Assembly (NCBI RefSeq): GCF_003402975.1
Contig: NZ_QURB01000002.1
Span: 165,061-229,060 of the forward strand
DNA: 64,000 bases
From: Brumimicrobium aurantiacum
Lineage (GTDB): Bacteria > Bacteroidota > Bacteroidia > Flavobacteriales_D > Crocinitomicaceae
Direction: 5' to 3'
Below, one piece after another: positions 1-64,000 of this stretch. Numbering within the stretch: position 1 is the first letter of the stretch; each line of letters starts with the position of its first letter. The notes beneath the pieces are model-generated. The model searched no databases, had not been told where the DNA came from, and worked only from the letters and a program-made list of their open reading frames with translations. The position numbers and the translations under genes are program-made.

Positions 1-24
1 GGTTGTTGTAGGGGCGTTTGTTCT

Positions 25-74
25 GGTGGTTTTTGTTTTGTGCCTTTTGCCACACCCCCCAAACAAAAACCGCC
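25..74. repeat. Imperfect hairpin upstream of panB
   Basis: Bases 25-38 and 61-74 form 14-bp arms with one T-G wobble. A second 4-bp stem (39-42 with 51-54) lies inside, and a run of C fills 55-60. There is no U-tract on either side, so it is not a textbook terminator. It may end a gene left of the window or be a dispersed palindrome. Confidence 0.4.
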
Positions 75-120
75 CATACACAAATCCACCGAATTTCACC
101 CCCCATTTTGATTTGTTTAT

Positions 121-128
121 TACATTTG
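121..128 (+). promoter_or_regulatory. Bacteroidota-type -7 box for panB
   Basis: TACATTTG matches the TAnnTTTG -7 consensus of Bacteroidota primary promoters. It lies 19 bases before the panB ATG. No convincing -33 TTTG sits at the usual spacing, so the call rests on one box. Confidence 0.45.
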
Positions 129-147
129 TATCTAAAATAAACTGATT

Positions 148-963
148 ATGTCTGTACATAAAAACGTTAAACGTGTAACAACTCACGTTTTACAGGAAAT
201 GAAGGATAACAACGAGAAGATTTCGATGTTAACTGGATATGATTTTTCTATGGCTAAAATAATTGATTCAGCTGGAATTGATGTGATTTTGGTGGGAGAT
301 TCAGCATCAAATGTGATGGCTGGTCATGAAACCACTTTGCCTATAACATTGGATCAAATGATTTACCACGCTGCATCTGTGGTTAGAGCAGTAGAACGTG
401 CGTTGGTTGTTGTAGATATGCCTTTTGGTTCTTATCAAGGGAACTCTAAAGAGGCCCTTTCAACTGCTATTCGCATTATGAAAGAGTCTGGTGGACATGC
501 CGTGAAAATGGAGGGTGGACAAGAAATTATTGAATCTATTTCTAGAATTTTGACTGCTGGAATTCCTGTTATGGGACACCTTGGTTTAACGCCACAATCT
601 ATTTATAAATTTGGAACTTACGTTGTTCGTGCAAAACAAGAAGAAGAAGCCAATCGTTTGATTGAAGATGCAAAAGCATTGGAAGCTGCAGGTTGTTTTT
701 CCATTGTTTTAGAAAAAATACCAGCAGAATTAGCTGCACGTGTTGCCAAAGAAGTTTCTATTCCAATTATTGGAATTGGTGCAGGAAATGGTGTGGATGG
801 TCAAGTACTTGTTGTACATGATATGCTTGGAATTAACAACGATTTTAATCCGCGTTTTTTACGTAAATACCACAATTTATACGAAGAAATGACCAATGCA
901 TTTAAACAATATATTGGAGATGTTCGTTCTGGTGATTTTCCAAACGAAAAAGAGCAATATTAG
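148..963 (+). CDS. panB: 3-methyl-2-oxobutanoate hydroxymethyltransferase (PanB)
   Basis: Cytoplasmic enzyme of pantothenate/CoA synthesis. It transfers a hydroxymethyl group from 5,10-methylene-tetrahydrofolate to 2-oxoisovalerate to give ketopantoate. The 271 residues are the normal family length and the TIM-barrel motifs are intact: LTGYDFSMA (28-36), VGDSAS with the metal ligand D51, [10 protein letters not shown] with D90, KMEGG with E122, GHLGLTPQS (143-151), the catalytic-type glutamate in VLEKIP (about 189) and [11 protein letters not shown]. The ATG follows a TAnnTTTG box. The next gene starts two bases after the stop, so the two are probably co-transcribed although functionally unrelated. 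The identification is secure. Confidence 0.97.
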
Positions 964-965
964 GC

Positions 966-1664
966 ATGTCAGTAAATGTTATTTATGAGGACAATCACCT
1001 TATTGCGGTAAATAAATCTTCAGGTGACATTACTCAAGGAGATAAAACTGGAGATACACCATTACCAGATAAGATTAAGCTTTGGTTGGCCAAAAAATAC
1101 GATAAACAGGGCAATGTCTTTTGTGGCGTGATTCACCGTTTAGATCGACCAACTTCAGGTTTAGTTATTTTTTCGAAAACGAGTAAGGCGCTTTCTCGAA
1201 TGAATGAACTTTTTAAGAAAAAGGAAGTTCAAAAGGTGTATTGGGCTATTGTAGAAACTAAACCGGAGACTCCAAAAGGAACTTTACTGAATTATTTGAA
1301 AAAGAATAAGAAGCAAAATAAAAGTTATCCAGTGAGTAAAGGAACTCCTGAATCAAAAGAAGCGACTTTAGATTATGAATTAATTGCAGAAAGTGACCGT
1401 TATTTCTTATTGGAAGTTTATCCTAAAACGGGGAGACATCATCAAATTAGAACACAATTATCCAATATTGGCTGTGTAATCAAAGGTGATGTTAAATATG
1501 GTTCACGCCGATCAAATAAGGATGGGAGTATTTCCTTACATGCCCGAAAGGTTAACTTTATTCATCCTGTTAAAAAAGAACCTGTTGAAATTTTAGCCGA
1601 CGTTCCAAATGATCCATTGTGGAAATGGTTTGAGAAGGAAGTGGAAAAGACTGTAGACATTTAG
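966..1664 (+). CDS. RluA-family RNA pseudouridine synthase
   Basis: Converts uridine to pseudouridine in rRNA or tRNA; the target base cannot be told from sequence. The catalytic motif HRLDRPTSG carries the nucleophile aspartate D60, and YPKTGRHHQIRTQL is the second family hallmark. At 232 residues it is the short form without an N-terminal S4 domain, like the RluA/TruC-type enzymes of Bacteroidota. The first strand (VIYEDNHLIAVNKSSG) is complete, which supports the ATG chosen. It lies two bases downstream of panB. Confidence 0.92.
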   Translation: MSVNVIYEDNHLIAVNKSSGDITQGDKTGDTPLPDKIKLWLAKKYDKQGNVFCGVIHRLDRPTSGLVIFSKTSKALSRMNELFKKKEVQKVYWAIVETKPETPKGTLLNYLKKNKKQNKSYPVSKGTPESKEATLDYELIAESDRYFLLEVYPKTGRHHQIRTQLSNIGCVIKGDVKYGSRRSNKDGSISLHARKVNFIHPVKKEPVEILADVPNDPLWKWFEKEVEKTVDI

Positions 1665-1809
1665 ATGTTAGTCATTAGACTTTGTCTAACATCTAATTTT
1701 TTAGACATGCCAGTCTTTACGGTGAATTAAAAATCCGTGATAATCCGTGTTGCTTTCATTTATTGACATTTAGGATAAGAAAAAAGAGATTCCTCGTCGT
1801 TTCACTCTG

Positions 1810-1907
1810 TCGGGATGACAGTTTTCAGGGTTGAATAGGGGGAAAAGGAGGGGAAGCGAAGCTTTCCCTCCTTTTCCAGTTTAACTATAAATTAACTGTC
1901 ATCCCGA
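1810..1907. repeat. Nested inverted repeat, MITE- or REP-like
   Basis: The outer arms are a perfect 14-bp inverted repeat: TCGGGATGACAGTT at 1810-1823 and its complement at 1894-1907. Inside lies a 17-bp hairpin (1841-1857 with 1861-1877, one G-T pair, loop GAA) whose arms are purine-rich on one side and pyrimidine-rich on the other. The flanks are also partly symmetrical: GATTCCTCGTCG on the left, and on the right a sequence resembling its complement. This looks like an intergenic dispersed element rather than a terminator of the gene pair. Confidence 0.65.
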
Positions 1908-2035
1908 ACATCGAAGATGGAGGGATCTATTTTTGAATACCTAATAGTGTTGTTTATCGTTACCTTCGATAGGGAAAGATCTACAACCAATTCAAGGCTT
2001 CCATTAAATAGTACAAAAGGCTTCAAACAATTTCC

Positions 2036-2043
2036 TATCTTTG
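2036..2043 (+). promoter_or_regulatory. Bacteroidota-type -7 box for mnmE
   Basis: TATCTTTG fits the TAnnTTTG -7 consensus and lies 26 bases before the mnmE ATG. No clear -33 element is visible. Confidence 0.5.
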
Positions 2044-2069
2044 CAGCTTAAACAAATAGAACATTTACC

Positions 2070-3440
2070 ATGGCTTTATTAATCGAGAAAGATACAATCT
2101 GTGCTTTATCTACTGCGAATGGAGTAGGAGCAATTGCTGTTATCCGTGTTTCTGGTGAAGACGCATTGAAAATTACATCAGCTATTTTTTCTAAGGATTT
2201 AACGAAAGTGGATTCTCACTCAGTACATTTCGGTACGATAAGAGATGCCGAGCAAAAAGTCATTGATGAAGTCTTGGTTACTGTTCTAAAAGAAGGAAAA
2301 AGTTTTACCGGTGAAAATACTACAGAAATTGCTTGTCACGGTTCTTCTTACATCAAACAGCAAATTCTTAACTTACTGTTTAAAGCAGGTTGTAGAATGG
2401 CTAATCCTGGTGAATTTACCATGCGTGCGTACTTCAATGGACGAATGGACCTTTCTCAAGCAGAAGCCATTGCCGACTTAATTTCTGCCGATTCTAAAAA
2501 AGGACACGAAATTGCCATGAATCAAATGCGTGGTGGTTATTCTGATAAAATTGCTCATTTGCGTCAGCGATTGATGGATTTTGCTTCATTAATCGAACTA
2601 GAACTCGACTTTTCTGAAGAAGACGTAGAATTTGCCAGCAGAACAGAACTCAATGAATTAGTTGTAGAATTGAAAGAGAAGTTAACCCTCTTGACCGAAT
2701 CTTTTGCCTACGGAAATGCAATTAAACACGGAATTAGTACAGTTATTGCCGGTCGACCAAATGCAGGGAAATCAACTTTATTGAATGCCTTGTTAAATGA
2801 AGAGCGCGCCATTGTATCATCCATTCCAGGAACAACACGTGACACCATTGAAGAGCGTTTAACCATTGATGGGATTTTATACAATTTTATTGACACTGCT
2901 GGAATTCGTGAAGCAACCGATGAAATCGAGAAAATAGGAGTGGAGCGTGCCATGTCGGAAGTCAACAAATCCAACATTCTCCTTTATGTTTTTGATGCCA
3001 AAGAATTAGATAAGGAAACGGTTGAAAACGATTTAAAACGTTTAGAAAGAGAAGGATTGTCTATCGTATTATTGGCCAATAAAACGGAGGAAATGGATAC
3101 TTCGAAATTATCTTCGTACAGCGAAAAATATCCAATTATTCCTATTTCAGCCAAAAAACACCAAGGATTAGAGGAGCTAAAATTAGAATTAGCCAAATCC
3201 GCCGAAGCCCTTTCCACAGAAAGCGATACCATCGTGATCAACGCACGACACTACGAAGCCTTTTACAACGCCCTTGCCGACATGAATCAAGTAGAGAACG
3301 CCTTAGCAATGCAAATTTCAGGTGATTTATTGGCTATGGATATTCGCAGTGCCATTCGTCATTTGTCAAGTATTACAGGTGAAATTACCACCGATGATTT
3401 GCTGGGGAATATCTTTGCTAATTTCTGTATTGGGAAGTAA
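2070..3440 (+). CDS. mnmE: tRNA modification GTPase MnmE
   Basis: With MnmG it installs the (carboxymethyl)aminomethyl group on U34 of several tRNAs. The 456 residues show the family layout: an N-terminal tetrahydrofolate-binding domain (about 1-125, with SGEDALKI and the GEFTMRAYFNGRMDLSQAEA region), helical segments, and an inserted G domain with P-loop GRPNAGKS at 228-235, a PGTTRDT switch region, DTAG at 275-278 and an NKTE base motif. The C-terminus ends in CIGK, which provides the invariant cysteine. The gene is complete. Its last 18 bases resemble a known integration site, and the defence island begins just downstream. Confidence 0.98.
   Translation: MALLIEKDTICALSTANGVGAIAVIRVSGEDALKITSAIFSKDLTKVDSHSVHFGTIRDAEQKVIDEVLVTVLKEGKSFTGENTTEIACHGSSYIKQQILNLLFKAGCRMANPGEFTMRAYFNGRMDLSQAEAIADLISADSKKGHEIAMNQMRGGYSDKIAHLRQRLMDFASLIELELDFSEEDVEFASRTELNELVVELKEKLTLLTESFAYGNAIKHGISTVIAGRPNAGKSTLLNALLNEERAIVSSIPGTTRDTIEERLTIDGILYNFIDTAGIREATDEIEKIGVERAMSEVNKSNILLYVFDAKELDKETVENDLKRLEREGLSIVLLANKTEEMDTSKLSSYSEKYPIIPISAKKHQGLEELKLELAKSAEALSTESDTIVINARHYEAFYNALADMNQVENALAMQISGDLLAMDIRSAIRHLSSITGEITTDDLLGNIFANFCIGK
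3423..3440 (+). other. attB-like sequence at the 3' end of mnmE
   Basis: The last 18 bases of mnmE, TTCTGTATTGGGAAGTAA, differ by one base from the SGI1 attachment site as I recall it (last 18 bases of trmE/mnmE). The similarity partly reflects the conserved FCIGK end of the protein. I found no second copy in the window and no integrase, so use as an attachment site is inference only. Confidence 0.3.
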
Positions 3441-3754
3441 AAACTGATGAATCTGTTTTTACAGGGAGAGGTTTGAGGAGGAAGAGGAAGAGAAAGAGGT
3501 TAGTGAATACCTCAGAATTATAGCTCATCACTTTGATTTTCCTAAAATAAAAAAGCGGTGTATCGAGAAGTGGGCTGGTTTTGTTAAAAGTGACCTCTCG
3601 AAATTAGTTAACATCTTACTTTTATTATCAATTTTACTATATTTAGACCTTGCATCTGAATTACTATTGAATACCAAATAAGTACAATCTTTTATAAAAG
3701 TTTAGGAATAAGATAAGTAGATGTAAAACTTACTGATTTCAAATATTGAAATAA
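3441..3754. other. Intergenic junction between mnmE and the restriction locus
   Basis: The region opens with a purine-rich run (about 3464-3500). One plus-strand frame stays open from 3451 to the stop at 3679-3681. It encodes a glutamate run followed by a peptide containing FDFPKIKKRCIEKW, but has no ATG. It may be the decayed end of a gene lost at the junction. No promoter box or terminator was convincing. Confidence 0.35.
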
Positions 3755-5236
3755 ATGAATAAAGAAAAATTAACCCTCTCCCAACTGGAACAATACCTTT
3801 CAAAAGTAGCCTGGATTCTTAAAGGACCTGTTGACGCTTCTGACTTTAAAGTTTATATTTTCCCCTTATTGTTTTTCAAAAGACTTTCTGATGTTTATAC
3901 AGAAGAATATCAAACCATCTTAGAAGAATCAGATGGAGATGCTGAATATGCTAGTTTACCTGAATTTCACCGTTTTGAAATACCTAAAGGTTGCCATTGG
4001 AATGATGTAAGAGAGCAAACAAACAATGTTGGAGCGGCTATTGAACTAGCGTTGAGAGGAATTGAACAAGCCAATCAAGGATTGTTGTATGGTATTTTTG
4101 GAGATGCACAGTGGAGTAACAAAAACAAATTATCTGATCGTTTATTGACAGATTTGGTTGAACACTTCTCTCAATATGAATTATCCAATAGTTTGGTTGA
4201 TCCTGATATGCTAGGAAACGCATACGAGTATTTGATTAAACACTTTGCAGATTTAACTAACAAAAAAGCAGGTGAATTTTATACACCAAGGTCTGTTGTT
4301 CATTTATTGGGTAAAATCTTAGACCCTCATGAAGGAGAGAGTATTTATGATCCTGCATGCGGAACTGGAGGAATGCTTTTAGAATGTGTTGATCACCTGA
4401 AAGAAAACAAGGAAGATTATAGAACGCTAAAACTATACGGACAGGAAAAGAATTTGACTTCTAGTTCAATTGCTCGAATGAATATGTTCTTGCACGGTAT
4501 TGAAGACTTTCAAATAACAAGAGGCGATACTTTACGTCAACCTGCATTTTTTGATGCGGATGGTTTACGAACCTTTGATTGTGTGATTGCAAATCCTCCT
4601 TTTTCTTTAAAAGAATGGGGAGCAGAAAACTGGGCCAATGATCCATACGGAAGAAATATAGCCGGTGTTCCGCCAAAAGGAAATGGGGACATGGCTTGGG
4701 TACAACACATGATAAAATCTATGAACAGTTCTGGAAGAATGACTGTTGTTTTGCCACATGGAGCCTTATTTAGAAAAGGTGCTGAAGGAAAAATCAGAAA
4801 AGCATTACTGGAACAAGATTTATTGGAAGCAGTTATTGGTTTAGGTTCAAACATTTTCTATGGTACGCAACTGGCTGCTTGTGTTATGGTTTTTAAGCAA
4901 GTAAAAACAGCTGATAAAAAAGGGAAAGTGCTCTTTATTGATGCATCTGACCAAATACGTGTAGGCCGAGCACAAAGTTATCTCGAAAAAAAACATGTTG
5001 ATCAGATTTACACATGGTTTAGTGACTATAAAGAAGTAGAAAATTATGTTTCTGTTGCCACACAGGAGGACCTTAAAGAAAATGATTACAACTTGAATAT
5101 TCCACTCTATGTGGAGAAAATTATTGAAGATAACCTTCCTTCTGTTGAGGAAGCACTGGCTGATTTAAAGGAAGCATGGAGCGAGAGCCAGAAAGCTGAA
5201 AAGAAGTTTAAAACGATATTAAAAGAATTTATTTAG
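3755..5236 (+). CDS. hsdM: Type I restriction-modification DNA methyltransferase, HsdM copy 1
   Basis: N6-adenine methyltransferase subunit that acts with HsdS. At 493 residues it has the HsdM N-terminal helical domain (about 10-130, with FPLLFFKRLSDVY), a GEFYTPR motif before the catalytic domain, the SAM-binding motif DPACGTGG at 199-206 and the catalytic motif NPPF at 280-283. All key residues are present, so it should be active. It is the first gene of the locus, and the next gene begins at the base after its stop. It is clearly related to, but well diverged from, the second HsdM at 5893, so the pair is not a recent duplication. Confidence 0.95.
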   Translation: MNKEKLTLSQLEQYLSKVAWILKGPVDASDFKVYIFPLLFFKRLSDVYTEEYQTILEESDGDAEYASLPEFHRFEIPKGCHWNDVREQTNNVGAAIELALRGIEQANQGLLYGIFGDAQWSNKNKLSDRLLTDLVEHFSQYELSNSLVDPDMLGNAYEYLIKHFADLTNKKAGEFYTPRSVVHLLGKILDPHEGESIYDPACGTGGMLLECVDHLKENKEDYRTLKLYGQEKNLTSSSIARMNMFLHGIEDFQITRGDTLRQPAFFDADGLRTFDCVIANPPFSLKEWGAENWANDPYGRNIAGVPPKGNGDMAWVQHMIKSMNSSGRMTVVLPHGALFRKGAEGKIRKALLEQDLLEAVIGLGSNIFYGTQLAACVMVFKQVKTADKKGKVLFIDASDQIRVGRAQSYLEKKHVDQIYTWFSDYKEVENYVSVATQEDLKENDYNLNIPLYVEKIIEDNLPSVEEALADLKEAWSESQKAEKKFKTILKEFI

Positions 5237-5896
5237 ATGACTAATCAAGAATTAATTGATAATATTCAAAAGTACTATTCTGAAGCTCGTGATTCAGAAT
5301 ATAATCATAGTCAAATTACACGTGGAAGAAAACATTCAATATCTTCTAAAGTTGAAGATTTGTTCGCATATTTTCTATTAAAACAATTAGATAAAGAAAA
5401 TACTGAATTATGGGTAGACTACCCTATGACCTATAAATCTAAAACGAAATTGACGAAGAAAAACAACCCTTCTTCAATCACAATTTATCCCGATATAGCA
5501 ATTGTTAGAAATAATATTGTAACTGATGTTATTGATATTAAAATGGATTTGGGGTGGAAAAGGGATTTTGCCCCTACTTTGAATAAAGCATTAGAGGCAG
5601 TGAATGAATTGCAAAGTGTTAAAGTTGGTACTTATAAGAAAGTTGATGAGTTCGGAAATAAGACTAAAACAGGCTTTCCTATTAAATTTTCAAGTAAGTT
5701 AAAGTGGCATATCGTAGTAATAAGTGACCAAAACATTTCTCATCATCAAATGATTAAAAATGAAAGTACCGCTAGTATTTTATGTGCTGAATCAACATTG
5801 AATTTATACATTTTTACGCGTAACCAACATCCAAACGGTGGAATTCCTGAAATTCAACATGAGGAAATTGAACGATTTATTAATAACTCAAAATGA
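5237..5896 (+). CDS. PD-(D/E)XK-like protein between the two hsdM genes
   Basis: I do not recognise a named family. The 219-residue protein contains YPDIAIVRNNIVTDVIDIK, in which D86 and the D100-x-K102 pair sit at the spacing of a PD-(D/E)XK nuclease core (D-x13-D-x-K). An earlier acidic residue in SSKVEDLF could complete the site. There is no signal peptide or membrane segment. It starts directly after the stop of hsdM copy 1 and its stop overlaps the ATG of hsdM copy 2 by four bases (ATGA), so it is translationally coupled to both methyltransferases. It may be an accessory nuclease or a structural relative without activity. Confidence 0.6.
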   Translation: MTNQELIDNIQKYYSEARDSEYNHSQITRGRKHSISSKVEDLFAYFLLKQLDKENTELWVDYPMTYKSKTKLTKKNNPSSITIYPDIAIVRNNIVTDVIDIKMDLGWKRDFAPTLNKALEAVNELQSVKVGTYKKVDEFGNKTKTGFPIKFSSKLKWHIVVISDQNISHHQMIKNESTASILCAESTLNLYIFTRNQHPNGGIPEIQHEEIERFINNSK

Positions 5897-7359
5897 ACCA
5901 AAAACAACTAGAAAAATACCTCTGGGGTGCAGCAACCCAATTACGCGGAACAATCGACGCAGGAGATTATAAGCAATATATATTTCCCTTATTGTTCTTT
6001 AAACGCATTTGTGATGTTTATGATGAAGAGTTTGAAACTGCACTAAAGGAAAGTGATGGTGATTTGGAATACGCTGCTTTCGAAGAACATCATCATTTTA
6101 TTATTCCTAAAGGAGCGCATTGGAATGATGTAAGAGAAACCACTGTAAATGTTGGTGATGCTTTGCAAAATGCCATGCGTGAAATTGAAAAAGCAAACCC
6201 AGATACTTTGTATGGAATATTCGGAGATGCTTCTTGGACAAACAAGAACAGACTCTCTGATGAAACGCTTACGAATTTAGTGGAGCATTACTCTCAACAC
6301 AAACTGAATTTAGCGAATGTTCCTGATGACCAATTGGGTAATGCTTATGAATACTTGATTAAAGAGTTTGCGGATGATAGTGGACATACTGCTGCTGAAT
6401 TCTACACCAACAGAACAGTTGTAAAGTTGATGACCATGATTATGGATCCTCAACCAGGTGAAAGTGTGTATGACCCGACTTGTGGTTCTGGAGGATTGTT
6501 GTTGAATTGCGCATTGCATCTTAAAGAAGAAGGAAAAGAATACCGAACTTTAAAACTATACGGACAAGAAATAAACCTCATTACTTCTGCCATTGCACGA
6601 ATGAACATGTTTATGCATGGAATTGAAGAATTTAGCATTGTGCGTGGAGATACCTTGTCACGACCAGCGTTCTTGGAAAATGATGAACTGAAAAAGTTCA
6701 ATGTAATATTGGCCAATCCACCTTACTCGATAAAAGCTTGGGACCAAAAAGCCTTTGTAAATGACCCTTATGGTAGGAATTTGTGGGGAGTTCCACCGCA
6801 AGGTTGTGCAGATTATGCCTTCCAACAGCATATCCAAAAGAGTCTAGATGATAAAAATGGACGTTCTATTTCTTTATGGCCACATGGTATACTATTTAGA
6901 GATTCTGAAAGTGACATGAGACGTAAAATGATTGAAGATGATTTGGTAGAATGTGTGATTGGTTTAGGTCCTAACTTGTTTTACAACTCTCCGATGGAAG
7001 CGTGTTTATTGATTACAAAAAACAGAAAAGAAGAAAATAAAAAAGGGAAGGTGTTATTTATAAATGCTGTGAATGAAGTAAAGCAAGATAAAACAATGTC
7101 TTTTTTAGAAGAGAAGCACATTAACAAAATTTTTGGAGCATATAGTAAATATAAAAATATAGATGATTTTGCCGCAGTTGTTAATATTAAAGATATTATT
7201 GCGAAAAAAGGTAATTTGAACATTAGTCTCTATGTTCAGCCAGAAAAAAAACAAGGAGTTGGAGCTCTGCCCTTTGAAGAGTCTTTTGAAAACTGGATTA
7301 ACTCAGGTGAAAAATTGAAATCATCAATGGATGAATTATTTAAAATATTGGAAAAATAA
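5893..7359 (+). CDS. hsdM: Type I restriction-modification DNA methyltransferase, HsdM copy 2
   Basis: Second complete HsdM, 488 residues. The motif order is the same as in copy 1: FPLLFFKRICDVYDEEF near the N-terminus, AAEFYTNRTVV before the catalytic domain, SAM motif DPTCGSGG at 194-201 and catalytic NPPY at 275-278. It differs from copy 1 by NPPY instead of NPPF and by many substitutions throughout, so the two are ancient paralogues. Its start overlaps the previous stop and its own stop overlaps the hsdS start by one base (TAATG). With one HsdS, the two proteins could form a heteromeric M1-M2-S enzyme in place of the usual M2S. Confidence 0.94.
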   Translation: MNQKQLEKYLWGAATQLRGTIDAGDYKQYIFPLLFFKRICDVYDEEFETALKESDGDLEYAAFEEHHHFIIPKGAHWNDVRETTVNVGDALQNAMREIEKANPDTLYGIFGDASWTNKNRLSDETLTNLVEHYSQHKLNLANVPDDQLGNAYEYLIKEFADDSGHTAAEFYTNRTVVKLMTMIMDPQPGESVYDPTCGSGGLLLNCALHLKEEGKEYRTLKLYGQEINLITSAIARMNMFMHGIEEFSIVRGDTLSRPAFLENDELKKFNVILANPPYSIKAWDQKAFVNDPYGRNLWGVPPQGCADYAFQQHIQKSLDDKNGRSISLWPHGILFRDSESDMRRKMIEDDLVECVIGLGPNLFYNSPMEACLLITKNRKEENKKGKVLFINAVNEVKQDKTMSFLEEKHINKIFGAYSKYKNIDDFAAVVNIKDIIAKKGNLNISLYVQPEKKQGVGALPFEESFENWINSGEKLKSSMDELFKILEK

Positions 7360-8501
7360 TGGAAGCAGTATTAGAAAATATATTATCAATTGATAAATCA
7401 GATTGGAAACCGGTCAAATTTGGCGATGTAGTATTTGAACCTAAAGAGTCCAGTAAAGACCTAAGTGCAGATGGAATTAAACATGTGGTTGGACTGGAAC
7501 ACATAAGCTCTGAAGATATACACCTTAGAAACTCAAAAGGAATTGAAGAGCCAACAACATTTACAAAGCGCTTTTCTGTTAATGATGTATTATTCGGTAG
7601 GAGAAGGGCTTATTTGAAAAAGGCAGCTCAAGCTTCTTTTGAGGGTGTTTGTTCTGGTGATATAACTGTATTTAGAGCTAAGGATAAGCTGATTCCTGAA
7701 TTACTTCCATTTATAGTTAACAACGAGAAGTTTTTTGACTATGCGATTAAGCATTCTGCTGGTGGACTCTCTCCAAGAGTGAAGTTTAAAGATTTGGTTA
7801 ATTACGAATTCCTTCTCCCACCAAAAGACCAACAAGCTAAACTTGCTGAATTACTTTGGGCTATGGATGAGGTTGTTGAGAGGGAGAGAGAGGTTTTGAC
7901 TAAATTAACAATAGATAAAACTGTCAGTTTAAAAGATTTTTTTAAGAAGGACACAAAAGAATTTCAATTAAAGCAAATTGGAAAGATAATTACAGGATCA
8001 ACACCATCTACTAAAAATACAGATTACTGGAATGGAAATATTCAATTTGTTACTCCCTCGGATTTAGAGACCCAAATAGTTGTTGACAAAACAGAAAGAT
8101 ATATCACTGAAGAAGGGCTTAAAGTAACTAGGGAAATCCCACCTAATTCAGTCATGATAGTTTGTATTGCATCAGTTGGTAAAATGGGGATATCTTCTGA
8201 AACATGTGCCACTAATCAGCAAATTAATAGTATTATACCAAATAAGGATATAAATCCTAAATATTTGTACAATACATTAAGTTTATTCATACATAGAATT
8301 ATATCTAGAGCTGCAAATTCAGTTGTACCAATACTCAATAAAAGTGATTTTAGTCTAATTAAAATACCTCTTTTAGATAGAATAGAACGAGAGGAATTTG
8401 TCAAGATTGCTGAAAAATTTGATAAGTCAATTACTGATTTTAAATCCAGAATCACAAGCTCTCAATCGTTACAAAAAAGTCTAATTAACCAGATATTTTA
8501 A
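7359..8501 (+). CDS. hsdS: Type I restriction-modification specificity subunit HsdS
   Basis: Recognises the bipartite DNA target for the HsdM/HsdR complex. The 380 residues carry two target-recognition domains. TRD1 covers about 15-150 (WKPVKFGDVVFEP to NYEFLLPPKDQQ). TRD2 covers about 205-345 and begins with QLKQIGKIITGSTPSTKN, a typical TRD start. Each is followed by a helical spacer: KLAELLWAMDEVVERE in the centre and a C-terminal helix ending in SLINQIF. Both halves are intact. I saw no inverted copy of either TRD nearby and no invertase, so there is no sign of phase-variable shuffling. Confidence 0.94.
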   Translation: MEAVLENILSIDKSDWKPVKFGDVVFEPKESSKDLSADGIKHVVGLEHISSEDIHLRNSKGIEEPTTFTKRFSVNDVLFGRRRAYLKKAAQASFEGVCSGDITVFRAKDKLIPELLPFIVNNEKFFDYAIKHSAGGLSPRVKFKDLVNYEFLLPPKDQQAKLAELLWAMDEVVEREREVLTKLTIDKTVSLKDFFKKDTKEFQLKQIGKIITGSTPSTKNTDYWNGNIQFVTPSDLETQIVVDKTERYITEEGLKVTREIPPNSVMIVCIASVGKMGISSETCATNQQINSIIPNKDINPKYLYNTLSLFIHRIISRAANSVVPILNKSDFSLIKIPLLDRIEREEFVKIAEKFDKSITDFKSRITSSQSLQKSLINQIF

Positions 8502-8504
8502 GAA

Positions 8505-9011
8505 ATGGATTTTAAGGGACCATATTGTTACACGTTATTTCTTTCTGGAGAAAAAGATAAACGTGTTTTATTCAAAAAGGACAGCAATGGCCATGAAACT
8601 AATTTTAAAAAACCAGTTACCAAATCAAAAACACCTAAAATTTATATTCTAAAAGCGAAGGAGAAAATAGTTTATGTAGGTTATGCAAGCCAGTCAATTG
8701 GTACTAGACTAGGTCAAGGAATACGAGCTACAGGTAAAAATGGATATCACGGTAATAAGTGGAAACAAGTTTCAGAATTAGAATTATTGGTGTTTATATT
8801 TGATCAAGAATTAAAAGGAAATAAGCACGATGATGATAAGCCACATATAGCTTTAGCAGAAGCGGTTGAAGCAGAATTGGTTTTTAAAGTTAGAAAGGAA
8901 ACTGGAAAATGGCCGGAGTTTCAAAATGAAATTCATTTTAATAATGTGAGATTAGAAAAGGCTAAGGAGATTGCGAGGGAGATTTATGGGGAGGTGAGTG
9001 AAGAAAGGTAA
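8505..9011 (+). CDS. GIY-YIG nuclease superfamily protein in the hsd locus
   Basis: The 168-residue protein has the features of a GIY-YIG core: strand KIYIL (45-49), strand VYVG (56-59), an arginine in GTRLGQG (R68), a glutamate-rich helix (E119, E122, E124) and an asparagine in FQNEIHF (N141). The first tripeptide is KIYIL rather than GIY, so it is a diverged member. Length and lack of other domains suggest a stand-alone nuclease. It starts three bases after the hsdS stop and is probably in the hsd operon. A supporting nuclease or DNA-nicking role is inference. Confidence 0.65.
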   Translation: MDFKGPYCYTLFLSGEKDKRVLFKKDSNGHETNFKKPVTKSKTPKIYILKAKEKIVYVGYASQSIGTRLGQGIRATGKNGYHGNKWKQVSELELLVFIFDQELKGNKHDDDKPHIALAEAVEAELVFKVRKETGKWPEFQNEIHFNNVRLEKAKEIAREIYGEVSEER

Positions 9012-9083
9012 TATTTCGTTATACCTAGGGGTTCTAATTTAAAAATCTTCTTAATTTAGAGGAGTTAATTCAAATAACCACCT

Positions 9084-9770
9084 ATGTTACACGCCATAAA
9101 ACACAACAAAGTCAACCGTACCATATACAAAGCCAATGAGGATGCTCTAACATCATCTGTTTTTGAACGGTTAATGTATTTACCCCAAGAGTTGTTGCAT
9201 TATATTTTCACTACTGCTTTATTTGACACCATTGAGGGCTTAGAACTACACCAAATAGAAAGTATAGAATTTTGGCCTAAATGGGATCCTGAATACACTT
9301 ATAATAAGAATCATGTAGAGCCGGATGTTTTTATTCGTACTGTGAAACAAGATATAATTATTGAAGCCAAAAGGAATGATACTAAACAACAATCCAAGCA
9401 TCAATGGAGAAATGAAATACAATCGTATTATAATGAATACGCAGAAGATGAAAAGCAATTGGTGTTTATAGCTCTAGGTGGTTTATATAGCACAGAAACA
9501 GAAACTATTGAAGTAAAGGAGGTATCACATCAAATTTACAAATGTACTTGGAAGAGCGTATTAAATACAATTCTGAATGTTACTTACGATATAGAACAAG
9601 CCAGTAATTACACCAATAATATTCGCGCGGTACTCAATGTATTAAGTGATATGGTAATGTGTTTTGAACTATTTGGTTATCCTACCTCGCCTTGGCTTGA
9701 ACGTTTTATAAAATCAGTTAAAATTAATAATCAATCTATTCAATATTTTTCAACATCATGGACAAACTAA
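9084..9770 (+). CDS. PD-(D/E)XK nuclease family protein
   Basis: The 228-residue protein has the sequence EPDVFIRTVKQDIIIEAKR. P80-D81 and the E94-x-K96 pair form a classical PD-(D/E)XK catalytic core, with D-x12-E-A-K spacing. The N-terminus has NEDALTSSVFERLMYLP, a helical segment whose glutamate could be the fourth active-site residue. There is no export signal. The next gene overlaps its 3' end by 13 bases, so the two are coupled and probably form a functional pair. The position inside a type I locus suggests an independent small defence module inserted between hsdS and hsdR. Confidence 0.65.
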   Translation: MLHAIKHNKVNRTIYKANEDALTSSVFERLMYLPQELLHYIFTTALFDTIEGLELHQIESIEFWPKWDPEYTYNKNHVEPDVFIRTVKQDIIIEAKRNDTKQQSKHQWRNEIQSYYNEYAEDEKQLVFIALGGLYSTETETIEVKEVSHQIYKCTWKSVLNTILNVTYDIEQASNYTNNIRAVLNVLSDMVMCFELFGYPTSPWLERFIKSVKINNQSIQYFSTSWTN

Positions 9771-10381
9771 ATACAGGAGAATTAAATGAAGCACTTAAAG
9801 ATGTGCGAAAAGCTTATAGACTTATTGCTTTATATCAGAAAAGAGTATTAGATATCGTAAAATATTGCTCAAATAACTATAATGTCGTTTTCAATAGCGG
9901 TTGGGCTAAATTTAGTATACCAGCTCAAAACGGTAATAGAGCTAATATCAATTATTTATCTTGGAACTGGCTGTCTTTATATACCTACGAGTTTAATTTA
10001 GGACGAATAGATAGAGGAGAAGATCGCTACCATTTTAAAATAGTGCATCAGGCAGATACAGGATATTACGATGCAAATGCTGAAAAGAAAGTAGGGAAAA
10101 TTAATGTGGATCAATTTGGAGATGTGAATACATCTAAAACACGTTTGTTTTTTGTACTCAGTAAAAATGACAATGGTTGCCCAATGCAACATGTCCTAAA
10201 TGGAAACCTAACAACCCATGACAATCAACAGATTTTAAAAGGAAACTGGTTAGCTGTCCCTTTTGATTTACAACGATTCGCTAGTCAAGAAACTACTGAT
10301 ATGGTATTACAGGAGTTTAATGGGATTTGTAGAGATGCTTTTGGAGTTGAGATTAATAGTGAAAAACAAAAGTTAGATTGA
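9758..10381 (+). CDS. Unknown protein coupled to a PD-(D/E)XK nuclease
   Basis: I do not recognise this 207-residue protein. It begins with a predicted helix (GELNEALKDVRKAYRLIALYQK), followed by mixed strand-rich sequence containing WAKFSIPAQNGNR, YLSWNWLSLYTYEF and GNWLAVPFDLQRF. It has no membrane segment, signal peptide or obvious catalytic motif. The ATG at 9758 lies inside the preceding nuclease gene, so the two are translated together. It could be a specificity, regulatory or immunity partner of that nuclease. After it comes a region with a broken gene. Confidence 0.55.
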   Translation: MDKLNTGELNEALKDVRKAYRLIALYQKRVLDIVKYCSNNYNVVFNSGWAKFSIPAQNGNRANINYLSWNWLSLYTYEFNLGRIDRGEDRYHFKIVHQADTGYYDANAEKKVGKINVDQFGDVNTSKTRLFFVLSKNDNGCPMQHVLNGNLTTHDNQQILKGNWLAVPFDLQRFASQETTDMVLQEFNGICRDAFGVEINSEKQKLD

Positions 10382-10383
10382 TA

Positions 10384-10599
10384 ATTAAGAAATATGTAAT
10401 AAAAGCCAGCTTTCACTAGCTTGTCCATAAAGATATTCTCGAAAGTTATAAAACGGTAGAATATTTAATGGCTCATTCTTATTATCATTGGCCAATGTAT
10501 GATGAAGCGTTTAAGAAACTATTGGGTATCTTTGAAATGGCTATAAAATTACGATGTAAAGAATTAAATATACATTTATCAAACGATATGATGCACTAA
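10384..10599 (+). pseudogene. Remnant of a protein-coding gene
   Basis: One plus frame encodes IIKKYVIKASFH, then a TAG (10,417-10,419), then 59 codons containing ESYKTVEYLMAHSYYHWPMY and DEAFKKLLGIFEMAIK before the stop at 10,597-10,599. The peptide has the composition of a real soluble protein, but there is no start codon and an in-frame stop interrupts it. It appears to be a fragment of a larger gene I cannot name. Confidence 0.5.
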
Positions 10600-10638
10600 A
10601 TGTTCTCCTTTTAATTCTCATATCTATTGTTTAAAATT

Positions 10639-10671
10639 AGTATTGTGTATCGCGATATGCGATACAATACT
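10639..10671. promoter_or_regulatory. Operator-like dyad 1
   Basis: Left arm 10,639-10,653 (AGTATTGTGTATCGC) pairs with right arm 10,659-10,671 (GCGATACAATACT), with a two-base insertion in the left arm. It contains the palindromic core TATCGCGATA at 10,648-10,657, which recurs at 10,795-10,804. This is a candidate binding site for the winged-helix protein encoded downstream. Confidence 0.55.
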
Positions 10672-10787
10672 AAGTCGTATTAGCTTTAACAGACTTAAAA
10701 GGTGACAACAATAACATATTTCCAATATTCCTATTCCCATATAGAAATTTAACCTTTAAAGTTGTAAGTCAATTAAAAAACACTTAT

Positions 10788-10811
10788 TATTGCATATCGC
10801 GATACGCAATA
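10788..10811. promoter_or_regulatory. Operator-like dyad 2
   Basis: A 24-base near-perfect palindrome, with outer arms TATTGC and GCAATA, one mismatched pair and the central TATCGCGATA. It ends six bases before the ATG at 10,818, so a bound protein would block the start of the AbiE-like transcript. Its core is 147 bases from that of dyad 1. Confidence 0.6.
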
Positions 10812-10817
10812 GATTGA

Positions 10818-11345
10818 ATGATGAAGACACAAAACCAGCAGCTTAAACCACAGGATGTTTTACTGTTACTTAAAATTGTGAGTAACAACACTCCTTCCTG
10901 GAATCAAAAACCAATGGCAGAATCCTTAGGCTTGAGTCAGTCTGAGGTGAGTGAAGCTGTAGGTCGTTGCAAATACGCTGGACTTTTAGCTCCAAATGGT
11001 AAAATGGTAATGCGGCTGTCATTGCTGGAGTTTTTGCAATACGGATTAAGATATGTGTTTCCCATTAAACCTGGACCTGTAGTGCGTGGTGTACCTACTT
11101 CACATTCAGCTAAACCACTGAGTGAAGAAATTCAAAGTTCAGAAGCTTATGTATGGCCTTATGGTAAAGGAACGGTTCGTGGACAAAGCATATTGCCTTT
11201 ATACCCTTCGGTACCTGAGGCGGCTTTAAAAGATGAGAAATTATATGAATTGTTGGCCTTGGTTGATGCCTTACGAGTTGGAAGAGCAAGAGAGAGAGAG
11301 TTGGCCGTTTCAACCTTAAAAAAGAGATTAAACCTTGGAGAATAG
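10818..11345 (+). CDS. Winged-helix DNA-binding protein, AbiEi-like antitoxin/repressor candidate
   Basis: The 175-residue protein has a winged helix-turn-helix in its first 70 residues: LKPQDVLLLLKIV, then QKPMAESLGLSQSEVSEAVG as helix-turn-recognition helix, then YAGLLAPNGKMVMRLSLLEF as wing. The rest (HSAKPLSEEIQSSEAYVWPY and a helical C-terminus) is of unknown role. It overlaps the following nucleotidyltransferase gene by 11 bases. This matches the AbiE-type layout, where a winged-helix antitoxin binds inverted repeats in its own promoter. Two dyads lie upstream. It could instead be a plain transcription factor for the module. A second ATG at 10,821 is possible. Confidence 0.6.
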   Translation: MMKTQNQQLKPQDVLLLLKIVSNNTPSWNQKPMAESLGLSQSEVSEAVGRCKYAGLLAPNGKMVMRLSLLEFLQYGLRYVFPIKPGPVVRGVPTSHSAKPLSEEIQSSEAYVWPYGKGTVRGQSILPLYPSVPEAALKDEKLYELLALVDALRVGRARERELAVSTLKKRLNLGE

Positions 11346-12021
11346 AACTATCAACATAGCGGTTGTAGCAGAGGTTGCTGAAGCACTCCAACATATTAAA
11401 AGAAATATGGTATTTGTAGGTGGTGCAGTAGTAAGTTTATATACGGATGACCCTGCTGCGGATGAAATTCGGCCTACTCAAGATATTGATATGACCCTGA
11501 ATATTATTAATCTAAGCCACTGGGAGGAGGTGCAAACACAATTAGGTGCATTAGGTTTTTATCCCGATCCTTTCGGTCATGCCATTTGTAGTTACAAATA
11601 CAAAGATATTCCAGTAGATATAATGGCGACCGAAGATGGTCCGTTGGGGCCTGCCAACAGTTGGTACAAAATAGGTTTTGAAAACTTATGGTCCGCAAAA
11701 GCAAAAGCACAGGACATTAAAATATTATCCGCACCTTGTTATTTGGCTACCAAATTTGAAGCATTCAACAACAGAGGTATAGATTATCGAACCAGTCACG
11801 ATATAGAAGACATAATTTATGTACTAGACAATAGGATAAACATCGTCGAAGAAATTTCCAAGGATGATAATCGCATAACTAATTTTATAAAGGAGCAATT
11901 ACAAAATATCATTGACAAAGGTTTACTAACAGAGGTTTTAATGGCTCATATTCATCCTTTATTATTAGGTGAAAGGATGCCTTTTGTAGAAGAAAAAATC
12001 ACCCAAATACTTAAAAACTAA
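11335..12021 (+). CDS. Nucleotidyltransferase, AbiEii-like toxin candidate
   Basis: The 228-residue protein carries a DNA-polymerase-beta-type nucleotidyltransferase signature. VFVGGAVVSLY supplies the GG motif, followed after 18 residues by the metal-binding pair in QDIDMTL; DIMA further on may be the third acidic site. The start is a TTG at 11,335, overlapping the upstream gene by 11 bases. The first in-frame ATG (11,407) would begin just ahead of the GG motif and remove the preceding helix, so TTG is preferred. The gene order, winged helix then nucleotidyltransferase, is that of AbiE-like type IV toxin-antitoxin systems. Toxicity is not demonstrated by sequence. Confidence 0.6.
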   Translation: MENRTINIAVVAEVAEALQHIKRNMVFVGGAVVSLYTDDPAADEIRPTQDIDMTLNIINLSHWEEVQTQLGALGFYPDPFGHAICSYKYKDIPVDIMATEDGPLGPANSWYKIGFENLWSAKAKAQDIKILSAPCYLATKFEAFNNRGIDYRTSHDIEDIIYVLDNRINIVEEISKDDNRITNFIKEQLQNIIDKGLLTEVLMAHIHPLLLGERMPFVEEKITQILKN

Positions 12022-12023
12022 AT

Positions 12024-14990
12024 ATGACATTTAACGAACTAAATTCTGTAGAAAATTATATCATTCATCAACTCAGCGGTGTTAATTTAAATTCAAAAGG
12101 AGCTGCAGAACCCATAGAGAAATATGGAGTGAAATGGACTTTTAAAAGTTCAGATCAGTTGAACCGATCAGTGAATGAAGTTTTAGACGAACAATCTTTA
12201 AAAGCGGCTTTGATGAGGTTAAATCCAAGTATTGCCGCTGATGAAAGTTTAGCAGATGAAGTCATTTATAAATTGAGAGCAATTTTAATTTCTGTAAACC
12301 AAGTTGGACTAGTGCGTGCGAATGAGGAGTTTTTCAAGTGGATGACTGGTCAAAAGTCAATGCCTTTTGGAGAGAATAATCGTCATGAAGTAATCCGTTT
12401 AATTGATTTTAAAGAATTATCAAATAATGAATATGTGGTGACTAGTCAATATCGCATTCACCACCGAGAAACAAAGATTCCAGACATTGTTATGATGATT
12501 AATGGAATGCCGGTTGTTATTGGAGAAGCGAAAACTCCAATTCGTCCTTCTGTTTCATGGTTAGATGGAGCCAATGAAATTCATAGAGTTTATGAAAATG
12601 CTGTTCCCCAGTTATTTGTACCAAATATTTTGTCTTTTGCTACAGAAGGAAAAGAATTGTATTACGGAACAGTGCGTACTCCACTTTTATTTTGGGCACC
12701 ATGGCGACTCGAAAATGATGAAAACGAACTAGCAAAACAACTAGGATTGTCAGGTTTAGGTGCAGAGTTAACAGATTTACTTAATCCTAAACGTTTATTA
12801 GATATTTTATTAAATTACTCACTTTTCAGCACAAATAACAAGAACCAAAGTATTAAAATCATTCCTCGTTTCCAGCAGTATGAAGGAGCAAATATGATTG
12901 TTGAAAGAGTAATCGAAGGTCGTATTAAAAAAGGACTAATTTGGCATTTTCAAGGTTCAGGTAAATCATTATTGATGGTTTATGCTGCCCAAAAGTTAAG
13001 AAGATCTCCAGAATTGAAGAGTCCAACCGTTATCATATTGGTAGACCGAATTGATTTAGACACTCAAATCTCGGGAACTTTCAATGCTGCGGATATTCCT
13101 AATGTTGAAACAACCGATAGTATTAGCGAATTACAAGCAATGCTTGAGCGTGATACTCGAAAAATAATAATTACAACTATTCATAAATTCAGGGATGCAA
13201 AACCCAATATGAATACACGCGAGAACATTATTGTGCTAGTCGATGAAGCCCATAGAACCCAGGAAGGAGATTTAGGACGACAAATGCGTTCTGCTTTACC
13301 TAATGCTTTTTTGTTTGGGTTAACAGGAACTCCTGTAAACAAAGCAGATAAGAATACATTTTGGGCTTTTGGAGCTGAAGAAGATGATGGAGGTTATATG
13401 TCAAGATATACTTTTCATGATTCTGTTCGTGATGAAGCAACTTTACCGTTGCATTTTGAGCCCCGTCTTGTAGATGTTCATGTTGATAAAGAGACGATTG
13501 ACAAAGCTTTTGCTGAATTAAAAGAAAATCTTGACTTAACGGATGAGGAAGCTGATGAATTAACCAAGAAGTCAGCTAAAATGTCAGCATTCTTAAAATC
13601 ACCTGAACGCATAGAGAAAATAGTTGAAGATATTGCAACACATTATAAAGAGAAAGTAGAACCACATGGTTTTAAAGCGATGATAGTTACACCAGATCGC
13701 TATGCTTGTGTTCAATATAAAGAAGAATTGGATAAATTCTTTCCAGAAGAAGCGAGTAAGATTGTAATGTCAACAACTGCAAATGATCCGATAGAGTTCA
13801 AACAAAAATGGGGAGTAGACAAATCTCAGCAAACAAAAATCGTGGAGGAGTTCAATGATGAACATTCAGATCTGAAATTCATTATAGTAACATCAAAATT
13901 ACTAACAGGTTTTGACGCTCCAATACTACAGACAATGTATCTGGATAAGTCAATGAAAGATCATACATTATTACAGGCCATTTGTAGAACAAATAGAATT
14001 TATAAAAATAAAAGCTTTGGTCGAGTAGTGGATTATTTTGGAGTATTCGATGATACGGCAAAAGCACTTCAATTTGATGAGGAAAGTGTTAAACGTGTAA
14101 TCACAGATCTTACAGAGGTAAAAAAAATGCTTCCAGAAGCAATGGCTAAAGCATTGTTTCATTTTGAAGGTGTTGATAGAAAAATAACAGGTTTTGAAGG
14201 TTTAGAAGCTGCTCAAAATGCAATTAATACTCCAGAGTTAAAAGATGCCTTTGCTCAGGATTATAAACATTTATCAAAAATATGGGAATCACTTTCACCA
14301 GACCGTGTTTTGGATCAATATCTAGAAGATTATAAGTGGTTATCGCAAGTTTTTGAATCTGTACGCCCAGCATCAAATGATATAGGGAAATTGCTTTGGT
14401 TCTCATTAGGAGCCCAAACAACCAAATTAATTCATGAAAATATCCATGTTGGTGAAGTTCATAATTTGAATGAATTTGTTTTAGATGCCGATATCATAGA
14501 AGATATCTTCAACAATCCTGATCCACAAAAAACAAAAAGCTTAATACGAACATTAATAAGTCGATTTAGAGGCCGTGGTTCATTACCTAAATTCAAAAGC
14601 TTATCTGAGCGACTAGAAGAGCTTCGAGACAAGGCCGAAAAGGGATTAATTTCGTCAATTGAATTTGTTAAAGAATTATGTAAGATTGCTAAAGAAACCG
14701 TTCAAGCTGAAAAGGAATTACAGGAAGAAGTAAAAGAGAAATCTCCAAAGGCAGCTCTAACAGATTTATTCTTAGAATTAAAAACCGATCAAACACCTGC
14801 TGTAGTGGAACGAATTGTCACAGATATTGACTCAATAGTCCGGGTAGTGAGATTTGCAGGTTGGCAAGATAGTTCTCAGGGTGAACGTGAAGTTCAAAAA
14901 TCACTTCGTAAAGCATTGTATAAATACAAATTGCACAAAGATCAAATGTTGTTTGATAGAGCTTATGCTTATATTAAAGAGTATTATTGA
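12024..14990 (+). CDS. hsdR: Type I restriction endonuclease subunit HsdR
   Basis: DNA-translocating and cutting subunit of the type I complex, 988 residues. The N-terminal nuclease has IPDIVMM (D154) and GEAKTP (E168, K170). The SF2 motor follows: Walker A GSGKS at 311-315, DEAH at 407-410, TGTP at 434-437, and a second RecA lobe with IIVTSKLLTGFDAP and the QAICRTNR motif VI. The helical C-terminal region binds the methylase. It is intact and of normal length. It starts two bases after the AbiEii-like gene and more than 3.5 kb from hsdS, so its transcription probably comes from the AbiE-like promoter. A strong terminator follows. Confidence 0.95.
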   Translation: MTFNELNSVENYIIHQLSGVNLNSKGAAEPIEKYGVKWTFKSSDQLNRSVNEVLDEQSLKAALMRLNPSIAADESLADEVIYKLRAILISVNQVGLVRANEEFFKWMTGQKSMPFGENNRHEVIRLIDFKELSNNEYVVTSQYRIHHRETKIPDIVMMINGMPVVIGEAKTPIRPSVSWLDGANEIHRVYENAVPQLFVPNILSFATEGKELYYGTVRTPLLFWAPWRLENDENELAKQLGLSGLGAELTDLLNPKRLLDILLNYSLFSTNNKNQSIKIIPRFQQYEGANMIVERVIEGRIKKGLIWHFQGSGKSLLMVYAAQKLRRSPELKSPTVIILVDRIDLDTQISGTFNAADIPNVETTDSISELQAMLERDTRKIIITTIHKFRDAKPNMNTRENIIVLVDEAHRTQEGDLGRQMRSALPNAFLFGLTGTPVNKADKNTFWAFGAEEDDGGYMSRYTFHDSVRDEATLPLHFEPRLVDVHVDKETIDKAFAELKENLDLTDEEADELTKKSAKMSAFLKSPERIEKIVEDIATHYKEKVEPHGFKAMIVTPDRYACVQYKEELDKFFPEEASKIVMSTTANDPIEFKQKWGVDKSQQTKIVEEFNDEHSDLKFIIVTSKLLTGFDAPILQTMYLDKSMKDHTLLQAICRTNRIYKNKSFGRVVDYFGVFDDTAKALQFDEESVKRVITDLTEVKKMLPEAMAKALFHFEGVDRKITGFEGLEAAQNAINTPELKDAFAQDYKHLSKIWESLSPDRVLDQYLEDYKWLSQVFESVRPASNDIGKLLWFSLGAQTTKLIHENIHVGEVHNLNEFVLDADIIEDIFNNPDPQKTKSLIRTLISRFRGRGSLPKFKSLSERLEELRDKAEKGLISSIEFVKELCKIAKETVQAEKELQEEVKEKSPKAALTDLFLELKTDQTPAVVERIVTDIDSIVRVVRFAGWQDSSQGEREVQKSLRKALYKYKLHKDQMLFDRAYAYIKEYY

Positions 14991-15020
14991 TATGCGGAAT
15001 GTTGTATAGATTTTAAAACG

Positions 15021-15071
15021 ATTCATAATAAAAGTGAGGATAAGATGAATAACCTCACTTTTATTATGAAT
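15021..15071. terminator. Bidirectional terminator after hsdR
   Basis: A 19-bp perfect stem (15,021-15,039 with 15,053-15,071) with a 13-base loop, rich in A on the left and T on the right. It sits between convergent hsdR (plus) and the minus-strand cassette, so it can serve both. Confidence 0.75.
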
Positions 15072-15119
15072 TTAAAGTCCAGCTCGCTAAAGATCTAAGT
15101 CAAAAGATTAAGGCAATGT

Positions 15120-15590
15120 TCATATCCCTAATTTGGATTTAAGATCTAAAGTAATATCTTTAGTAAGTACATGATTAAAAAGCTTTGAATTTGTACTTAT
15201 AACCCATCCATTCTGATGTTTATTCTGTTTGCTGATTTCCTTAGCTGCATTTGAGGGGATTTCTATGGCTTTGATAATTTCACCTTCATTATTATACATT
15301 AAAACGGTAAGGAAATCGAAATCCCACGAACGAATTATCCCTAGTGATGTGCTTTTAATTTTTTCTCCAACTTTTCTCCCTTTTACTTGATAACTCTTTG
15401 AATTCGAGATAATATCAATACCTTTACTAGATACGTTTAGTTTTTCTCCACTATAATATTGATGTGAATAGAATTCAGTCATTTCTGCAACAATGTTTTT
15501 ACTTCGCATTAGTTCATTAGCTATTGCATTTGCTGAAATGTTAAATTGTTTCCAGTGTTTTTGAATTTTATCGAATTTTTCTCTAGCCAT
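15120..15590 (-). CDS. Restriction-nuclease-like protein with a D...QxK core
   Basis: A 156-residue protein. SSKGIDIISNSKSYQVKGRK places an aspartate (D59) nine residues before Q68-V-K70, the arrangement of a PD-(D/E)XK fold with glutamine in place of the acidic residue. Earlier E36 or E39 could complete the site. The segment FDFLTVLMYNNEGEIIKAIE resembles the second half of small restriction-like proteins that read a substrate in the form KGYD...YQIKGR; this resemblance is from memory. Last of four minus-strand genes; 106 bases separate it from the gene upstream, so it may have its own promoter. Confidence 0.5.
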   Translation of the reverse strand: MAREKFDKIQKHWKQFNISANAIANELMRSKNIVAEMTEFYSHQYYSGEKLNVSSKGIDIISNSKSYQVKGRKVGEKIKSTSLGIIRSWDFDFLTVLMYNNEGEIIKAIEIPSNAAKEISKQNKHQNGWVISTNSKLFNHVLTKDITLDLKSKLGI

Positions 15591-15696
15591 GTTATCTAAT
15601 TAATTGATTTTTAAGGATTTATGTTTTTGAGTATATTCTCAAATAAAGGATTTATTAAATTTTGAACTTATTGATATTAATTAGTTGCGTAAAAGT

Positions 15697-16374
15697 TTAC
15701 TTTTGTTCTTCAATAAAATCAAACATATTTATTTTAGATAAATAATTCCTCCATAAATCTACACTATAATATTGACTACAATGCTTAATTGAAATTATAG
15801 GTATTTCTTTGTTATTAAGTGTGATGCTAAAGTCCCTAGAAACCTGGTTTTTGGAAACCCTGTGGTATTTTAATTTATTTCTTCTGCTATATATTTCAAA
15901 TTTATCTAAAACAACACTTCCAATAAATAAGATACGATCAGGTTGTAAAACATCTAGAAGTTTAAAGAAGCTATCCCATCCTGCATAAATTTCCTTAGTA
16001 GAAGGTCTGGATTTATTAGAGTGCATCGGAACTTGAATAAAGTTATAAAAAGCAACGTTTTCCCATAATTCTGAAGTATCAGCTTTATCACTTCCAAAAA
16101 CAGTTTTATGAAAGTTCGGAAACAAGCGTGCTTTTCTTTTGTCAGGATATTTTAGATATTCTTTTTTTATTCCAATATCATTAATTACGACCCTTGTGAA
16201 ATTAACATTCTGATGTTTGTCGATTGAGGATTGCTCTTCTGGATTATAATAATGACTTTCTCCAACAATCAGAAGCTTGTTTTTCGAGTGGATATAATTT
16301 TTTCCAATCCAAGGTAGCCATGTTAAAGTTTTGTTTTCTACTAATCGATTCAAGTTTATTTCTGTTTTTTCCAT
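15697..16374 (-). CDS. Uracil-DNA-glycosylase-superfamily-like protein
   Basis: The 225-residue protein shows a pattern like UDG-fold proteins: LLIVGESHYYNPEE near 34-47 (matching the GE motif of the active-site loop), LWENVAFYNFIQVPM (103-117), PDRILFIGS (145-153) as a central strand and IPIISIKHCSQYY in the place where UDGs carry the HPS-type loop. It lacks a clear 4Fe-4S cysteine set. It may excise or recognise unusual bases, or be a catalytically dead relative. It lies 55 bases downstream of the RecA-like gene and 106 bases upstream of the nuclease-like gene, on the same strand. Confidence 0.5.
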   Translation of the reverse strand: MEKTEINLNRLVENKTLTWLPWIGKNYIHSKNKLLIVGESHYYNPEEQSSIDKHQNVNFTRVVINDIGIKKEYLKYPDKRKARLFPNFHKTVFGSDKADTSELWENVAFYNFIQVPMHSNKSRPSTKEIYAGWDSFFKLLDVLQPDRILFIGSVVLDKFEIYSRRNKLKYHRVSKNQVSRDFSITLNNKEIPIISIKHCSQYYSVDLWRNYLSKINMFDFIEEQK

Positions 16375-16429
16375 ATTAGGCGGTTTTAAGTTCCCTAAAT
16401 TAATAATTTATCCCATTTGGCCTACAAAA

Positions 16430-17383
16430 TTAATGTGCATATTTCAGCTCTTTCGTTTTCAAAAACACAAAATTCTTTACAGTCCCAATTCTCTCATCCA
16501 CCTCAAACCCCGTATACCTCTCATTAAACCTAAAATACAGATTTTTCAAATACCCACCATCGTCATCCATCACATACAAGTCAATACGATTTTTAGTCAA
16601 GTTATTTGCTCCGTCTCTATCAATTCCATAATATTCTAACCTGTGCATAAACCAAATATGATCAGCCAAATCTGCTAAGTTATATTCGAGTTGGATGTCT
16701 GGAATCTGTGGTAATTGAAAAGGGTTTTCCTGGGTACGTTTAGCCGATTTTATTTTCTTAAGAATCATCCCACAACAATCCAATCGTCGAAGAAGTAGTT
16801 TTAATCTGAGAATAAAGTCATACTTTTCATCTGTTGTCAGCTTGACTTTTAAATTTCTAAATAAATTATTTTCATTATCTATGATTATCAATTTGATTCC
16901 ATTTTGAGTGACATAATCTTCGATAAGTTCCAAGAATTCATTTTGTTCAAACTGCTTTTCTTTTTCAATGAAGAGCTTTTTGCTTTTAAAAGAGTTCAGT
17001 ATTTCTGAAGCTTGATCAGTTGTTTCTTTATTCCAAGGCAGCTGCTCAAGTTGGTGCGATTGGATATTTCCAGCAATGGAAAGTAAACGTTTGCTTAGTT
17101 TTGATGGAGATTCAAATTGTGTTAAATACAAAACACCTGAATGTTCTGCGACTTCCAAAGCAAGCTGACCGATGAATGTTTGCTGTCCCATTGCAGCAGC
17201 TCCACCTAAAATGTAAAGTTCTCCTAATTTTAATCCATTGAGTTGATCGTCGATGTTTGAAAATCCTGTATTTAATGAAAGGAGTAAGGGATTCTCAGCT
17301 TTTTCTATTACCTTCTTCACTTGATGCTTCAAGCTAGATTCTCTTTTATCAGTGATCTCATTTTGTTCTTCCTTACTTTTCAT
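16430..17383 (-). CDS. DnaB/RecA-like ATPase domain protein with degenerate Walker A
   Basis: The 317-residue protein resembles the C-terminal RecA fold of DnaB-type helicases: TGFSNIDDQLNGLKLGELYI (39-58) matches the entry to that domain and KLIIIDNENNL holds the Walker B aspartate (D169). The P-loop reads GGAAAMGQQTF (60-70) where DnaB has the form MGKTAF. The invariant lysine is replaced by glutamine, so ATP hydrolysis is doubtful. It has no DnaB N-terminal domain, only a charged 35-residue lead. Its start lies inside the end of the AAA+/M41 gene (11-base overlap), so the two are made together and likely act together. Confidence 0.6.
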   Translation of the reverse strand: MKSKEEQNEITDKRESSLKHQVKKVIEKAENPLLLSLNTGFSNIDDQLNGLKLGELYILGGAAAMGQQTFIGQLALEVAEHSGVLYLTQFESPSKLSKRLLSIAGNIQSHQLEQLPWNKETTDQASEILNSFKSKKLFIEKEKQFEQNEFLELIEDYVTQNGIKLIIIDNENNLFRNLKVKLTTDEKYDFILRLKLLLRRLDCCGMILKKIKSAKRTQENPFQLPQIPDIQLEYNLADLADHIWFMHRLEYYGIDRDGANNLTKNRIDLYVMDDDGGYLKNLYFRFNERYTGFEVDERIGTVKNFVFLKTKELKYAH

Positions 17384-19469
17384 CTCTCCACGATTTTAAA
17401 GTATCAGTTATTACATTGTCCTTCTGTTGACTTTTATTAAGAACAATGGCTCTGTGTATTGCTATATCTTTCATGCTTTCTAATTCCTTTAAAGCCTTTA
17501 CAATTGCATCACGGTAATGTGTTGACTCGTTCTTAAAATCGATCTTCTTCGCGCCGTGTTTATGGTACAATTCAATAAACTCTTGTTGTTCAAATTTTGA
17601 TTTGTTTTGAAGTATTTGTGCCAATTCGAGTAACATTCTGCGTTCTTTTTTTAGCGTTTCTTCGGCTAGAATTTGTGCCGCATCTATTACATTAGAAATC
17701 TCTTTTTCCACTTCTTCAATTTGATGAAAGCTTGTTGAATTTTCGGTTTTATTGCTTGCATAATGGTAAAGTTTTTCGCCCATTCCGGCGTTTTTAAAAG
17801 CGTTGTCAATTAAGCTATACGCTTTTTGAATATCTGAACTTGCACCCAATGTAATATACTCCTTTCCAAAAATGTACTTTTCTGCCATTATTCCAGCGAG
17901 CGCTACTGCAACTTTGTTTAATAAACTCTTTTTTGAAGTAAAGTCTTCATTGGAACGTGAAAACACAAAGCCTTCTTTTCCATCTGTGGCTGTTGCGGTG
18001 ATGATTTTTGGTGCTTCGTTCAATAAATGAGCAATCACTACTGCGTGACCAGCTTCATGTACTGCTGTTATTGCCTGGTTCTCATTGTTTCTTGGTTTTC
18101 TTAATTCTCCTAATTTTGAACGCAATGGAATACTCAAAGCATTCACTTGATTGCTTTGGGAAAGAAAAGTACAGAGCAGTTTGTTGTCCTTTTCAGATAA
18201 TGAAATTTCATGTATTTCCTTTTCTTCCTGTAATACAGCTTGAAATATAAGTGCCGTTTGCGATTTTATGAGTTGATAAATTGTGGTGAGAACAGGTCGA
18301 GCACCTTGGGTTGGATAAACGCCTTCATCATAAATCTTATCGATTAAAGTTGAGTCATAAGTCCAGTGAATGGAATAATGTTTTTCCAGCATTTTGAAGT
18401 ACTCGCCAAGCTTCATCGTAATAAGTTGGCGATATGCTTTTTTGTTTAATGCAGGATAAATAATGTGATTATTTCCTAATCGTGCAATTTGTTCATCACG
18501 AAAACGCTCCTGCAAGGCTGATTTTATGTCGGGAACTGTTATCTTTTTGCTGACTTCATAAAATTCATCGGCAGAAATGTCTGTATTTAGGTTATTGTTG
18601 ATTTTATAAGCTTCGTCCAAGTTTCCAACCACGAAAATGAGGGATTTACTGAATTTCCGTTCCACAGGTTGACGCGCAATGAGTAAGGCTTCCTCCAAAA
18701 AACGAATGGTTTCTTTGCCATTCAATGTTTTTAAATGCAATACCAACTCTTCAACCATGTCAAGATTATAGCGTTGCGGCACATATTTTACCAATTCGTA
18801 ATGTAAACTTTGTGGAATAGCTAGGTATTCTTCGGGTTCCGTGTCGATTAACATTGCTGTTTTCATTTCTTCCAAAAACAAACTTTTCTCTTCGACAACT
18901 ATTCCGTTTTCGATAAGCATTCCTTTCGAAATCAACATTTTTAGACTTCTGATGTGCTTTAGAATTTCAGTAACAATTTGTTTCCAGAAATTTTCAATAA
19001 TTTTCCCTGAATCCAGCAAGTCCCACACCAATCGATGAGCGCCATTTTCCACTTCTTTTTTACCTGATAAATTCTTTTCAATGGTTCGTGCATGTTGAAA
19101 TTCATCTAAAATGATGATCAAAGGCTCGTCATTTAAAACCGCGGCAATTTGTTGCACCGATTGATTAAAAGAATGCGGTCCATATTTCGCACCAAAATCA
19201 ATCCGAAATGTTTTGTCTTTTATCTCTAATAACTCAGCGATTCTTAAAAGCAAAGAAGTTTTTCCTACGCCAGTAAGTCCCCATAAATTAACCACATTGG
19301 GTTGGGTCTGTATTTCCGCCAAAGTGTACCATGAGCGTATGTTGTCAACGACTTCATCAATTGCTTTGTCGATACCTGTAAATTCAGTTTTAAGTTGATT
19401 TCTAATCTTTTCTAAGCGATTAATTTTCTCATTAAATACTTCTTTTAACTCCATTAAATTGTTATTCAT
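17373..19469 (-). CDS. Clp-type AAA+ ATPase fused to an FtsH-type M41 metallopeptidase
   Basis: A 698-residue predicted ATP-dependent protease. The AAA+ part has Walker A GLTGVGKT (64-71), Walker B IIILDEF (D122, E123), a sensor-1-like VVGNLDEA (N283), an arginine-finger region ERFRDEQIAR (R330) and sensor 2 TQGARPV (388-393). These last features are those of the Clp/HslU clade, not of FtsH. The C-terminal part is an M41 zinc peptidase: HEAGH at 471-475 and the third ligand D546 in GASSDIQKA. It has no membrane segment, unlike FtsH, so it should be cytosolic. About 150 residues of mainly helical sequence separate Walker B from sensor 1. It leads a minus-strand cassette with the RecA-like gene. 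Substrate and trigger are unknown. Confidence 0.75.
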   Translation of the reverse strand: MNNNLMELKEVFNEKINRLEKIRNQLKTEFTGIDKAIDEVVDNIRSWYTLAEIQTQPNVVNLWGLTGVGKTSLLLRIAELLEIKDKTFRIDFGAKYGPHSFNQSVQQIAAVLNDEPLIIILDEFQHARTIEKNLSGKKEVENGAHRLVWDLLDSGKIIENFWKQIVTEILKHIRSLKMLISKGMLIENGIVVEEKSLFLEEMKTAMLIDTEPEEYLAIPQSLHYELVKYVPQRYNLDMVEELVLHLKTLNGKETIRFLEEALLIARQPVERKFSKSLIFVVGNLDEAYKINNNLNTDISADEFYEVSKKITVPDIKSALQERFRDEQIARLGNNHIIYPALNKKAYRQLITMKLGEYFKMLEKHYSIHWTYDSTLIDKIYDEGVYPTQGARPVLTTIYQLIKSQTALIFQAVLQEEKEIHEISLSEKDNKLLCTFLSQSNQVNALSIPLRSKLGELRKPRNNENQAITAVHEAGHAVVIAHLLNEAPKIITATATDGKEGFVFSRSNEDFTSKKSLLNKVAVALAGIMAEKYIFGKEYITLGASSDIQKAYSLIDNAFKNAGMGEKLYHYASNKTENSTSFHQIEEVEKEISNVIDAAQILAEETLKKERRMLLELAQILQNKSKFEQQEFIELYHKHGAKKIDFKNESTHYRDAIVKALKELESMKDIAIHRAIVLNKSQQKDNVITDTLKSWRDEK

Positions 19470-19669
19470 CTTCGTTTTTTATTTTGATTAAAACAAAGGT
19501 CAGGGCAGATGCCGCCAAATGATGTCGGAGGGTGGTTTTATACTTTTAATGCGTATCCGATACTTTACCAGTAAATTTTGAATTAAACTTCAATCCTCCA
19601 TAAAACAGAGATTTATAAAATATGGTATATTATTAATTTCAATATATGACAATATTTAGGATTCATGAC

Positions 19670-19780
19670 GCAAGCAATCCGTGATTATCCGAATTCACCT
19701 GAGGTGAAAATCCGTGATTATCCGCGTTGCTTGCAGTTCTGCTGCGTAAGCCCAAAGCATCCGTGTCATCCGTGTTCCAT
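19670..19780. repeat. Cluster of ATCCGTGATTATCCG repeats
   Basis: Repeated AATCCGTGATTATCCG units are framed by GCAAGCAA (19,670-19,677) and TTGCTTGC (19,727-19,734), with a 15-base palindrome at 19,694-19,708 in the middle. Two shorter ATCCGTG(T) copies follow to about 19,777. A single related copy lies near 1730-1750, so this is a dispersed intergenic family of this genome. Confidence 0.6.
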
Positions 19781-19909
19781 TACAGCGTAAACCATTTGCG
19801 AGGTAAAGGAGCTTAAATGATTTCACTACTGGCTAAGATTCCGATAGGCATTATACTTTTAAATAAAGGTGAATTAAGAGTAATTGTATTGAAATTCCTC
19901 CTTCATGCT

Positions 19910-20028
19910 CTCCAAAGGGGGAGGCGCTGTCAAGTAGCTTTCTGTTTAAACAAGCGTATTACTTCTTTAAAAAGTTTAAAAATGTTTTATTAAAAAGAGA
20001 ATATTCGTGATTACTTCCCCCTTTGGAG
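19910..20028. repeat. Long-range inverted repeat with CTCCAAAGGGGGA arms
   Basis: The 13-bp arms at 19,910-19,922 and 20,016-20,028 are perfect complements, separated by 93 bases. The right arm is followed by GGGGACAAAGGGGAGG. This is another palindromic intergenic element, similar in style to the one at 1810-1907. Confidence 0.55.
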
Positions 20029-20078
20029 GGGGACAAAGGGGAGGACTAGAAAAATAAAGATTCCTCCCACTAGAAATG

Positions 20079-20107
20079 TTGAAGAAATACCAATATTCTT
20101 ATATTCG
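20079..20107 (+). promoter_or_regulatory. Promoter of the WYL regulator
   Basis: TTG at 20,079-20,081 and TATATTCG at 20,100-20,107, separated by 18 bases, resemble the Bacteroidota -33/-7 pair. The ATG follows 12 bases after the -7 box. Confidence 0.45.
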
Positions 20108-20119
20108 CTTAAAAACTCA

Positions 20120-21025
20120 ATGTCAGCACAAGCCATCATTCGCCGTTACAAACGCATCATCGATCTCATAGAAACTGGGCAATTTCCTTCTATGGATGAA
20201 ATTATGGAATATATCGAGCGTATAGGATTAAAAGCCTCTAAACGAACTGTTGAACGAGATTTTGAAGCCATTCGTAACGAGTTTAACGTGGAGATTGAAT
20301 ACAATTCTATTAATCGCGGTTACTTTATCAACAGAGAGAAGAGTTTAGCTATTGATAGTTTTCTGAGGCTATTGGAATTGGTTGAAACAGCAAATGTCTT
20401 TCAAGAGAGTTTGAAGGAAAGTAAAGAGACACTGAATTATATCGACTTTGAGTATGAAGGAAATGTTTCAGGTATTGAGTTTCTACAAGATATTCTAATG
20501 ACAATTCGTAACTGTCAACGCATTCGATTTCAACACGATAATTATCATTCAGGAAAATCAAAAAAATATCAAATGAAACCTTATCTTATCAAAGAATATC
20601 AAGGACGATGGTATGTTGTGGGAGTGGTTTCAGGAATGGAAGAAGTAAGAACTTTTGGTTTAGATCGAATTTCGGAATTGGAAATACTCACCAAAACATT
20701 TGTTCCAGACCAATCACTTAATTTAAAAGAACGGTTTCATGATGTTGTGGGACTAACATATTCTTTAAGTGAACTCACTAGAATTGTAATTGCAGTAAAA
20801 TCAACTCAAATTCCTTATTTAAAATCTCTACCCTTGCATCATTCACAGAAAATCCTTGAAGAAAAAGATGGCGAAACCTTGGTTGAATATTATTTAAAAC
20901 CCAATTATGAATTTAGTCAGCTCCTTTTTATGCACATGGATAGATTGCGAGTTTTGGAGCCGGATTGGCTTGTTGAAGAAATGAATGTAATGTTGGAGAA
21001 GATGCGGGCGATGTATGCCAGGTGA
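20120..21025 (+). CDS. WYL-domain transcriptional regulator
   Basis: A 301-residue regulator. The first 60 residues form a helix-turn-helix (AIIRRYKRIIDLIETGQ, then ASKRTVERDFEAIRNEF as recognition region). A WYL ligand-sensing domain lies at about 125-200 with YLIKEYQGRWYVVG and TFGLDRIS, followed by a WCX-like C-terminal extension. WYL regulators often control phage-defence operons and bind nucleic-acid-type ligands. It stands between the AAA+/M41 cassette and McrBC, each transcribed on the opposite strand, so either could be its target. The direct target cannot be seen. Confidence 0.85.
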   Translation: MSAQAIIRRYKRIIDLIETGQFPSMDEIMEYIERIGLKASKRTVERDFEAIRNEFNVEIEYNSINRGYFINREKSLAIDSFLRLLELVETANVFQESLKESKETLNYIDFEYEGNVSGIEFLQDILMTIRNCQRIRFQHDNYHSGKSKKYQMKPYLIKEYQGRWYVVGVVSGMEEVRTFGLDRISELEILTKTFVPDQSLNLKERFHDVVGLTYSLSELTRIVIAVKSTQIPYLKSLPLHHSQKILEEKDGETLVEYYLKPNYEFSQLLFMHMDRLRVLEPDWLVEEMNVMLEKMRAMYAR

Positions 21026-21110
21026 CCCGAATATGACACAGTTTTTTGAAGACTTCCGACTTAGTATTATAATCTAAGCATAGAACTTTATAGGATTTAA
21101 ATGGAGTAAC

Positions 21111-22355
21111 TCACCCCACAAACCCATCCAAAACCTTTACCCCCAAATCGGCACACAATTCACCATCCTCAACAACCTTCACAAATTTCAAATATCCTTT
21201 ATGCGAGAAATCATCTTTAGCAAAAGGTACTAAGTCTGTAGTTTTAAAAACATCATCTTTGTTGTTTCGGGGATCTCCGGGATAAAGCAGCATCACATTT
21301 TCAGCATTCCAAAAACGAGCATAAGTGTAAACTTGACGCAAATCGTCAACACTGGCTGAGAATCCTGGTCTTTTCCACTTGGTATCGATAACGTATTTTC
21401 GTTTGGTCGTTTTGTGTTCAAGTACAATGTCTGGTTGTAGACTATTGCCTTTCCAAAAACTTTTAGAGCGTTGCGGAGAAACAGTGTAATCTTGAAAATT
21501 AGAACTTGGTTTTAGGGTTTCTTTCCTTAGTTGCACAAATACATATTCTTCCCACAATTCATTCATGTCAAAGAGTAGGGCAATCATATTTTCTCGTCCT
21601 TTATTGATGTCGGGAGAGTAATTTAAGATGATCAAGCGGGCCAATTCAAAAGCTCTTTTGTAAGGCATTGTTTTACGGTTAAAAACCACGCTTTCCAATA
21701 ATTTGGGCGTCACTTTAATGTGTTCAACCTCAGGAAAAGACAAAGTCATGCGTCTCCACAAATCATTTAAACGTGAACCACGAGAAAATTGTCCCACAAT
21801 ATTCAAAGCAACAGCCAGAATTTGATGTAACTGATGATTGGTATCATACACTTGGTGTGTGGTGTAAAAACGTTCCTTATGAATGTGATTGTGACGGATG
21901 TTTTCGGCGAACTCTAATTTTCCTTTCAATGCTTTTACATTACCAGATTCTCGTCGGTATTGTTTTACTAAACCTCGGTGAATCAAGTATTCAATTTCTC
22001 TCAGAAAATATTCAAAATAGACTTCTAGCAAATTAAGGTTTTGCTTTTTCACTTGTGCTTCACCAGCTCTTTCGGCACTTAATCTTCCACACGCTTTTAG
22101 CATTTGCAACAAAACACCTCTCCATTCACTATCACTTTCATCTTTATCTGCCTTAGGATGAATTTGCAGCAATAATTCTCCGACTTGTAAAACACCCACA
22201 AACTGCTTGAACTTTATTCCTTTCGGGATAATGTCAAAATACGCGCTTTCATGAACGGTGTTCAGCTTTATCAGCGCATCTAAATGCGATTGATTGAAGC
22301 CTTCTTCACCAATGAATAAACGCCCATGTTCAAATCTGTTGATGGCTTTATTCAC
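21111..22355 (-). CDS. mcrC: McrC, nuclease subunit of the McrBC modification-dependent restriction system
   Basis: Partner of McrB that stimulates its GTPase and cuts DNA. At 414 residues it has the McrC N-terminal beta region (GIKFKQFVGVLQVGELLLQI), a helical middle, and a C-terminal PD-(D/E)XK core: LQPDIVLEHKTTKRKYVIDT followed by KWKRP, so D...D-x-K. All three catalytic positions are present. Its start overlaps the end of mcrB by four bases. It is complete. Confidence 0.92.
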   Translation of the reverse strand: MNKAINRFEHGRLFIGEEGFNQSHLDALIKLNTVHESAYFDIIPKGIKFKQFVGVLQVGELLLQIHPKADKDESDSEWRGVLLQMLKACGRLSAERAGEAQVKKQNLNLLEVYFEYFLREIEYLIHRGLVKQYRRESGNVKALKGKLEFAENIRHNHIHKERFYTTHQVYDTNHQLHQILAVALNIVGQFSRGSRLNDLWRRMTLSFPEVEHIKVTPKLLESVVFNRKTMPYKRAFELARLIILNYSPDINKGRENMIALLFDMNELWEEYVFVQLRKETLKPSSNFQDYTVSPQRSKSFWKGNSLQPDIVLEHKTTKRKYVIDTKWKRPGFSASVDDLRQVYTYARFWNAENVMLLYPGDPRNNKDDVFKTTDLVPFAKDDFSHKGYLKFVKVVEDGELCADLGVKVLDGFVG

Positions 22356-24730
22356 TCTTCCTTATTTTCTTCCTTAATTCCAAGTAAACCTTTCAATGCG
22401 GTGATAATATCAAAATCAGGTTGATCAAAATCCTTAAAAACATAGCGTTTTCTTTCTTCGAAGTAATTATCATTCGAAACAGCAAAAGTTACTTTATTTA
22501 GTTTTTCCATAAAGAAATAGGAGCCAATCACCATTTCCATTTTACTGTAATCTCCAAAGAAATATTCTTGAAGTAAAGGGATGACTTTATCCTTAAAAAC
22601 ATTTTTCAAGTCTTCTTTGCTTTTGACATTCAGGAAGTAAGAGTGGCCAATTGTATGGTCACGATCTACAAGTACTTCAATACGTTCATTTATTGTAGTT
22701 AAGAGTTGTGCTAGATTTATCCCTTCAATTTCAATATCCGTCAAAAGTTCAGGATTGGGCATCATTTCTTGGAAGGAGAATCTTCTACGTAATGCGGTAT
22801 CGAGTGCTTCAACTGAACGGTCGGCGGTGTTCATTGTGCCGTATATATCGAGATTCGAAGGTACACTAAACAATTCTTTAGAATAGGGGAGTTTAATACT
22901 CAATTCATTTTTTGCGCCAGTTCTTTTATCAATTTCAATGAGGGTAATGAGCTCACCAAAAATTGCAGAAACATTTCCACGATTAATTTCATCTATGAAG
23001 ATAGCATATCTATTATTTGAATCATTTTTCGCCTTTAAACACAGTTTTTTAAAGACACCATCTTCAATTTTATAACCGAGATCTATTGATTCTTCAGCTT
23101 CGTTTTCAGGTAAAATCGGTTTTATTCCCTCAATAAAGTCTTCGTAAGCAAAAGATTGATGAAAGGTAACAAAATCGTAGTTTTTGATAATTTTATCAGG
23201 ATTAGGATTGTAATTATCGACAGAATCTTTGATGTCATATAATTCTGGAGCCAATTCTTTCACTTCATCTTCTAATATCTCCCAAGTTGAATCCTCTCTT
23301 TTATTAAAAATAAGTGGTTGTTGGCGATTGGCTACTTTTACAAATTCGCATTCATTTATGGTATGACTTTGTAGCTGTCCCCACAATGTTGGTCTGATTG
23401 TTTTTGAATTAGAAAGACTGGCTTTTTTCTCTATCCATTTATTGTTGAAGATTTCTGTAACTTTAGAATCACCAATTTCTAACAAAGCGATTCCAATTAC
23501 CTGCCACCATGAGGAATTACTCACAACATTTTCAAAGTGTTGCTCCTTCGAAATAGAAGTTTCCTTTACTGTATAATTATCAAATAACTGATCTTTTAGA
23601 AAGTATGTTTTCCCAGTTCCAGGAGGTCCAAAAAGGATTTGGTTAATTGACTTTTTTGGATTTTGAATTGTTTCTAGTTCTTTTTTCTCACCTTTCATTA
23701 AAGCCATCAGTCGCTGATAGAAAAATTCATAATTATCACCGTCTGATTTATAGTTAGTGATATTGGTTAATGTTTTCAAAACCAGACTGTGACTCGTTTT
23801 CCAATTTCCATTTACTTTCCAATCTACTGTTCTGCTACTTTTATATTCTTCTTTGGAATTATTATGGTAATAATCTGAGGTTACAATACCATAGCCTAAA
23901 AGTTCATGTTTTCCTTTCTTTACGATTACAATGTCTCCAATTTTTATCTCTTTGGAAAATTCGAAATTTGCTGCAACGTTATTCTTTTTGCTTCCTTCAC
24001 CGCCATAATTTTCCTGTAAAGCAGAATAAATATCATCTTTGGTATCGTATTGAGATAAATCACCTAATTCGTCCCAACCTATGGCCATTATTCCTTCTTC
24101 ATAAAATGAATTCCAATGTTCTGCACTCCTTCCTGGAGAGTATATCCAATAATTTATTGGCTTTCTATCCGATTTTAGCCTTAACTCTAAATTATCTTGA
24201 AGTTTTTTAAAGCGTACTTCATTAGGAATTATGTTTTCTATTCTAGAATTTGAAGCAGTTTCTGTAATGATAGAATAATTTTTATCTAACCATTTGTACA
24301 GTAGCGAAGGGTCATCTATAGTGAATTCTCCAATATTTAACCAGGCTCTTTCGCCTTTCTTATCCCATTTTATCCCTGCAAATTTTGCAGCTAGTTCTTT
24401 ATAAAATGCTATTATTTCAAGGTCTTCTATTCCTGGAAATACTATTTCAAAATGTGCTTTGAAACCATCATGTTGGGTTGGACTTATAACGAGACCTCCA
24501 CTTTTTGTGGAGTTAGCACCTCCACTTTTATCTAATAGGCCTACAAAACAATATTTTTCTGTCCCCTGAAACACCAAACCATGTGCAAACTTTCCACCAG
24601 GGTATTTTTTGTCGTTGGTACTTGCTCTTTGTCTGACCAGAAATTTAAAATTTTTATTATGCTTTTCTCTATATGTAAGTAAGAGTTCGTGTATTTTTTG
24701 ATGAAAATGCATTATACTATTTTTATTCAT
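22352..24730 (-). CDS. mcrB: McrB, AAA+ GTPase subunit with modified-base-reader N-terminus
   Basis: GTP-driven motor of an McrBC system, 792 residues. Walker A GPPGTGKT at 368-375, Walker B FIDEINRGN at 578-586 and the McrB signature MNTADRSVEALDTALRRRF at 633-651 are intact. The N-terminal half differs from the E. coli DNA-binding domain. Residues 1-150 are of unknown fold, and about 190-290 (NYWIYSPGRSAEHW, EEGIMAIGWDELGDL, GDIVIVKKG, LLGYGIVTSDYY) read like an EVE/PUA-like domain, a fold that flips out modified bases. The target modification is therefore probably a cytosine derivative, but which one is unknown. Confidence 0.9.
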   Translation of the reverse strand: MNKNSIMHFHQKIHELLLTYREKHNKNFKFLVRQRASTNDKKYPGGKFAHGLVFQGTEKYCFVGLLDKSGGANSTKSGGLVISPTQHDGFKAHFEIVFPGIEDLEIIAFYKELAAKFAGIKWDKKGERAWLNIGEFTIDDPSLLYKWLDKNYSIITETASNSRIENIIPNEVRFKKLQDNLELRLKSDRKPINYWIYSPGRSAEHWNSFYEEGIMAIGWDELGDLSQYDTKDDIYSALQENYGGEGSKKNNVAANFEFSKEIKIGDIVIVKKGKHELLGYGIVTSDYYHNNSKEEYKSSRTVDWKVNGNWKTSHSLVLKTLTNITNYKSDGDNYEFFYQRLMALMKGEKKELETIQNPKKSINQILFGPPGTGKTYFLKDQLFDNYTVKETSISKEQHFENVVSNSSWWQVIGIALLEIGDSKVTEIFNNKWIEKKASLSNSKTIRPTLWGQLQSHTINECEFVKVANRQQPLIFNKREDSTWEILEDEVKELAPELYDIKDSVDNYNPNPDKIIKNYDFVTFHQSFAYEDFIEGIKPILPENEAEESIDLGYKIEDGVFKKLCLKAKNDSNNRYAIFIDEINRGNVSAIFGELITLIEIDKRTGAKNELSIKLPYSKELFSVPSNLDIYGTMNTADRSVEALDTALRRRFSFQEMMPNPELLTDIEIEGINLAQLLTTINERIEVLVDRDHTIGHSYFLNVKSKEDLKNVFKDKVIPLLQEYFFGDYSKMEMVIGSYFFMEKLNKVTFAVSNDNYFEERKRYVFKDFDQPDFDIITALKGLLGIKEENKEE

Positions 24731-24844
24731 CCGCTCTAAAAACGGTATAAGTTAAACTGATTGTCCCAGTATTTCTGTGCGTTAAATTAACAAACTAGTG
24801 TTGAATAAACAAAGGTTATTTCTTCTTTTGTTTTACCCTATATC

Positions 24845-24919
24845 TCACTCCACCTCAAAACCTGTCACCCCAAATAGCTTCCTAACATCCTCTTTTGAAA
24901 CCTTATCATAATATATCCT
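24845..24919 (-). pseudogene. Possible C-terminal gene remnant
   Basis: A minus frame encodes RIYYDKVSKEDVRKLFGVTG followed by FEVE and a stop. The composition looks like the end of a soluble protein, but there is no start and an in-frame stop lies about 12 codons further upstream. It lies between mcrB and the permease gene and may mark the edge of the island. Confidence 0.3.
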
Positions 24920-25019
24920 AGTACATTCAAAAACATATATTGAATATGTTATGATTTATTCTTTGCAATTTCCCCAACCCAATGTAACCAATGTTACTCC
25001 TATAACAAAAGCTAGAGGG

Positions 25020-25027
25020 TACTTTTG
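25020..25027 (+). promoter_or_regulatory. Bacteroidota-type -7 box for the TauE/SafE permease
   Basis: TACTTTTG fits TAnnTTTG and lies 31 bases before the ATG at 25,059. It falls inside the open frame that extends further upstream, which supports the later start. Confidence 0.5.
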
Positions 25028-25058
25028 TCTTTGTATTATTTATAAACAAACAGAAGTA

Positions 25059-25859
25059 ATGGAAATTATAGGGTACATCAGTGCATTAGTTATAGGATTA
25101 TCATTAGGATTAATTGGTGGAGGAGGTTCAATATTGGCGGTTCCAGTGTTGGCATATTTGTTTTCAATTAATGAAAAGGCAGCTACAGCCTATTCGCTAT
25201 TTATTGTGGGTGCAAGTGCTTTGGTGGGTGGTTTAAAACAGCATTTTAAAGGCTTGGTAGATTGGCGAACAGCAATTGTTTTTGGTTTGCCAGCAATTGT
25301 TGGTGTTTCATTAGTTAGACGTTTTGTTGTTCCTGCTCTTCCAGATGTGATTTTTACACTTGGTGATTTTGATTTTACCCGTAGAATGGCCATGTTTGGG
25401 TTGTTTGCAGCGCTTATGATTCCTGCGGCTTTCTCTATGTTAAAAGAAAGAAAAGAAACGAAAAAATCTTCAGGTCCTGTGAAATACAATTATCCTTTGA
25501 TTTTACTTGAAGGTTTAATCGTTGGTGGGGTGACAGGAATGATTGGAGCAGGAGGTGGTTTTTTAATTATCCCTGCATTGGTTATTTTAGCTAATGTAGA
25601 AATGAAGGTGGCAGTCGCTACTTCGTTAATTATCATTGCTTTTAAATCGCTTTTAGGATTCTTCTTAGGAGATGCCTTGACAATGGAAATTGACTGGACT
25701 TTCTTGTCCATATTCACCGTTTTATCTTTGGTTGGAATCTTTATCGGAAGTTATTTAGGGAACTTCATTGACGGTAAAAAATTGAAAAAAGGATTTGGTT
25801 ATTTTATCTTCGTAATGGCTGTATTTATTTTTGTCATGGAGTTTATTGTACCGCAATAA
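25059..25859 (+). CDS. TauE/SafE family sulfite/anion permease
   Basis: Inner-membrane permease of 266 residues, with about eight hydrophobic segments in two related halves. The family glycine motifs appear twice: LGLIGGGGSILAVPVLAYL near the N-terminus and GMIGAGGGFLIIPALVIL after the central loop. Members move sulfite, sulfonates or similar small anions outward; the substrate here is not known. The open frame extends 36 codons further upstream, but those residues are not family-like and contain the promoter box, so I start at the ATG at 25,059. It is the first non-defence gene after McrBC. Confidence 0.85.
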   Translation: MEIIGYISALVIGLSLGLIGGGGSILAVPVLAYLFSINEKAATAYSLFIVGASALVGGLKQHFKGLVDWRTAIVFGLPAIVGVSLVRRFVVPALPDVIFTLGDFDFTRRMAMFGLFAALMIPAAFSMLKERKETKKSSGPVKYNYPLILLEGLIVGGVTGMIGAGGGFLIIPALVILANVEMKVAVATSLIIIAFKSLLGFFLGDALTMEIDWTFLSIFTVLSLVGIFIGSYLGNFIDGKKLKKGFGYFIFVMAVFIFVMEFIVPQ

Positions 25860-25916
25860 AGTTTAAATAGGGTTAAAATAAGAATAGAATCAACCAAAAT
25901 AGAACATAAAAAAACA

Positions 25917-25946
25917 AAAGAGAGATAAACTAAATTATCTCTCTTT
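25917..25946. terminator. Bidirectional terminator
   Basis: A perfect 12-bp stem (AAAGAGAGATAA at 25,917-25,928 and its complement at 25,935-25,946) with a six-base loop lies between convergent genes. An A-rich run on the left would give U-rich RNA for the minus-strand gene. Confidence 0.65.
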
Positions 25947-25982
25947 GCTTTGTTTGGAAGTATTGAATAATTAGCGTTTAAA

Positions 25983-27848
25983 CTATTCTTTTACAATTCG
26001 TTTTCTAATCACCTCGTTTTCTGTATGTATATTAACGATGTACACTCCATTAGTAATTCCTTCAAGACTGATTCTGTTATTATTGATTTCCGCTTGAATC
26101 ATTTGTCCAGTTAAAGATGTTAAGCGAACAGATTCGATTGTTAAATCTGTATCAATATCTATGTAGTCATTCGCAGGATTTGGATAGAGTTTTAATTTTT
26201 GCAATTCATAATCCATTGTACCTACATTGGCTAAAGTATAGCAAGATGAAGTATCAGCACATCCATTCGATGAGATAATTACGGCATAATCACCATTCGT
26301 TGTAGGGGTGAAAGAAGCGTTGGTTTCTCCAGAAATCGCTGAATAACCATTGCTGCAGTCTACCCATTGATAATCGACGTTTGTAGCATTTGAAGTGAAA
26401 TCACCATTCACAGAAACGGTAACAGAAGTGTCAAGCACGCAAAGTTGGTATAATTCTAAACCAAGTGAACCATCGTCAGCTCTGAATAGAATTCTATTTA
26501 AACCACCGTTTAAAAGCGAAACTGAGGAACCAGAAGCACCTTGATTTACCTCATGTAAATTGACAGTATTTCCATCGAAAGAATAAAGTTCTCGTCCGTT
26601 AGACATTGTGCTTGCAGTGAAGAATAGTCGATCATTATAAACAATTAAGTTTGATGGAGAAGAAGCTCCTGATCCTACTTCAATATCTTCAACCAAAACT
26701 GCAGTTCCGTTATTGTACTTAAATAATTCGTCTCCAGAACTACCATCGTTAGCAGAAAAATAGACTTCATTTTCAAAAATTGTAAAATATGATGCTTGTG
26801 ATCCATTTGCACCTGGATTAATGTCTATCATGGAAGCATTTCCGTTTTCAAAAACCCATAATTCACTACCATTGGTTCCGTCATCAGCACTTAATAATAA
26901 TTCTCCATTGGCACCTATTCTCAAGAAACCTGGTGCAGAATTATTTGTTCCTACATTAATATCATGTCCAATCAAATTAGTACCATCATAGGAAAAAAGG
27001 TCTGTTCCATCTGTTTGATTTGTAGCACCAAAATAAAGCGTATCGCCAACTGGCGTCAAAAAATAGGGATAGGAATCCGAAGCTCCTGGATTGATGTCGA
27101 CTACATCGATTGTTGTACCATCATAAGCCCTTAACTCTGTTCCATTTGTAGGATCATCGGCCGTGAAAAATAGTTTTCCTTGCGTTACCAAAAGATTGGA
27201 AGGCATAGAGGTGCCAGTTCCAGGATTAAGGTCTTCAACTAAACTAACTGAAGCACCATCAAACATAAACAACTCTCTACCATTTGTGCCATCTTCAGCA
27301 GCAAAATATAGGTTGTTGTCATATTTCATAAAGTTACTTGGATAGGAGTCACCTGAACCTGGATTGATGTCGTAGAGGTTAACATCAGTACCATCAAATT
27401 CCCATAATTCAAATCCATTTGTTCCATCACCTGCAGAAAAATAGGCTTTATTATCGAAGATGTATAAATTCGAAACTGAGGAGCCATTAGAACCAGGATT
27501 GATGTCAAATGCATTTAAATTTGTTCCGTCATAATGGAATAATTCAGAACCGTTAGTACCATCATCGGCGACAAATAAAAGTTCACCGTTAATTTCTAAT
27601 AGGTTCGTAGGGAAGGAGCCTGATGAACCAGGGTTAACATCAACAATTGTGTTGTTAACGCCATCAAATTTCCATAACTCATTTCCATTTACTCCATCAT
27701 CTGCGGTGTAATAAAAAGTTGAACCAATAAATGTAATGTTGTTGGGGATTGCATTTCCTGAACCTTGATTAAGGTCTTCAACGATATTTTGCGAGAATGC
27801 AAAAAGTGTTGTCATAGCAGTAGCTAATGTAATAACTGTTTTTTTCAT
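25983..27848 (-). CDS. Secreted ELWxxDGT-repeat protein with type IX sorting domain
   Basis: A 621-residue exported protein. It starts with a signal peptide (MKKTVITLATAMTTLFAFSQ). About ten repeats of roughly 45 residues follow, each with the pattern ELWxFDGT...DINPGSxGSxPSNL...LYFxADDGTNG (about residues 30-475), likely a beta-propeller or solenoid surface. A second region has two cysteine-containing stretches and a Bacteroidota C-terminal sorting domain begins at LKLYPNPANDYIDI and ends in RKRIVKE. It should be exported by the type IX system and attached to the cell surface or released. Its ligand is unknown. Confidence 0.85.
   Translation of the reverse strand: MKKTVITLATAMTTLFAFSQNIVEDLNQGSGNAIPNNITFIGSTFYYTADDGVNGNELWKFDGVNNTIVDVNPGSSGSFPTNLLEINGELLFVADDGTNGSELFHYDGTNLNAFDINPGSNGSSVSNLYIFDNKAYFSAGDGTNGFELWEFDGTDVNLYDINPGSGDSYPSNFMKYDNNLYFAAEDGTNGRELFMFDGASVSLVEDLNPGTGTSMPSNLLVTQGKLFFTADDPTNGTELRAYDGTTIDVVDINPGASDSYPYFLTPVGDTLYFGATNQTDGTDLFSYDGTNLIGHDINVGTNNSAPGFLRIGANGELLLSADDGTNGSELWVFENGNASMIDINPGANGSQASYFTIFENEVYFSANDGSSGDELFKYNNGTAVLVEDIEVGSGASSPSNLIVYNDRLFFTASTMSNGRELYSFDGNTVNLHEVNQGASGSSVSLLNGGLNRILFRADDGSLGLELYQLCVLDTSVTVSVNGDFTSNATNVDYQWVDCSNGYSAISGETNASFTPTTNGDYAVIISSNGCADTSSCYTLANVGTMDYELQKLKLYPNPANDYIDIDTDLTIESVRLTSLTGQMIQAEINNNRISLEGITNGVYIVNIHTENEVIRKRIVKE
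26440..27690 (-). repeat. Tandem coding repeats, about 135-138 bp each
   Basis: The region codes for about ten copies of the ELWxxDGT repeat. The units are diverged at DNA level but keep phrases such as ACCATC and TCCATTTGT in register, so slippage-type copy-number change is possible though not evident. Confidence 0.6.
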
Positions 27849-28046
27849 TGTATTGTTTTTTAGTGTGTATGTTTAACACGGCAGAACAAAAACAAGGGTT
27901 GGTGTTTAAAAAGTGAATAAATGTTAATAACTGGATTTTAGGGGGAGCAAAAAGGAGGAGAGGATGTATTAAAGTAGAATAACGCATAAGCTTTACCCTT
28001 ATATTAGAATTAATTCGTGATTTTCTTTAATTTCGAAATAAAAAAG

Positions 28047-28556
28047 ATGAATATTCTAGCAATTTCAGGTTCTGCAAGTCCTAAAGGAAGTAATTTCAAC
28101 TTCTTAGCTGCCATTCAAAAATCTTTTGAGGATGAATACTTTATTTCGATTTACAATCAGTTGTCTGAATTTCCTTTGTTTTCACCTGATCACTTATCAA
28201 AGGGGATACCTACGATAGTTCAGGAGTTTAAAAATGAAATTGAAGAGGCGGACGCTGTTTTAATCTCTACGCCAGAATATACGCATAACATTCCGGCGGT
28301 ATTGAAAAACATGATAGAGTGGTGCACGCATTCGGGAGAGTTTTCAGACAAAAAGATTATTCCCATCACTTTTACACCACATGCGCCACGCGGCGAACAT
28401 GCCATGCAATCATTACTCTTTTCATTAAAAGCTTTAGATGCGAAAGTGCTAACTCAATTCCCTATTTATAAAACAGATGTTGAAGTTAAAAATCAGGCAA
28501 TTGAACTTTCAGCTGATGTGAAAGAAATGCTCAAAACGGCTTTAGAATTGTTGTGA
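28047..28556 (+). CDS. NADPH-dependent FMN reductase family flavoprotein
   Basis: A 169-residue flavodoxin-fold protein. LAISGSASPKGSN near the start is the FMN-phosphate-binding loop and STPEYTHNIPAVLKNMIEW is the family hallmark around the flavin ring. Members reduce quinones, azo dyes, chromate or FMN using NADPH; the substrate cannot be chosen. The open frame reaches back to a GTG at 28,017, but the ATG at 28,047 matches the family N-terminus (MNILAISGS) and is preferred. It stands alone between divergent and convergent neighbours. Confidence 0.88.
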   Translation: MNILAISGSASPKGSNFNFLAAIQKSFEDEYFISIYNQLSEFPLFSPDHLSKGIPTIVQEFKNEIEEADAVLISTPEYTHNIPAVLKNMIEWCTHSGEFSDKKIIPITFTPHAPRGEHAMQSLLFSLKALDAKVLTQFPIYKTDVEVKNQAIELSADVKEMLKTALELL

Positions 28557-28571
28557 ATTTAGATTCTAGAA

Positions 28572-29762
28572 CTATTTCGATTTCAAAATAACCCTTAAGC
28601 AATATGGATCTTCTTCTTTGTAGATCGCCACTCCGTTGTCTTCAATCATATAATCGATGTTAAATTGAGGAGCTAATTTACTTTCAAAGTATTCTTTTGA
28701 GTATAAATACCTATAGTGTTTATCTCCAATTGCAGACTTAAAGAAAGTTATCGATTTTTTATCGTTGGTGATGTTTTTCGTCGATCTCGTTTCGATATAG
28801 AAGATATAGTTTTCAGATTCACCTTTGATTTTCTCTAGTAACTCATCAAAGATTTCTTCCTTAATCGAGTGAATAAAGAAACGTGCATAAAAAACGTTAT
28901 ATGGTTTTAAATCAACGTCTAACACACTCTTATTGTAAGTTTTGATTGAAGAGTCGTTTTGGTTAGAACTCAAATCAACACCTTCGATATTTATTCCTTT
29001 ACTGTGGAAGTATTTGGTGTCTCTAAGGTTACCACAACCTAAATCTACCATGTTGATGGCATCAAGGTTAAGGTCTCTTTTTTCCAAATCCTCATAAACA
29101 AAACGGGCGAAAGCTGATTCTTTGTTTAAGTCTTTATTCGACTTGTAGAATTCGTCCCAATAAGATTTGTTTTCGAAATTCATTAAATCGTTGAAGTCGT
29201 TTTCAGACTCACTGAATTTAAATTTTTCATTCGTATTTATAGCGTTTTTAGGGGATTCTGTTGCCGACCAGTTGGGATTCGGTATTTTCCAGTCATCACC
29301 ATATTGTTGTGCTAAAACCTCCTCAGTTTGTTTAGGAATTACAAATTGATTTCCATTGAATGATTGCTCTGTGAGTTCAAATGGCGTGTAGATATAATCA
29401 TGTTTCAATGATTCTTCACCATCAATGTCAACATAAACAGAGTGATACCATTTCTCTTTGTTCTTATAGAAGAAAAATAAATTGGTTTTGATGTCATTTT
29501 TAGCGATTTCAACAGTAAACCCATCTTGAAGTTTTCCAAAGAAACTTACTAATGAAAAACCAGCAGATTTAATCTTTTGGAACATGTCTTTTGAGATTGT
29601 CTTCACATTTACTGAAAGATCAGTATTTGCATCATTGTCAATCAATTCATTATCGCGATAAAGTCCTAATAATGTTCCATTCGATAACCAATATTCTACT
29701 CCTAAAGTTCTAAAAATTTCATCTAACTCTTTAAGATTGCTTATTGCTTGGTTCTTGTTCAT
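28572..29762 (-). CDS. LicD-like nucleotidyltransferase domain fused to a SAM methyltransferase
   Basis: A 396-residue two-domain protein. The N-terminal part (about 8-160) resembles LicD phosphocholine/phosphotransferase proteins: EYWLSNGTLLGLYRDNELID, then NTDLSV in the place of the metal-binding acidic motif, and a later VIPKQTEEVLAQQYGDDW. The C-terminal part (about 200-396) is a class I methyltransferase with motif I MVDLGCGNLRD (238-248) and GVDLS. The combination suggests transfer of a phospho-substituent to a surface glycan followed or preceded by methylation. It ends a four-gene minus-strand run with LicD, SGNH and flippase genes. Confidence 0.75.
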   Translation of the reverse strand: MNKNQAISNLKELDEIFRTLGVEYWLSNGTLLGLYRDNELIDNDANTDLSVNVKTISKDMFQKIKSAGFSLVSFFGKLQDGFTVEIAKNDIKTNLFFFYKNKEKWYHSVYVDIDGEESLKHDYIYTPFELTEQSFNGNQFVIPKQTEEVLAQQYGDDWKIPNPNWSATESPKNAINTNEKFKFSESENDFNDLMNFENKSYWDEFYKSNKDLNKESAFARFVYEDLEKRDLNLDAINMVDLGCGNLRDTKYFHSKGINIEGVDLSSNQNDSSIKTYNKSVLDVDLKPYNVFYARFFIHSIKEEIFDELLEKIKGESENYIFYIETRSTKNITNDKKSITFFKSAIGDKHYRYLYSKEYFESKLAPQFNIDYMIEDNGVAIYKEEDPYCLRVILKSK

Positions 29763-29896
29763 ATCTGTTTCTGTAAGTGAGGGTTTTCAAGCTGTTTCAT
29801 GGCTTGTAAAAAATAAGAGACAAATATAATAAAATCTTGTTCAGAAATTAACCTATGAATAAGTCTATCTCTGCGAATCATGAAAATTAAAGCGAC

Positions 29897-30799
29897 TTAG
29901 TAGCCTTTTGCTTTCAGTTTTTTAATTTTTGAAGGTAATGTAAAACTGCCTTTTACTGCTTTTAGGAAGTAAAGTGTCCAAATTAGTTTCTTGGCAATGA
30001 ATGGAGAAACTTTAGAAGGTCCTAATGATTTAGAATATGGCTTTCTTTTATCTTCAGGAGGAGGAATGATGTAATTTTTACCATACAAATTAGATAAATA
30101 TTTATCTGTGTTTTTTGGCGCAAAGAACTTAACTCCTTCAAATTCTAACTCTTGCAAGGGAAATAAATCCTCGTAATTATATGGATTTACCTCTCTTGAA
30201 AAGAAGATGTCATTGTAAATGTTCTCGTAAACGTGGCTTTCATCTATTTGATCGAGTCCATTCACGTACGCGATAAAGTTTTTCAAATAGCGCTCGCGTT
30301 TAAACCAGAAGCTTCCTTTGTAAAGATGTTCTTCAACCAGTGATTTGTTTTCAATTTTAAGTTCTTTCTTTTTCCCAAAAATGTAGGCGTATAAATTCAC
30401 ACGGTCCACATCATTTTGAATCGCTTCAGGTGTATTGGGAATCGATTTAACTTTGACTAAATCAATTTTGATCGGGTATAGGTGATCACTCATAATTCGG
30501 GTATCTGCAAGATATTCTGAATAATGAGCATGTGGTCTATGATCATTGTAGAGGATGTAATGCGGATTCTCCTTTACCACTTCCTCACGTAGAATATTGA
30601 TCAATTTGTCATATTCCCCAACAGGAAAACACATGTCTAAATCGTCATCCCACTCAATGAAACCTTTATTTCTAACAGCACCCAGCACAGTTCCTGTACA
30701 AATCCAATATGTGATATTGTTTTCTCTACATTTTTGGTCAATGATTTTTGCCATTTCTAACAAGGCATTCTGTGTTTCACTGAGGTATTTAAAGTTCAT
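29897..30799 (-). CDS. LicD family protein
   Basis: The 300-residue protein is a typical LicD member. TYWICTGTVLGAVRNKGF and EWDDDLDM (D51-D53 and D55) form the nucleotidyltransferase-fold active site, and a C-terminal FFAPKNTDKYLSNLYGKNYI is also family-like. LicD proteins transfer phosphocholine or related phosphodiester groups to cell-surface glycans. It lies 20 bases after the SGNH gene and 134 bases before the LicD-methyltransferase fusion, in one direction with the flippase. Confidence 0.85.
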   Translation of the reverse strand: MNFKYLSETQNALLEMAKIIDQKCRENNITYWICTGTVLGAVRNKGFIEWDDDLDMCFPVGEYDKLINILREEVVKENPHYILYNDHRPHAHYSEYLADTRIMSDHLYPIKIDLVKVKSIPNTPEAIQNDVDRVNLYAYIFGKKKELKIENKSLVEEHLYKGSFWFKRERYLKNFIAYVNGLDQIDESHVYENIYNDIFFSREVNPYNYEDLFPLQELEFEGVKFFAPKNTDKYLSNLYGKNYIIPPPEDKRKPYSKSLGPSKVSPFIAKKLIWTLYFLKAVKGSFTLPSKIKKLKAKGY

Positions 30800-30819
30800 A
30801 GATGAAGAATTATAAATGT

Positions 30820-31536
30820 TTATTTTAATTGTTTTTTTAGGATAGACAAAAGTCTCTTTGCAACTTCTTTGTTTCCATTTTCTGAAAAGTGTATTCCATC
30901 AGGGAAATGATTTTCAGGAGTTAATTCGTCTAAGTCGACGTATGTTGCGCCTTTTTGCTCACAAAGTGAAGCAATGATCTTATTGAATTTGACGTAGTTT
31001 TTATAAGTTCCTGGAATTTGTTTTTCTACCCTGTCACCCGGAAGGTTAATGGATAAGCAAATTATTTTTCCATTGGTATTGTGTTGAATTTCATACAAGA
31101 GTTTTTCGTATTCCTGCTTGAAAACACGTGCACTTGTCCATGCTCTTTTCCCTCTCAATTTCACCAATAATCGTCTGTTTGGCTTGATACAGTATAAATG
31201 AAAAGCCTTGAATAGTTTAACGAAAAAACTTCTTTTATTAGAAAATAGAAAGTCGGCAAACCACCTTGGAATTTCACGTGTTGCAGCGTCAGAACTCCCA
31301 ATATTGATGATATAATAGTCGCCATAATTGTTGATGATTTCGGGATAAACCTTGTGTAAATCATACATTGTGGCTCTGGTAAAAGCGAGGTTTTTGACTT
31401 GTATAATTCCGTCTTCCTTGCCTTCATTCAGCGTTTTCTCGATAATTTGACCATAATTTTTACTCGTTAAATTGTTGTGAGGTCGATTTCTCAATGCAAC
31501 TGAATTCCCCACTATTACAATTTTCTGAATGTCCAT
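30820..31536 (-). CDS. SGNH/GDSL-type hydrolase
   Basis: The 238-residue protein has block I VIVGNSVA with the serine nucleophile (S12), a possible block II in NIGSSDA, and block V FPDGIHFSENG with the Asp-x-x-His pair (D213, H216). The first block reads GNSV rather than GDS. There is no signal peptide, so it probably acts in the cytoplasm on an acyl group or glycan ester before export. It lies seven bases after the flippase gene in the small surface-glycan operon. Confidence 0.75.
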   Translation of the reverse strand: MDIQKIVIVGNSVALRNRPHNNLTSKNYGQIIEKTLNEGKEDGIIQVKNLAFTRATMYDLHKVYPEIINNYGDYYIINIGSSDAATREIPRWFADFLFSNKRSFFVKLFKAFHLYCIKPNRRLLVKLRGKRAWTSARVFKQEYEKLLYEIQHNTNGKIICLSINLPGDRVEKQIPGTYKNYVKFNKIIASLCEQKGATYVDLDELTPENHFPDGIHFSENGNKEVAKRLLSILKKQLK

Positions 31537-31543
31537 TTTATGC

Positions 31544-33028
31544 CTATTTTAAAATTTTAGCGCTGTATTTGTCGATAAATCTATTAATTTCTATCGAAAT
31601 ATTTAATCTATACACCACAAATATGAAAATGAGTAGAAATAGTCCGGAAATCAGCATTGAAAAGATTATGGATTCAAAAATCACTGGGAGTAAAAGTGGT
31701 AGGGCAACAGCGGCAACTAAGAATATACTGATGATGACCAAAGGCCAAGTGAAGGGGTGAATTTTGTATTTAAAATAAACAAAGACTGTCTTTAAAATAT
31801 TGAAAATCAACATTGAAATTGTGGTGGACAAAGCCGCTCCAACAATATCAAATTCTTGAATCAAAATGTAGTTTAATATTACATTTGAAATGGCTAAGAT
31901 GAGGATGAAAAGGGTGTTTACGCGAAAATATTTAGAGTAGGAGATAATAGAGAAATTAATACTCGTGAGCATATCCACTATTTTGGTAAGTGCCAATAAT
32001 AAGAAAACAGTCTTGTAAATGATTAAATCTTCTCCATTGGTCATGACTTCGAAAAAGGTGCCAATATTCATCCAGATTAAAGAAAATAGGACGATTCCAA
32101 TGATGTACAAATTGGCAGATGACTTTTTATATAAGGATTGAATTTCACTGATTTTATCTTCTTCAAATGCTCTTGAAATCATCGGACCTGTAATTTGAAA
32201 TACGGCTTTTGTGGGGATTTCAATTACCACAGATAGGAATAAGAATATGCTGTAATATCCAACTTTTGTAGTGGATAATAAAAGTCCGATCATCACCACA
32301 TCGATCTTATAAACCAGGATGTTTCCGACATGATTCATAGCTCCATAAAGCATGTAGCGAATCATTTCAATGTGCTTGTTTTTACTTGTGTTTTTGATAA
32401 CACCAAAACTGAAATCTAAGCCTTTTAAAGAGTTAATGTAAAACATCAGTAAGGCTGTTATAAGTAGGTGGAATATAACGAGTAACCATCCTGTGATTTG
32501 GTAGTCTGTGATGGAGAAGTAACTCAGTAGTATGAATACAGGAACGGCAAATTTTAAACTAAAATTTGAGATCATATCAGGATAGACAATCCTTGCATAG
32601 TTGTAACTGTGTGCCCTTAAAATGGCGATGTACACCATTAAAATTCCAAGCGGAAATATGACGAATAAATGTTCATTGAGTTGATCAACATCAAAGCCTC
32701 CAATTTCAAGAAAAGAAGTAAAAGGCTGTCGGAAAATAAACAATAAAAAAGAAACCAATAGAATGTTTATTCCACTGTAAATAAATAGTAGAGATAAAAA
32801 GCCTTTGGTTTTGGTTTTTTCAAAATAAGGGAAGTATTTATTGACTAGCGAATGACTTCCTAAAGAAAAAAAAGCGCTGAGTAATATAGCAGAAGAGAGA
32901 CTGAATTGAATTTCTCCGTACAACTCCCAATCAAGTGGGTAAATAAACATTGTACTCAGACCACCAATGATGATTCCAAGGTAATTTACAATAGAGTTTT
33001 TTAAACTTTGTCTTTGAACAATTCCCAC
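31544..33028 (-). CDS. Oligosaccharide flippase (Wzx/MATE-like)
   Basis: A 494-residue integral membrane protein with 12-14 hydrophobic segments, from SIVNYLGIIIGGLSTMFIYP at the N-terminus to VVYRLNISIEINRF at the C-terminus. The pattern is that of polysaccharide-exporter flippases that turn undecaprenyl-linked glycans to the periplasm. It is the first gene of a run with SGNH and two LicD genes, which suggests a separate, small surface-glycan or lipid-carrier pathway from the large locus at 48-64 kb. Confidence 0.88.
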   Translation of the reverse strand: MGIVQRQSLKNSIVNYLGIIIGGLSTMFIYPLDWELYGEIQFSLSSAILLSAFFSLGSHSLVNKYFPYFEKTKTKGFLSLLFIYSGINILLVSFLLFIFRQPFTSFLEIGGFDVDQLNEHLFVIFPLGILMVYIAILRAHSYNYARIVYPDMISNFSLKFAVPVFILLSYFSITDYQITGWLLVIFHLLITALLMFYINSLKGLDFSFGVIKNTSKNKHIEMIRYMLYGAMNHVGNILVYKIDVVMIGLLLSTTKVGYYSIFLFLSVVIEIPTKAVFQITGPMISRAFEEDKISEIQSLYKKSSANLYIIGIVLFSLIWMNIGTFFEVMTNGEDLIIYKTVFLLLALTKIVDMLTSINFSIISYSKYFRVNTLFILILAISNVILNYILIQEFDIVGAALSTTISMLIFNILKTVFVYFKYKIHPFTWPLVIISIFLVAAVALPLLLPVIFESIIFSMLISGLFLLIFIFVVYRLNISIEINRFIDKYSAKILK

Positions 33029-33440
33029 GTTGACTGTTTTATATCCTTACAAAAATAGGAATATTGGAGAGTTATTATAAAAATCAAAAATATATCTCAA
33101 GCTAAGCTTCAAATTGTAGGGCTAATGCTTAAGCGCTTTTCGAGTAGTTCCATTGCTATATCACCTTCTTTCCTTCAATCTCCTGACCGCCCTAAAGTAA
33201 GGTCAAACTTTTGATTTGTCCTTCCTCATCTCGATTAAATTGAATTTGTGCATCCACAACTTTCAAGTAAAAAAGTGTTTCTGATTTTGGATAAATTGGA
33301 TTTTTTGATTGTCTTGTTGCTTCGGCGTATCCTGTGTTCTAAAGGTGTTATTTTAATTGGAAAAAGATTTCTCCGACAAAGTCATCTCGAAATCGGAACG
33401 ATGAGAGAACTATTTCTAATTAATAATTTTAAATGGTTTC
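33029..33440. other. Intergenic region with a serine-hydrolase remnant
   Basis: A 412-base gap between pbpC and the flippase gene, both on the minus strand. It contains the decayed 3' end of a gene (33,156-33,338), listed separately. The plus-strand open frame here runs into the pbpC 3' end and looks non-coding. Confidence 0.5.
33156..33338 (-). pseudogene. Remnant of a beta-lactamase-family serine hydrolase C-terminus
   Basis: The minus frame encodes NPIYPKSETLFYLKVVDAQI, then QFNRDEEGQIKSLTLL, a TAG (33,192-33,194) and GGQEIEGKKVI before a final stop. This matches from memory the C-terminal domain of Bacteroidota serine hydrolases (PKSE..F..K.VDAQI.F..D..G....L.L.Q.G), in which the TAG position is normally glutamine. 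Upstream the frame is closed by a TAG at 33,339-33,341, and no active-site domain remains. Confidence 0.6.
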
Positions 33441-35807
33441 TCATTCCAATACTTCAAACAATATTTTCTTCTGATTTCCAAATTCATCCAATACCGTCAA
33501 CAAATGTTTACCTATTTCAGGTTTGTATTTCAAGGTGTGTTTTCCTTTTGTTTTCCCTAAAAAGTTTTGATCGACATGCCAAAATAATGTCGCAGAAGTG
33601 TTGGGGTGAGAAGCTTCTAGCACAATTCCATTCTCGTCTCCATCTAAATCTATGGTACCAATGATTTTACTGTTGTGTTCTGGGTAAATGATGGTAAAGG
33701 TTTGTTCTGCTTGTTGAATTTTACAATCTGGATGATAGGGTGGAAGCGTTCTGTAATTCGGGTGAACATGTTTGTAGAAGTTCGCCTGCAAGGGTGGTAA
33801 AACAAATTGAGAAAACTGTTGAACTTCAGTTGAATTGATACAGCTTCTGTTGTAGCGAAATTCATTGTGCTGATCCGTTAAATACACTTCATGAAAATTA
33901 CATGATGACCCACGCAAAGCATTGAAATGTACGTCTACTGTATCTGTTTTTGTACAGTTTACTGCGCTACGGTGGCCACTTTCACTACAAATCGACATTT
34001 TAACCAATTCGTCATAAGGTGGAATAAACCAACTTTTAGTTTCTTGTAAATAAGAGAAGGCGTCAAACATTATGGGTGCTGCCGCGGTGGTTCCAATGAT
34101 TCCCGGTCGACCTTCTCCAGTTGCGTTTCCAACCCAAACCGCAACTATGTAATCAGGTGTACAACCAACAGCCCAAGCATCTCTGTTTCCATAACTTGTT
34201 CCAGTTTTCCACGCTATTTTTGATGAAGAAGTGTATTGTTCCCAAGAAGCTTCCATGTGCGGACGGTTTACGCTCAATAAAGCCTGAAATGTCGTGTAAA
34301 TTGCTCCAGCTTCAAACTTTGAAGTTGTTCTTGAAACTGCGTTATTCGGCTCATTTGTTTGGGTGAATAATTTGGCATTTTTCCACGTCTTCAAATTGTA
34401 TTTATTTTCTTGATTGTAGAAATTCAATGTTTTGGTCATTCCTGCATAGGAATTGGCAATATCCCACAAAGTTGTTTCAGCTCCTCCAAGAATTAAGGAT
34501 AATCCATAATGTTCAGCGCTTTTTGAGATTTGATGTTGACCAATTGCACGGAGTTTATGAAGGAACTTATCGATTCCATATTGTTTTAAAAGGTAGACTG
34601 CCGGAACATTCAGTGAACGCGCTAAAGCATCTCCAGCTTTTACCGCACCTTCATAGGTTTCGTCATAATTTTGTGGAGTGAAATGGTCGAAATGCATTGG
34701 AACATCAGGAATTAATTGATCGTTGTGTAACATACCTTCTTGAGTCATCGCGGCGTATAAAAAGGGTTTGAGTACACTCCCTGAACTCCTTGGTGCTTGA
34801 ATGATGTCTACATGTTGTTGGTATTTATTCTCTTGTGCAGAATTTCCAATATATGTCACCACTTCATTGGTTTTTGCATCGATGACCAACATTGCCGCAT
34901 TATGGATGAAATTTTGATTCAATTGTTTCTGATGAAAGGAGATTGTATTGGTCAATTTTTGTTGTTTGTCAAAATCTAAACTTGTTTTAATCCTTTGTCC
35001 TTTACGTCCATTTTTGATGGCGTTTTCAAGTAAGTGGGGAGCAAGAGAAGGAAGTCTTTGTGGTGCTCCAATTAATGATTCCTCCAATGAAAGCTCATAG
35101 GTGATGTCATCAATTTCACCATGTTCGTGTAGTGTTTTCAAAACTTTATTGCGTTTGGCCAATAAAATATCACGATTTTTCCCGGGATGAACAAGTCCAG
35201 GTGCGTTTGGTAGAACAGCTAAAGTGGCTGCTTGAGACCAAGATAATTCAGTAGGTGGCAAACCATAATATCTCCATGATGCTGCTTCTAATCCAACCAC
35301 ATTTCCTCCAAAAGGGGCGTGAGAGGCATATATTGAAAGCAAGTCATCTTTGTTAAAACGTGTTTCTAACCTCAGTGCCCAAATTGATTCTATGAGTTTA
35401 TTGTAAAATGTTCTGTCTGCATTTCTCGCCATTCTTGCAATCTGCATGGTGATTGTACTTCCGCCGCTGACAATCTTTTTGGCTTTGAAATTGCTAATTA
35501 CAGCTCGTCCAATGGCTTTTAAACTTACGCCGACATGGTCATAGAAATCATGGTCTTCAAATGCGATAATGGCTGCTTTAAACTTTGACGGAACACTATT
35601 CATCACCGGAAAACGCCATTGACCGTCTTCTGCAATCTTCGCATTCATCAATCGGCCATCTTTACTCAATAGAATAGTGGAGGTAGCTTGCTTAAATAAT
35701 GGATTAGGCAAACATCCAATAAAATATACAAGAAATGCAAGAACACCTGCAAAAGCAAGTGTTCTCATTGAAAAATAAAATCGATATTTTCCTGATTTTA
35801 GTTGCAC
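33441..35807 (-). CDS. pbpC: Penicillin-binding protein 1C (PbpC)
   Basis: Bifunctional peptidoglycan glycosyltransferase/transpeptidase, 788 residues. A membrane anchor (about 16-32) is followed by a GT51 domain with IAFEDHDFYDHVG (E84) and GGSTITMQIARM, a transpeptidase domain with SVLK (344-347), SLN (398-400) and KTGTS (534-538), and a BiPBP-type beta domain at the C-terminus. All catalytic residues are present. It follows the alpha-2-macroglobulin gene by three bases. This pairing is conserved in many bacteria and is read as a periplasmic repair and anti-protease unit. Confidence 0.95.
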   Translation of the reverse strand: MQLKSGKYRFYFSMRTLAFAGVLAFLVYFIGCLPNPLFKQATSTILLSKDGRLMNAKIAEDGQWRFPVMNSVPSKFKAAIIAFEDHDFYDHVGVSLKAIGRAVISNFKAKKIVSGGSTITMQIARMARNADRTFYNKLIESIWALRLETRFNKDDLLSIYASHAPFGGNVVGLEAASWRYYGLPPTELSWSQAATLAVLPNAPGLVHPGKNRDILLAKRNKVLKTLHEHGEIDDITYELSLEESLIGAPQRLPSLAPHLLENAIKNGRKGQRIKTSLDFDKQQKLTNTISFHQKQLNQNFIHNAAMLVIDAKTNEVVTYIGNSAQENKYQQHVDIIQAPRSSGSVLKPFLYAAMTQEGMLHNDQLIPDVPMHFDHFTPQNYDETYEGAVKAGDALARSLNVPAVYLLKQYGIDKFLHKLRAIGQHQISKSAEHYGLSLILGGAETTLWDIANSYAGMTKTLNFYNQENKYNLKTWKNAKLFTQTNEPNNAVSRTTSKFEAGAIYTTFQALLSVNRPHMEASWEQYTSSSKIAWKTGTSYGNRDAWAVGCTPDYIVAVWVGNATGEGRPGIIGTTAAAPIMFDAFSYLQETKSWFIPPYDELVKMSICSESGHRSAVNCTKTDTVDVHFNALRGSSCNFHEVYLTDQHNEFRYNRSCINSTEVQQFSQFVLPPLQANFYKHVHPNYRTLPPYHPDCKIQQAEQTFTIIYPEHNSKIIGTIDLDGDENGIVLEASHPNTSATLFWHVDQNFLGKTKGKHTLKYKPEIGKHLLTVLDEFGNQKKILFEVLE

Positions 35808-35810
35808 AAT

Positions 35811-38800
35811 CTATTGACCCGGTGAAACAACTTTAATGCGTTTTCCTTTTACTAATGCAGAAATTGTAGCATCATACATGGCTTCAACATGGGTTGCTGG
35901 CATATAATATTCACCAACATAAGCAGCATGTAAATTGATTTTAAAGCTTTTACTTTTGTTCTTTCTTAAATCGAAATAGGTGTACACTCGGTCATCTCGA
36001 ATATCTTGATAATTGAATGCATTACTTTCATTTCCGGAATAATCCAAATCCATTCTTCGGTTGTGAATTTCCCAACCACTCGGGAAGATTTGAGACAATG
36101 CCAATCCTTGATAATCTCCACGAATTCCAGGATTTGAAACGGTTACTTCAACTGAAAAATCTGTTCCTTGTGCAATGTCACTAAGCTCAATTTTTTCATT
36201 GGCTGCATTGCGGTAAACGACTTTCAGACCTAAATCACTCGCATGAGATTCTTCTTGTCCTGCCAATGGAATTCCTGTAGCAATGATTCTTGCAAACAAA
36301 TGACTTTCATTTTTATTGTTGACACTCAGTTCAACCGTGTTTTGTGTTGAGGCAACATCTAAATCGATCAATTCAATGGCTTTTTGACTTGAAACATTGA
36401 TTGTTTTTCCTTTATAAACAAAACTTGCTTTTATACCACCTTTTGGCTTGTTTTGTTCTGTAAATAAAGCGATAGACATTAAGGAATATGCCGTTGTTTG
36501 CGTACTCATCCAGCGGTCTTCACTTAAAGTAGAAGATAATTCACGTACTAAAGGAGCAGCTTTTGATTTCTGCCCCATTAATGTTAAAGTCTCTATAATC
36601 ATGGCTAAATCACGGTGATGACTTCCGTAAGTGTAACTCAATTCTGTATATGGTTTAACTTCAGTCGTTTTGTTTTTAACAATGTCATTTGCGACTTCCG
36701 TTTTACCTATAATTTGATAAGCAGCAGCCAATCTCCATGCCGCTTGAATAGATAAATCATTTTGATTCCTTAATTTATTCATTGCACTTAAAACAGGTTG
36801 TCCAGCCAAAGCCAAAGTATACAGTCTATAAGCTTGCGGAAGATCAGCGTTGCGGTAATTGTTCACATTTCTTGGACTCCAATTTCTAGCCTTTTCTTTT
36901 TGGAAATTAATCCATTTCTCTTTCATTGCATACGGTAGCGTATATCCTTTTTTCTCCGCCTCTAAGAAGAAATGACCAGCATATGTGGAACCCCAATCAT
37001 TGGAATTTCCATTGCCTAACCAATACGCAAATCCTCCATCATTCAATTGATGTCTTTGGATTTTATTAATAACAGAAGTAACGTTGTTTTGAATTCTCTC
37101 CTTCATATCAGCATCCAAATCAATTAAATTTTCCAAATACAGCTGCGGAAAAGCACCAGATGTCTTCTGTTCTAAACAGCCATGAGGATAACGGGTTAAA
37201 TAACCTAAACGTTTCTCTAAATTGATAGGAGGAATGCTTGATAATTCTAGTTTGGCAGAATTGCTATTGTGCATTCCAGGTAATTCAATAGTGTTTGTCC
37301 AAGTCGTCTTTCCATCTATCGTTCCTTCATTAAAAATGCTTACAGGAAGATTAGGTTGACGAACTTCCAGGTCAATAGTATAAGTTGATTTTTCACTTCC
37401 ACTTGTTGCAATTACTTCTACTTTGGCAGCGCCAACTAATGTTCCAACCTCTAAATCAAAATAAGCTACCTGATCTCCAATTTCATCAAATGTGATGTTT
37501 TTTGTAGTAGAACCAATAACCTTTAATTTATCATTAGTTTTCACCTGAAGTTTAACATTTTTCACCTTTTTATCCATAGCGAAAACATTGATTGGTAAGG
37601 CTACTTTTTCTTTTGGACCTAATACTCTTGGTAGGGTAGCTAAAATCATCAAAGGTTTCTTTACAGGTGTTGTTTTTTCTGTACTTCCATACGCACCGTC
37701 CTGACCAGCAATTACCATTGTTCTTACTGAACCGATGTAATTTGGAACATGAATTTTATGATTTGCTGTTCCTGCTTTTCCTAATTTAAATGGTCCGATA
37801 AACCTAACCATTGGTTTGAATCGAATTGGACTATCGTCACCAGGGTTGATGTTTTGATCTCCACCAATGGTCAATAAATTCTCCACTTTTGCACCATAAG
37901 CTCCAATTACATGATCGTATAAATCCCATGTTTTAACACCTAATGCTTCTCTCGCATAAAAATGATTCCACGGATTTGGTGTTTTAAAGCGAGTTAAATC
38001 CAATAGTCCTTCATCAACCACAGCAATGGTATAGGTCATTTCTCGACTGTTTTTCTCTGAAACCTGAATGTTAAATGAAGATTCAGGAGCCAATTCATCT
38101 GGCATTTTAATTTGTGGTTCAAGAATCGTTAAAGGATCTTTTACCATAATTGGAATTACACCATACATACGAATTGGAGCATCGTTTTGCGTTTGTTTAT
38201 GCGGTTGTAAGAAAGTAATATGTACATAACAATTCGGCGCTAAATCTGGTGTAATAGGCAAATTGAATGAGGTTTCACTGTCTATGGTTTCGATCCAAAA
38301 TGCATCAATAACTTTCTTGCCGTCTTCAATACTTATTAAAGCTCTTCCGTTTTCAGATGAAGGAAAACTAATTTTGGCTTTTTCACCAGTTTCATATTCT
38401 TCCTTATCTGATGAAAAAGAGAGCATATTTGCACCGTCGGGAGCTGCTCTTCCAGATCTTGACATCCAACTTGGCCAATCAAAGTAAGACATTATTCCAG
38501 TGGAGTGACCACTTTGAACGTCTTTCACTTTGATTAAATATCTTCCCCAGCTATGTTTGTTGATTTTTGTAGCTGTAGTTCCTTCACCTTTTGAATTCGT
38601 CGTGATGAATTCTCTAGAAACTGGAGTTACACTGCTTCTGTTGATATAACTTGCAATGTTATTTGATCCACTTTGCCACCACCAGCTCCATTCAATTCTA
38701 TAAACTTCAACTTCGATCCTACGATTTCCTTGTCTAACTCCATTTTTATCTAAAGAGATTATTGGAAATTGATAAGTTGAATCTGTTTGTAATGCACCGT

Positions 38801-41390
38801 ATTTATCTAATTCAGGTGATTTTATTCCAACGAAATGTTCGTAAGGTGCATAATTCACAGCGATTTGGTCTGTACTAAAATCTCCACCACGTTCAAAAGC
38901 CCTTGTTTTAAAAACAGCTTTCATCATTCCAGGAGCTTGGTCATGTACCTCCAATCTTTTATTAATGGCTAGTTTACCAGCATCATTTAATTTTCGCTCT
39001 AAGAACTTTTCTTCCGAACCGTAAAATGTTTTACTCGGGTCATCAAATTGATATTTTTTAAAACCTTTGAAATGCGTAGCTGTAGAAAGCATCTTAACAC
39101 TAATGTCCGTTTTTAAGTTTTTCGCAGGAGCTCCATGCAGCCATTTAACGCTTAAATCAGCATTAACTAGAGGAGAAGCAGCACTAAGCAATTTGTTTTT
39201 AATGTCCAGATTAATCTTTAAACGGTTAGGTTTTATGGTTTCAACTTTAATAGTTTTTTGGAAAGTTGCTCCACCCACTTCAACTTTAGCAGACCAATTT
39301 CCTGTTGGAGCATCGGCATTTGTAGGTGTTGTGAAATTATAAAAACCATTGAGTGAACTACTGCGAATTTCACGATTCACCAATTGTCCACGCGCATTAA
39401 ACAGTTCAAAAATAACAGGATGATCTTCTGGAATAACATTGTCTTTATCTTCCAAAATAAAATTCAAAAATAAAGTATCTCCCGGTCGCCAAACTCCTCG
39501 TTCACCATAAATATACCCTTTAATTCCTTCTTGAACCGTTGCTCCATCAATATCAAATCGACTAAGCGGAAGTGAATTTGCATTTCCTAGACGTAAATAA
39601 CCTTTTTTCAAATCATGTTCAACAATGATAAAAAATGGTGCGTTTTTTAACGGTTTGGATACAGCGATTCCTTCTGCACTCGTGGTTAAATCTGCAATTT
39701 TTTGTTGTTGATAATCATACAGTTTTACACTTGCACCTTGAATTGGTAATGTGCTAATGATATCAGCTACCGCAATTGTTATCTCCCCATTGGTTCCCGT
39801 TTTGGCTACAATTCCAATGTCGGAAGCAAAGATGTTTTTGACAACGCTTTTGTTGCGGAAGTAAGAAAATGAACAAGGATCTTCTCGTTTTCGGTAATCA
39901 TAGCCTTGAAAATATCCTGAATTGTAGTTCGAATGATTCCAATCACTGATATATTCCCATTTTTCTGCTTCTGGGTTCTCTTTTTCGTCCCAATCTGTTT
40001 CATCCATTTGAATGTCTTCAGCAGCACCATCTTGACAAGGATATACAGAATGATGTTTTCTAAAGCCTATTTCTACACGGTAAATTGCACCTTGGTCGAC
40101 TTCAATATATTTGGATAAATCAAGATTAAATCTGTTCCATTTTCCAAGATCTAAAGGCTTGTCCTTGGTTAAATAAATAGTTTTTTTACGAATTACTCGA
40201 CCAATTCTTTTCAATTCATCATCTCCATCATAATCGTTGGTTTGGAAAAATTGGACAACATTGTTTTCGAAAATTTTGATAATTCTTACATCAACAGCTT
40301 TAAGATTTACGGCTTCAAAAGGAAGCATCATATTATTCGTAGAAGGCAAGATTGTTCCTTTTCCAACCAAACGAACTGCTGGCTTTATTGCTTTGAAATC
40401 AACGCTGATTCGCTCTGTTTTGTTGAATTTATAAGCTTTTAAATTTTGAATTGCACTGTTGATGATTACAGTATGTAATCCTTCAAGACGACTTCCGGCG
40501 TAGATTCGTAATTCATTGGTAGAAATTGCTGTTTTGACATTGTTTAATCCTTCAATTTCAACTAATCCGTTGAGGTCTTGTGTACTTAATAAAGGATCCG
40601 AAAAACGTACCAATACATACTGTTCAGGGTATTGGACTACAGTTGTTCCCGTGATTTTGAAATCTCCCATTGCAGGAATTACATGCGATACGGTTTGACT
40701 TTCTTTGTCTCCTTTAAGGTAGGTATTCCAGTTGATCTCAACAGTTCCGTTTTCGTTTTTTCTTCGAATACTGTCTAAGGTAAATTCATAAATATGTTGG
40801 TTTCCTTTTTTTGTCCATTTTACTTTTTTTGAAGTTCCATTAACAGAAAAAGTCGTGTTTTCATTCAAGGTTTTGATGGACATAACATCTGCTGTAATTG
40901 CAGAACCTTTAAGTTGATACCAATCCATTGAACCGTCGGCATAACTTTTTAGTCCGTCCACTTCAAGATTTATCGCTTGTTTGATCGTAGAAAAAGGGAA
41001 TTTAAAAACTTCGAGTTCATTAGGTAGATCAATTAAATCACCCAATTTAAATTCTACCCAATAGGTTGCATCAGATTCAAATTTTTGAGTTGGAATAAAC
41101 TCTAAAGTATGCTGATCTTTCCAAATGGTTTTACCTTCAACAGTTGGAGAAATTGAAAGCAACGCATCGGTTTTATCTTCATTTTTTCGAAAATCATCTG
41201 AAACGGAGTTGGTCAATTGAATCGTGACAGTTCCTGCTGTAGAAATCACACCAGAAGTATAAGAAGAGATGTGTTTCTGAAATTCTGGATTAACCTTGAA
41301 GTCTTCAGGGTTTTCATTACTACATCCAAAGAAAACTAAAGTGATTGTAATAAAAATAAGGCGATTGAAAAGCGAAAATTGATTGAACAT
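35811..41390 (-). CDS. Bacterial alpha-2-macroglobulin lipoprotein
   Basis: A 1859-residue periplasmic lipoprotein. The signal peptide ends in LVFFGC, a lipobox, so it is membrane-anchored. A series of MG domains leads to a bait-like middle, and the thioester motif CLEQ lies at residues 1405-1408 within PHGCLEQKTSGAFPQLYL. The helical thioester domain follows, with a receptor-like domain at the end. It covalently traps proteases that enter the periplasm. Presence of CLEQ places it with the thioester (YfhM-like) type that partners PbpC, as it does here. It is complete and the largest gene in the window. Confidence 0.95.
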   Translation of the reverse strand: MFNQFSLFNRLIFITITLVFFGCSNENPEDFKVNPEFQKHISSYTSGVISTAGTVTIQLTNSVSDDFRKNEDKTDALLSISPTVEGKTIWKDQHTLEFIPTQKFESDATYWVEFKLGDLIDLPNELEVFKFPFSTIKQAINLEVDGLKSYADGSMDWYQLKGSAITADVMSIKTLNENTTFSVNGTSKKVKWTKKGNQHIYEFTLDSIRRKNENGTVEINWNTYLKGDKESQTVSHVIPAMGDFKITGTTVVQYPEQYVLVRFSDPLLSTQDLNGLVEIEGLNNVKTAISTNELRIYAGSRLEGLHTVIINSAIQNLKAYKFNKTERISVDFKAIKPAVRLVGKGTILPSTNNMMLPFEAVNLKAVDVRIIKIFENNVVQFFQTNDYDGDDELKRIGRVIRKKTIYLTKDKPLDLGKWNRFNLDLSKYIEVDQGAIYRVEIGFRKHHSVYPCQDGAAEDIQMDETDWDEKENPEAEKWEYISDWNHSNYNSGYFQGYDYRKREDPCSFSYFRNKSVVKNIFASDIGIVAKTGTNGEITIAVADIISTLPIQGASVKLYDYQQQKIADLTTSAEGIAVSKPLKNAPFFIIVEHDLKKGYLRLGNANSLPLSRFDIDGATVQEGIKGYIYGERGVWRPGDTLFLNFILEDKDNVIPEDHPVIFELFNARGQLVNREIRSSSLNGFYNFTTPTNADAPTGNWSAKVEVGGATFQKTIKVETIKPNRLKINLDIKNKLLSAASPLVNADLSVKWLHGAPAKNLKTDISVKMLSTATHFKGFKKYQFDDPSKTFYGSEEKFLERKLNDAGKLAINKRLEVHDQAPGMMKAVFKTRAFERGGDFSTDQIAVNYAPYEHFVGIKSPELDKYGALQTDSTYQFPIISLDKNGVRQGNRRIEVEVYRIEWSWWWQSGSNNIASYINRSSVTPVSREFITTNSKGEGTTATKINKHSWGRYLIKVKDVQSGHSTGIMSYFDWPSWMSRSGRAAPDGANMLSFSSDKEEYETGEKAKISFPSSENGRALISIEDGKKVIDAFWIETIDSETSFNLPITPDLAPNCYVHITFLQPHKQTQNDAPIRMYGVIPIMVKDPLTILEPQIKMPDELAPESSFNIQVSEKNSREMTYTIAVVDEGLLDLTRFKTPNPWNHFYAREALGVKTWDLYDHVIGAYGAKVENLLTIGGDQNINPGDDSPIRFKPMVRFIGPFKLGKAGTANHKIHVPNYIGSVRTMVIAGQDGAYGSTEKTTPVKKPLMILATLPRVLGPKEKVALPINVFAMDKKVKNVKLQVKTNDKLKVIGSTTKNITFDEIGDQVAYFDLEVGTLVGAAKVEVIATSGSEKSTYTIDLEVRQPNLPVSIFNEGTIDGKTTWTNTIELPGMHNSNSAKLELSSIPPINLEKRLGYLTRYPHGCLEQKTSGAFPQLYLENLIDLDADMKERIQNNVTSVINKIQRHQLNDGGFAYWLGNGNSNDWGSTYAGHFFLEAEKKGYTLPYAMKEKWINFQKEKARNWSPRNVNNYRNADLPQAYRLYTLALAGQPVLSAMNKLRNQNDLSIQAAWRLAAAYQIIGKTEVANDIVKNKTTEVKPYTELSYTYGSHHRDLAMIIETLTLMGQKSKAAPLVRELSSTLSEDRWMSTQTTAYSLMSIALFTEQNKPKGGIKASFVYKGKTINVSSQKAIELIDLDVASTQNTVELSVNNKNESHLFARIIATGIPLAGQEESHASDLGLKVVYRNAANEKIELSDIAQGTDFSVEVTVSNPGIRGDYQGLALSQIFPSGWEIHNRRMDLDYSGNESNAFNYQDIRDDRVYTYFDLRKNKSKSFKINLHAAYVGEYYMPATHVEAMYDATISALVKGKRIKVVSPGQ

Positions 41391-41560
41391 ATTGAAATTT
41401 TATACCATTTATAAAGTTAACGAACGAATTGTCGTTTAACCCTATGAAATTAAGCATAAAATAGGAGGGAAGTGTAGAATTTGGAAAGCTACTTTTCAAC
41501 AAAATAAATATGAATGTTCATAATTTTAGCTATTCATTATTAGCATTTCAATTTTGGATA

Positions 41561-41590
41561 AAAAAAATGCTGAATTAAAAATCCAGCATT
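41561..41590 (-). terminator. Rho-independent terminator of the kelch gene
   Basis: On the minus strand an 11-bp stem with one G-U pair (41,590-41,580 with 41,576-41,566) and a three-base loop is followed by a run of seven T. It ends 24 bases after the stop codon of the gene at 41,615. Confidence 0.8.
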
Positions 41591-41614
41591 CTTTAAAGAG
41601 GTCGTATTAAAAAA

Positions 41615-42823
41615 CTATTCTTTCACGAATTTCACTGTAGAAGTTTGATCGTTGTTTGTAATTTCTAGGATATACACACCAGAAATAATTGAACTAATGT
41701 CAATACTGCCTTGGTAATTCTCATGAATAAGTAATCTTCCGTCTAAATTATAAATTTTAATTTCTGAATTTTCCAGTTCATTGCTAGCTTGAATTTTTAG
41801 ATTACTATTTGCTGGATTTGGGAAAACTGAAAATGTTATATCTTCATTGGAATCAATACTTGCTATATCATCTAAATCAGTAGTCCACATTTCACCTGGG
41901 AAGGTTTGATCAATATAATCAACTCCACCAAAGAAATGAACAACTCCATCAATAACGAAAGAACCAGGTGCCCAAATACTATTTCCTGGATGTGGATTTA
42001 ATTCTGTCCATTGATCTCCATTTGGCTCATACACCCAAAAGATAGAAGGAAATGTTGCGCCATGATGCTCAGCATCACCACTTAAAACATAACCTAAACC
42101 GTTGTATGAAAATTGTGTTCCTGCAATTCTAGCTCCAGGAGCATCACTTAACTGATCCCATGTATTGTCAGAAGGATTGAATCGATACCAATCACTTCTT
42201 GCCATTTGTGGATTCAAATCATGACCTAAACCAGTATAGGAAAAATCACCAATTGAAAAGTGAAATGGATGGTGTCTTTCTGTACCCGGAAAATCTGGCA
42301 TTTGTGTCCATGTGTCTGTTGCAATATCATATTCCCACCAATCGTCTAAATTTCCAGCATCGTCATTTCCTTTTCCTACATACAGTTTTCCATATTCTTC
42401 ATTTATCGTCAACGTAGGATGATTTCTTCCAATGCAAGGACAAGTACTTAATTCTGTCCACGTTTCAGTTGTTGGGTTGTACTTCCATAAATCATCATGA
42501 TAAGTGGTTGAATTCGATCCGAAACCTAAATAGGCTTCTCCATTATAAACTCCACCAATTGAAAAACTTCTTGCTGGACCAGGAAAGTCTGTTAATGTCT
42601 CCCACGAATCGTTTGATGGATCATACTTATAAAAATCTTTAGTTGGAAGGTTACTTGTGTTTGTTCCAGTTGCCGAGTAACCAAATCCATCTATGGCCCA
42701 GGTAACAGGATGATGTCTTGTGTTGCTTTCTAACCCCGTTTTTTCAGTCCAAGTTTGTGCAGAAGTAACTCCTGATAAACCAAAAAAGAGTAAACCTAAG
42801 GCGTAGGTAATTTTTCTATTCAT
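41615..42823 (-). CDS. Secreted kelch-repeat protein with type IX sorting domain
   Basis: The 402-residue protein has a signal peptide (cut after VTSAQ), then kelch-like repeats with the WETLTDFPGPARS, WTELSTCPCIGRNHP and WTQMPDFPGTERHHP patterns (about 25-300), forming one beta-propeller. A C-terminal sorting domain starts at FSVFPNPANSNLKI and ends in STVKFVKE. It is a predicted type IX secretion cargo. Ligand unknown. It stands alone, with its own terminator downstream. Confidence 0.85.
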   Translation of the reverse strand: MNRKITYALGLLFFGLSGVTSAQTWTEKTGLESNTRHHPVTWAIDGFGYSATGTNTSNLPTKDFYKYDPSNDSWETLTDFPGPARSFSIGGVYNGEAYLGFGSNSTTYHDDLWKYNPTTETWTELSTCPCIGRNHPTLTINEEYGKLYVGKGNDDAGNLDDWWEYDIATDTWTQMPDFPGTERHHPFHFSIGDFSYTGLGHDLNPQMARSDWYRFNPSDNTWDQLSDAPGARIAGTQFSYNGLGYVLSGDAEHHGATFPSIFWVYEPNGDQWTELNPHPGNSIWAPGSFVIDGVVHFFGGVDYIDQTFPGEMWTTDLDDIASIDSNEDITFSVFPNPANSNLKIQASNELENSEIKIYNLDGRLLIHENYQGSIDISSIISGVYILEITNNDQTSTVKFVKE

Positions 42824-43102
42824 AAGCTAATTTTTAATTTCATGTAAATTACGTAAAGTTAATCAGCTAACCATGTGAAATGAATATTAATTCTAACCTT
42901 ATCTATTTACCTGTATATTTCACAAAAACAACGGAAGCAATACCCTAAAAAACGTGATGAAATGGTCTAGTTGTTATAATTTGATTTACATTGAACTTAT
43001 TGATCTAGTTTGTGCAGGTGTATTTTTTCCTTCAATAATTTCAGATAGGAAATTTGAATAAAAACGGAGATTGAAACTTCTTTTAACTTAAGACTGATGA
43101 AA

Positions 43103-43663
43103 CTATGTAACTATTTCATTCCAATCTTCTTTTTTAATTTCATACAATAGACAATTTTCATAAGCTGGAAAAGCTTTGAGTTTAGGATGCTTAAATTTCT
43201 TGACCTTTTTCATTCCAATTTTCTGCATAACTTTTTCTGATTTTTTATTCTGTAAAGTACAAGTCGAAATGATTTTTTCAAGATTAAGATTGTTGAAGCC
43301 AAAGTCTAGGCATCTTAGCGCACCTTCAGTGGCATAACCTTTTCCCCATGCACTTTTTTTGAGTCTCCAACCGATATCAACAGCTGGCAGAAAATCCACT
43401 TCATAGTTTTGATAGGCTAATCCAATAAATCCTAGAAGTTCGCCATTTTCTAATAATTCTACTGCGAAATAATTATATCCATGTGTTTCATAATGTGCTT
43501 TTAATCGTTGAATAAATTCCATGGTTTCCTGACGATCCAAAGATTTAGGAAAATGTTCCATGACCTCTGTATCAGCATTTAATAAGGTAAATGCATTCAA
43601 ATCTTCATCTTTCCAATTCCGGAATCCTAAGCGCGCTGATTTAAATAGATATTCTGTTTTCAA
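43103..43663 (-). CDS. GNAT-family N-acetyltransferase (RimJ/RimL type)
   Basis: Acetyl-CoA-dependent acetyltransferase. KKSAWGKGYATEGALRCLDF is the acetyl-CoA-binding motif and CTLQNKKSEKVMQKIGMKKV follows as in RimJ/RimL proteins. The open frame runs back to an ATG at 43,807, but that would overlap the divergent csaA gene and add 48 non-family residues. The TTG at 43,663 gives 186 residues, normal for the family, and lies about 30 bases after a minus-strand TAGCATTG box (43,701-43,694). Start confidence is moderate. The substrate may be a ribosomal protein, other protein N-termini, or a small amine. Confidence 0.8.
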   Translation of the reverse strand: MKTEYLFKSARLGFRNWKDEDLNAFTLLNADTEVMEHFPKSLDRQETMEFIQRLKAHYETHGYNYFAVELLENGELLGFIGLAYQNYEVDFLPAVDIGWRLKKSAWGKGYATEGALRCLDFGFNNLNLEKIISTCTLQNKKSEKVMQKIGMKKVKKFKHPKLKAFPAYENCLLYEIKKEDWNEIVT

Positions 43664-43748
43664 TGTGTTTGTTTTAGGTGAAGGTAAATAATTCAATGCT
43701 AAATTTCTTACTATTTCATTAAATTCGTGCCAAACATTATTGAAGAAA

Positions 43749-44078
43749 ATGGAAATAACTTGGACAGATTTTACAAAAATTGAAATGCGTGTCGGAACAA
43801 TTCTCACTGCTGAAGTTTTTGAAGAGGTAAGAAATCCCGCCTATAAAATGACAATAGATTTTGGTGAATTTGGTATAAAGAAAACTTCAGCACAAATCAC
43901 AGAACTATATCAACCCGAAGACTTAATTGGAAATCAAATTGTGGCCGTCGTAAACTTTCCGCCCAAACAAATAGCCAACATGATGAGTGAATGTCTTGTC
44001 CTTGGTGGAGTAGAAGGGAAACGAGTGACAATCATCCAGCCAGCGCAAAAAGTTCAAAATGGAACAAGGATAGGATAG
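43749..44078 (+). CDS. csaA: CsaA-like tRNA-binding protein
   Basis: The 109-residue OB-fold protein matches CsaA along its length: IEMRVGTILTAEVF at the start, KMTIDFGEFGIKKTSAQIT in the middle, QIVAVVNFPPKQIANMMSE and VLGGVEGKRVTIIQP near the end. CsaA binds tRNA and was described as a chaperone-like secretion helper. An upstream in-frame TTG (43,740) exists, but the ATG at 43,749 fits the family start. It is divergent from the GNAT gene and convergent with the UbiB-kinase gene, one base away. Confidence 0.92.
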   Translation: MEITWTDFTKIEMRVGTILTAEVFEEVRNPAYKMTIDFGEFGIKKTSAQITELYQPEDLIGNQIVAVVNFPPKQIANMMSECLVLGGVEGKRVTIIQPAQKVQNGTRIG

Positions 44079-44079
44079 T

Positions 44080-45381
44080 TTATAAGCTTTTATAATTATT
44101 GATTTTTATATTTTTGGACTGTATCATATGCATCAAATTGTATAAACCGAAGAAAGTTCTATTCACATAAATAAAGTGTTTTGAACCTCTATTGGCATCC
44201 ATTTTTCTGAGTTCAGTGTTCTTTGTATACTTTTCTCCTAGTTGTGCAATTTTTAGAAAGAAGTCAGAATCGCTAAAATCAAAATAATCAGCGTTCAATG
44301 GAGTTGCAAAAGCCGTAAGTAATTCATGAAACATCTCCGTAAAAAATGATTTTTCTTCTTCGGTATCTGTTGCTTTGATGATTTCTAACTCAAGAATTTT
44401 AGCTTCAAATAGCTTTTTATCGTTTAAAGTTTCACTTTGAGTCAATTCAAAATAAGGAGTGTAGAATTCCTTTGGAATTGTTTTCATACAGCCAAAATCT
44501 AAGGCAATCAATTTTTCATCGGCTGAAATCATAAAGTTTCCAGGATGTGGATCTGCATGTACTTTATTTAATTTGTGAATTTGGTACATGTAAAAATCCC
44601 AAAGTGCTTGTCCAATTTTATTACTGTTTGCTTCGTTGAAAGTATATTCAGACAAGTGTTTACCATTCATCCAATCCATTGTGATAATTCGATCAGAAGA
44701 AAATTCTTCATAATATTTCGGAAATAATAAATTTGGAATCGATTTACAGGCATTGGAAATCTCTTGACTTTGTTTGAGCTCAAGTACATAATCCGTTTCT
44801 TCAATTAACTTATCCTCAACTTCTTTAAAGTATTTTTCAGAATCTTTAGGTGAAATATTGAGGATCTTTAAGGCAATTGGTTTTACCATCTTTAAATCAG
44901 AACTAATACTCTCTGCAACACCAGGATATTGTATTTTTACCGCAAGTTCATTTCCATTTTTTTTAGCTCTATGGACTTGACCAATGCTTGCCGCGTTATT
45001 TGAAGTCGTATTAAATTCATCAAATATTTCATTTGGAGTTTTTCCAAAATAGCTTTTAAATGTTTTGTTGACAAGTGGCGGAGAAAGAGGAGGGACAGAA
45101 AACTGTGACAATGAAAATTTTTCAACGTAAGCTGCCGGCATAATTGACTTTTCCATACTTAACATTTGTGCAACTTTTAGCGCACTTCCTTTCAGTTGTT
45201 TTAGACTGTTGTAAATGTCCTCTGCATTATTTTTATCTAAAGTTAATTTTGCTTCTTCCTCAGATTTCACCAATTTACTTCCATAATATTTAAGGTAATT
45301 AACCCCAACTTTTGCACCTGTTCCAACGAGTTTGCTTGCACGTTTAATCTTTGAAATAGGAATATTATCAATCGTTTCCAT
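44080..45381 (-). CDS. ABC1/UbiB-family kinase-like protein
   Basis: A 433-residue atypical kinase. The N-terminal family motif reads LKGSALKVAQMLS (63-75). Canonical members have KxGQ; here it is KVAQ, a substitution in the regulatory N-terminal motif. NAASIGQVHRA forms the A-rich loop, AVKIQYPGV holds the lysine, DPHPGNFM (HADPHPGNF) the catalytic loop and ALDFGCM the DFG-like motif. Family members support quinone or lipid metabolism. The gene follows a TetR regulator by five bases, suggesting co-regulation with it. There is no transmembrane helix at the C-terminus. Confidence 0.85.
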   Translation of the reverse strand: METIDNIPISKIKRASKLVGTGAKVGVNYLKYYGSKLVKSEEEAKLTLDKNNAEDIYNSLKQLKGSALKVAQMLSMEKSIMPAAYVEKFSLSQFSVPPLSPPLVNKTFKSYFGKTPNEIFDEFNTTSNNAASIGQVHRAKKNGNELAVKIQYPGVAESISSDLKMVKPIALKILNISPKDSEKYFKEVEDKLIEETDYVLELKQSQEISNACKSIPNLLFPKYYEEFSSDRIITMDWMNGKHLSEYTFNEANSNKIGQALWDFYMYQIHKLNKVHADPHPGNFMISADEKLIALDFGCMKTIPKEFYTPYFELTQSETLNDKKLFEAKILELEIIKATDTEEEKSFFTEMFHELLTAFATPLNADYFDFSDSDFFLKIAQLGEKYTKNTELRKMDANRGSKHFIYVNRTFFGLYNLMHMIQSKNIKINNYKSL

Positions 45382-45386
45382 CGTTG

Positions 45387-46031
45387 TTATTTTTTTAAGT
45401 CTTTCAATAAAAATTTACCTAAGTCAATTACACTTTCCAGGGGTTTAATATCTTGAAGATCAAAAGCTGTAGTGACTAATTTTTCAATTAGAACATCCGT
45501 TTTTTCAAAATTTGGAGAATTATCTTTTTCCCAATATCTTATGATGAAAGCAAATTGTCCCCAATAGGCCTCAACTATTCCTTTTTCTTTGAATGAATTG
45601 ATACGCTTTTCAGGAATATCGATTGTTTCGATATCGATCGATTCTATAAATGTTTTGAAATGACTTCTTAAATTTTTGGTCACACCCAAACCTTTGAATT
45701 TATCGTTTTTTATGGCTTGTAAAACATAACTCCTGTTCTTTGTTAATATCTCGAAAAAAGTAAAATAAAAACTGAGTAATTTATTCTGAGCATCGAAGCT
45801 TAGGTATTCTTCGTTCTTTTCTAAAAGCCCTATGGTTTGCTTAAAGAATTCACTAAAAATTTCCTTTTCCAATTCATCAAATGAAGAGAAGTGAGCATAG
45901 AAATCACTTTCCTGCATTTCATTTTCTTTGGTAAACTTGAAAATATTTAAGGGTTGTGTTCCTACTTCAAGTATGTGATGCATATACTTGGTGATTATTT
46001 CTTCACGATGGTTTTCAACTACTTTATTCAT
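45387..46031 (-). CDS. TetR-family transcriptional regulator
   Basis: About 214 residues. The N-terminal helix-turn-helix reads HREEIITKYMHHILEVG, then FKFTKENEMQESDFYAHFSS with the TetR-type recognition helix, and FDELEKEIFSEFF as helix 4. The C-terminal helical ligand domain is not recognised. Two earlier in-frame starts exist, at 46,067 and 46,109; I chose the ATG at 46,031 because helix 1 begins soon after it. An AGGAGG sits directly before that ATG with almost no spacer, so the start remains uncertain. It likely controls itself and the UbiB-like kinase gene five bases downstream. Confidence 0.75.
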   Translation of the reverse strand: MNKVVENHREEIITKYMHHILEVGTQPLNIFKFTKENEMQESDFYAHFSSFDELEKEIFSEFFKQTIGLLEKNEEYLSFDAQNKLLSFYFTFFEILTKNRSYVLQAIKNDKFKGLGVTKNLRSHFKTFIESIDIETIDIPEKRINSFKEKGIVEAYWGQFAFIIRYWEKDNSPNFEKTDVLIEKLVTTAFDLQDIKPLESVIDLGKFLLKDLKK

Positions 46032-46282
46032 CCTCCTTTGATTTAAAAAGTTAATAATCTTGTCCATAACTAAAAAAACATCTTGTTTCTTAATCAGGAT
46101 GCTGATCAATGTTTTATTACTTTAAAAACAACTTAGAGTAAAAAAAGTTTAGGTAAATTAAGTATTATAACTTTTAAATTCAGTCCTTCTTGAAAAGTCT
46201 TACTTTAAAATGTGATTGATATCGTCAGGTGAATATTTTTTAAGATAGATAATGTTAATCAAATCTGATTTTTATCACAATC

Positions 46283-46831
46283 CTAATTTGCCTTTTCATA
46301 AGCTTCCATCAACCATATTTTAAGTTCGTTATCCACTTCGTTCACATCTGTTAATCTCACTCTATGCGTACACATTGTACCAAAAGGACCGGAATTTTCT
46401 AGTCGATCTGTAATGGGTTTATCCTTTATTTTTAAACCTAAATCGATTCTTGTTTTTGTAGCCGGTTTGATTAATGCAAACTGCTTTTTTCTGATTAAAC
46501 TGACACTTGTTTTCTTAGGCGTTATGGTAACATCATCACCAAATTCTTTCACGATTGCTACAATTCTTTCATAGATCGGAAAGAGAACTTCTTTTCCCTT
46601 AAATTGATTATCGATAAGTTCAGATGGTGTAGTGTCTTCCTTTTTGGACAAGGTGTAGATTGTATTGGCATATCCATGGGTAACATTGTGTTCCTTTTTT
46701 AGAAAATTGACTCCTTCGGAATGTTTTTCAAAAGATTTAGACTGAAGTATTTTCATCCATTCTTCCAATGCTTTTCCTGTTTTCTCAGGCATATTCTCAA
46801 TCATTTTTTGCAATGCTTCGTCCTTGTTCAT
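46283..46831 (-). CDS. DUF4287/DUF5655-like protein
   Basis: The 182-residue cytoplasmic protein has an N-terminal segment (KMIENMPEKTGKALEEWMKI, then FLKKEHNVTHGYANTIY) of the DUF4287 type. The C-terminal half (PIYERIVAIVKEFGDDVTI, KTSVSLIRKKQFALIKP, TKTRIDLGL, HRVRLTDVNEVDNELKIW) is of the DUF5655 type, related in shape to small DNA-transport-like domains. The function is unknown. It is monocistronic. Confidence 0.75.
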   Translation of the reverse strand: MNKDEALQKMIENMPEKTGKALEEWMKILQSKSFEKHSEGVNFLKKEHNVTHGYANTIYTLSKKEDTTPSELIDNQFKGKEVLFPIYERIVAIVKEFGDDVTITPKKTSVSLIRKKQFALIKPATKTRIDLGLKIKDKPITDRLENSGPFGTMCTHRVRLTDVNEVDNELKIWLMEAYEKAN

Positions 46832-46999
46832 ATGATTTGTATTTTTGATGCTTTTTAAGAATTATGAAATTACCAAAATTGAATGGTTAATCAAAAATCG
46901 GTATAAATAAATAATATTAATTTTGGGTAAGAATAGTTATTAAAAACATTCCATACGATTTTATAAATCATTTGATGCTTTAAATTCAACACATAAATA

Positions 47000-48100
47000 A
47001 TGAAACAAACACTATTATTACTTTCAGCGCTTTTATTACTTCAATCTTGTAACAAAGAGGAGTTGGTAAAAATAGATTCAAGTAAAAATTCTCCTAAAAT
47101 TGATGGACCGGAGGGTAACATTACTGGTTCCAACTGGGTAAGTATTAAAGAGAATTATTTTAAAGATAAATTAATTGAAGGGATTGGAACAGTAGGAGAC
47201 AACATGATTCTAACTTTTTTTGATTATATAAATCAAGATTCATACTTTTTATCTGGACACCTCTCAAATGATACTAATTTAGTGAAGCATGGATTTCATA
47301 ATTGGCCGAGTGGTGTAGGATTAGAAGATGTTAAAGTCATAGATAATCAGGTATACTCTATAGGATTTTGGGATGGAATAGGAGCTTGGAAGTTTGATAT
47401 GGAGGTATTTGATGAGCCAGCATACAGTAGTTGGGAATCTGTTACCGGATCTTATCTCCTTCAACCGACGGCTTTTACGGTTTATGACTCAGAAAATATT
47501 ATGGGCCTTGCATCCACACCATATGTTCGGTCTTCATCAGGGAGCATCAACTTTCCAGACTTTGATCATTCCGATAATGTAGAAATCAATGCACTTCTTG
47601 AGTATAATGGAGAATTGTATTGTGCCGGTGAGTTTACTTCCTCTAATGGAACTATTTTAAATAATATTGCCAAGTGGAGCGGAAATGAATGGGTTGCCTT
47701 AGGAAATGGTGTGAATGGGAAAGTTCGTGATTTAGTCGTTCTCGATGGGAAACTTGTTGTTGGCGGTGATTTTAACTCAGCAGGTGGTAATTCAAACTGC
47801 GCTTATGTTGCAATTTGGAACGGTTCTGATTGGGAATCAATGGGAACTGGTCTTATTGGTGGGTCGAGTGGAGTACATAGACTTTTCGTTTATGGAAAAC
47901 AATTGTTTGTAGGTGGAGATTTTTCAGGAACTCAATCAGTCAATTCCAAGAATATTATTAAATGGCAAGATGGAAACTGGATTGGTTTACCTAATACAAT
48001 TTCTGAAAAAATAGGTGAAATAGGTGTTTATAATGGTAAGCTACATATCGCAAATCTATTTTATAACATGAATGGGAACTTCTTATTGAGACTTGAATAA
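47000..48100 (+). CDS. Lipoprotein with beta-propeller-like repeats
   Basis: The 366-residue protein starts with a lipoprotein signal (MKQTLLLLSALLLLQSC). The rest holds repeats with the pattern LYCAGEFTSSNGTILNNIAK, WSGNEWVALGNGVNG and LVVGGDFNSAGGNSNCAYVA, WNGSDWESMGTGL, as in delta-60/Rax2-type propeller proteins. It is probably surface- or outer-membrane-exposed. No partner gene is apparent and the binding target is unknown. Confidence 0.75.
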   Translation: MKQTLLLLSALLLLQSCNKEELVKIDSSKNSPKIDGPEGNITGSNWVSIKENYFKDKLIEGIGTVGDNMILTFFDYINQDSYFLSGHLSNDTNLVKHGFHNWPSGVGLEDVKVIDNQVYSIGFWDGIGAWKFDMEVFDEPAYSSWESVTGSYLLQPTAFTVYDSENIMGLASTPYVRSSSGSINFPDFDHSDNVEINALLEYNGELYCAGEFTSSNGTILNNIAKWSGNEWVALGNGVNGKVRDLVVLDGKLVVGGDFNSAGGNSNCAYVAIWNGSDWESMGTGLIGGSSGVHRLFVYGKQLFVGGDFSGTQSVNSKNIIKWQDGNWIGLPNTISEKIGEIGVYNGKLHIANLFYNMNGNFLLRLE

Positions 48101-48140
48101 TCGTTACAACTGTTCATAATCAGTATTTACCCTGTTTGGT

Positions 48141-48368
48141 CTAGCTACATGTACCTTTGCTGTATTCCGTAATTCCATCACATGCAGCTTCACAAGCATT
48201 TCCATAAGTCTGGTCGTTACATCCGCAAACTGGATCGTAAACAGCAGGACAAATACAGTCTTCTTTTATTTCACCCTGACAACTAGATTTATCACAATTA
48301 GAGAAAAGAAAAATAAACATGAACATGGAGACAATCTTGACTAAAATTTGACTGTTATTTTTTTTCAT
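48141..48368 (-). CDS. Kazal-type protease inhibitor lipoprotein
   Basis: A small 75-residue lipoprotein. A signal segment (IVSMFMFIFLFSNC) ends at the lipidated cysteine. The mature part is a single Kazal domain: CPAVYDPVCGCNDQTYGNAC followed by EAACDGITEYSKGTC. It has the cysteine spacing and the PVCGCNDxTYGNAC core of that family. Kazal domains inhibit serine proteases. Together with the alpha-2-macroglobulin gene 7 kb away, it adds to the envelope's defence against exogenous proteases. Confidence 0.85.
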   Translation of the reverse strand: MKKNNSQILVKIVSMFMFIFLFSNCDKSSCQGEIKEDCICPAVYDPVCGCNDQTYGNACEAACDGITEYSKGTCS

Positions 48369-48456
48369 AATTAGATATGTTTCTTTCTTTCAAACTTAAT
48401 CATTACAAACCAATCTTACAAAGAAGTCAGGAGTTTGAAATATTTAATGCTTTGGT

Positions 48457-49671
48457 TTAGAAATTCTTATTCGTTTTCAAATGTGCATGTCCCATTTTCA
48501 ACAATTTTTTATATGGAACATTTTTAGTTTTTGCGTTTACATCCATTTTTGAAGAAGTAGTTAAAGCTTCTTGAATCAATTGATCATATTTAAAAGCAAT
48601 ATGACTCCAAGTATATCTTCTATGTGCAATTTCAGACATTTCTTCACCAACTTTTTTCAATTTTACAGTGTAGGTTTCATTAAGTTCCTTCACTAAATCG
48701 TATTGATTCTCGAAGTATATAGCTTTATTTTCAGTGGTTACTCTGTTATAAGACACGCCATACGCCAGAATAGGCAAACCTAAATACATTGCTTCAACTA
48801 AAGAAGGATTTGTTCCTCCTGCAGAATGTCCATGAACATAAAGTGCGGCATTTCCACGCATGATGTCTAATTTTTCTTGATCATATATAGGATCTAAAAT
48901 ATGGATGTTTTCATGTGTTTGATATTGGTCTTTTAAGGTTTTTCCATATTCACTTTTATCCCAATTTCCCACTATAACTAAAGGCATTTTATTTGTTTGT
49001 TCAAAGGCTTTTAAAATTACATGAACGTTGTTTTCTGGCTCGATTCTACAAACTTTGAATGCATAGTCATTTTGTAAAAAAGGGTAGTCCTCGGTTGCTT
49101 TTTCGGTAACTGGAACCTTTAAAGTATGATCTGCACCGTATTCGATAATTCTACTGAGTGATCCATAGCGTTCAGCAGTGTAATCTTGAATTGCTTCATT
49201 GTCTGAAATGTCAATATGCGAATATTTTACTGCCAAACCTTCTGCCCAATACAAATATTTCTTGGCTATAAAATTCCATTTATCTCTTTTCCATTCAATT
49301 CCGTCAATGGAGATAATAATTTTCTTCTTCGTAAAAAATCTCACAAAGGGAAGAATCCAAGCTCCGGCTACCCCAAGTACAAGAAGTACATCTGAAAAAA
49401 ACAAGGAATAAAGAATTGAAAGGGTGTCATAAGGAATACTTTGAATACCATTCGCTTCTAAAGGTAGATATTTTAATTTGGCATTTTTATATGTTGATTT
49501 TCGTTCTTCTTTTGGATATCTCTTTCCTGAACAAAAAACAGTAATATCATATTGTTGACCTAAATCTTCAATTAAGTGCTCTGCTAGTGTTTCAAATCCT
49601 CCATAATTCGCAGGAACCCCAACTGTTCCAATGATGGCTATTCTTTTCTTTTTGTTTTTTTTCTTTTTCAT
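48457..49671 (-). CDS. Glycosyltransferase family 4 with DUF1972 N-terminus
   Basis: The 404-residue cytoplasmic glycosyltransferase has the DUF1972 start GTVGVPANYGGFETLAEHL typical of rhamnosyl- or similar transferases, and the GT4 C-terminal donor-binding motif HGHSAGGTNPSLVEAMYLGL. It is its own transcription unit, the last in the exopolysaccharide locus, with the shared three-half-site leader 94 bases ahead of its start. Donor and acceptor sugars are not predictable. Confidence 0.88.
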   Translation of the reverse strand: MKKKKNKKKRIAIIGTVGVPANYGGFETLAEHLIEDLGQQYDITVFCSGKRYPKEERKSTYKNAKLKYLPLEANGIQSIPYDTLSILYSLFFSDVLLVLGVAGAWILPFVRFFTKKKIIISIDGIEWKRDKWNFIAKKYLYWAEGLAVKYSHIDISDNEAIQDYTAERYGSLSRIIEYGADHTLKVPVTEKATEDYPFLQNDYAFKVCRIEPENNVHVILKAFEQTNKMPLVIVGNWDKSEYGKTLKDQYQTHENIHILDPIYDQEKLDIMRGNAALYVHGHSAGGTNPSLVEAMYLGLPILAYGVSYNRVTTENKAIYFENQYDLVKELNETYTVKLKKVGEEMSEIAHRRYTWSHIAFKYDQLIQEALTTSSKMDVNAKTKNVPYKKLLKMGHAHLKTNKNF

Positions 49672-49702
49672 GACTTAATTGTTTGAATAAGCAATATCCA
49701 AA

Positions 49703-49712
49703 GCGGTGCCAA
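49703..49712 (-). promoter_or_regulatory. GGCA(C/T)NGC box, unit 3
   Basis: On the minus strand this reads TTGGCACCGC. The same box occurs before the other two transcription units of the locus (TTGGCATAGC and CGGCACAGC). It resembles a sigma-54 -24 element, but the expected -12 GC at GG-N10 is replaced by GA. Confidence 0.5.
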
Positions 49713-49765
49713 TAATATAAATCCAGTAAAATCAATAGGTTAAGATATTTATATGTATCAATTAT

Positions 49766-49799
49766 TTCCATAAAATGGAATCATAGCGTGTTTTTGGAA
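49766..49799 (-). promoter_or_regulatory. Three-half-site regulatory element, unit 3
   Basis: Minus-strand order: TTCCAAAAA, nine or ten bases, TTCCA-N5-TGGAA. The palindrome is at 49,766-49,780, with 94 bases to the start codon of the glycosyltransferase gene. A 10-bp inverted repeat, GAATCATAGC (49,778-49,787) with GCTATGATTC (49,829-49,838), overlaps its edge. Confidence 0.6.
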
Positions 49800-49889
49800 C
49801 TGATTATGAATCTAATAATGATACTTTTGCTATGATTCAGGAAAGGTTAAAGCGTCATCAGATTTACTTTAATTAGACTTTACGTGATT

Positions 49890-50966
49890 TTAAATCAATT
49901 GATTTATAGAATTAAGCATTTTTTGTTCTCTAAAAAGTTCTAAACGTTTTGTTGCAGCCTGAGAGAATTCTTTGTAAACAAATTTGTTTTCCATTAACAT
50001 TTTAATTTTTGCATTGAGTTCCTGACGATTTCTAGAATCAACAGTATAACCAGATTGTCTATCTTGAATTACTTCTAAAATTCCGCCAACTGGAGGAACA
50101 ATAGCAGGTAACCCATACGCCATTCCTTCAATTATAGTTAATCCAAAGGTTTCAATCCAACCATCAGGTCTAGAAAGGTTTACAATTAAGTCAGCCCATT
50201 GATAAAATGGATGTAGATTTTTTTGTGTTGAATAAAGTGAAATGTTTTGTGGAATAATATGTCCTTCAAAAAATGCATCAATCTCAGTTTGACGAGCATT
50301 AAGAACAAGTCTAAATTTAAATTGTGGATAATCTTTAGCTAAATTGATAAATTCAAATACTCCTTTATAGGCTTTCAATGAACACACCATTAAGATGTTT
50401 TCTGGTTTTTCATTGATTAATCTTTCTTTTCGTTTTGCTAAAAAAGAATCGTCTATTGCATTGTAAATTAAATGATTATTCGTGTTTTTAATGTTGTGTG
50501 CAGAGGCTACATATTGAGATACATTAATAATTTCAGTAGCCGTTAAAGCAACGATTTTAAATAAAAACCATTTGAGAATAGCCGGGTTTACAGTGCTTTC
50601 ATGTACATGGTAAATAACTTTTGCTCCTTTTATTTTTCCCGCTAGTGCTGCCCCAAAAGGCAATACTGTATTGACATAAACGATGTCTGTTTTCTTAATA
50701 ACGAATAAAAGTCTAAAAAACAGAATGAATTGACTCAAACTATAATAAACCAAACGAATCCACGGATTTGCATTGAATTGATACCATGCTGTTTTCTTTT
50801 GAATTCCAGGAATATTAGAAAGAAAACCATTCTCATGAGCACTAGTATAGAGAATTACCTCACATTTTTCTTTCGCCCATGATTTTAGGATTTGACTTAG
50901 TACTTTCGGACTTCCACTACGATCATTTAACAGATGGAAGGCTAGGATACGATTTTTAGAACTCAT
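49890..50966 (-). CDS. Glycosyltransferase family 4
   Basis: The 358-residue protein has a GT-B fold, with an N-terminal acceptor-binding half (NRILAFHLLNDRSGSPKVLS, VYVNTVLPFGAALAGKI, VIYHVHEST) and the GT4 donor motif DGWIETFGLTIIEGMAYGLP near the C-terminus. Its start overlaps the stop of the preceding glycosyltransferase gene by four bases. It closes transcription unit 2 of the locus. Confidence 0.88.
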   Translation of the reverse strand: MSSKNRILAFHLLNDRSGSPKVLSQILKSWAKEKCEVILYTSAHENGFLSNIPGIQKKTAWYQFNANPWIRLVYYSLSQFILFFRLLFVIKKTDIVYVNTVLPFGAALAGKIKGAKVIYHVHESTVNPAILKWFLFKIVALTATEIINVSQYVASAHNIKNTNNHLIYNAIDDSFLAKRKERLINEKPENILMVCSLKAYKGVFEFINLAKDYPQFKFRLVLNARQTEIDAFFEGHIIPQNISLYSTQKNLHPFYQWADLIVNLSRPDGWIETFGLTIIEGMAYGLPAIVPPVGGILEVIQDRQSGYTVDSRNRQELNAKIKMLMENKFVYKEFSQAATKRLELFREQKMLNSINQLI

Positions 50967-52186
50967 AATTCTGAATAAATATTTTTTAATTGTTCACCTC
51001 TTCTGTCCCAATGGAACATTAATTCAAATCTTTGTCGGGCTGCAATGCTCATTTCAATCCTTTTTTCAGGATGTTGATGTAGCATTTGAATTGCATTGGT
51101 AAGTTCTACAATTGTTTTATTGTACTCTTGTTGTTTAACAGCAAATCCACATTCACTATTGATGAATTGACCAGGACCTTCATTATCTAAACAAATTACG
51201 GGCAGTCCAAAAGATAAGGCTTCTGCTACAACCATTCCTGCACCTTCATGTGAAGGGAAAAGAAAAGCAGATGAAGTTTTGAATTTCTTCATGAGTTCAT
51301 CTCTTTCAATCCAATTGATGAAGTTAATTTGATTTTCAACCTTTAGTTTTACGGCAAGATCTTTAAGTAACTGCTCCTCTGGACCACTTCCAACAATGAG
51401 TAATTGACATTTTTCTTGTTCGAATTTGTTGAGCTGATGATAGAAGTTTGCAAATGCCTGAATGGTTAAATCAAAGCCTTTCAAAGGTACTAATCTTCCT
51501 GCTGAGATTAATGTAAATTTATCGTCTAAATCTTCAGCGTCATTCCAGCCAAAGTCTTGTGTTGCAACAGATGGAGTGACCGAATATTTGGTTTTTGGAG
51601 AAAGTACATCAGGAACAGAATGGTTCATACATAAAATATGATCTGCATATTTTACCGTTGATTTTAGAGAGAATGACAATTTCCAAAAGTATTTTTTAAT
51701 CAACCAAGTTAATCGGTCAATCAATAAATATTTTTTTGCGTAAGGTGCCAAATACTGTTTGGGAATCATAGGATGATGTCCTACTGGTCCCCAAACCATT
51801 GGTTTTTTGAGTTTATATAAAAATGAGGGAGTCCAATCGTTATGAAAGTTAAGATTGTGAGCTATATCGAAATTGATGTTTTGCTTTTTAATAAACTGAA
51901 CAATTCCTCTTTGCCACATAACATAATATAACATTGCACCTCTACCACCTTTCTTCCAAAAACGCATCCAATAAGGTAAATCAAAATAACGAAATTGAAT
52001 GTTCTCATACAGTTCGTTCGGATTTTCAGACATATATTTTTCAATATGTTCTTTATTGTTTTCTCTAGTGATTGCAATTACTTTATTAAATCGAGCGATT
52101 TGCATCACAAAATTCCATCCCATACCATCTTCAGAACCTTTATATGGGTTAATTGCATAAGCTGTAGCTAAAATATTTTTCATCAT
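50963..52186 (-). CDS. Glycosyltransferase family 4
   Basis: The 407-residue GT-B enzyme starts with ILATAYAINPYKGSEDGMGW, with an acceptor-side motif typical of exopolysaccharide glycosyltransferases, and ends with the donor motif SHEGAGMVVAEALSFGLPV. It overlaps the acyltransferase gene before it and the glycosyltransferase after it by four bases each, so all are translationally coupled. Confidence 0.88.
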   Translation of the reverse strand: MMKNILATAYAINPYKGSEDGMGWNFVMQIARFNKVIAITRENNKEHIEKYMSENPNELYENIQFRYFDLPYWMRFWKKGGRGAMLYYVMWQRGIVQFIKKQNINFDIAHNLNFHNDWTPSFLYKLKKPMVWGPVGHHPMIPKQYLAPYAKKYLLIDRLTWLIKKYFWKLSFSLKSTVKYADHILCMNHSVPDVLSPKTKYSVTPSVATQDFGWNDAEDLDDKFTLISAGRLVPLKGFDLTIQAFANFYHQLNKFEQEKCQLLIVGSGPEEQLLKDLAVKLKVENQINFINWIERDELMKKFKTSSAFLFPSHEGAGMVVAEALSFGLPVICLDNEGPGQFINSECGFAVKQQEYNKTIVELTNAIQMLHQHPEKRIEMSIAARQRFELMFHWDRRGEQLKNIYSEL

Positions 52187-52869
52187 CTTGTTTTTAAAAT
52201 TTTTGCAGGAACTCCTCCAATAATTGAGTTTTTTGGGAATGACTTATTGACAACTGCTCCGGCAGCAATTACACATCCATCACCGATTTCAACACCATCT
52301 AAAATGGTAACTTTACTACCAATCCAGCAATTCTTTCCAATTTTAATTCCCTTACGCGTTACGCCTTGATGTCTTATTGAAATATCTGGATCTGCTACAA
52401 TATGATTTTCTGGATGACAACTAAAATATTGACCAACGATGCATTCGTCTCCGATTTCTAATCCACCAGCACCTCCAAGATAAGTAAATTCACCAAGCCC
52501 AACGTTATTTCCAATTTTAATGTGTTCTCCCAAATGATTAAAAGAAGTTGAGATAATAATTCGACTGAAGGCTCCAATACTTACATTGTTACCTATTGTG
52601 ATTCCGTTTTTACCTAATGCACTTAAATGGACATTATTTCCAATTTTCATGAATTTACCAAATGAAATTTTTCTGGAATTAAAGAAATGTACATTTTTTC
52701 CAAGTGATGCCATTTTTGGATTTTGAAAGCGGAATACTAATTTACATCCTCTTAAAATACCCCAAATTTGTGCCCAAAAGAATGAAACTAATGTAAAATT
52801 GTCTAAAGCTGGATCAAATGAGAAATTAGGATTTCTTTTTTGAATAATGGATTGTAGTAATTGTTTCAT
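52183..52869 (-). CDS. Left-handed beta-helix acyltransferase
   Basis: The 228-residue protein is a hexapeptide-repeat acyltransferase: repeated [LIV]GxN/D units from about residue 60 to the end (IGNNVHLSALGKNGITIGNN, IKIGNNVGLGEF, GIKIGKNCWIGSKVTILDGV, EIGDGCVIAAGAVV). H136 in CHPENHIV may be the catalytic histidine. It probably acetylates a sugar of the exopolysaccharide. It starts two bases after the three-domain protein gene. Confidence 0.85.
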   Translation of the reverse strand: MKQLLQSIIQKRNPNFSFDPALDNFTLVSFFWAQIWGILRGCKLVFRFQNPKMASLGKNVHFFNSRKISFGKFMKIGNNVHLSALGKNGITIGNNVSIGAFSRIIISTSFNHLGEHIKIGNNVGLGEFTYLGGAGGLEIGDECIVGQYFSCHPENHIVADPDISIRHQGVTRKGIKIGKNCWIGSKVTILDGVEIGDGCVIAAGAVVNKSFPKNSIIGGVPAKILKTR

Positions 52870-52871
52870 TA

Positions 52872-55202
52872 TTATAAAATTTGCGGATTAGTTTTAGAGG
52901 CTATGAATGACATTGTTTCTTGTAAATGTAAATTTTCAATTAAGAAATATTTGCCTTTTGACTTTTTATCTAATTCTGTAAATAAGTTGAAATAGTCTTT
53001 TGTTAGAGAATTAATCGCTTTTTCATCTAATTCCTTTTTACGCTTTAGTATTGTTGCGGCATCTGCATATAAAAAGAAGTTCAGGTTTGGTTTTAAAAGT
53101 AATTTATATCCTGCTTTTGTTAACCATTTTGGTAAAAGTATATTACTTCTTAAACTGTCATTGATGAAATCAAAATAATAACGATCATATAATACAATCT
53201 CACCACGCATTACATGTTTTACATATACATAAAACTGACCGAAGAAATAATCTGTGTAGTAGTATGAAAACCTAATCAAAGAACTTAAGAAGCTGCTATT
53301 TTTTCCTTGACGAGGTAGAGTAGTTGCTGCAATTTTTTCTGCTTTTTCTTTCCCGTGCGTATAAGCGCTTAAAATTGGTAGAAGTGAAGGTCTATGACGA
53401 ATAACCACTACTTTCTTACGTAATTTCTTTTCAAGTTCTTTCTTTGTATTTTCTATGATTGTTGATTTTCCTGCTCCATCAACTCCACTAAATGTTATGA
53501 TTAGTCCTTTTTGAAAAACAAATTGACCTAAGGTATCAGTAAAGTAATTTACTTTATTGATCAATCTTGAAATTCCTTTGTTTTGAGGTAAGTTTTTGAT
53601 TTTCTGTTTCAATTCTTGTGTTTCCGTTACGATTTCTTGGTTTGAATCAAAATCTGACTGATATTTTTCTGGAATAGAACTGTTGTTTAATCCATAAAAA
53701 CAATTTAAATAATTCAGGTGGTCTTTTAAGAATAGCTTTTTCACTCCATAAACATTTGTTTGAGCTGCAGTAATTGCTTGTTGTACACTCATAAATTCTA
53801 ACGCTTTTACTTTTAGTTTCCATATAAGATCCAAGGCTAAAATTTGATCGTTCTGCAACACAATTAGTAAACGTGTCATATTGGATTGAGCTTTTTGATT
53901 TACTTTTTTAACAAGTGCATGACCTTCTATATATTGAATCAACCTTTGAGATGTTGCTTTGTAAACCAATAAATCGATATCTGAATTTTCACTTAAAGTT
54001 TTCGGTTGGATATCAGGAAATTTTACTGCAGCATATTCTTCATTTTGTAAAAAATCGAAAACATCTCCAATGACTAAACCTCTTGAGTTCGTTTCATTTT
54101 GTATTAAATCACTTAAGGCTTCATTCCACGTGTTTAATAACCAGTAAATTTGTTGGTGCCATTTTTCCTGACGACTATATAAATCTATATGATAAGCAAT
54201 GTTTACGAGTAAGTATGCTTTCAAATGATCTTCAAATTTTTCATTACCATTTCCAAAAACCGACTTTAAATCTTGAAAAGCAGAAGCAAGAAGAGGTTTT
54301 AAATCACTCCAAGAACTTCGATCAACCATTATACCTTGTTGCATAACATAGTGAAAAGCATCAAAGCCAAAAGGCAAAGCTGAATGTGCTAATTCAAAAT
54401 CATAAATTTTAACTTGGTTTTTTGAGGCATAACAATTCCATGGTGTGAAATCTCGATGATTCCAGTTAAACCTCAGTTCAATCTGAGCAAGGTCATTAAC
54501 CAATAGTTCTAATTTATCAATAATGTTATTCATCTCTATTTTATTGGCCTCTAACTTATATTTATGAAGTTGATTGATACTTTCTTGAAAAATTTCAGAT
54601 TGTCCAAATGTTTTTATAGTTGTAGGATGTTGCTTATATAATTCATGCAGTCCTTGCGCATGCGTTTTTGAGAATGTATTGCTTCTCTTTCCATTCTTAC
54701 CAATGTCTGAAAATGAAATAATTCCGTCTGAAATTTTCTTGCATTTCGGAACTTCAACGGCTGAATTTGTTGTAATGTTCTTGAGGTTAAAAAGTTCGTT
54801 TTCTAAGGCTTGAATACTTAAAATAGTTAAACCAACTTTAATGAACTGATCTTGAGCAAATAGAACGAGTTTACGATTAGGACCGGTCGTTCCAGTAAAT
54901 AAAGCAAAATCTCCTTTTGTAAATTCCGACAAACAATGTGCCTCATCTCTATAAGCTTTTATTGAATGCTTACCAAAAATAAGATGTTGAAGCCTTGTCA
55001 AGAATATCAATTTAATCATTAAACTGAAGATTTTGGACTTGAATGAAGATACATTATAGAACCTTAAAAAATCAGGGCGTTTATTTTTTGCATTCCAAAT
55101 CCATCTTGGACTACCATCAGGGTTGTTGATAAAATACAAAACCATAGACTGCTTTGATGTTTTTCCAATGTGAAGACCAATTTTCGCTAAATCCTTATTC
55201 AT
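52872..55202 (-). CDS. Three-domain protein: APH-like kinase, nucleotidyltransferase-like, thymidylate-kinase-like
   Basis: A 776-residue protein. Part 1 (about 90-340) is an aminoglycoside/choline-kinase fold with Brenner-type motif HRDFTPWN (249-256) and the metal motif YDFELAHS. Part 2 (about 395-500) has a nucleotidyltransferase-like SDIDLLV (407-413). Part 3 (about 565-776) is a P-loop kinase like thymidylate kinase: GVDGAGKS (573-580) and LYDRYYFD. Such proteins occur in exopolysaccharide loci, where they may phosphorylate and activate a sugar or polyol. Their substrates are unknown. It is the first gene of transcription unit 2, with the shared leader element 93 bases upstream. Confidence 0.75.
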   Translation of the reverse strand: MNKDLAKIGLHIGKTSKQSMVLYFINNPDGSPRWIWNAKNKRPDFLRFYNVSSFKSKIFSLMIKLIFLTRLQHLIFGKHSIKAYRDEAHCLSEFTKGDFALFTGTTGPNRKLVLFAQDQFIKVGLTILSIQALENELFNLKNITTNSAVEVPKCKKISDGIISFSDIGKNGKRSNTFSKTHAQGLHELYKQHPTTIKTFGQSEIFQESINQLHKYKLEANKIEMNNIIDKLELLVNDLAQIELRFNWNHRDFTPWNCYASKNQVKIYDFELAHSALPFGFDAFHYVMQQGIMVDRSSWSDLKPLLASAFQDLKSVFGNGNEKFEDHLKAYLLVNIAYHIDLYSRQEKWHQQIYWLLNTWNEALSDLIQNETNSRGLVIGDVFDFLQNEEYAAVKFPDIQPKTLSENSDIDLLVYKATSQRLIQYIEGHALVKKVNQKAQSNMTRLLIVLQNDQILALDLIWKLKVKALEFMSVQQAITAAQTNVYGVKKLFLKDHLNYLNCFYGLNNSSIPEKYQSDFDSNQEIVTETQELKQKIKNLPQNKGISRLINKVNYFTDTLGQFVFQKGLIITFSGVDGAGKSTIIENTKKELEKKLRKKVVVIRHRPSLLPILSAYTHGKEKAEKIAATTLPRQGKNSSFLSSLIRFSYYYTDYFFGQFYVYVKHVMRGEIVLYDRYYFDFINDSLRSNILLPKWLTKAGYKLLLKPNLNFFLYADAATILKRKKELDEKAINSLTKDYFNLFTELDKKSKGKYFLIENLHLQETMSFIASKTNPQIL

Positions 55203-55220
55203 GATTATTAATTTTATATT

Positions 55221-55230
55221 GCTATGCCAA
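55221..55230 (-). promoter_or_regulatory. GGCA(C/T)NGC box, unit 2
   Basis: On the minus strand TTGGCATAGC, 18 bases before the start codon at 55,202. It aligns with the boxes of units 1 and 3. Confidence 0.45.
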
Positions 55231-55295
55231 TAAATGTGCTAAAATTGTAAACCCTTGATAAATAAAGGATCAACGAATCTTGTTTATTGAAAATA

Positions 55296-55328
55296 TTCCA
55301 TATAATGGAAAAATATATGTTTTTGGAA
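55296..55328 (-). promoter_or_regulatory. Three-half-site regulatory element, unit 2
   Basis: Minus-strand order: TTCCAAAAAC, eight bases, TTCCA-N5-TGGAA (palindrome 55,296-55,310), with 93 bases to the start codon of the three-domain protein gene. Confidence 0.6.
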
Positions 55329-55450
55329 AAGGGGAAGGTCGAATTTGTTAGTATATATAAATGTTTGAAGTCTCCCCATTTTATCAAAAGTTAATAGGAT
55401 AGGAGGGAAACATGCTAAAAAAATGATGAGAATTAAATCAGTTTTTACTT

Positions 55451-56740
55451 TTAACGTGCTGCTAACCTACCTGTTTTAATGAGATGTATTTTTTGACTAG
55501 GTCTTAAAAATTCCCCTGGTTTAAAGGAAATATATAGAATGATTAATTGATAAAATAAAATACCATAATTAGATTCTCCAAAAATACCGAACTCGGTAAA
55601 TGAATTGATAATCAAAGGAATTAATAGACAGAATAGCATTAGTTTTTTTTCAGAATCTTCTTTAAGAATTCCCCTAGTCGTAAAAATCAGTTGAAAGAGC
55701 ACAATTGTAATACCGATAAATCCTAAATTCATCAATACTTGCATAAAAGTATTGTGTGTCATTTTTCCAGGATAGGTGTGAGCACTTTGGAAATATTCCT
55801 TATAATCAATGCGCATAAATCCAAATCCCAAAAGCGGTTCTCTAGGTAATCCTTCATTGATTAAAGCTTCCCAAAAGGGGAGTCGACCTGTTAAACTTAA
55901 TACTTCTTCCATACGTTCTGGATCACCATCCTTAAGTACAACTTTATAAATTGCAATTGGAGCAACTAATATCATTATAGCAATTGCCACTACTGCAAAC
56001 TTTTTTTGCTCTGATTGTAAGACATGAAATCCGATAATCAATAAAGCGCCAATCAAAGAAGAACGTGAACCTGTCGCATAAAGTCCATAAAATAAGATGA
56101 GTAATTTTAAGATTGTCCACCATTTATTATGGTTTCTGCGAATGTCGAACATTAAACCTGCAATACCAACACCAGCCAACATTCCAAGTTCATTCGGATT
56201 CATTAAATATCCACCTAAACGTGCTTCTTCACCACCGTGTGTTAACCTGAAAAACACATCAGGACTAACCCACATTCCGATGACAAATACCAAAATCAAA
56301 ATAAAAGAAGCATTTCCCAACAGGTTGTACAATCGAATTTTATGTTTTGGAAAATAGACATCAAGTAAATAAAGACTTTTAATGAAGAAGTAACAAAAAA
56401 CCAATGTTTGAGAAGTCATAAACCATTGTAATGCACTATATCCAACGTTTGTACTCCACATAAAAGAGGCAAACCCGAGTAAAAGATAAATTCCATAAAA
56501 AGCAGAAGAGAGGATATTGTGGGTTTTAAGATTATCTGCCGCCCCATATTTTAAAATACTTTTGTAGACATACCAAGAACCAGCGAGCATTCCCATTCTT
56601 CCAATTACCTTGATAATTCGTGTGATGATGATATTTTCACTCCACGTAAAAAAACACGCTGTCATCAAAAGAACGAGCAATAATAGTTGCCAATTCGTCT
56701 TTTTAATAAATGCACTATGGTCTTTATCTAGAAATTTCAA
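55451..56740 (-). CDS. Wzy/O-antigen-ligase family membrane protein
   Basis: The 429-residue protein has about 11 hydrophobic segments and the large periplasmic loop of the Wzy/WaaL family (about 270-330, with LTGRLPFWEALINEG, GFGFMRIDYKEYF and HNTFMQVLMNLGFIG). MNPNELGMLAGVG and ATGSRSSLIGALLI are also typical. It probably polymerises the exopolysaccharide repeat units. It closes transcription unit 1 and starts six bases after the preceding glycosyltransferase. Confidence 0.85.
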   Translation of the reverse strand: MKFLDKDHSAFIKKTNWQLLLLVLLMTACFFTWSENIIITRIIKVIGRMGMLAGSWYVYKSILKYGAADNLKTHNILSSAFYGIYLLLGFASFMWSTNVGYSALQWFMTSQTLVFCYFFIKSLYLLDVYFPKHKIRLYNLLGNASFILILVFVIGMWVSPDVFFRLTHGGEEARLGGYLMNPNELGMLAGVGIAGLMFDIRRNHNKWWTILKLLILFYGLYATGSRSSLIGALLIIGFHVLQSEQKKFAVVAIAIMILVAPIAIYKVVLKDGDPERMEEVLSLTGRLPFWEALINEGLPREPLLGFGFMRIDYKEYFQSAHTYPGKMTHNTFMQVLMNLGFIGITIVLFQLIFTTRGILKEDSEKKLMLFCLLIPLIINSFTEFGIFGESNYGILFYQLIILYISFKPGEFLRPSQKIHLIKTGRLAAR

Positions 56741-56746
56741 AATTGC

Positions 56747-57844
56747 TTATTTGTAGAGTTCATCATATTTTTCAACCAGAATTGACCATTTAAAATCCTC
56801 TTCCAACATTTGTTTAGCTCCATGCTTAAATTGTTGGGCTTTCTCATTTTCATATGCAATACAAATGTTCTTCATGGCCGTCACTAGTTCAGAAACATTA
56901 TCATTTTCAATTGCTATGCCAGCTTCAAATTTTTCAACATATTCAGCAAGGTTTGTCGCATGAGAAACGATCATTGGCACCCCTTGTGAAGCAGCCTCAA
57001 GAACAGAAGATGGGAGTCCTTCATTACGTGAAGGATGAGCAAAAACGTTCATTTTACTCACTAAATCATCTTTTTCTTGTCCAAATTTTTTACCCCATAA
57101 AATAACATTTTGAATCCGTTTTTCTTTGATGTAATTTTCTAAAAATGTTTTGCCATCACCTTCACCAATTATCCATAATTTGGAATTTGTATTGTATTTT
57201 TGGAATTTTTCAAAGGCTTTAATCAATAAATCTAAGCCTTTGGTGTAAACATCAAGTCTACCAACAAAACCAATTATGAATTCTTTTGATTTTTGTTCAT
57301 TCGTTGTAGTTGAATTGGAGATAAACCCATACGGAAGTAAGAATGATGAAGCTTTTTTTGAGATGCTTCTAAGTCCGGTAACTTCACTTTTGCCAATTGA
57401 ATGAATTTTATAGGCTTTATCAATCAATGGTTTTTCAAACAAAAATTTGTATACTTTCTTCTGAAAACCACTGCGTTTCATCGCTTCTATATTATATGCC
57501 CCATGTGGAGTTAGCACATATTTAATTTTGTTTTTAGCTAGAAAACGACCAATCGTGCTGAATACTGGAACCCAACCTCCATGTAAATGAAAAACAGCAT
57601 TTTTATTTTCTTGAATAGCATGCTTTAAAGCAGGTGGAATTGAAAATGGAAAACGTTCATTTTGAAAAAGAACAGTTTTAAAATTTCGCTCAGGATAATC
57701 ATGTTTTGTATTTGAGGAAATCCCCCAAACCTGAATGTTTTTTCCCGCTTTGACCTGCTCTGTAGCCATGTTATAAACCACTTTATTCACGCCATTTAAA
57801 CGATTTGGATTCACTTTTCCTAAAACGATATGAATGATTTCCAT
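56747..57844 (-). CDS. Glycosyltransferase family 4
   Basis: The 365-residue GT-B enzyme has an intact start (MEIIHIVLGKVNPNRLNGVN) and the donor motif HPSRNEGLPSSVLEAASQGV with the E-x7-E pair. Its start lies inside the 3' end of the flippase gene (25-base overlap), so it is translated from within unit 1. Confidence 0.9.
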   Translation of the reverse strand: MEIIHIVLGKVNPNRLNGVNKVVYNMATEQVKAGKNIQVWGISSNTKHDYPERNFKTVLFQNERFPFSIPPALKHAIQENKNAVFHLHGGWVPVFSTIGRFLAKNKIKYVLTPHGAYNIEAMKRSGFQKKVYKFLFEKPLIDKAYKIHSIGKSEVTGLRSISKKASSFLLPYGFISNSTTTNEQKSKEFIIGFVGRLDVYTKGLDLLIKAFEKFQKYNTNSKLWIIGEGDGKTFLENYIKEKRIQNVILWGKKFGQEKDDLVSKMNVFAHPSRNEGLPSSVLEAASQGVPMIVSHATNLAEYVEKFEAGIAIENDNVSELVTAMKNICIAYENEKAQQFKHGAKQMLEEDFKWSILVEKYDELYK

Positions 57845-59049
57845 AAGTGTATTTTTTTCTTTTGTAATATGATTGTCCAGTAGGTGATCAAAAGTATTTG
57901 AGAGATCGAAAGTCCTAGAATTGCACCCATCAATCCATAAGATGATAATAGTGTATGTGCAAATATTAAGGAAAAACTCAAACTGATTAAATAACCATAG
58001 AAAAAGTGATTATTGAGTAACATCGCTCGAATGAATAAACGAATAGGTTGACTTAAAAAGATGATGAAATATAAAATAGTCATACCTTTCAACGTAAATG
58101 CATAGCTAGCGTATTCAGACCCTCCAGCAAGTACAATTAAGGGTTCTGCAAAAAGAAATACCACAACCAAGACAGGTATAAAAAGTAAGCCAGCTTTTCT
58201 ACTTATTCCAACAACATAGTTTAAACCTTCTTCGGGATGGTCATTAAGCTTTTTAGCTGTGAGAGGTAAAATATAATTTTCAAAAGTTTGTAAAAGAATA
58301 TTTAAAACTCCCATTAAAGACTGAGCTAATCTTAATGCGCCAAGTGCTGCTGTTCCAAGATATATGCCTGAAGCCACAACAAATAAATTACTTGCCCACC
58401 ATTGAGAAATTACAGTAAAGAAATACCATTTTCCTTCACGCCAATGTTTTAATAATCCTTGAAATACAAAGCTTTGTGTAAGCATCGATGGACGTATAAT
58501 ATTAATCAATAGGATGAAAGAACTTAGGTAGGAAAAAGAGAGTACAGCAAATAAGCTATCAAGATTTTGAACTGATAATGAACTAAATAAATATATCGCG
58601 ATTAGTGATAATAAGGCCGAAACACCATCGAATAGGAGAGTAGCCATTGGTTTATTGAGTACTAATAATAATCGTCTTCCGAAGTCATGAATTAGAAAAC
58701 CAGTTCCGTAAGCGATAAGGAAAATAGGGAATAATGAAGGGAAAATTAAATGAATGCAAAATGACAATAAAGCCACGCAAGTAATAGCTAAAATTTGAAA
58801 CCAAAATACAAAAGTGGTGTATTGTTGATGATTATTTTCTTTCGCAAATAGGACTTGAAAAGGTTGGATGATAAAAGCACCAATACCACTTACTAATAGA
58901 TGTATTCCTAGAATAAACATAGCAAACTGACCAAAATTTTCCATGCTAAGTATCTGTGCCAATAAAATTGTCAAAATAAAGCTAGTTCCACTAAAAATAG
59001 CTTGATCAAGTAAAATGACAACTTTTGAGTTTTTAAGAAGCTTCATCAT
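57820..59049 (-). CDS. Oligosaccharide flippase (Wzx-like)
   Basis: A 409-residue membrane protein with about 12 hydrophobic segments, for example LDQAIFSGTSFILTILLAQI and ILGIHLLVSGIGAFII. It is the predicted flippase for lipid-linked repeat units. An earlier in-frame ATG at 59,091 lies 42 bases inside wzc. The ATG at 59,049 overlaps the wzc stop by one base (TGATG) and gives the usual start (MMKLLKNSKVVILLDQ), so I prefer it. Confidence 0.88.
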   Translation of the reverse strand: MMKLLKNSKVVILLDQAIFSGTSFILTILLAQILSMENFGQFAMFILGIHLLVSGIGAFIIQPFQVLFAKENNHQQYTTFVFWFQILAITCVALLSFCIHLIFPSLFPIFLIAYGTGFLIHDFGRRLLLVLNKPMATLLFDGVSALLSLIAIYLFSSLSVQNLDSLFAVLSFSYLSSFILLINIIRPSMLTQSFVFQGLLKHWREGKWYFFTVISQWWASNLFVVASGIYLGTAALGALRLAQSLMGVLNILLQTFENYILPLTAKKLNDHPEEGLNYVVGISRKAGLLFIPVLVVVFLFAEPLIVLAGGSEYASYAFTLKGMTILYFIIFLSQPIRLFIRAMLLNNHFFYGYLISLSFSLIFAHTLLSSYGLMGAILGLSISQILLITYWTIILQKKKIHLWKSFISF

Positions 59050-61238
59050 CACTTTTTCAATTTGAATTTTTTGAGTCTTCTGCTGATGCATTTTATAGCT
59101 TCTTGAATAAAGTTTGGATTGTAGCCAACACGATTCAATGCAAAAAACATGTTGGGAAGTTGATATTCTTGTTGTAAGATGTTTACTTCATTAATATGTT
59201 TTGCAGGTGTTAAACGTGTGTCTAAACAAATAATATTTAAGTCAGAAGCCGCCATTCCCGCTAAGGTATGTGAATCACCAAATACACTATTAATTAAAAA
59301 TGTGAAATCGTATTGTTGTGCCTTTTCATTTAATAATTCTTGCCATTTCCTAGTGGTTAAGGATTTTATTTGATGTCTTGAGACTTTTATGATATCCGTT
59401 GAATCATTGAATGGTCGAACAATAATCTCGTGATTTTTATGAATAGATGAAGTTTCGTCAAATTCAATTAAAAGTGTCTTTCGGTTTTGAATTGACATTA
59501 CATTATTCATTTCATTGGCGATAAATCGTATACCGTGATTTTGATTAAAACCTGTTAAACAAAGTATGCTCTTTTCTTTAATAAGTCCTTTTACTTCCCA
59601 TTCACTTAGCGTTTTTATGAAGAATTGTTCCTTTTCTGTGTATGATTTTAGCTTAGGAATTGTCGTTAAAATTGGAATCATACTTTGTGATTCAAGGGTG
59701 GATACATTGTTTACTCTTCCTTTTAAAGCATGAACAATGAAAATAAGAATAATCGCTCCCATCATTCCTAATAGTGCAGAAACGACTTTAATAATTATTC
59801 GATTCGGTGAAACAGGTTGCTTACTTATAGAAGCAGGAGTGATAATACGGTGAAAGGCTATTTTAGCAGCTTTGGCAATTTCAGCTTCAATTTTTTTCTG
59901 ATTAAGGAAATTGTAAGATTGTTGGAAAATCTCAAATTCACGATTTAATATCGTCATCATTCTTTCTTTCTCCGGAACATCAATAAATACTTTTTCCGCT
60001 TGTTCAATGTCAGCTTCTAATTTCTCATATTTAGTTTGTAAATTTTTACGTGTATTTGAAATACTTTCAATTAAATATGACGTTAAATCATTCAATTTTG
60101 CGTCGATCACCTTCACTTTTTCATCGTTTTCGGTATATTCTAGTAAAAGGTCTTTTCTTTCTGCCTGAAGTTGCTTAATATTTTTAATGATTTCTGTGGA
60201 AAGTAAATCTGTAAAGGCTTCAAAATTTGGAGCAAGGTCTAAAAAGTTGTCTTTTCCTGATTGCACATAATTTTCTAAATTACGGATAGCTTCTAAACTC
60301 ATCTCTAGATTGGTAAGCTGAATTTTTAACTGTGATATTTTTCTTAATTCTGTTTCTGTTTCCTGCCTAATATTCGTGATGCTTTTTTGATCGCGATATT
60401 TCAAAATCATTTGCTCTGATTTATTCAGCTTTTTACTGATTTCAGCTATGCGCTCATTCAGAAATTCAACCGTAATATTTGCAGCACCGTATTTGTTTTC
60501 GATGTAATCATCAATATAGGCTTCCGCCAATGCATTTGGAAATAATGCCGCTTTTCCTGGGTGACTAGATTTATAACTAATACGAATAACCGGGACATCT
60601 TTATCCACAGCGATAATGTCAATTTGACTGTTGATTAGACTGATTTGTTTAGTTTCACTTAAAACAGAAAAAAGATAATTATCTGTGATTTTAAGGTCTT
60701 CTTTTTTGGCTATAAAAGCGTCGTTCAATTCAAATACGGTAAGGGCATTTTCGATTAAAATAGTATCTCCTAAACTCCCTTTAAAGATTTTTCCATCTTG
60801 ACTTTTCACCGCAAATGATTTATCCTTAAAAACTTGAAGAGAAAAAGTTTTATCCTTTAAATTTTCTGGCCAATTGATTGGTGAAATTAATATTGGTTTA
60901 TCATCAAATAATTCTGTTTTTCGTAGGTTCCCTTCACGGTACATTTGAACATCAAATGGAACTTTCTCAAGGGCTTTTGAAATCAGTGTATGTGATTTGA
61001 GCAATTCAATCTCAGCATTTATTTTTTGAGTTGTCGCAAATACATCTAAATCACTAAATAAATTACTATTGGGAACACCTTCATTCATATCTGCTAGCCT
61101 TAATTTAGCAGTGCTTTCATACATTGGAGTCACATAATTAAGGTATTTACTAGCAACTAAGAAGGCGATAATCATTGCTCCAATGATGATAGGCCAACCA
61201 CGTAAATAAGGTCTAAGAAAATTCAAAGTATCAGACAT
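59049..61238 (-). CDS. Wzc-like polysaccharide co-polymerase with inactive BY-kinase domain
   Basis: A 729-residue inner-membrane protein that sets chain length and couples synthesis to export. TM1 lies at about 13-30, the Wzz periplasmic part at about 30-470 with coiled-coil helices, and TM2 at about 485-505 (VSALLGMMGAIILIFIV). The cytoplasmic part (521-729) has the BY-kinase fold, but the Walker A reads TGFNQNHGIRF (562-572) without GK(S/T), the Walker A' is IEFDETSS (591-598) and the C-terminus (RRLKKFKLKK) has no tyrosine cluster. It is probably a pseudokinase. It lies ten bases after wza. Confidence 0.85.
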   Translation of the reverse strand: MSDTLNFLRPYLRGWPIIIGAMIIAFLVASKYLNYVTPMYESTAKLRLADMNEGVPNSNLFSDLDVFATTQKINAEIELLKSHTLISKALEKVPFDVQMYREGNLRKTELFDDKPILISPINWPENLKDKTFSLQVFKDKSFAVKSQDGKIFKGSLGDTILIENALTVFELNDAFIAKKEDLKITDNYLFSVLSETKQISLINSQIDIIAVDKDVPVIRISYKSSHPGKAALFPNALAEAYIDDYIENKYGAANITVEFLNERIAEISKKLNKSEQMILKYRDQKSITNIRQETETELRKISQLKIQLTNLEMSLEAIRNLENYVQSGKDNFLDLAPNFEAFTDLLSTEIIKNIKQLQAERKDLLLEYTENDEKVKVIDAKLNDLTSYLIESISNTRKNLQTKYEKLEADIEQAEKVFIDVPEKERMMTILNREFEIFQQSYNFLNQKKIEAEIAKAAKIAFHRIITPASISKQPVSPNRIIIKVVSALLGMMGAIILIFIVHALKGRVNNVSTLESQSMIPILTTIPKLKSYTEKEQFFIKTLSEWEVKGLIKEKSILCLTGFNQNHGIRFIANEMNNVMSIQNRKTLLIEFDETSSIHKNHEIIVRPFNDSTDIIKVSRHQIKSLTTRKWQELLNEKAQQYDFTFLINSVFGDSHTLAGMAASDLNIICLDTRLTPAKHINEVNILQQEYQLPNMFFALNRVGYNPNFIQEAIKCISRRLKKFKLKK

Positions 61239-61248
61239 AGAATTAGAA

Positions 61249-61992
61249 TTAAAATGCTCCCATAAAAATGGCCGCTGCTGTAAGTGTTGTTGTAAATGGA
61301 ATTATGGTAGAAATTCTTCTGTCAAATTCCTTATATTTTTTCGAAGGAACAATTACTACATCTCCTGGATATAAGTTGATATTTTTCATCAGGTGATTCT
61401 CTTTTTCTTCTAGGTTAATATTGGCTACATAAACATCTTCATTTACTTGACGTAAAACTTTAATGTATTTTAAGTTGGCGTAAGCATCGAAGCCTTTACA
61501 TCTTGCTACCATATCTAATAAAGTATTACGTTCTTTATCTATATTGATGACTTGAGGATTGATGACTTCTCCCAAAACTGTTATTTCTCTGTTCAAAACT
61601 TTAATGTCAATCACTGGGTTTTTAATCCATTCTTCGTAACGTTCTTTTAGAGTATCTTTTAATGAAATAATTGTCATTTTTTCAACATTGAAAGTACCTA
61701 TTTTAGGGATTTCAATATTTCCATTTGCATCAACCATGAGCCACTTTCCATATACTTCATTTGAGTTGTAAATACCATATGTTGAACCTACACTCAATTC
61801 ATCCTGTCCCCAAAGACTGATTGTGATTTTATCATCCTTACGAATGTGATATTCATAATCATTGTTATTGTAAAATACACTGTCCAAATCTTCAATTGAA
61901 TTACTCGCTTTTTTATCGATAAAAAGATTAGATGTTCTACAAGATGTCAACATCAATAAACTGGTCATTACGAAAAGGAATAGCTTCTTCAT
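61249..61992 (-). CDS. Wza-like polysaccharide export lipoprotein
   Basis: The 247-residue outer-membrane lipoprotein has the lipobox LTSC, a Poly_export domain with RKDDKITISLWGQDELSVGS and VDANGNIEIPKIGTFN, an SLBB-type domain (EITVLGEVINPQVINID), and a hydrophobic C-terminal segment (about 230-247). It should form the exit pore with Wzc. It starts six bases after the response regulator gene. Confidence 0.92.
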   Translation of the reverse strand: MKKLFLFVMTSLLMLTSCRTSNLFIDKKASNSIEDLDSVFYNNNDYEYHIRKDDKITISLWGQDELSVGSTYGIYNSNEVYGKWLMVDANGNIEIPKIGTFNVEKMTIISLKDTLKERYEEWIKNPVIDIKVLNREITVLGEVINPQVINIDKERNTLLDMVARCKGFDAYANLKYIKVLRQVNEDVYVANINLEEKENHLMKNINLYPGDVVIVPSKKYKEFDRRISTIIPFTTTLTAAAIFMGAF

Positions 61993-61998
61993 GATTTC

Positions 61999-62427
61999 CT
62001 ATTTTTTAAAAAGTGACTTTATACCGAATGATTTTCTCTTCTTTAATACTTGTTTAACTTCAGTAATTTTTTGCATCACTTCAAGAACTTTATGTTCCAA
62101 ATTTTCATCTTTTTGAAGGTAGTCAAATGCTCCGTATTTAAGGGCATCAATGGCTGTTTGCATTTCTTCTTGTGCCGAAACCATAACCACAAAAATATTA
62201 GGATTATGTCTTTTGATTTTCTTCAATGTTTCAAATCCTGTGTAAATATCCATTTGGTGATCGAGAAATACAATTTTTGGATTTTGGTGAATTTCTAATA
62301 AACACTCCATGCCATTTTCAAAGGTGATTACTTCTTCATCTCCATTTGAATTTAATATTTGTTGCATTGCTCCTAAGTGGAATAGATCATCATCTACTAC
62401 GAAAATTTTATTGTTCAATGTATTCAT
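61999..62427 (-). CDS. Single-domain response regulator of the exopolysaccharide locus
   Basis: The 142-residue protein is a complete receiver domain: acidic pocket D12-D13, phospho-acceptor D56 in IVFLDHQMD, S84 and K106 in YLQKD. There is no DNA-binding output domain, only a short basic tail (KKRKSFGIKSLFKK). It opens transcription unit 1, ahead of wza and wzc. It may act by binding the Wzc-type protein, a kinase or a phosphorelay. The upstream histidine kinase with Hpt could be its partner. Confidence 0.85.
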   Translation of the reverse strand: MNTLNNKIFVVDDDLFHLGAMQQILNSNGDEEVITFENGMECLLEIHQNPKIVFLDHQMDIYTGFETLKKIKRHNPNIFVVMVSAQEEMQTAIDALKYGAFDYLQKDENLEHKVLEVMQKITEVKQVLKKRKSFGIKSLFKK

Positions 62428-62461
62428 AATTATAATTTTTAGTAATTACGAACAAACCAAA

Positions 62462-62470
62462 GCTGTGCCG
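62462..62470 (-). promoter_or_regulatory. GGCA(C/T)NGC box, unit 1
   Basis: On the minus strand CGGCACAGC, followed by TTTGG. The same GGCACNGCTTTGG string occurs in unit 3. It lies 34 bases before the response regulator start. Confidence 0.5.
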
Positions 62471-62524
62471 TAAGCTAAACCTCTTGTTTTACAGGGTTTT
62501 GAGTTTTTGGCCTCAAAAGAATAA

Positions 62525-62557
62525 TTCCAAAAATCAGTCTAATTCCAAAATATGGAA
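62525..62557 (-). promoter_or_regulatory. Three-half-site regulatory element, unit 1
   Basis: Here the order on the minus strand is TTCCA-N5-TGGAA (62,557-62,543), nine bases, TTTTTGGAA (62,533-62,525), so the third half-site lies on the promoter side instead of the far side. The last half-site is 97 bases before the start codon. Confidence 0.6.
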
Positions 62558-62560
62558 ATA

Positions 62561-62590
62561 AAAAAGGGATAAAATTTTACATTTATCCCT
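62561..62590 (-). terminator. Rho-independent terminator of the histidine kinase gene
   Basis: On the minus strand AGGGATAAA (62,590-62,582) pairs perfectly with TTTATCCCT (62,573-62,565), with an eight-base loop and a following run of T. It separates the kinase from the exopolysaccharide unit that begins just beyond. Confidence 0.75.
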
Positions 62591-62624
62591 GCTATTGATT
62601 CTCCTTATTGTTTTAATTGAAGAA

Positions 62625-64000
62625 TTACTCTTCGAGTTCATTCACAATTCTTGATAAAGTAGCGGAAAGTTGATTCACCATGTCTTTTACCTCTTGTTGA
62701 CTAATTTGTAAGTTTTCTATTTTCTCTAGTTTTCTCACTACGTCTTTCAATGAAGTAATTCCCATTTGATCTATACTTGGTTTTATTTTATGCGCTGTTT
62801 TTTCAATTGTTAATACATCATTTTCTTCAAGTGCTTTCTTCAGGATTTCAGTATTTTCTTTAGCAATTGAGATGAAAATAGTAATCATTTTCTTAACAAA
62901 TTCTTGATTTCCTCGACTCATTTTTTCAATGGTACTCAAATCATATAATTGTGGAGTAGATTCCCTAAAAGTACTTGAATTTTTCTCAAGGTTTTTTCTA
63001 TTGCTAAATTTATTAGTAAAGGCTAAGTTTAGCACATGTTCGATCTTAATAAAAAAATCTTTCTCATCATAAGGTTTAGTAATGAAGTCATTCATACCTT
63101 TACTTAGATATAATTCAATATCGTGTTTAAATGCATTCGCCGTTAATGCTATGATAGGAGTGTCAATTTTTAATTCCTCTCGAATATAAGTTGTAGCTTC
63201 AACACCATCCATTATCGGCATTTGAATATCCATCAAAACCAAATCAAAGTTTTCATTTTTAATTTTATCAATGGCGATTTGTCCGTTTTCAGCTTCTGTT
63301 GTTTCAAAACCAAGATAATCTAAACTTTGCATTGCAATAAAACGATTCATTTCATTGTCTTCAACCAACAATGCTTTCATTCCTTTAAAGGAATTAGCTT
63401 CAATTTGTTTACTTTTTGATACTAAAAGTTCTTGATTTCCAATAGGTAAGGAGAGGGTGAAACTACAAGTCGTACCTACATTTTTAGTACTTTGAACTTC
63501 CATTTTTCCACCCATTAATTTTATCAAGTCATTGGAAATAGCCATCCCTAATCCTGTACCTTCATATCGTCTTACTGCCGTATTCTGTTCTTGTGAGAAT
63601 TTATCAAATATTCTTGTGACAAAATCCTCTGACATTCCAATTCCTGTATCTGTAATGTCGAATTTTAAACTTTGTGTGTTTTCATTTTCTTCAATTAAAT
63701 CCACAGAAAGAACAATGCTTCCTTTGTCGGTAAACTTAATTGCATTCCCCAATAAGTTAATCAGGACTTGTCTTAAGCGTGTTTCATCTCCTTCTAAAAC
63801 TGGTTTTATAGCTGAATTAATATTAATTTTAAAATCTAGGTTCTTTTCAATGGCTTGAGAATACATGATAGAGTGGACGTTGTATGCCAGTGCACTTGGA
63901 CTAAATGGATTTTTCACAATTTCCATGTCTCCAGATTCTATCTTTGCTATATCGAGTACATTATTTAAAATAGTGAGAAGGTGTTTTGCCGAACTTTCAG
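62625..64000 (-). CDS. Hybrid histidine kinase, receiver and Hpt domains (5' end outside window)
   Basis: The gene is cut by the window edge. The visible part begins at the end of the dimerisation helix (HLLTILNNVLDIAKIESG), followed by a HATPase domain with LLGNAIKFTDKG, DTGIGM and GTGLGMAIS, a receiver domain (VEDNEMNRF, VLMDIQMPIMDG with the acceptor aspartate) and a C-terminal Hpt domain whose phospho-histidine lies in TAHKIKPS. All phosphorelay residues are present. The Hpt could pass phosphate on to the single-domain response regulator encoded next, which would then signal to the exopolysaccharide machinery. Confidence 0.93.
   Translation of the reverse strand, partial: ESSAKHLLTILNNVLDIAKIESGDMEIVKNPFSPSALAYNVHSIMYSQAIEKNLDFKININSAIKPVLEGDETRLRQVLINLLGNAIKFTDKGSIVLSVDLIEENENTQSLKFDITDTGIGMSEDFVTRIFDKFSQEQNTAVRRYEGTGLGMAISNDLIKLMGGKMEVQSTKNVGTTCSFTLSLPIGNQELLVSKSKQIEANSFKGMKALLVEDNEMNRFIAMQSLDYLGFETTEAENGQIAIDKIKNENFDLVLMDIQMPIMDGVEATTYIREELKIDTPIIALTANAFKHDIELYLSKGMNDFITKPYDEKDFFIKIEHVLNLAFTNKFSNRKNLEKNSSTFRESTPQLYDLSTIEKMSRGNQEFVKKMITIFISIAKENTEILKKALEENDVLTIEKTAHKIKPSIDQMGITSLKDVVRKLEKIENLQISQQEVKDMVNQLSATLSRIVNELEE

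What the first reader, a model, noticed from the sequence alone, without database searches (positions are those of the whole stretch)
17373..19469. Clp-type AAA+ motor fused to an FtsH-type M41 zinc peptidase, without membrane segments
The AAA+ half has Clp-clade arginine-finger and sensor-2 motifs (ERFRDEQIAR, GARPV), while the peptidase is HEAGH plus D546 as in FtsH. FtsH itself pairs M41 with a different AAA subclass and is membrane-anchored. I know of no named family with this combination, and it lies in a defence island.
Basis: partly seen in the sequence, partly recalled or inferred. Interest (0 to 1): 0.75.

Follow-up and report, generated by a model that had tools for sequence, protein, structure and literature searches.

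The report
Unnamed soluble Clp–M41 protease family
This bacterial gene belongs to an unnamed family of soluble, ATP-driven zinc proteases that join a Clp-type motor to an FtsH-type cutting domain; relatives occur on uncultivated phage contigs and, mostly beside a regulator of the type that controls phage defences, in scattered Bacteroidota.

Summary
Sequence profiles, motifs and AlphaFold models put residues ~1-450 in the Clp/Hsp100 D2 clade; 462-633 are peptidase M41. No membrane segment is indicated. No Pfam, NCBIfam, PADLOC or PHROGs model spans both halves. I found members in 31 Bacteroidota genomes (sporadic: 8 of 200 in the host's family) and on 39 IMG/VR contigs (28 distinct), 16 of 29 tested carrying a terminase-profile match. 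The catalytic residues are conserved in 59 aligned members. Unexpected: the aromatic-aliphatic-glycine pore motif of ClpB-D2 and FtsH is absent in 59 of 59 (48 keep some aromatic there), and 99-193 residues separate a conserved W..L[DS].G helix from sensor 1. In bacteria a WYL/WCX regulator lies within 6 kb in 23 of 31 loci (14 within 130 bp), but in 0 of 39 viral loci. Nuclease, UDG-like or restriction neighbours were recognised in about half of the bacterial loci. Best reading: a WYL-controlled cytosolic ATP-dependent protease used in phage-host conflict, carried on both sides. The architecture is well supported; the anti-phage role is inferred (about 0.5), and no substrate is known.

The parts
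17373..19469 (-). Clp-type AAA+ / M41 fused protease, 698 aa
   Evidence: ORF; Pfam M41 and ClpB_D2-small; AF2 model pLDDT 81.8, pTM 0.71
18114..19469 (-). AAA+ module, residues 1-452 (Clp/Hsp100 D2 type)
   Evidence: separate AF2 model pLDDT 84.1, pTM 0.77; best fold match Skd3 7tts_C Z 24.5, rmsd 3.1, 302 aligned, then ClpC/ClpB/ClpA
19257..19280 (-). Walker A GLTGVGKT (64-71)
   Evidence: G64, G67, G69, K70 in 58 of 58 members that cover it
19101..19118 (-). Walker B, ending D122-E123
   Evidence: D 59 of 59, E 58 of 59 (one D)
18624..19004 (-). long insert between the conserved W149..L[DS].G155 helix and sensor 1 N283
   Evidence: G155 to N283 spans 99-193 residues in 59 members
18480..18482 (-). 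R330, Clp-type arginine-finger candidate in FRDEQIAR
   Evidence: 59 of 59
18297..18299 (-). R391, sensor 2 in GARPV
   Evidence: 59 of 59
17571..18086 (-). peptidase M41 domain (462-633)
   Evidence: Pfam PF01434 E 5e-21
18045..18059 (-). HEAGH zinc site (471-475)
   Evidence: H471, E472, H475 59 of 59
17832..17834 (-). D546, third zinc ligand by homology to FtsH
   Evidence: 59 of 59
20120..21025 (+). WYL/WCX transcription regulator, divergent partner
   Evidence: Pfam WYL and WCX; 8 PDB sequences matched, named WYL-domain, DeoR-family, transcriptional-regulator-like or PafBC proteins; homologue within 6 kb of 23 of 31 bacterial members (plus the window)
19470..20119 (.). divergent intergenic region, expected regulator target
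   Evidence: read; no inverted repeat of 10 nt or more with arms within 60 bases found
16430..17383 (-). DnaB_C/KaiC-like ATPase, start overlaps the protease stop by 11 bp; Walker A lysine replaced (GGAAAMGQQT)
   Evidence: Pfam DnaB_C E 4e-24; alignment A2; Walker A states
15697..16374 (-). 225-aa 'GESHY' protein, possibly UDG-superfamily-like
   Evidence: no Pfam UDG hit of its own; aligns at 26-29% to neighbours in L027 and L109; PDB profile search with A4 empty
15120..15590 (-). 156-aa methyl-directed restriction-enzyme-like protein
   Evidence: PADLOC mREase_II E 5e-20

Best explanation
The gene encodes a soluble, self-contained AAA+ protease. A single Clp/Hsp100-D2-type motor, very probably a hexamer, delivers polypeptides to an M41 zinc-peptidase ring in the same chain. 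It thus works like FtsH or Lon in layout, but with a different motor and no membrane anchor. In Bacteroidota it is mostly held in a two-gene module with a CapW/BrxR-like WYL/WCX regulator. That regulator most likely represses the module until infection or DNA stress, and the protease then degrades a phage protein or a host or partner protein, together with variable nuclease-type or UDG-like neighbours. Phages carry the same enzyme without the regulator, presumably for host take-over or counter-defence. Shown by computation: domain make-up, conserved active sites, lack of membrane segments, lack of the canonical pore-loop motif, WYL linkage, presence on viral contigs. Inferred: hexamer, active proteolysis, repression by the WYL protein, a role in phage-host conflict.
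For: M41 and ClpB_D2-small above Pfam cut-offs. Family profile A1 against the PDB (best stretch per sequence, 60 of 61 shown): FtsH-type chains match within 455-666 (AFG3L2 426-635), Clp/Hsp104 chains match 14-103 or within 253-443. AAA half alone: the 50 listed fold matches are Clp/Hsp100/Skd3/ClpX. Controls: five FtsH proteins match the family profile through M41, while their AAA stretches score independent E of 0.007 to 16. Catalytic residues conserved in 59 members. WYL homologue within 6 kb in 23 of 31 bacterial members and 0 of 39 viral loci (window added by hand); random placement would give about 0.01-0.03 per locus, assuming 3.0 Mb and 2-6 WYL genes. Distances of the two partners correlate over 23 pairs (r 0.64, 0 of 5000 permutations). 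Defence context of the window. UDG, DUF2779, PDDEXK_4, GmrSD, GIY-YIG and Type I methyltransferase neighbours elsewhere. CapW is described as a WYL repressor of CBASS, related to BrxR of BREX (passages of PMC9122588). Viral carriers: terminase-profile match in 16 of 29 contigs; a clamp loader directly upstream in L049 and a major head protein about 2.3 kb away in L058.
Against: No PADLOC model recognises the protease or its ATPase partner. In about half of the bacterial loci I recognised no defence-type neighbour besides WYL; L110, L114 and L118-L122 look, by eye, like ordinary gene neighbourhoods. Close relatives of the WYL protein also occur without the protease, e.g. G027 and G130. The partner correlation could reflect shared species history. 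The canonical [FYW][VILM]G pore-loop motif is absent in 59 of 59 members, so substrate threading is not assured. No palindromic operator was found next to the window gene. The terminase profile also rings in 11 of 14 control genomes, so it is moderate evidence for phage.
Confidence: 0.55

Rival explanations
1. A phage gene in origin: large phages use it to degrade host or defence proteins, and bacterial copies are captured genes serving superinfection exclusion or nothing yet.
For: 28 distinct viral members. The WYL-less bacterial L033, L110, L111, L114 group with viral L042, L046, L048, L077 (SH-aLRT 96), L041 falls inside the main viral clade, and WYL-linked L039 groups with viral L062 and L064 (93).
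Against: The main bacterial group (24 rows, 21 WYL-linked) contains no viral row, is diverse, keeps its active sites and mostly keeps the regulator. The tree is midpoint-rooted, so direction is unknown. The bacterial neighbourhoods listed showed no evident phage structural genes, but this was judged by eye only.
Confidence: 0.2
2. A WYL-controlled stress or quality-control protease of Bacteroidota with no special link to phage.
For: Several loci lie, by eye, among housekeeping genes (L032, L110, L114, L118-L122). Clp and FtsH proteases are generally proteostatic (established knowledge).
Against: Very sporadic distribution (8 of 200, 11 of 399, 19 of 375 genomes), repeated restriction/nuclease neighbours, and presence on viral contigs.
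Confidence: 0.15
3. A regulatory or remodelling component: it processes or remodels the WYL regulator or the DnaB-like / UDG-like partner rather than degrading infection targets.
For: Tight coupling to WYL (14 of 23 within 130 bp) and an 11-bp overlap with the DnaB-like gene. The lack of the canonical pore motif would fit restricted substrates.
Against: The DnaB-like partner was found near only 5 of 31 members (window, L027, L028, L031, L107), and viral members have no WYL partner within the loci held.
Confidence: 0.1

Closest known systems
FtsH / m-AAA, i-AAA proteases (M41)
   Same: M41 domain with HExxH and third Asp ligand, fused C-terminal to an AAA+ motor; Foldseek ranks FtsH first for the whole model because both domains align
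   Different: FtsH has membrane anchors, a classical AAA motor with RPGRFD-type motif and an FVG-type pore loop; these were not found in the family
ClpB/ClpA/ClpC D2 domain, ClpX, Skd3 (Clp/Hsp100 AAA+)
   Same: motor fold, arginine-finger region FRxEQIxR, sensor-2 GxRP, D2-small domain
   Different: peptidase fused in the same chain, one AAA ring, no GYVG-type motif, 99-193 residues before sensor 1
Lon
   Same: soluble single-chain AAA+ protease as a working layout (established knowledge)
   Different: Lon has a serine peptidase (recalled); here the peptidase is M41 zinc
CapW / BrxR WYL regulators
   Same: WYL plus WCX architecture beside a presumed defence gene (passages of PMC9122588)
   Different: partner is neither CBASS nor BREX; DNA binding untested
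FtsH of jumbo phage MIJ3
   Same: phage-encoded M41 protease (passages of PMC6892783)
   Different: I did not examine MIJ3's own protein. The FtsH of Pseudomonas phage 30-3 (a Wroclawvirus; its kinship to MIJ3 is recalled) is classical FtsH with RPKRFD, FVG and a hydrophobic segment

Membership tests
FtsH | peptidase M41 with HExxH and Asp ligand | tested here: met
   Pfam M41 E 5e-21; residues the same in 59 of 59
FtsH | FtsH-type AAA domain | tested here: not met
   TIGR01241 aligns only 461-630, 67.7 bits against a cut-off of 600; RPGRFD-type motif in 0 of 59 members, present in 5 of 5 FtsH controls
FtsH | N-terminal membrane anchor | tested here: not met
   no hydrophobic segment of transmembrane strength by Kyte-Doolittle
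Clp/Hsp100 | Clp-type AAA+ core with D2-small domain | tested here: met
   PF10431 28.9 bits against a cut-off of 21.9; fold Z 21.4-24.5 to ClpB/ClpC/ClpA/Skd3/ClpX
Clp/Hsp100 | aromatic pore-loop 1 (GYVG-type, as in the D2 ring) | tested here: not met
   0 of 59 members have [FYW][VILM]G between Walker A and B; two ClpB D2 and five FtsH controls do, while the two ClpB D1 rings lack it too. 48 of 59 have some aromatic residue in that loop, at no fixed column, so a diverged pore loop is possible
Clp/Hsp100 | peptidase, where present, is a separate ClpP-type subunit | tested here: not met
   M41 fused in the same ORF
Clp/Hsp100 | hexameric ring | not testable with these tools
   no multimer prediction available
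Lon | Ser-Lys Lon peptidase domain | tested here: not met
   no Lon peptidase family in the Pfam scan at E <= 1
CapW/BrxR-like regulator (gene 20120-21025) | WYL and WCX domains | tested here: met
   both above Pfam cut-offs; PDB WYL hits
CapW/BrxR-like regulator (gene 20120-21025) | represses its own operon | not testable with these tools
   no operator palindrome found, which does not decide it
UDG superfamily (gene 15697-16374) | match to the UDG profile | tested here: inconclusive
   no hit for the window protein; in other loci one L109 neighbour at 25.5 bits above the cut-off of 24.3, an L034 neighbour at 22.4 bits below it, weaker ones in L027 and L109; A4 found no PDB chain
known anti-phage system | listed in PADLOC | tested here: not met
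   no model at E <= 0.01 for protease, DnaB-like or GESHY protein; PADLOC-DB is of 2023

The most novel reading that the evidence does not exclude
A separate class of stand-alone cytosolic ATP-dependent protease (Clp-clade motor + M41 peptidase in one chain) that evolved in phage-host conflict, is carried by large phages and, under WYL control, by their hosts, and grips substrates without the canonical pore-loop motif, perhaps through a diverged loop or its long pre-sensor-1 insert.
Probability: 0.32. Interest if true: 0.85.

Novelty: new variant of a known kind. Interest (0 to 1): 0.72.

Why it matters
As far as I recall, bacterial energy-dependent proteolysis is taught as a short list of machines (ClpXP/AP/CP, HslUV, Lon, FtsH, Pup-proteasome). 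A conserved combination of the Clp motor with the FtsH peptidase, with intact active sites, shared by phages and WYL-linked bacterial modules, would add one. It would also point to proteolysis as a weapon in phage-host conflict, and make testable whether a Clp-clade motor can work without its canonical pore-loop motif.

Tried and rejected
Rejected: 'FtsH paralogue'. Rejected: 'gene prediction artefact' (members of 625-778 aa across the family). Rejected: 'recent prophage gene' for the window copy; its neighbourhood is restriction genes and it lies in a 24-row group without viral rows.

Led nowhere: a genome-contig scan with the single sequence found only the 96% ortholog of Brumimicrobium oceani and one M41-only match. 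tblastn of four members (window, L042, L066, L049) against 50,697 GenBank phage records gave no place covering 80% of the query; the best-covering places are M41-type, plus two Enterococcus records matching L042 residues 10-160, which I did not follow. Plasmids likewise with two members, window and L108. A Pseudomonadota sample gave 0 of 378, but that call had no positive control and scored only 3 candidates per genome. No inverted repeat in 19400-20160. The PDB profile search for the GESHY protein was empty. The BFVD fold search gave only partial matches (best TM by query length 0.41), to giant-virus FtsH and phage Clp proteins among others. FtsH rows are not among the 50 listed fold matches of the AAA half; that absence is not proof.

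Literature: eight full-text searches found nothing describing the combination. Three of them listed only part of their hits (20 of 160, 20 of 67, 10 of 453), and the library lacks most subscription papers. An Ochrobactrum jumbo phage paper mentions an HHpred AAA/M41 hit inside a replication-like protein (one passage, PMC7139368); I did not compare that protein. A word search in a BREX survey (PMC12839542) found no mention of M41, FtsH or Clp.

Corrections: the notebook entry says WYL in 24 of 31 and 12 of 16; the script count gives 22, to which the window is added by hand (the script dropped the window by a naming slip), so 23 of 31 and 11 of 16. Rows dropped before tree and residue counts: 11 of 39 viral loci as identical or near-identical (L043-L045, L054, L059, L061, L070, L073, L075, L076, L078). 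The G211 member is split over two contigs (L036, L037); L036 is partial and stands for it.
Full report
What is there. The gene runs on the minus strand, 17373-19469. Its 698 residues hold Walker A (64-71), Walker B (D122-E123), sensor 1 N283, an FRDEQIAR arginine-finger region, GARPV sensor 2, then HEAGH (471) and D546. Pfam gives ClpB_D2-small at 341-406 and Peptidase_M41 at 462-633, both above cut-off. The FtsH equivalog model aligns only to the M41 half; the ClpV1 and ClpK models align to about 273-424. No membrane segment is indicated by hydrophobicity.

Which motor. A profile of 14 bacterial members against the PDB matched FtsH-type chains within 455-666 (AFG3L2 426-635), and matched Hsp104, ClpB, ClpC, ClpE and ClpA chains at 14-103 or within 253-443 (best stretch per sequence). 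AlphaFold2 with 30 sequences gave pLDDT 81.8 and pTM 0.71 for the whole protein and 84.1 and 0.77 for residues 1-452. For the AAA half, the 50 listed matches of the second-look aligner are Skd3, ClpC, ClpB, ClpA, Hsp104, PTEX or ClpX, Z 21.4-24.5; the best is 7tts_C, rmsd 3.1 over 302 residues. The 50 listed Foldseek rows are likewise Clp-type. For the whole model Foldseek ranks FtsH chains first by E-value, because both domains align. The aligner gives an FtsH model Z 21.9 with rmsd 7.2 over 403 residues and an FtsHi chain Z 21.6 with rmsd 6.2 over 378, below most of the Clp rows. In five FtsH proteins used as controls (own genome, two plasmid records, two phage records) the family profile scores the M41 half strongly and the AAA stretches at independent E 0.007 to 16. 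The motif controls agree.

How widespread. Members with long open frames occur in 8 of 200 genomes of the host family, own genome included (10 of 200 at the E limit; the other two are ClpB-type proteins), 11 of 399 of the order, 5 of 395 of the phylum and 19 of 375 of the class. These samples overlap and give 31 distinct genomes; in one (G211) the gene is split over two contigs. A profile-guided scan of IMG/VR gave 39 loci, 28 of them distinct, on contigs of 15-413 kb. A terminase profile (phrog_2) matched 16 of 29 contigs, but it also rings in 11 of 14 control genomes, so it is moderate evidence. Of ten neighbours scanned, nine match a PHROG, among them a clamp loader, a major head protein, an exonuclease and a thymidylate synthase. 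I take many of these contigs as real large phages; host contamination is not excluded contig by contig.

Conservation and oddities. Over 59 members Walker A K70 is K in 58 of 58, and D122, N283, R330, R391, H471, E472, H475 and D546 are the same in 59 of 59; E123 is E in 58. The aromatic-aliphatic-glycine pore motif is absent in 59 of 59 between Walker A and B, while two ClpB D2 rings and five FtsH controls have it and two ClpB D1 rings do not. Some aromatic residue lies in the loop stretch in 48 of 59, but in no fixed column (at most 14 of 59 within it), so a diverged pore loop is possible. The stretch G155 to N283 is 99-193 residues long; in ClpB I recall about 25 there. This is the most mechanistically surprising feature: either another loop grips the substrate or threading differs.

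Partners. A WYL/WCX regulator lies within 6 kb of 23 of 31 bacterial members, 14 of them within 130 bp (plus the window, see Tried and rejected). Two of the eight misses sit on contigs under 5 kb (L029, L113). None of the 39 viral loci has it within the stretch held. A rough chance estimate of 0.01-0.03 per locus makes the linkage far beyond chance. Protein distances of the two partners correlate over 23 pairs (Mantel r 0.64, 0 of 5000 permutations), which may partly be species history. The regulator family is not exclusive: relatives of 38-65% identity stand in genomes without the protease (G027, G130, G185, G054, G115).

Other recurring neighbours within 6 kb, by clustering (which omitted the window): DUF2779-like proteins in 5 loci (two confirmed by Pfam), DnaB-like ATPases in 4 (5 with the window; a further L039 protein has only a sub-threshold DnaB_C match), PDDEXK_4-like nucleases in 4, with Pfam adding L035 and L039, and Type I methyltransferases in 3. 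UDG-superfamily proteins reach the Pfam cut-off only in L109 and nearly in L034. The window's own GESHY protein is related to L027 and L109 proteins but is not shown to be a UDG. In passages of PMC13160076 a UDG-superfamily enzyme, Brig3, acts as a phage-defence glycosylase, which makes such neighbours suggestive. I recognised defence-, nuclease- or UDG-type neighbours in 15 of 31 loci (window, L027, L028, L030, L031, L034, L035, L036, L038, L039, L107, L109, L111, L116, L117). Only selected neighbours were scanned against libraries, so 15 is a floor and no background rate was measured.

Tree. With midpoint rooting, 24 bacterial rows (21 WYL-linked, 3 not) form a group without viruses (SH-aLRT 96). 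Four WYL-less bacterial rows sit with four viral rows (96), and L041 lies in the main viral group. Against a clean split, WYL-linked L039 groups with viral L062 and L064 (93), and L040 stands alone on a long branch. Group labels need 9 changes against a shuffled mean of 24.4. The direction of transfer is not settled.

Mechanism. The enzyme most likely forms a cytosolic hexamer in which a Clp-type ring feeds an M41 ring (inferred from domains and model). In bacteria it is most likely silenced by the WYL protein, as CapW silences CBASS (passages of PMC9122588), and released on infection or DNA stress (inferred). Its target is unknown.

Is it known? No model in Pfam, NCBIfam, PADLOC or PHROGs spans both halves, and eight literature searches, three of them with capped listings, showed no description of it. 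Phage FtsH has been reported in MIJ3 (passages of PMC6892783); the homologue I examined, of Pseudomonas phage 30-3, is classical FtsH. A review describes FtsH proteases as membrane-anchored, with AAA and M41 domains (start of abstract, passages of PMC9020784). I file the find as a new variant of the AAA+ proteases, a member of neither FtsH nor Clp.

Noticed in passing
window 16430-17383; L084:7754-8575: DnaB/KaiC-like ATPases with a degenerate Walker A (GGAAAMGQQT here, GRPAMGTTM in L084), the latter next to a WYL gene in a genome without the protease, so the WYL + inactive DnaB-like pair may be a unit of its own. Other DnaB-like neighbours (L028, L031, L107) keep the lysine.
   Followed up: partly
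L027:5632-5802: In the 96% ortholog's genome relatives of the PDC-M21 pair lie between WYL and protease, and a 57-residue WYL N-terminal fragment (79% identity, stop inside) remains there, a trace of island reshuffling.
   Followed up: no
window 3755-5236 and 5893-7359: Two HsdM-like methyltransferase genes in near tandem with a 219-aa ORF between them, upstream of an HsdR gene.
   Followed up: no
window 21111-24730: McrBC-like pair whose McrB carries a region matching PADLOC PDC-S02 models at about 194-307.
   Followed up: no
L016:3640-5570 and L004:7725-10528: Rhizobial plasmid and MAG loci encode a classical AAA ATPase and an M41 peptidase as two overlapping reading frames, another arrangement of M41; not scanned for membrane segments.
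   Followed up: no
L118-L122: Five members from one genus (g247), with unusual amino-acid make-up, keep WYL in 4 of 5 but lie, by eye, among housekeeping genes.
   Followed up: no
window 10818-12021: PDC-M21A/B candidate pair (AbiEii-like) beside the Type I restriction genes.
   Followed up: no
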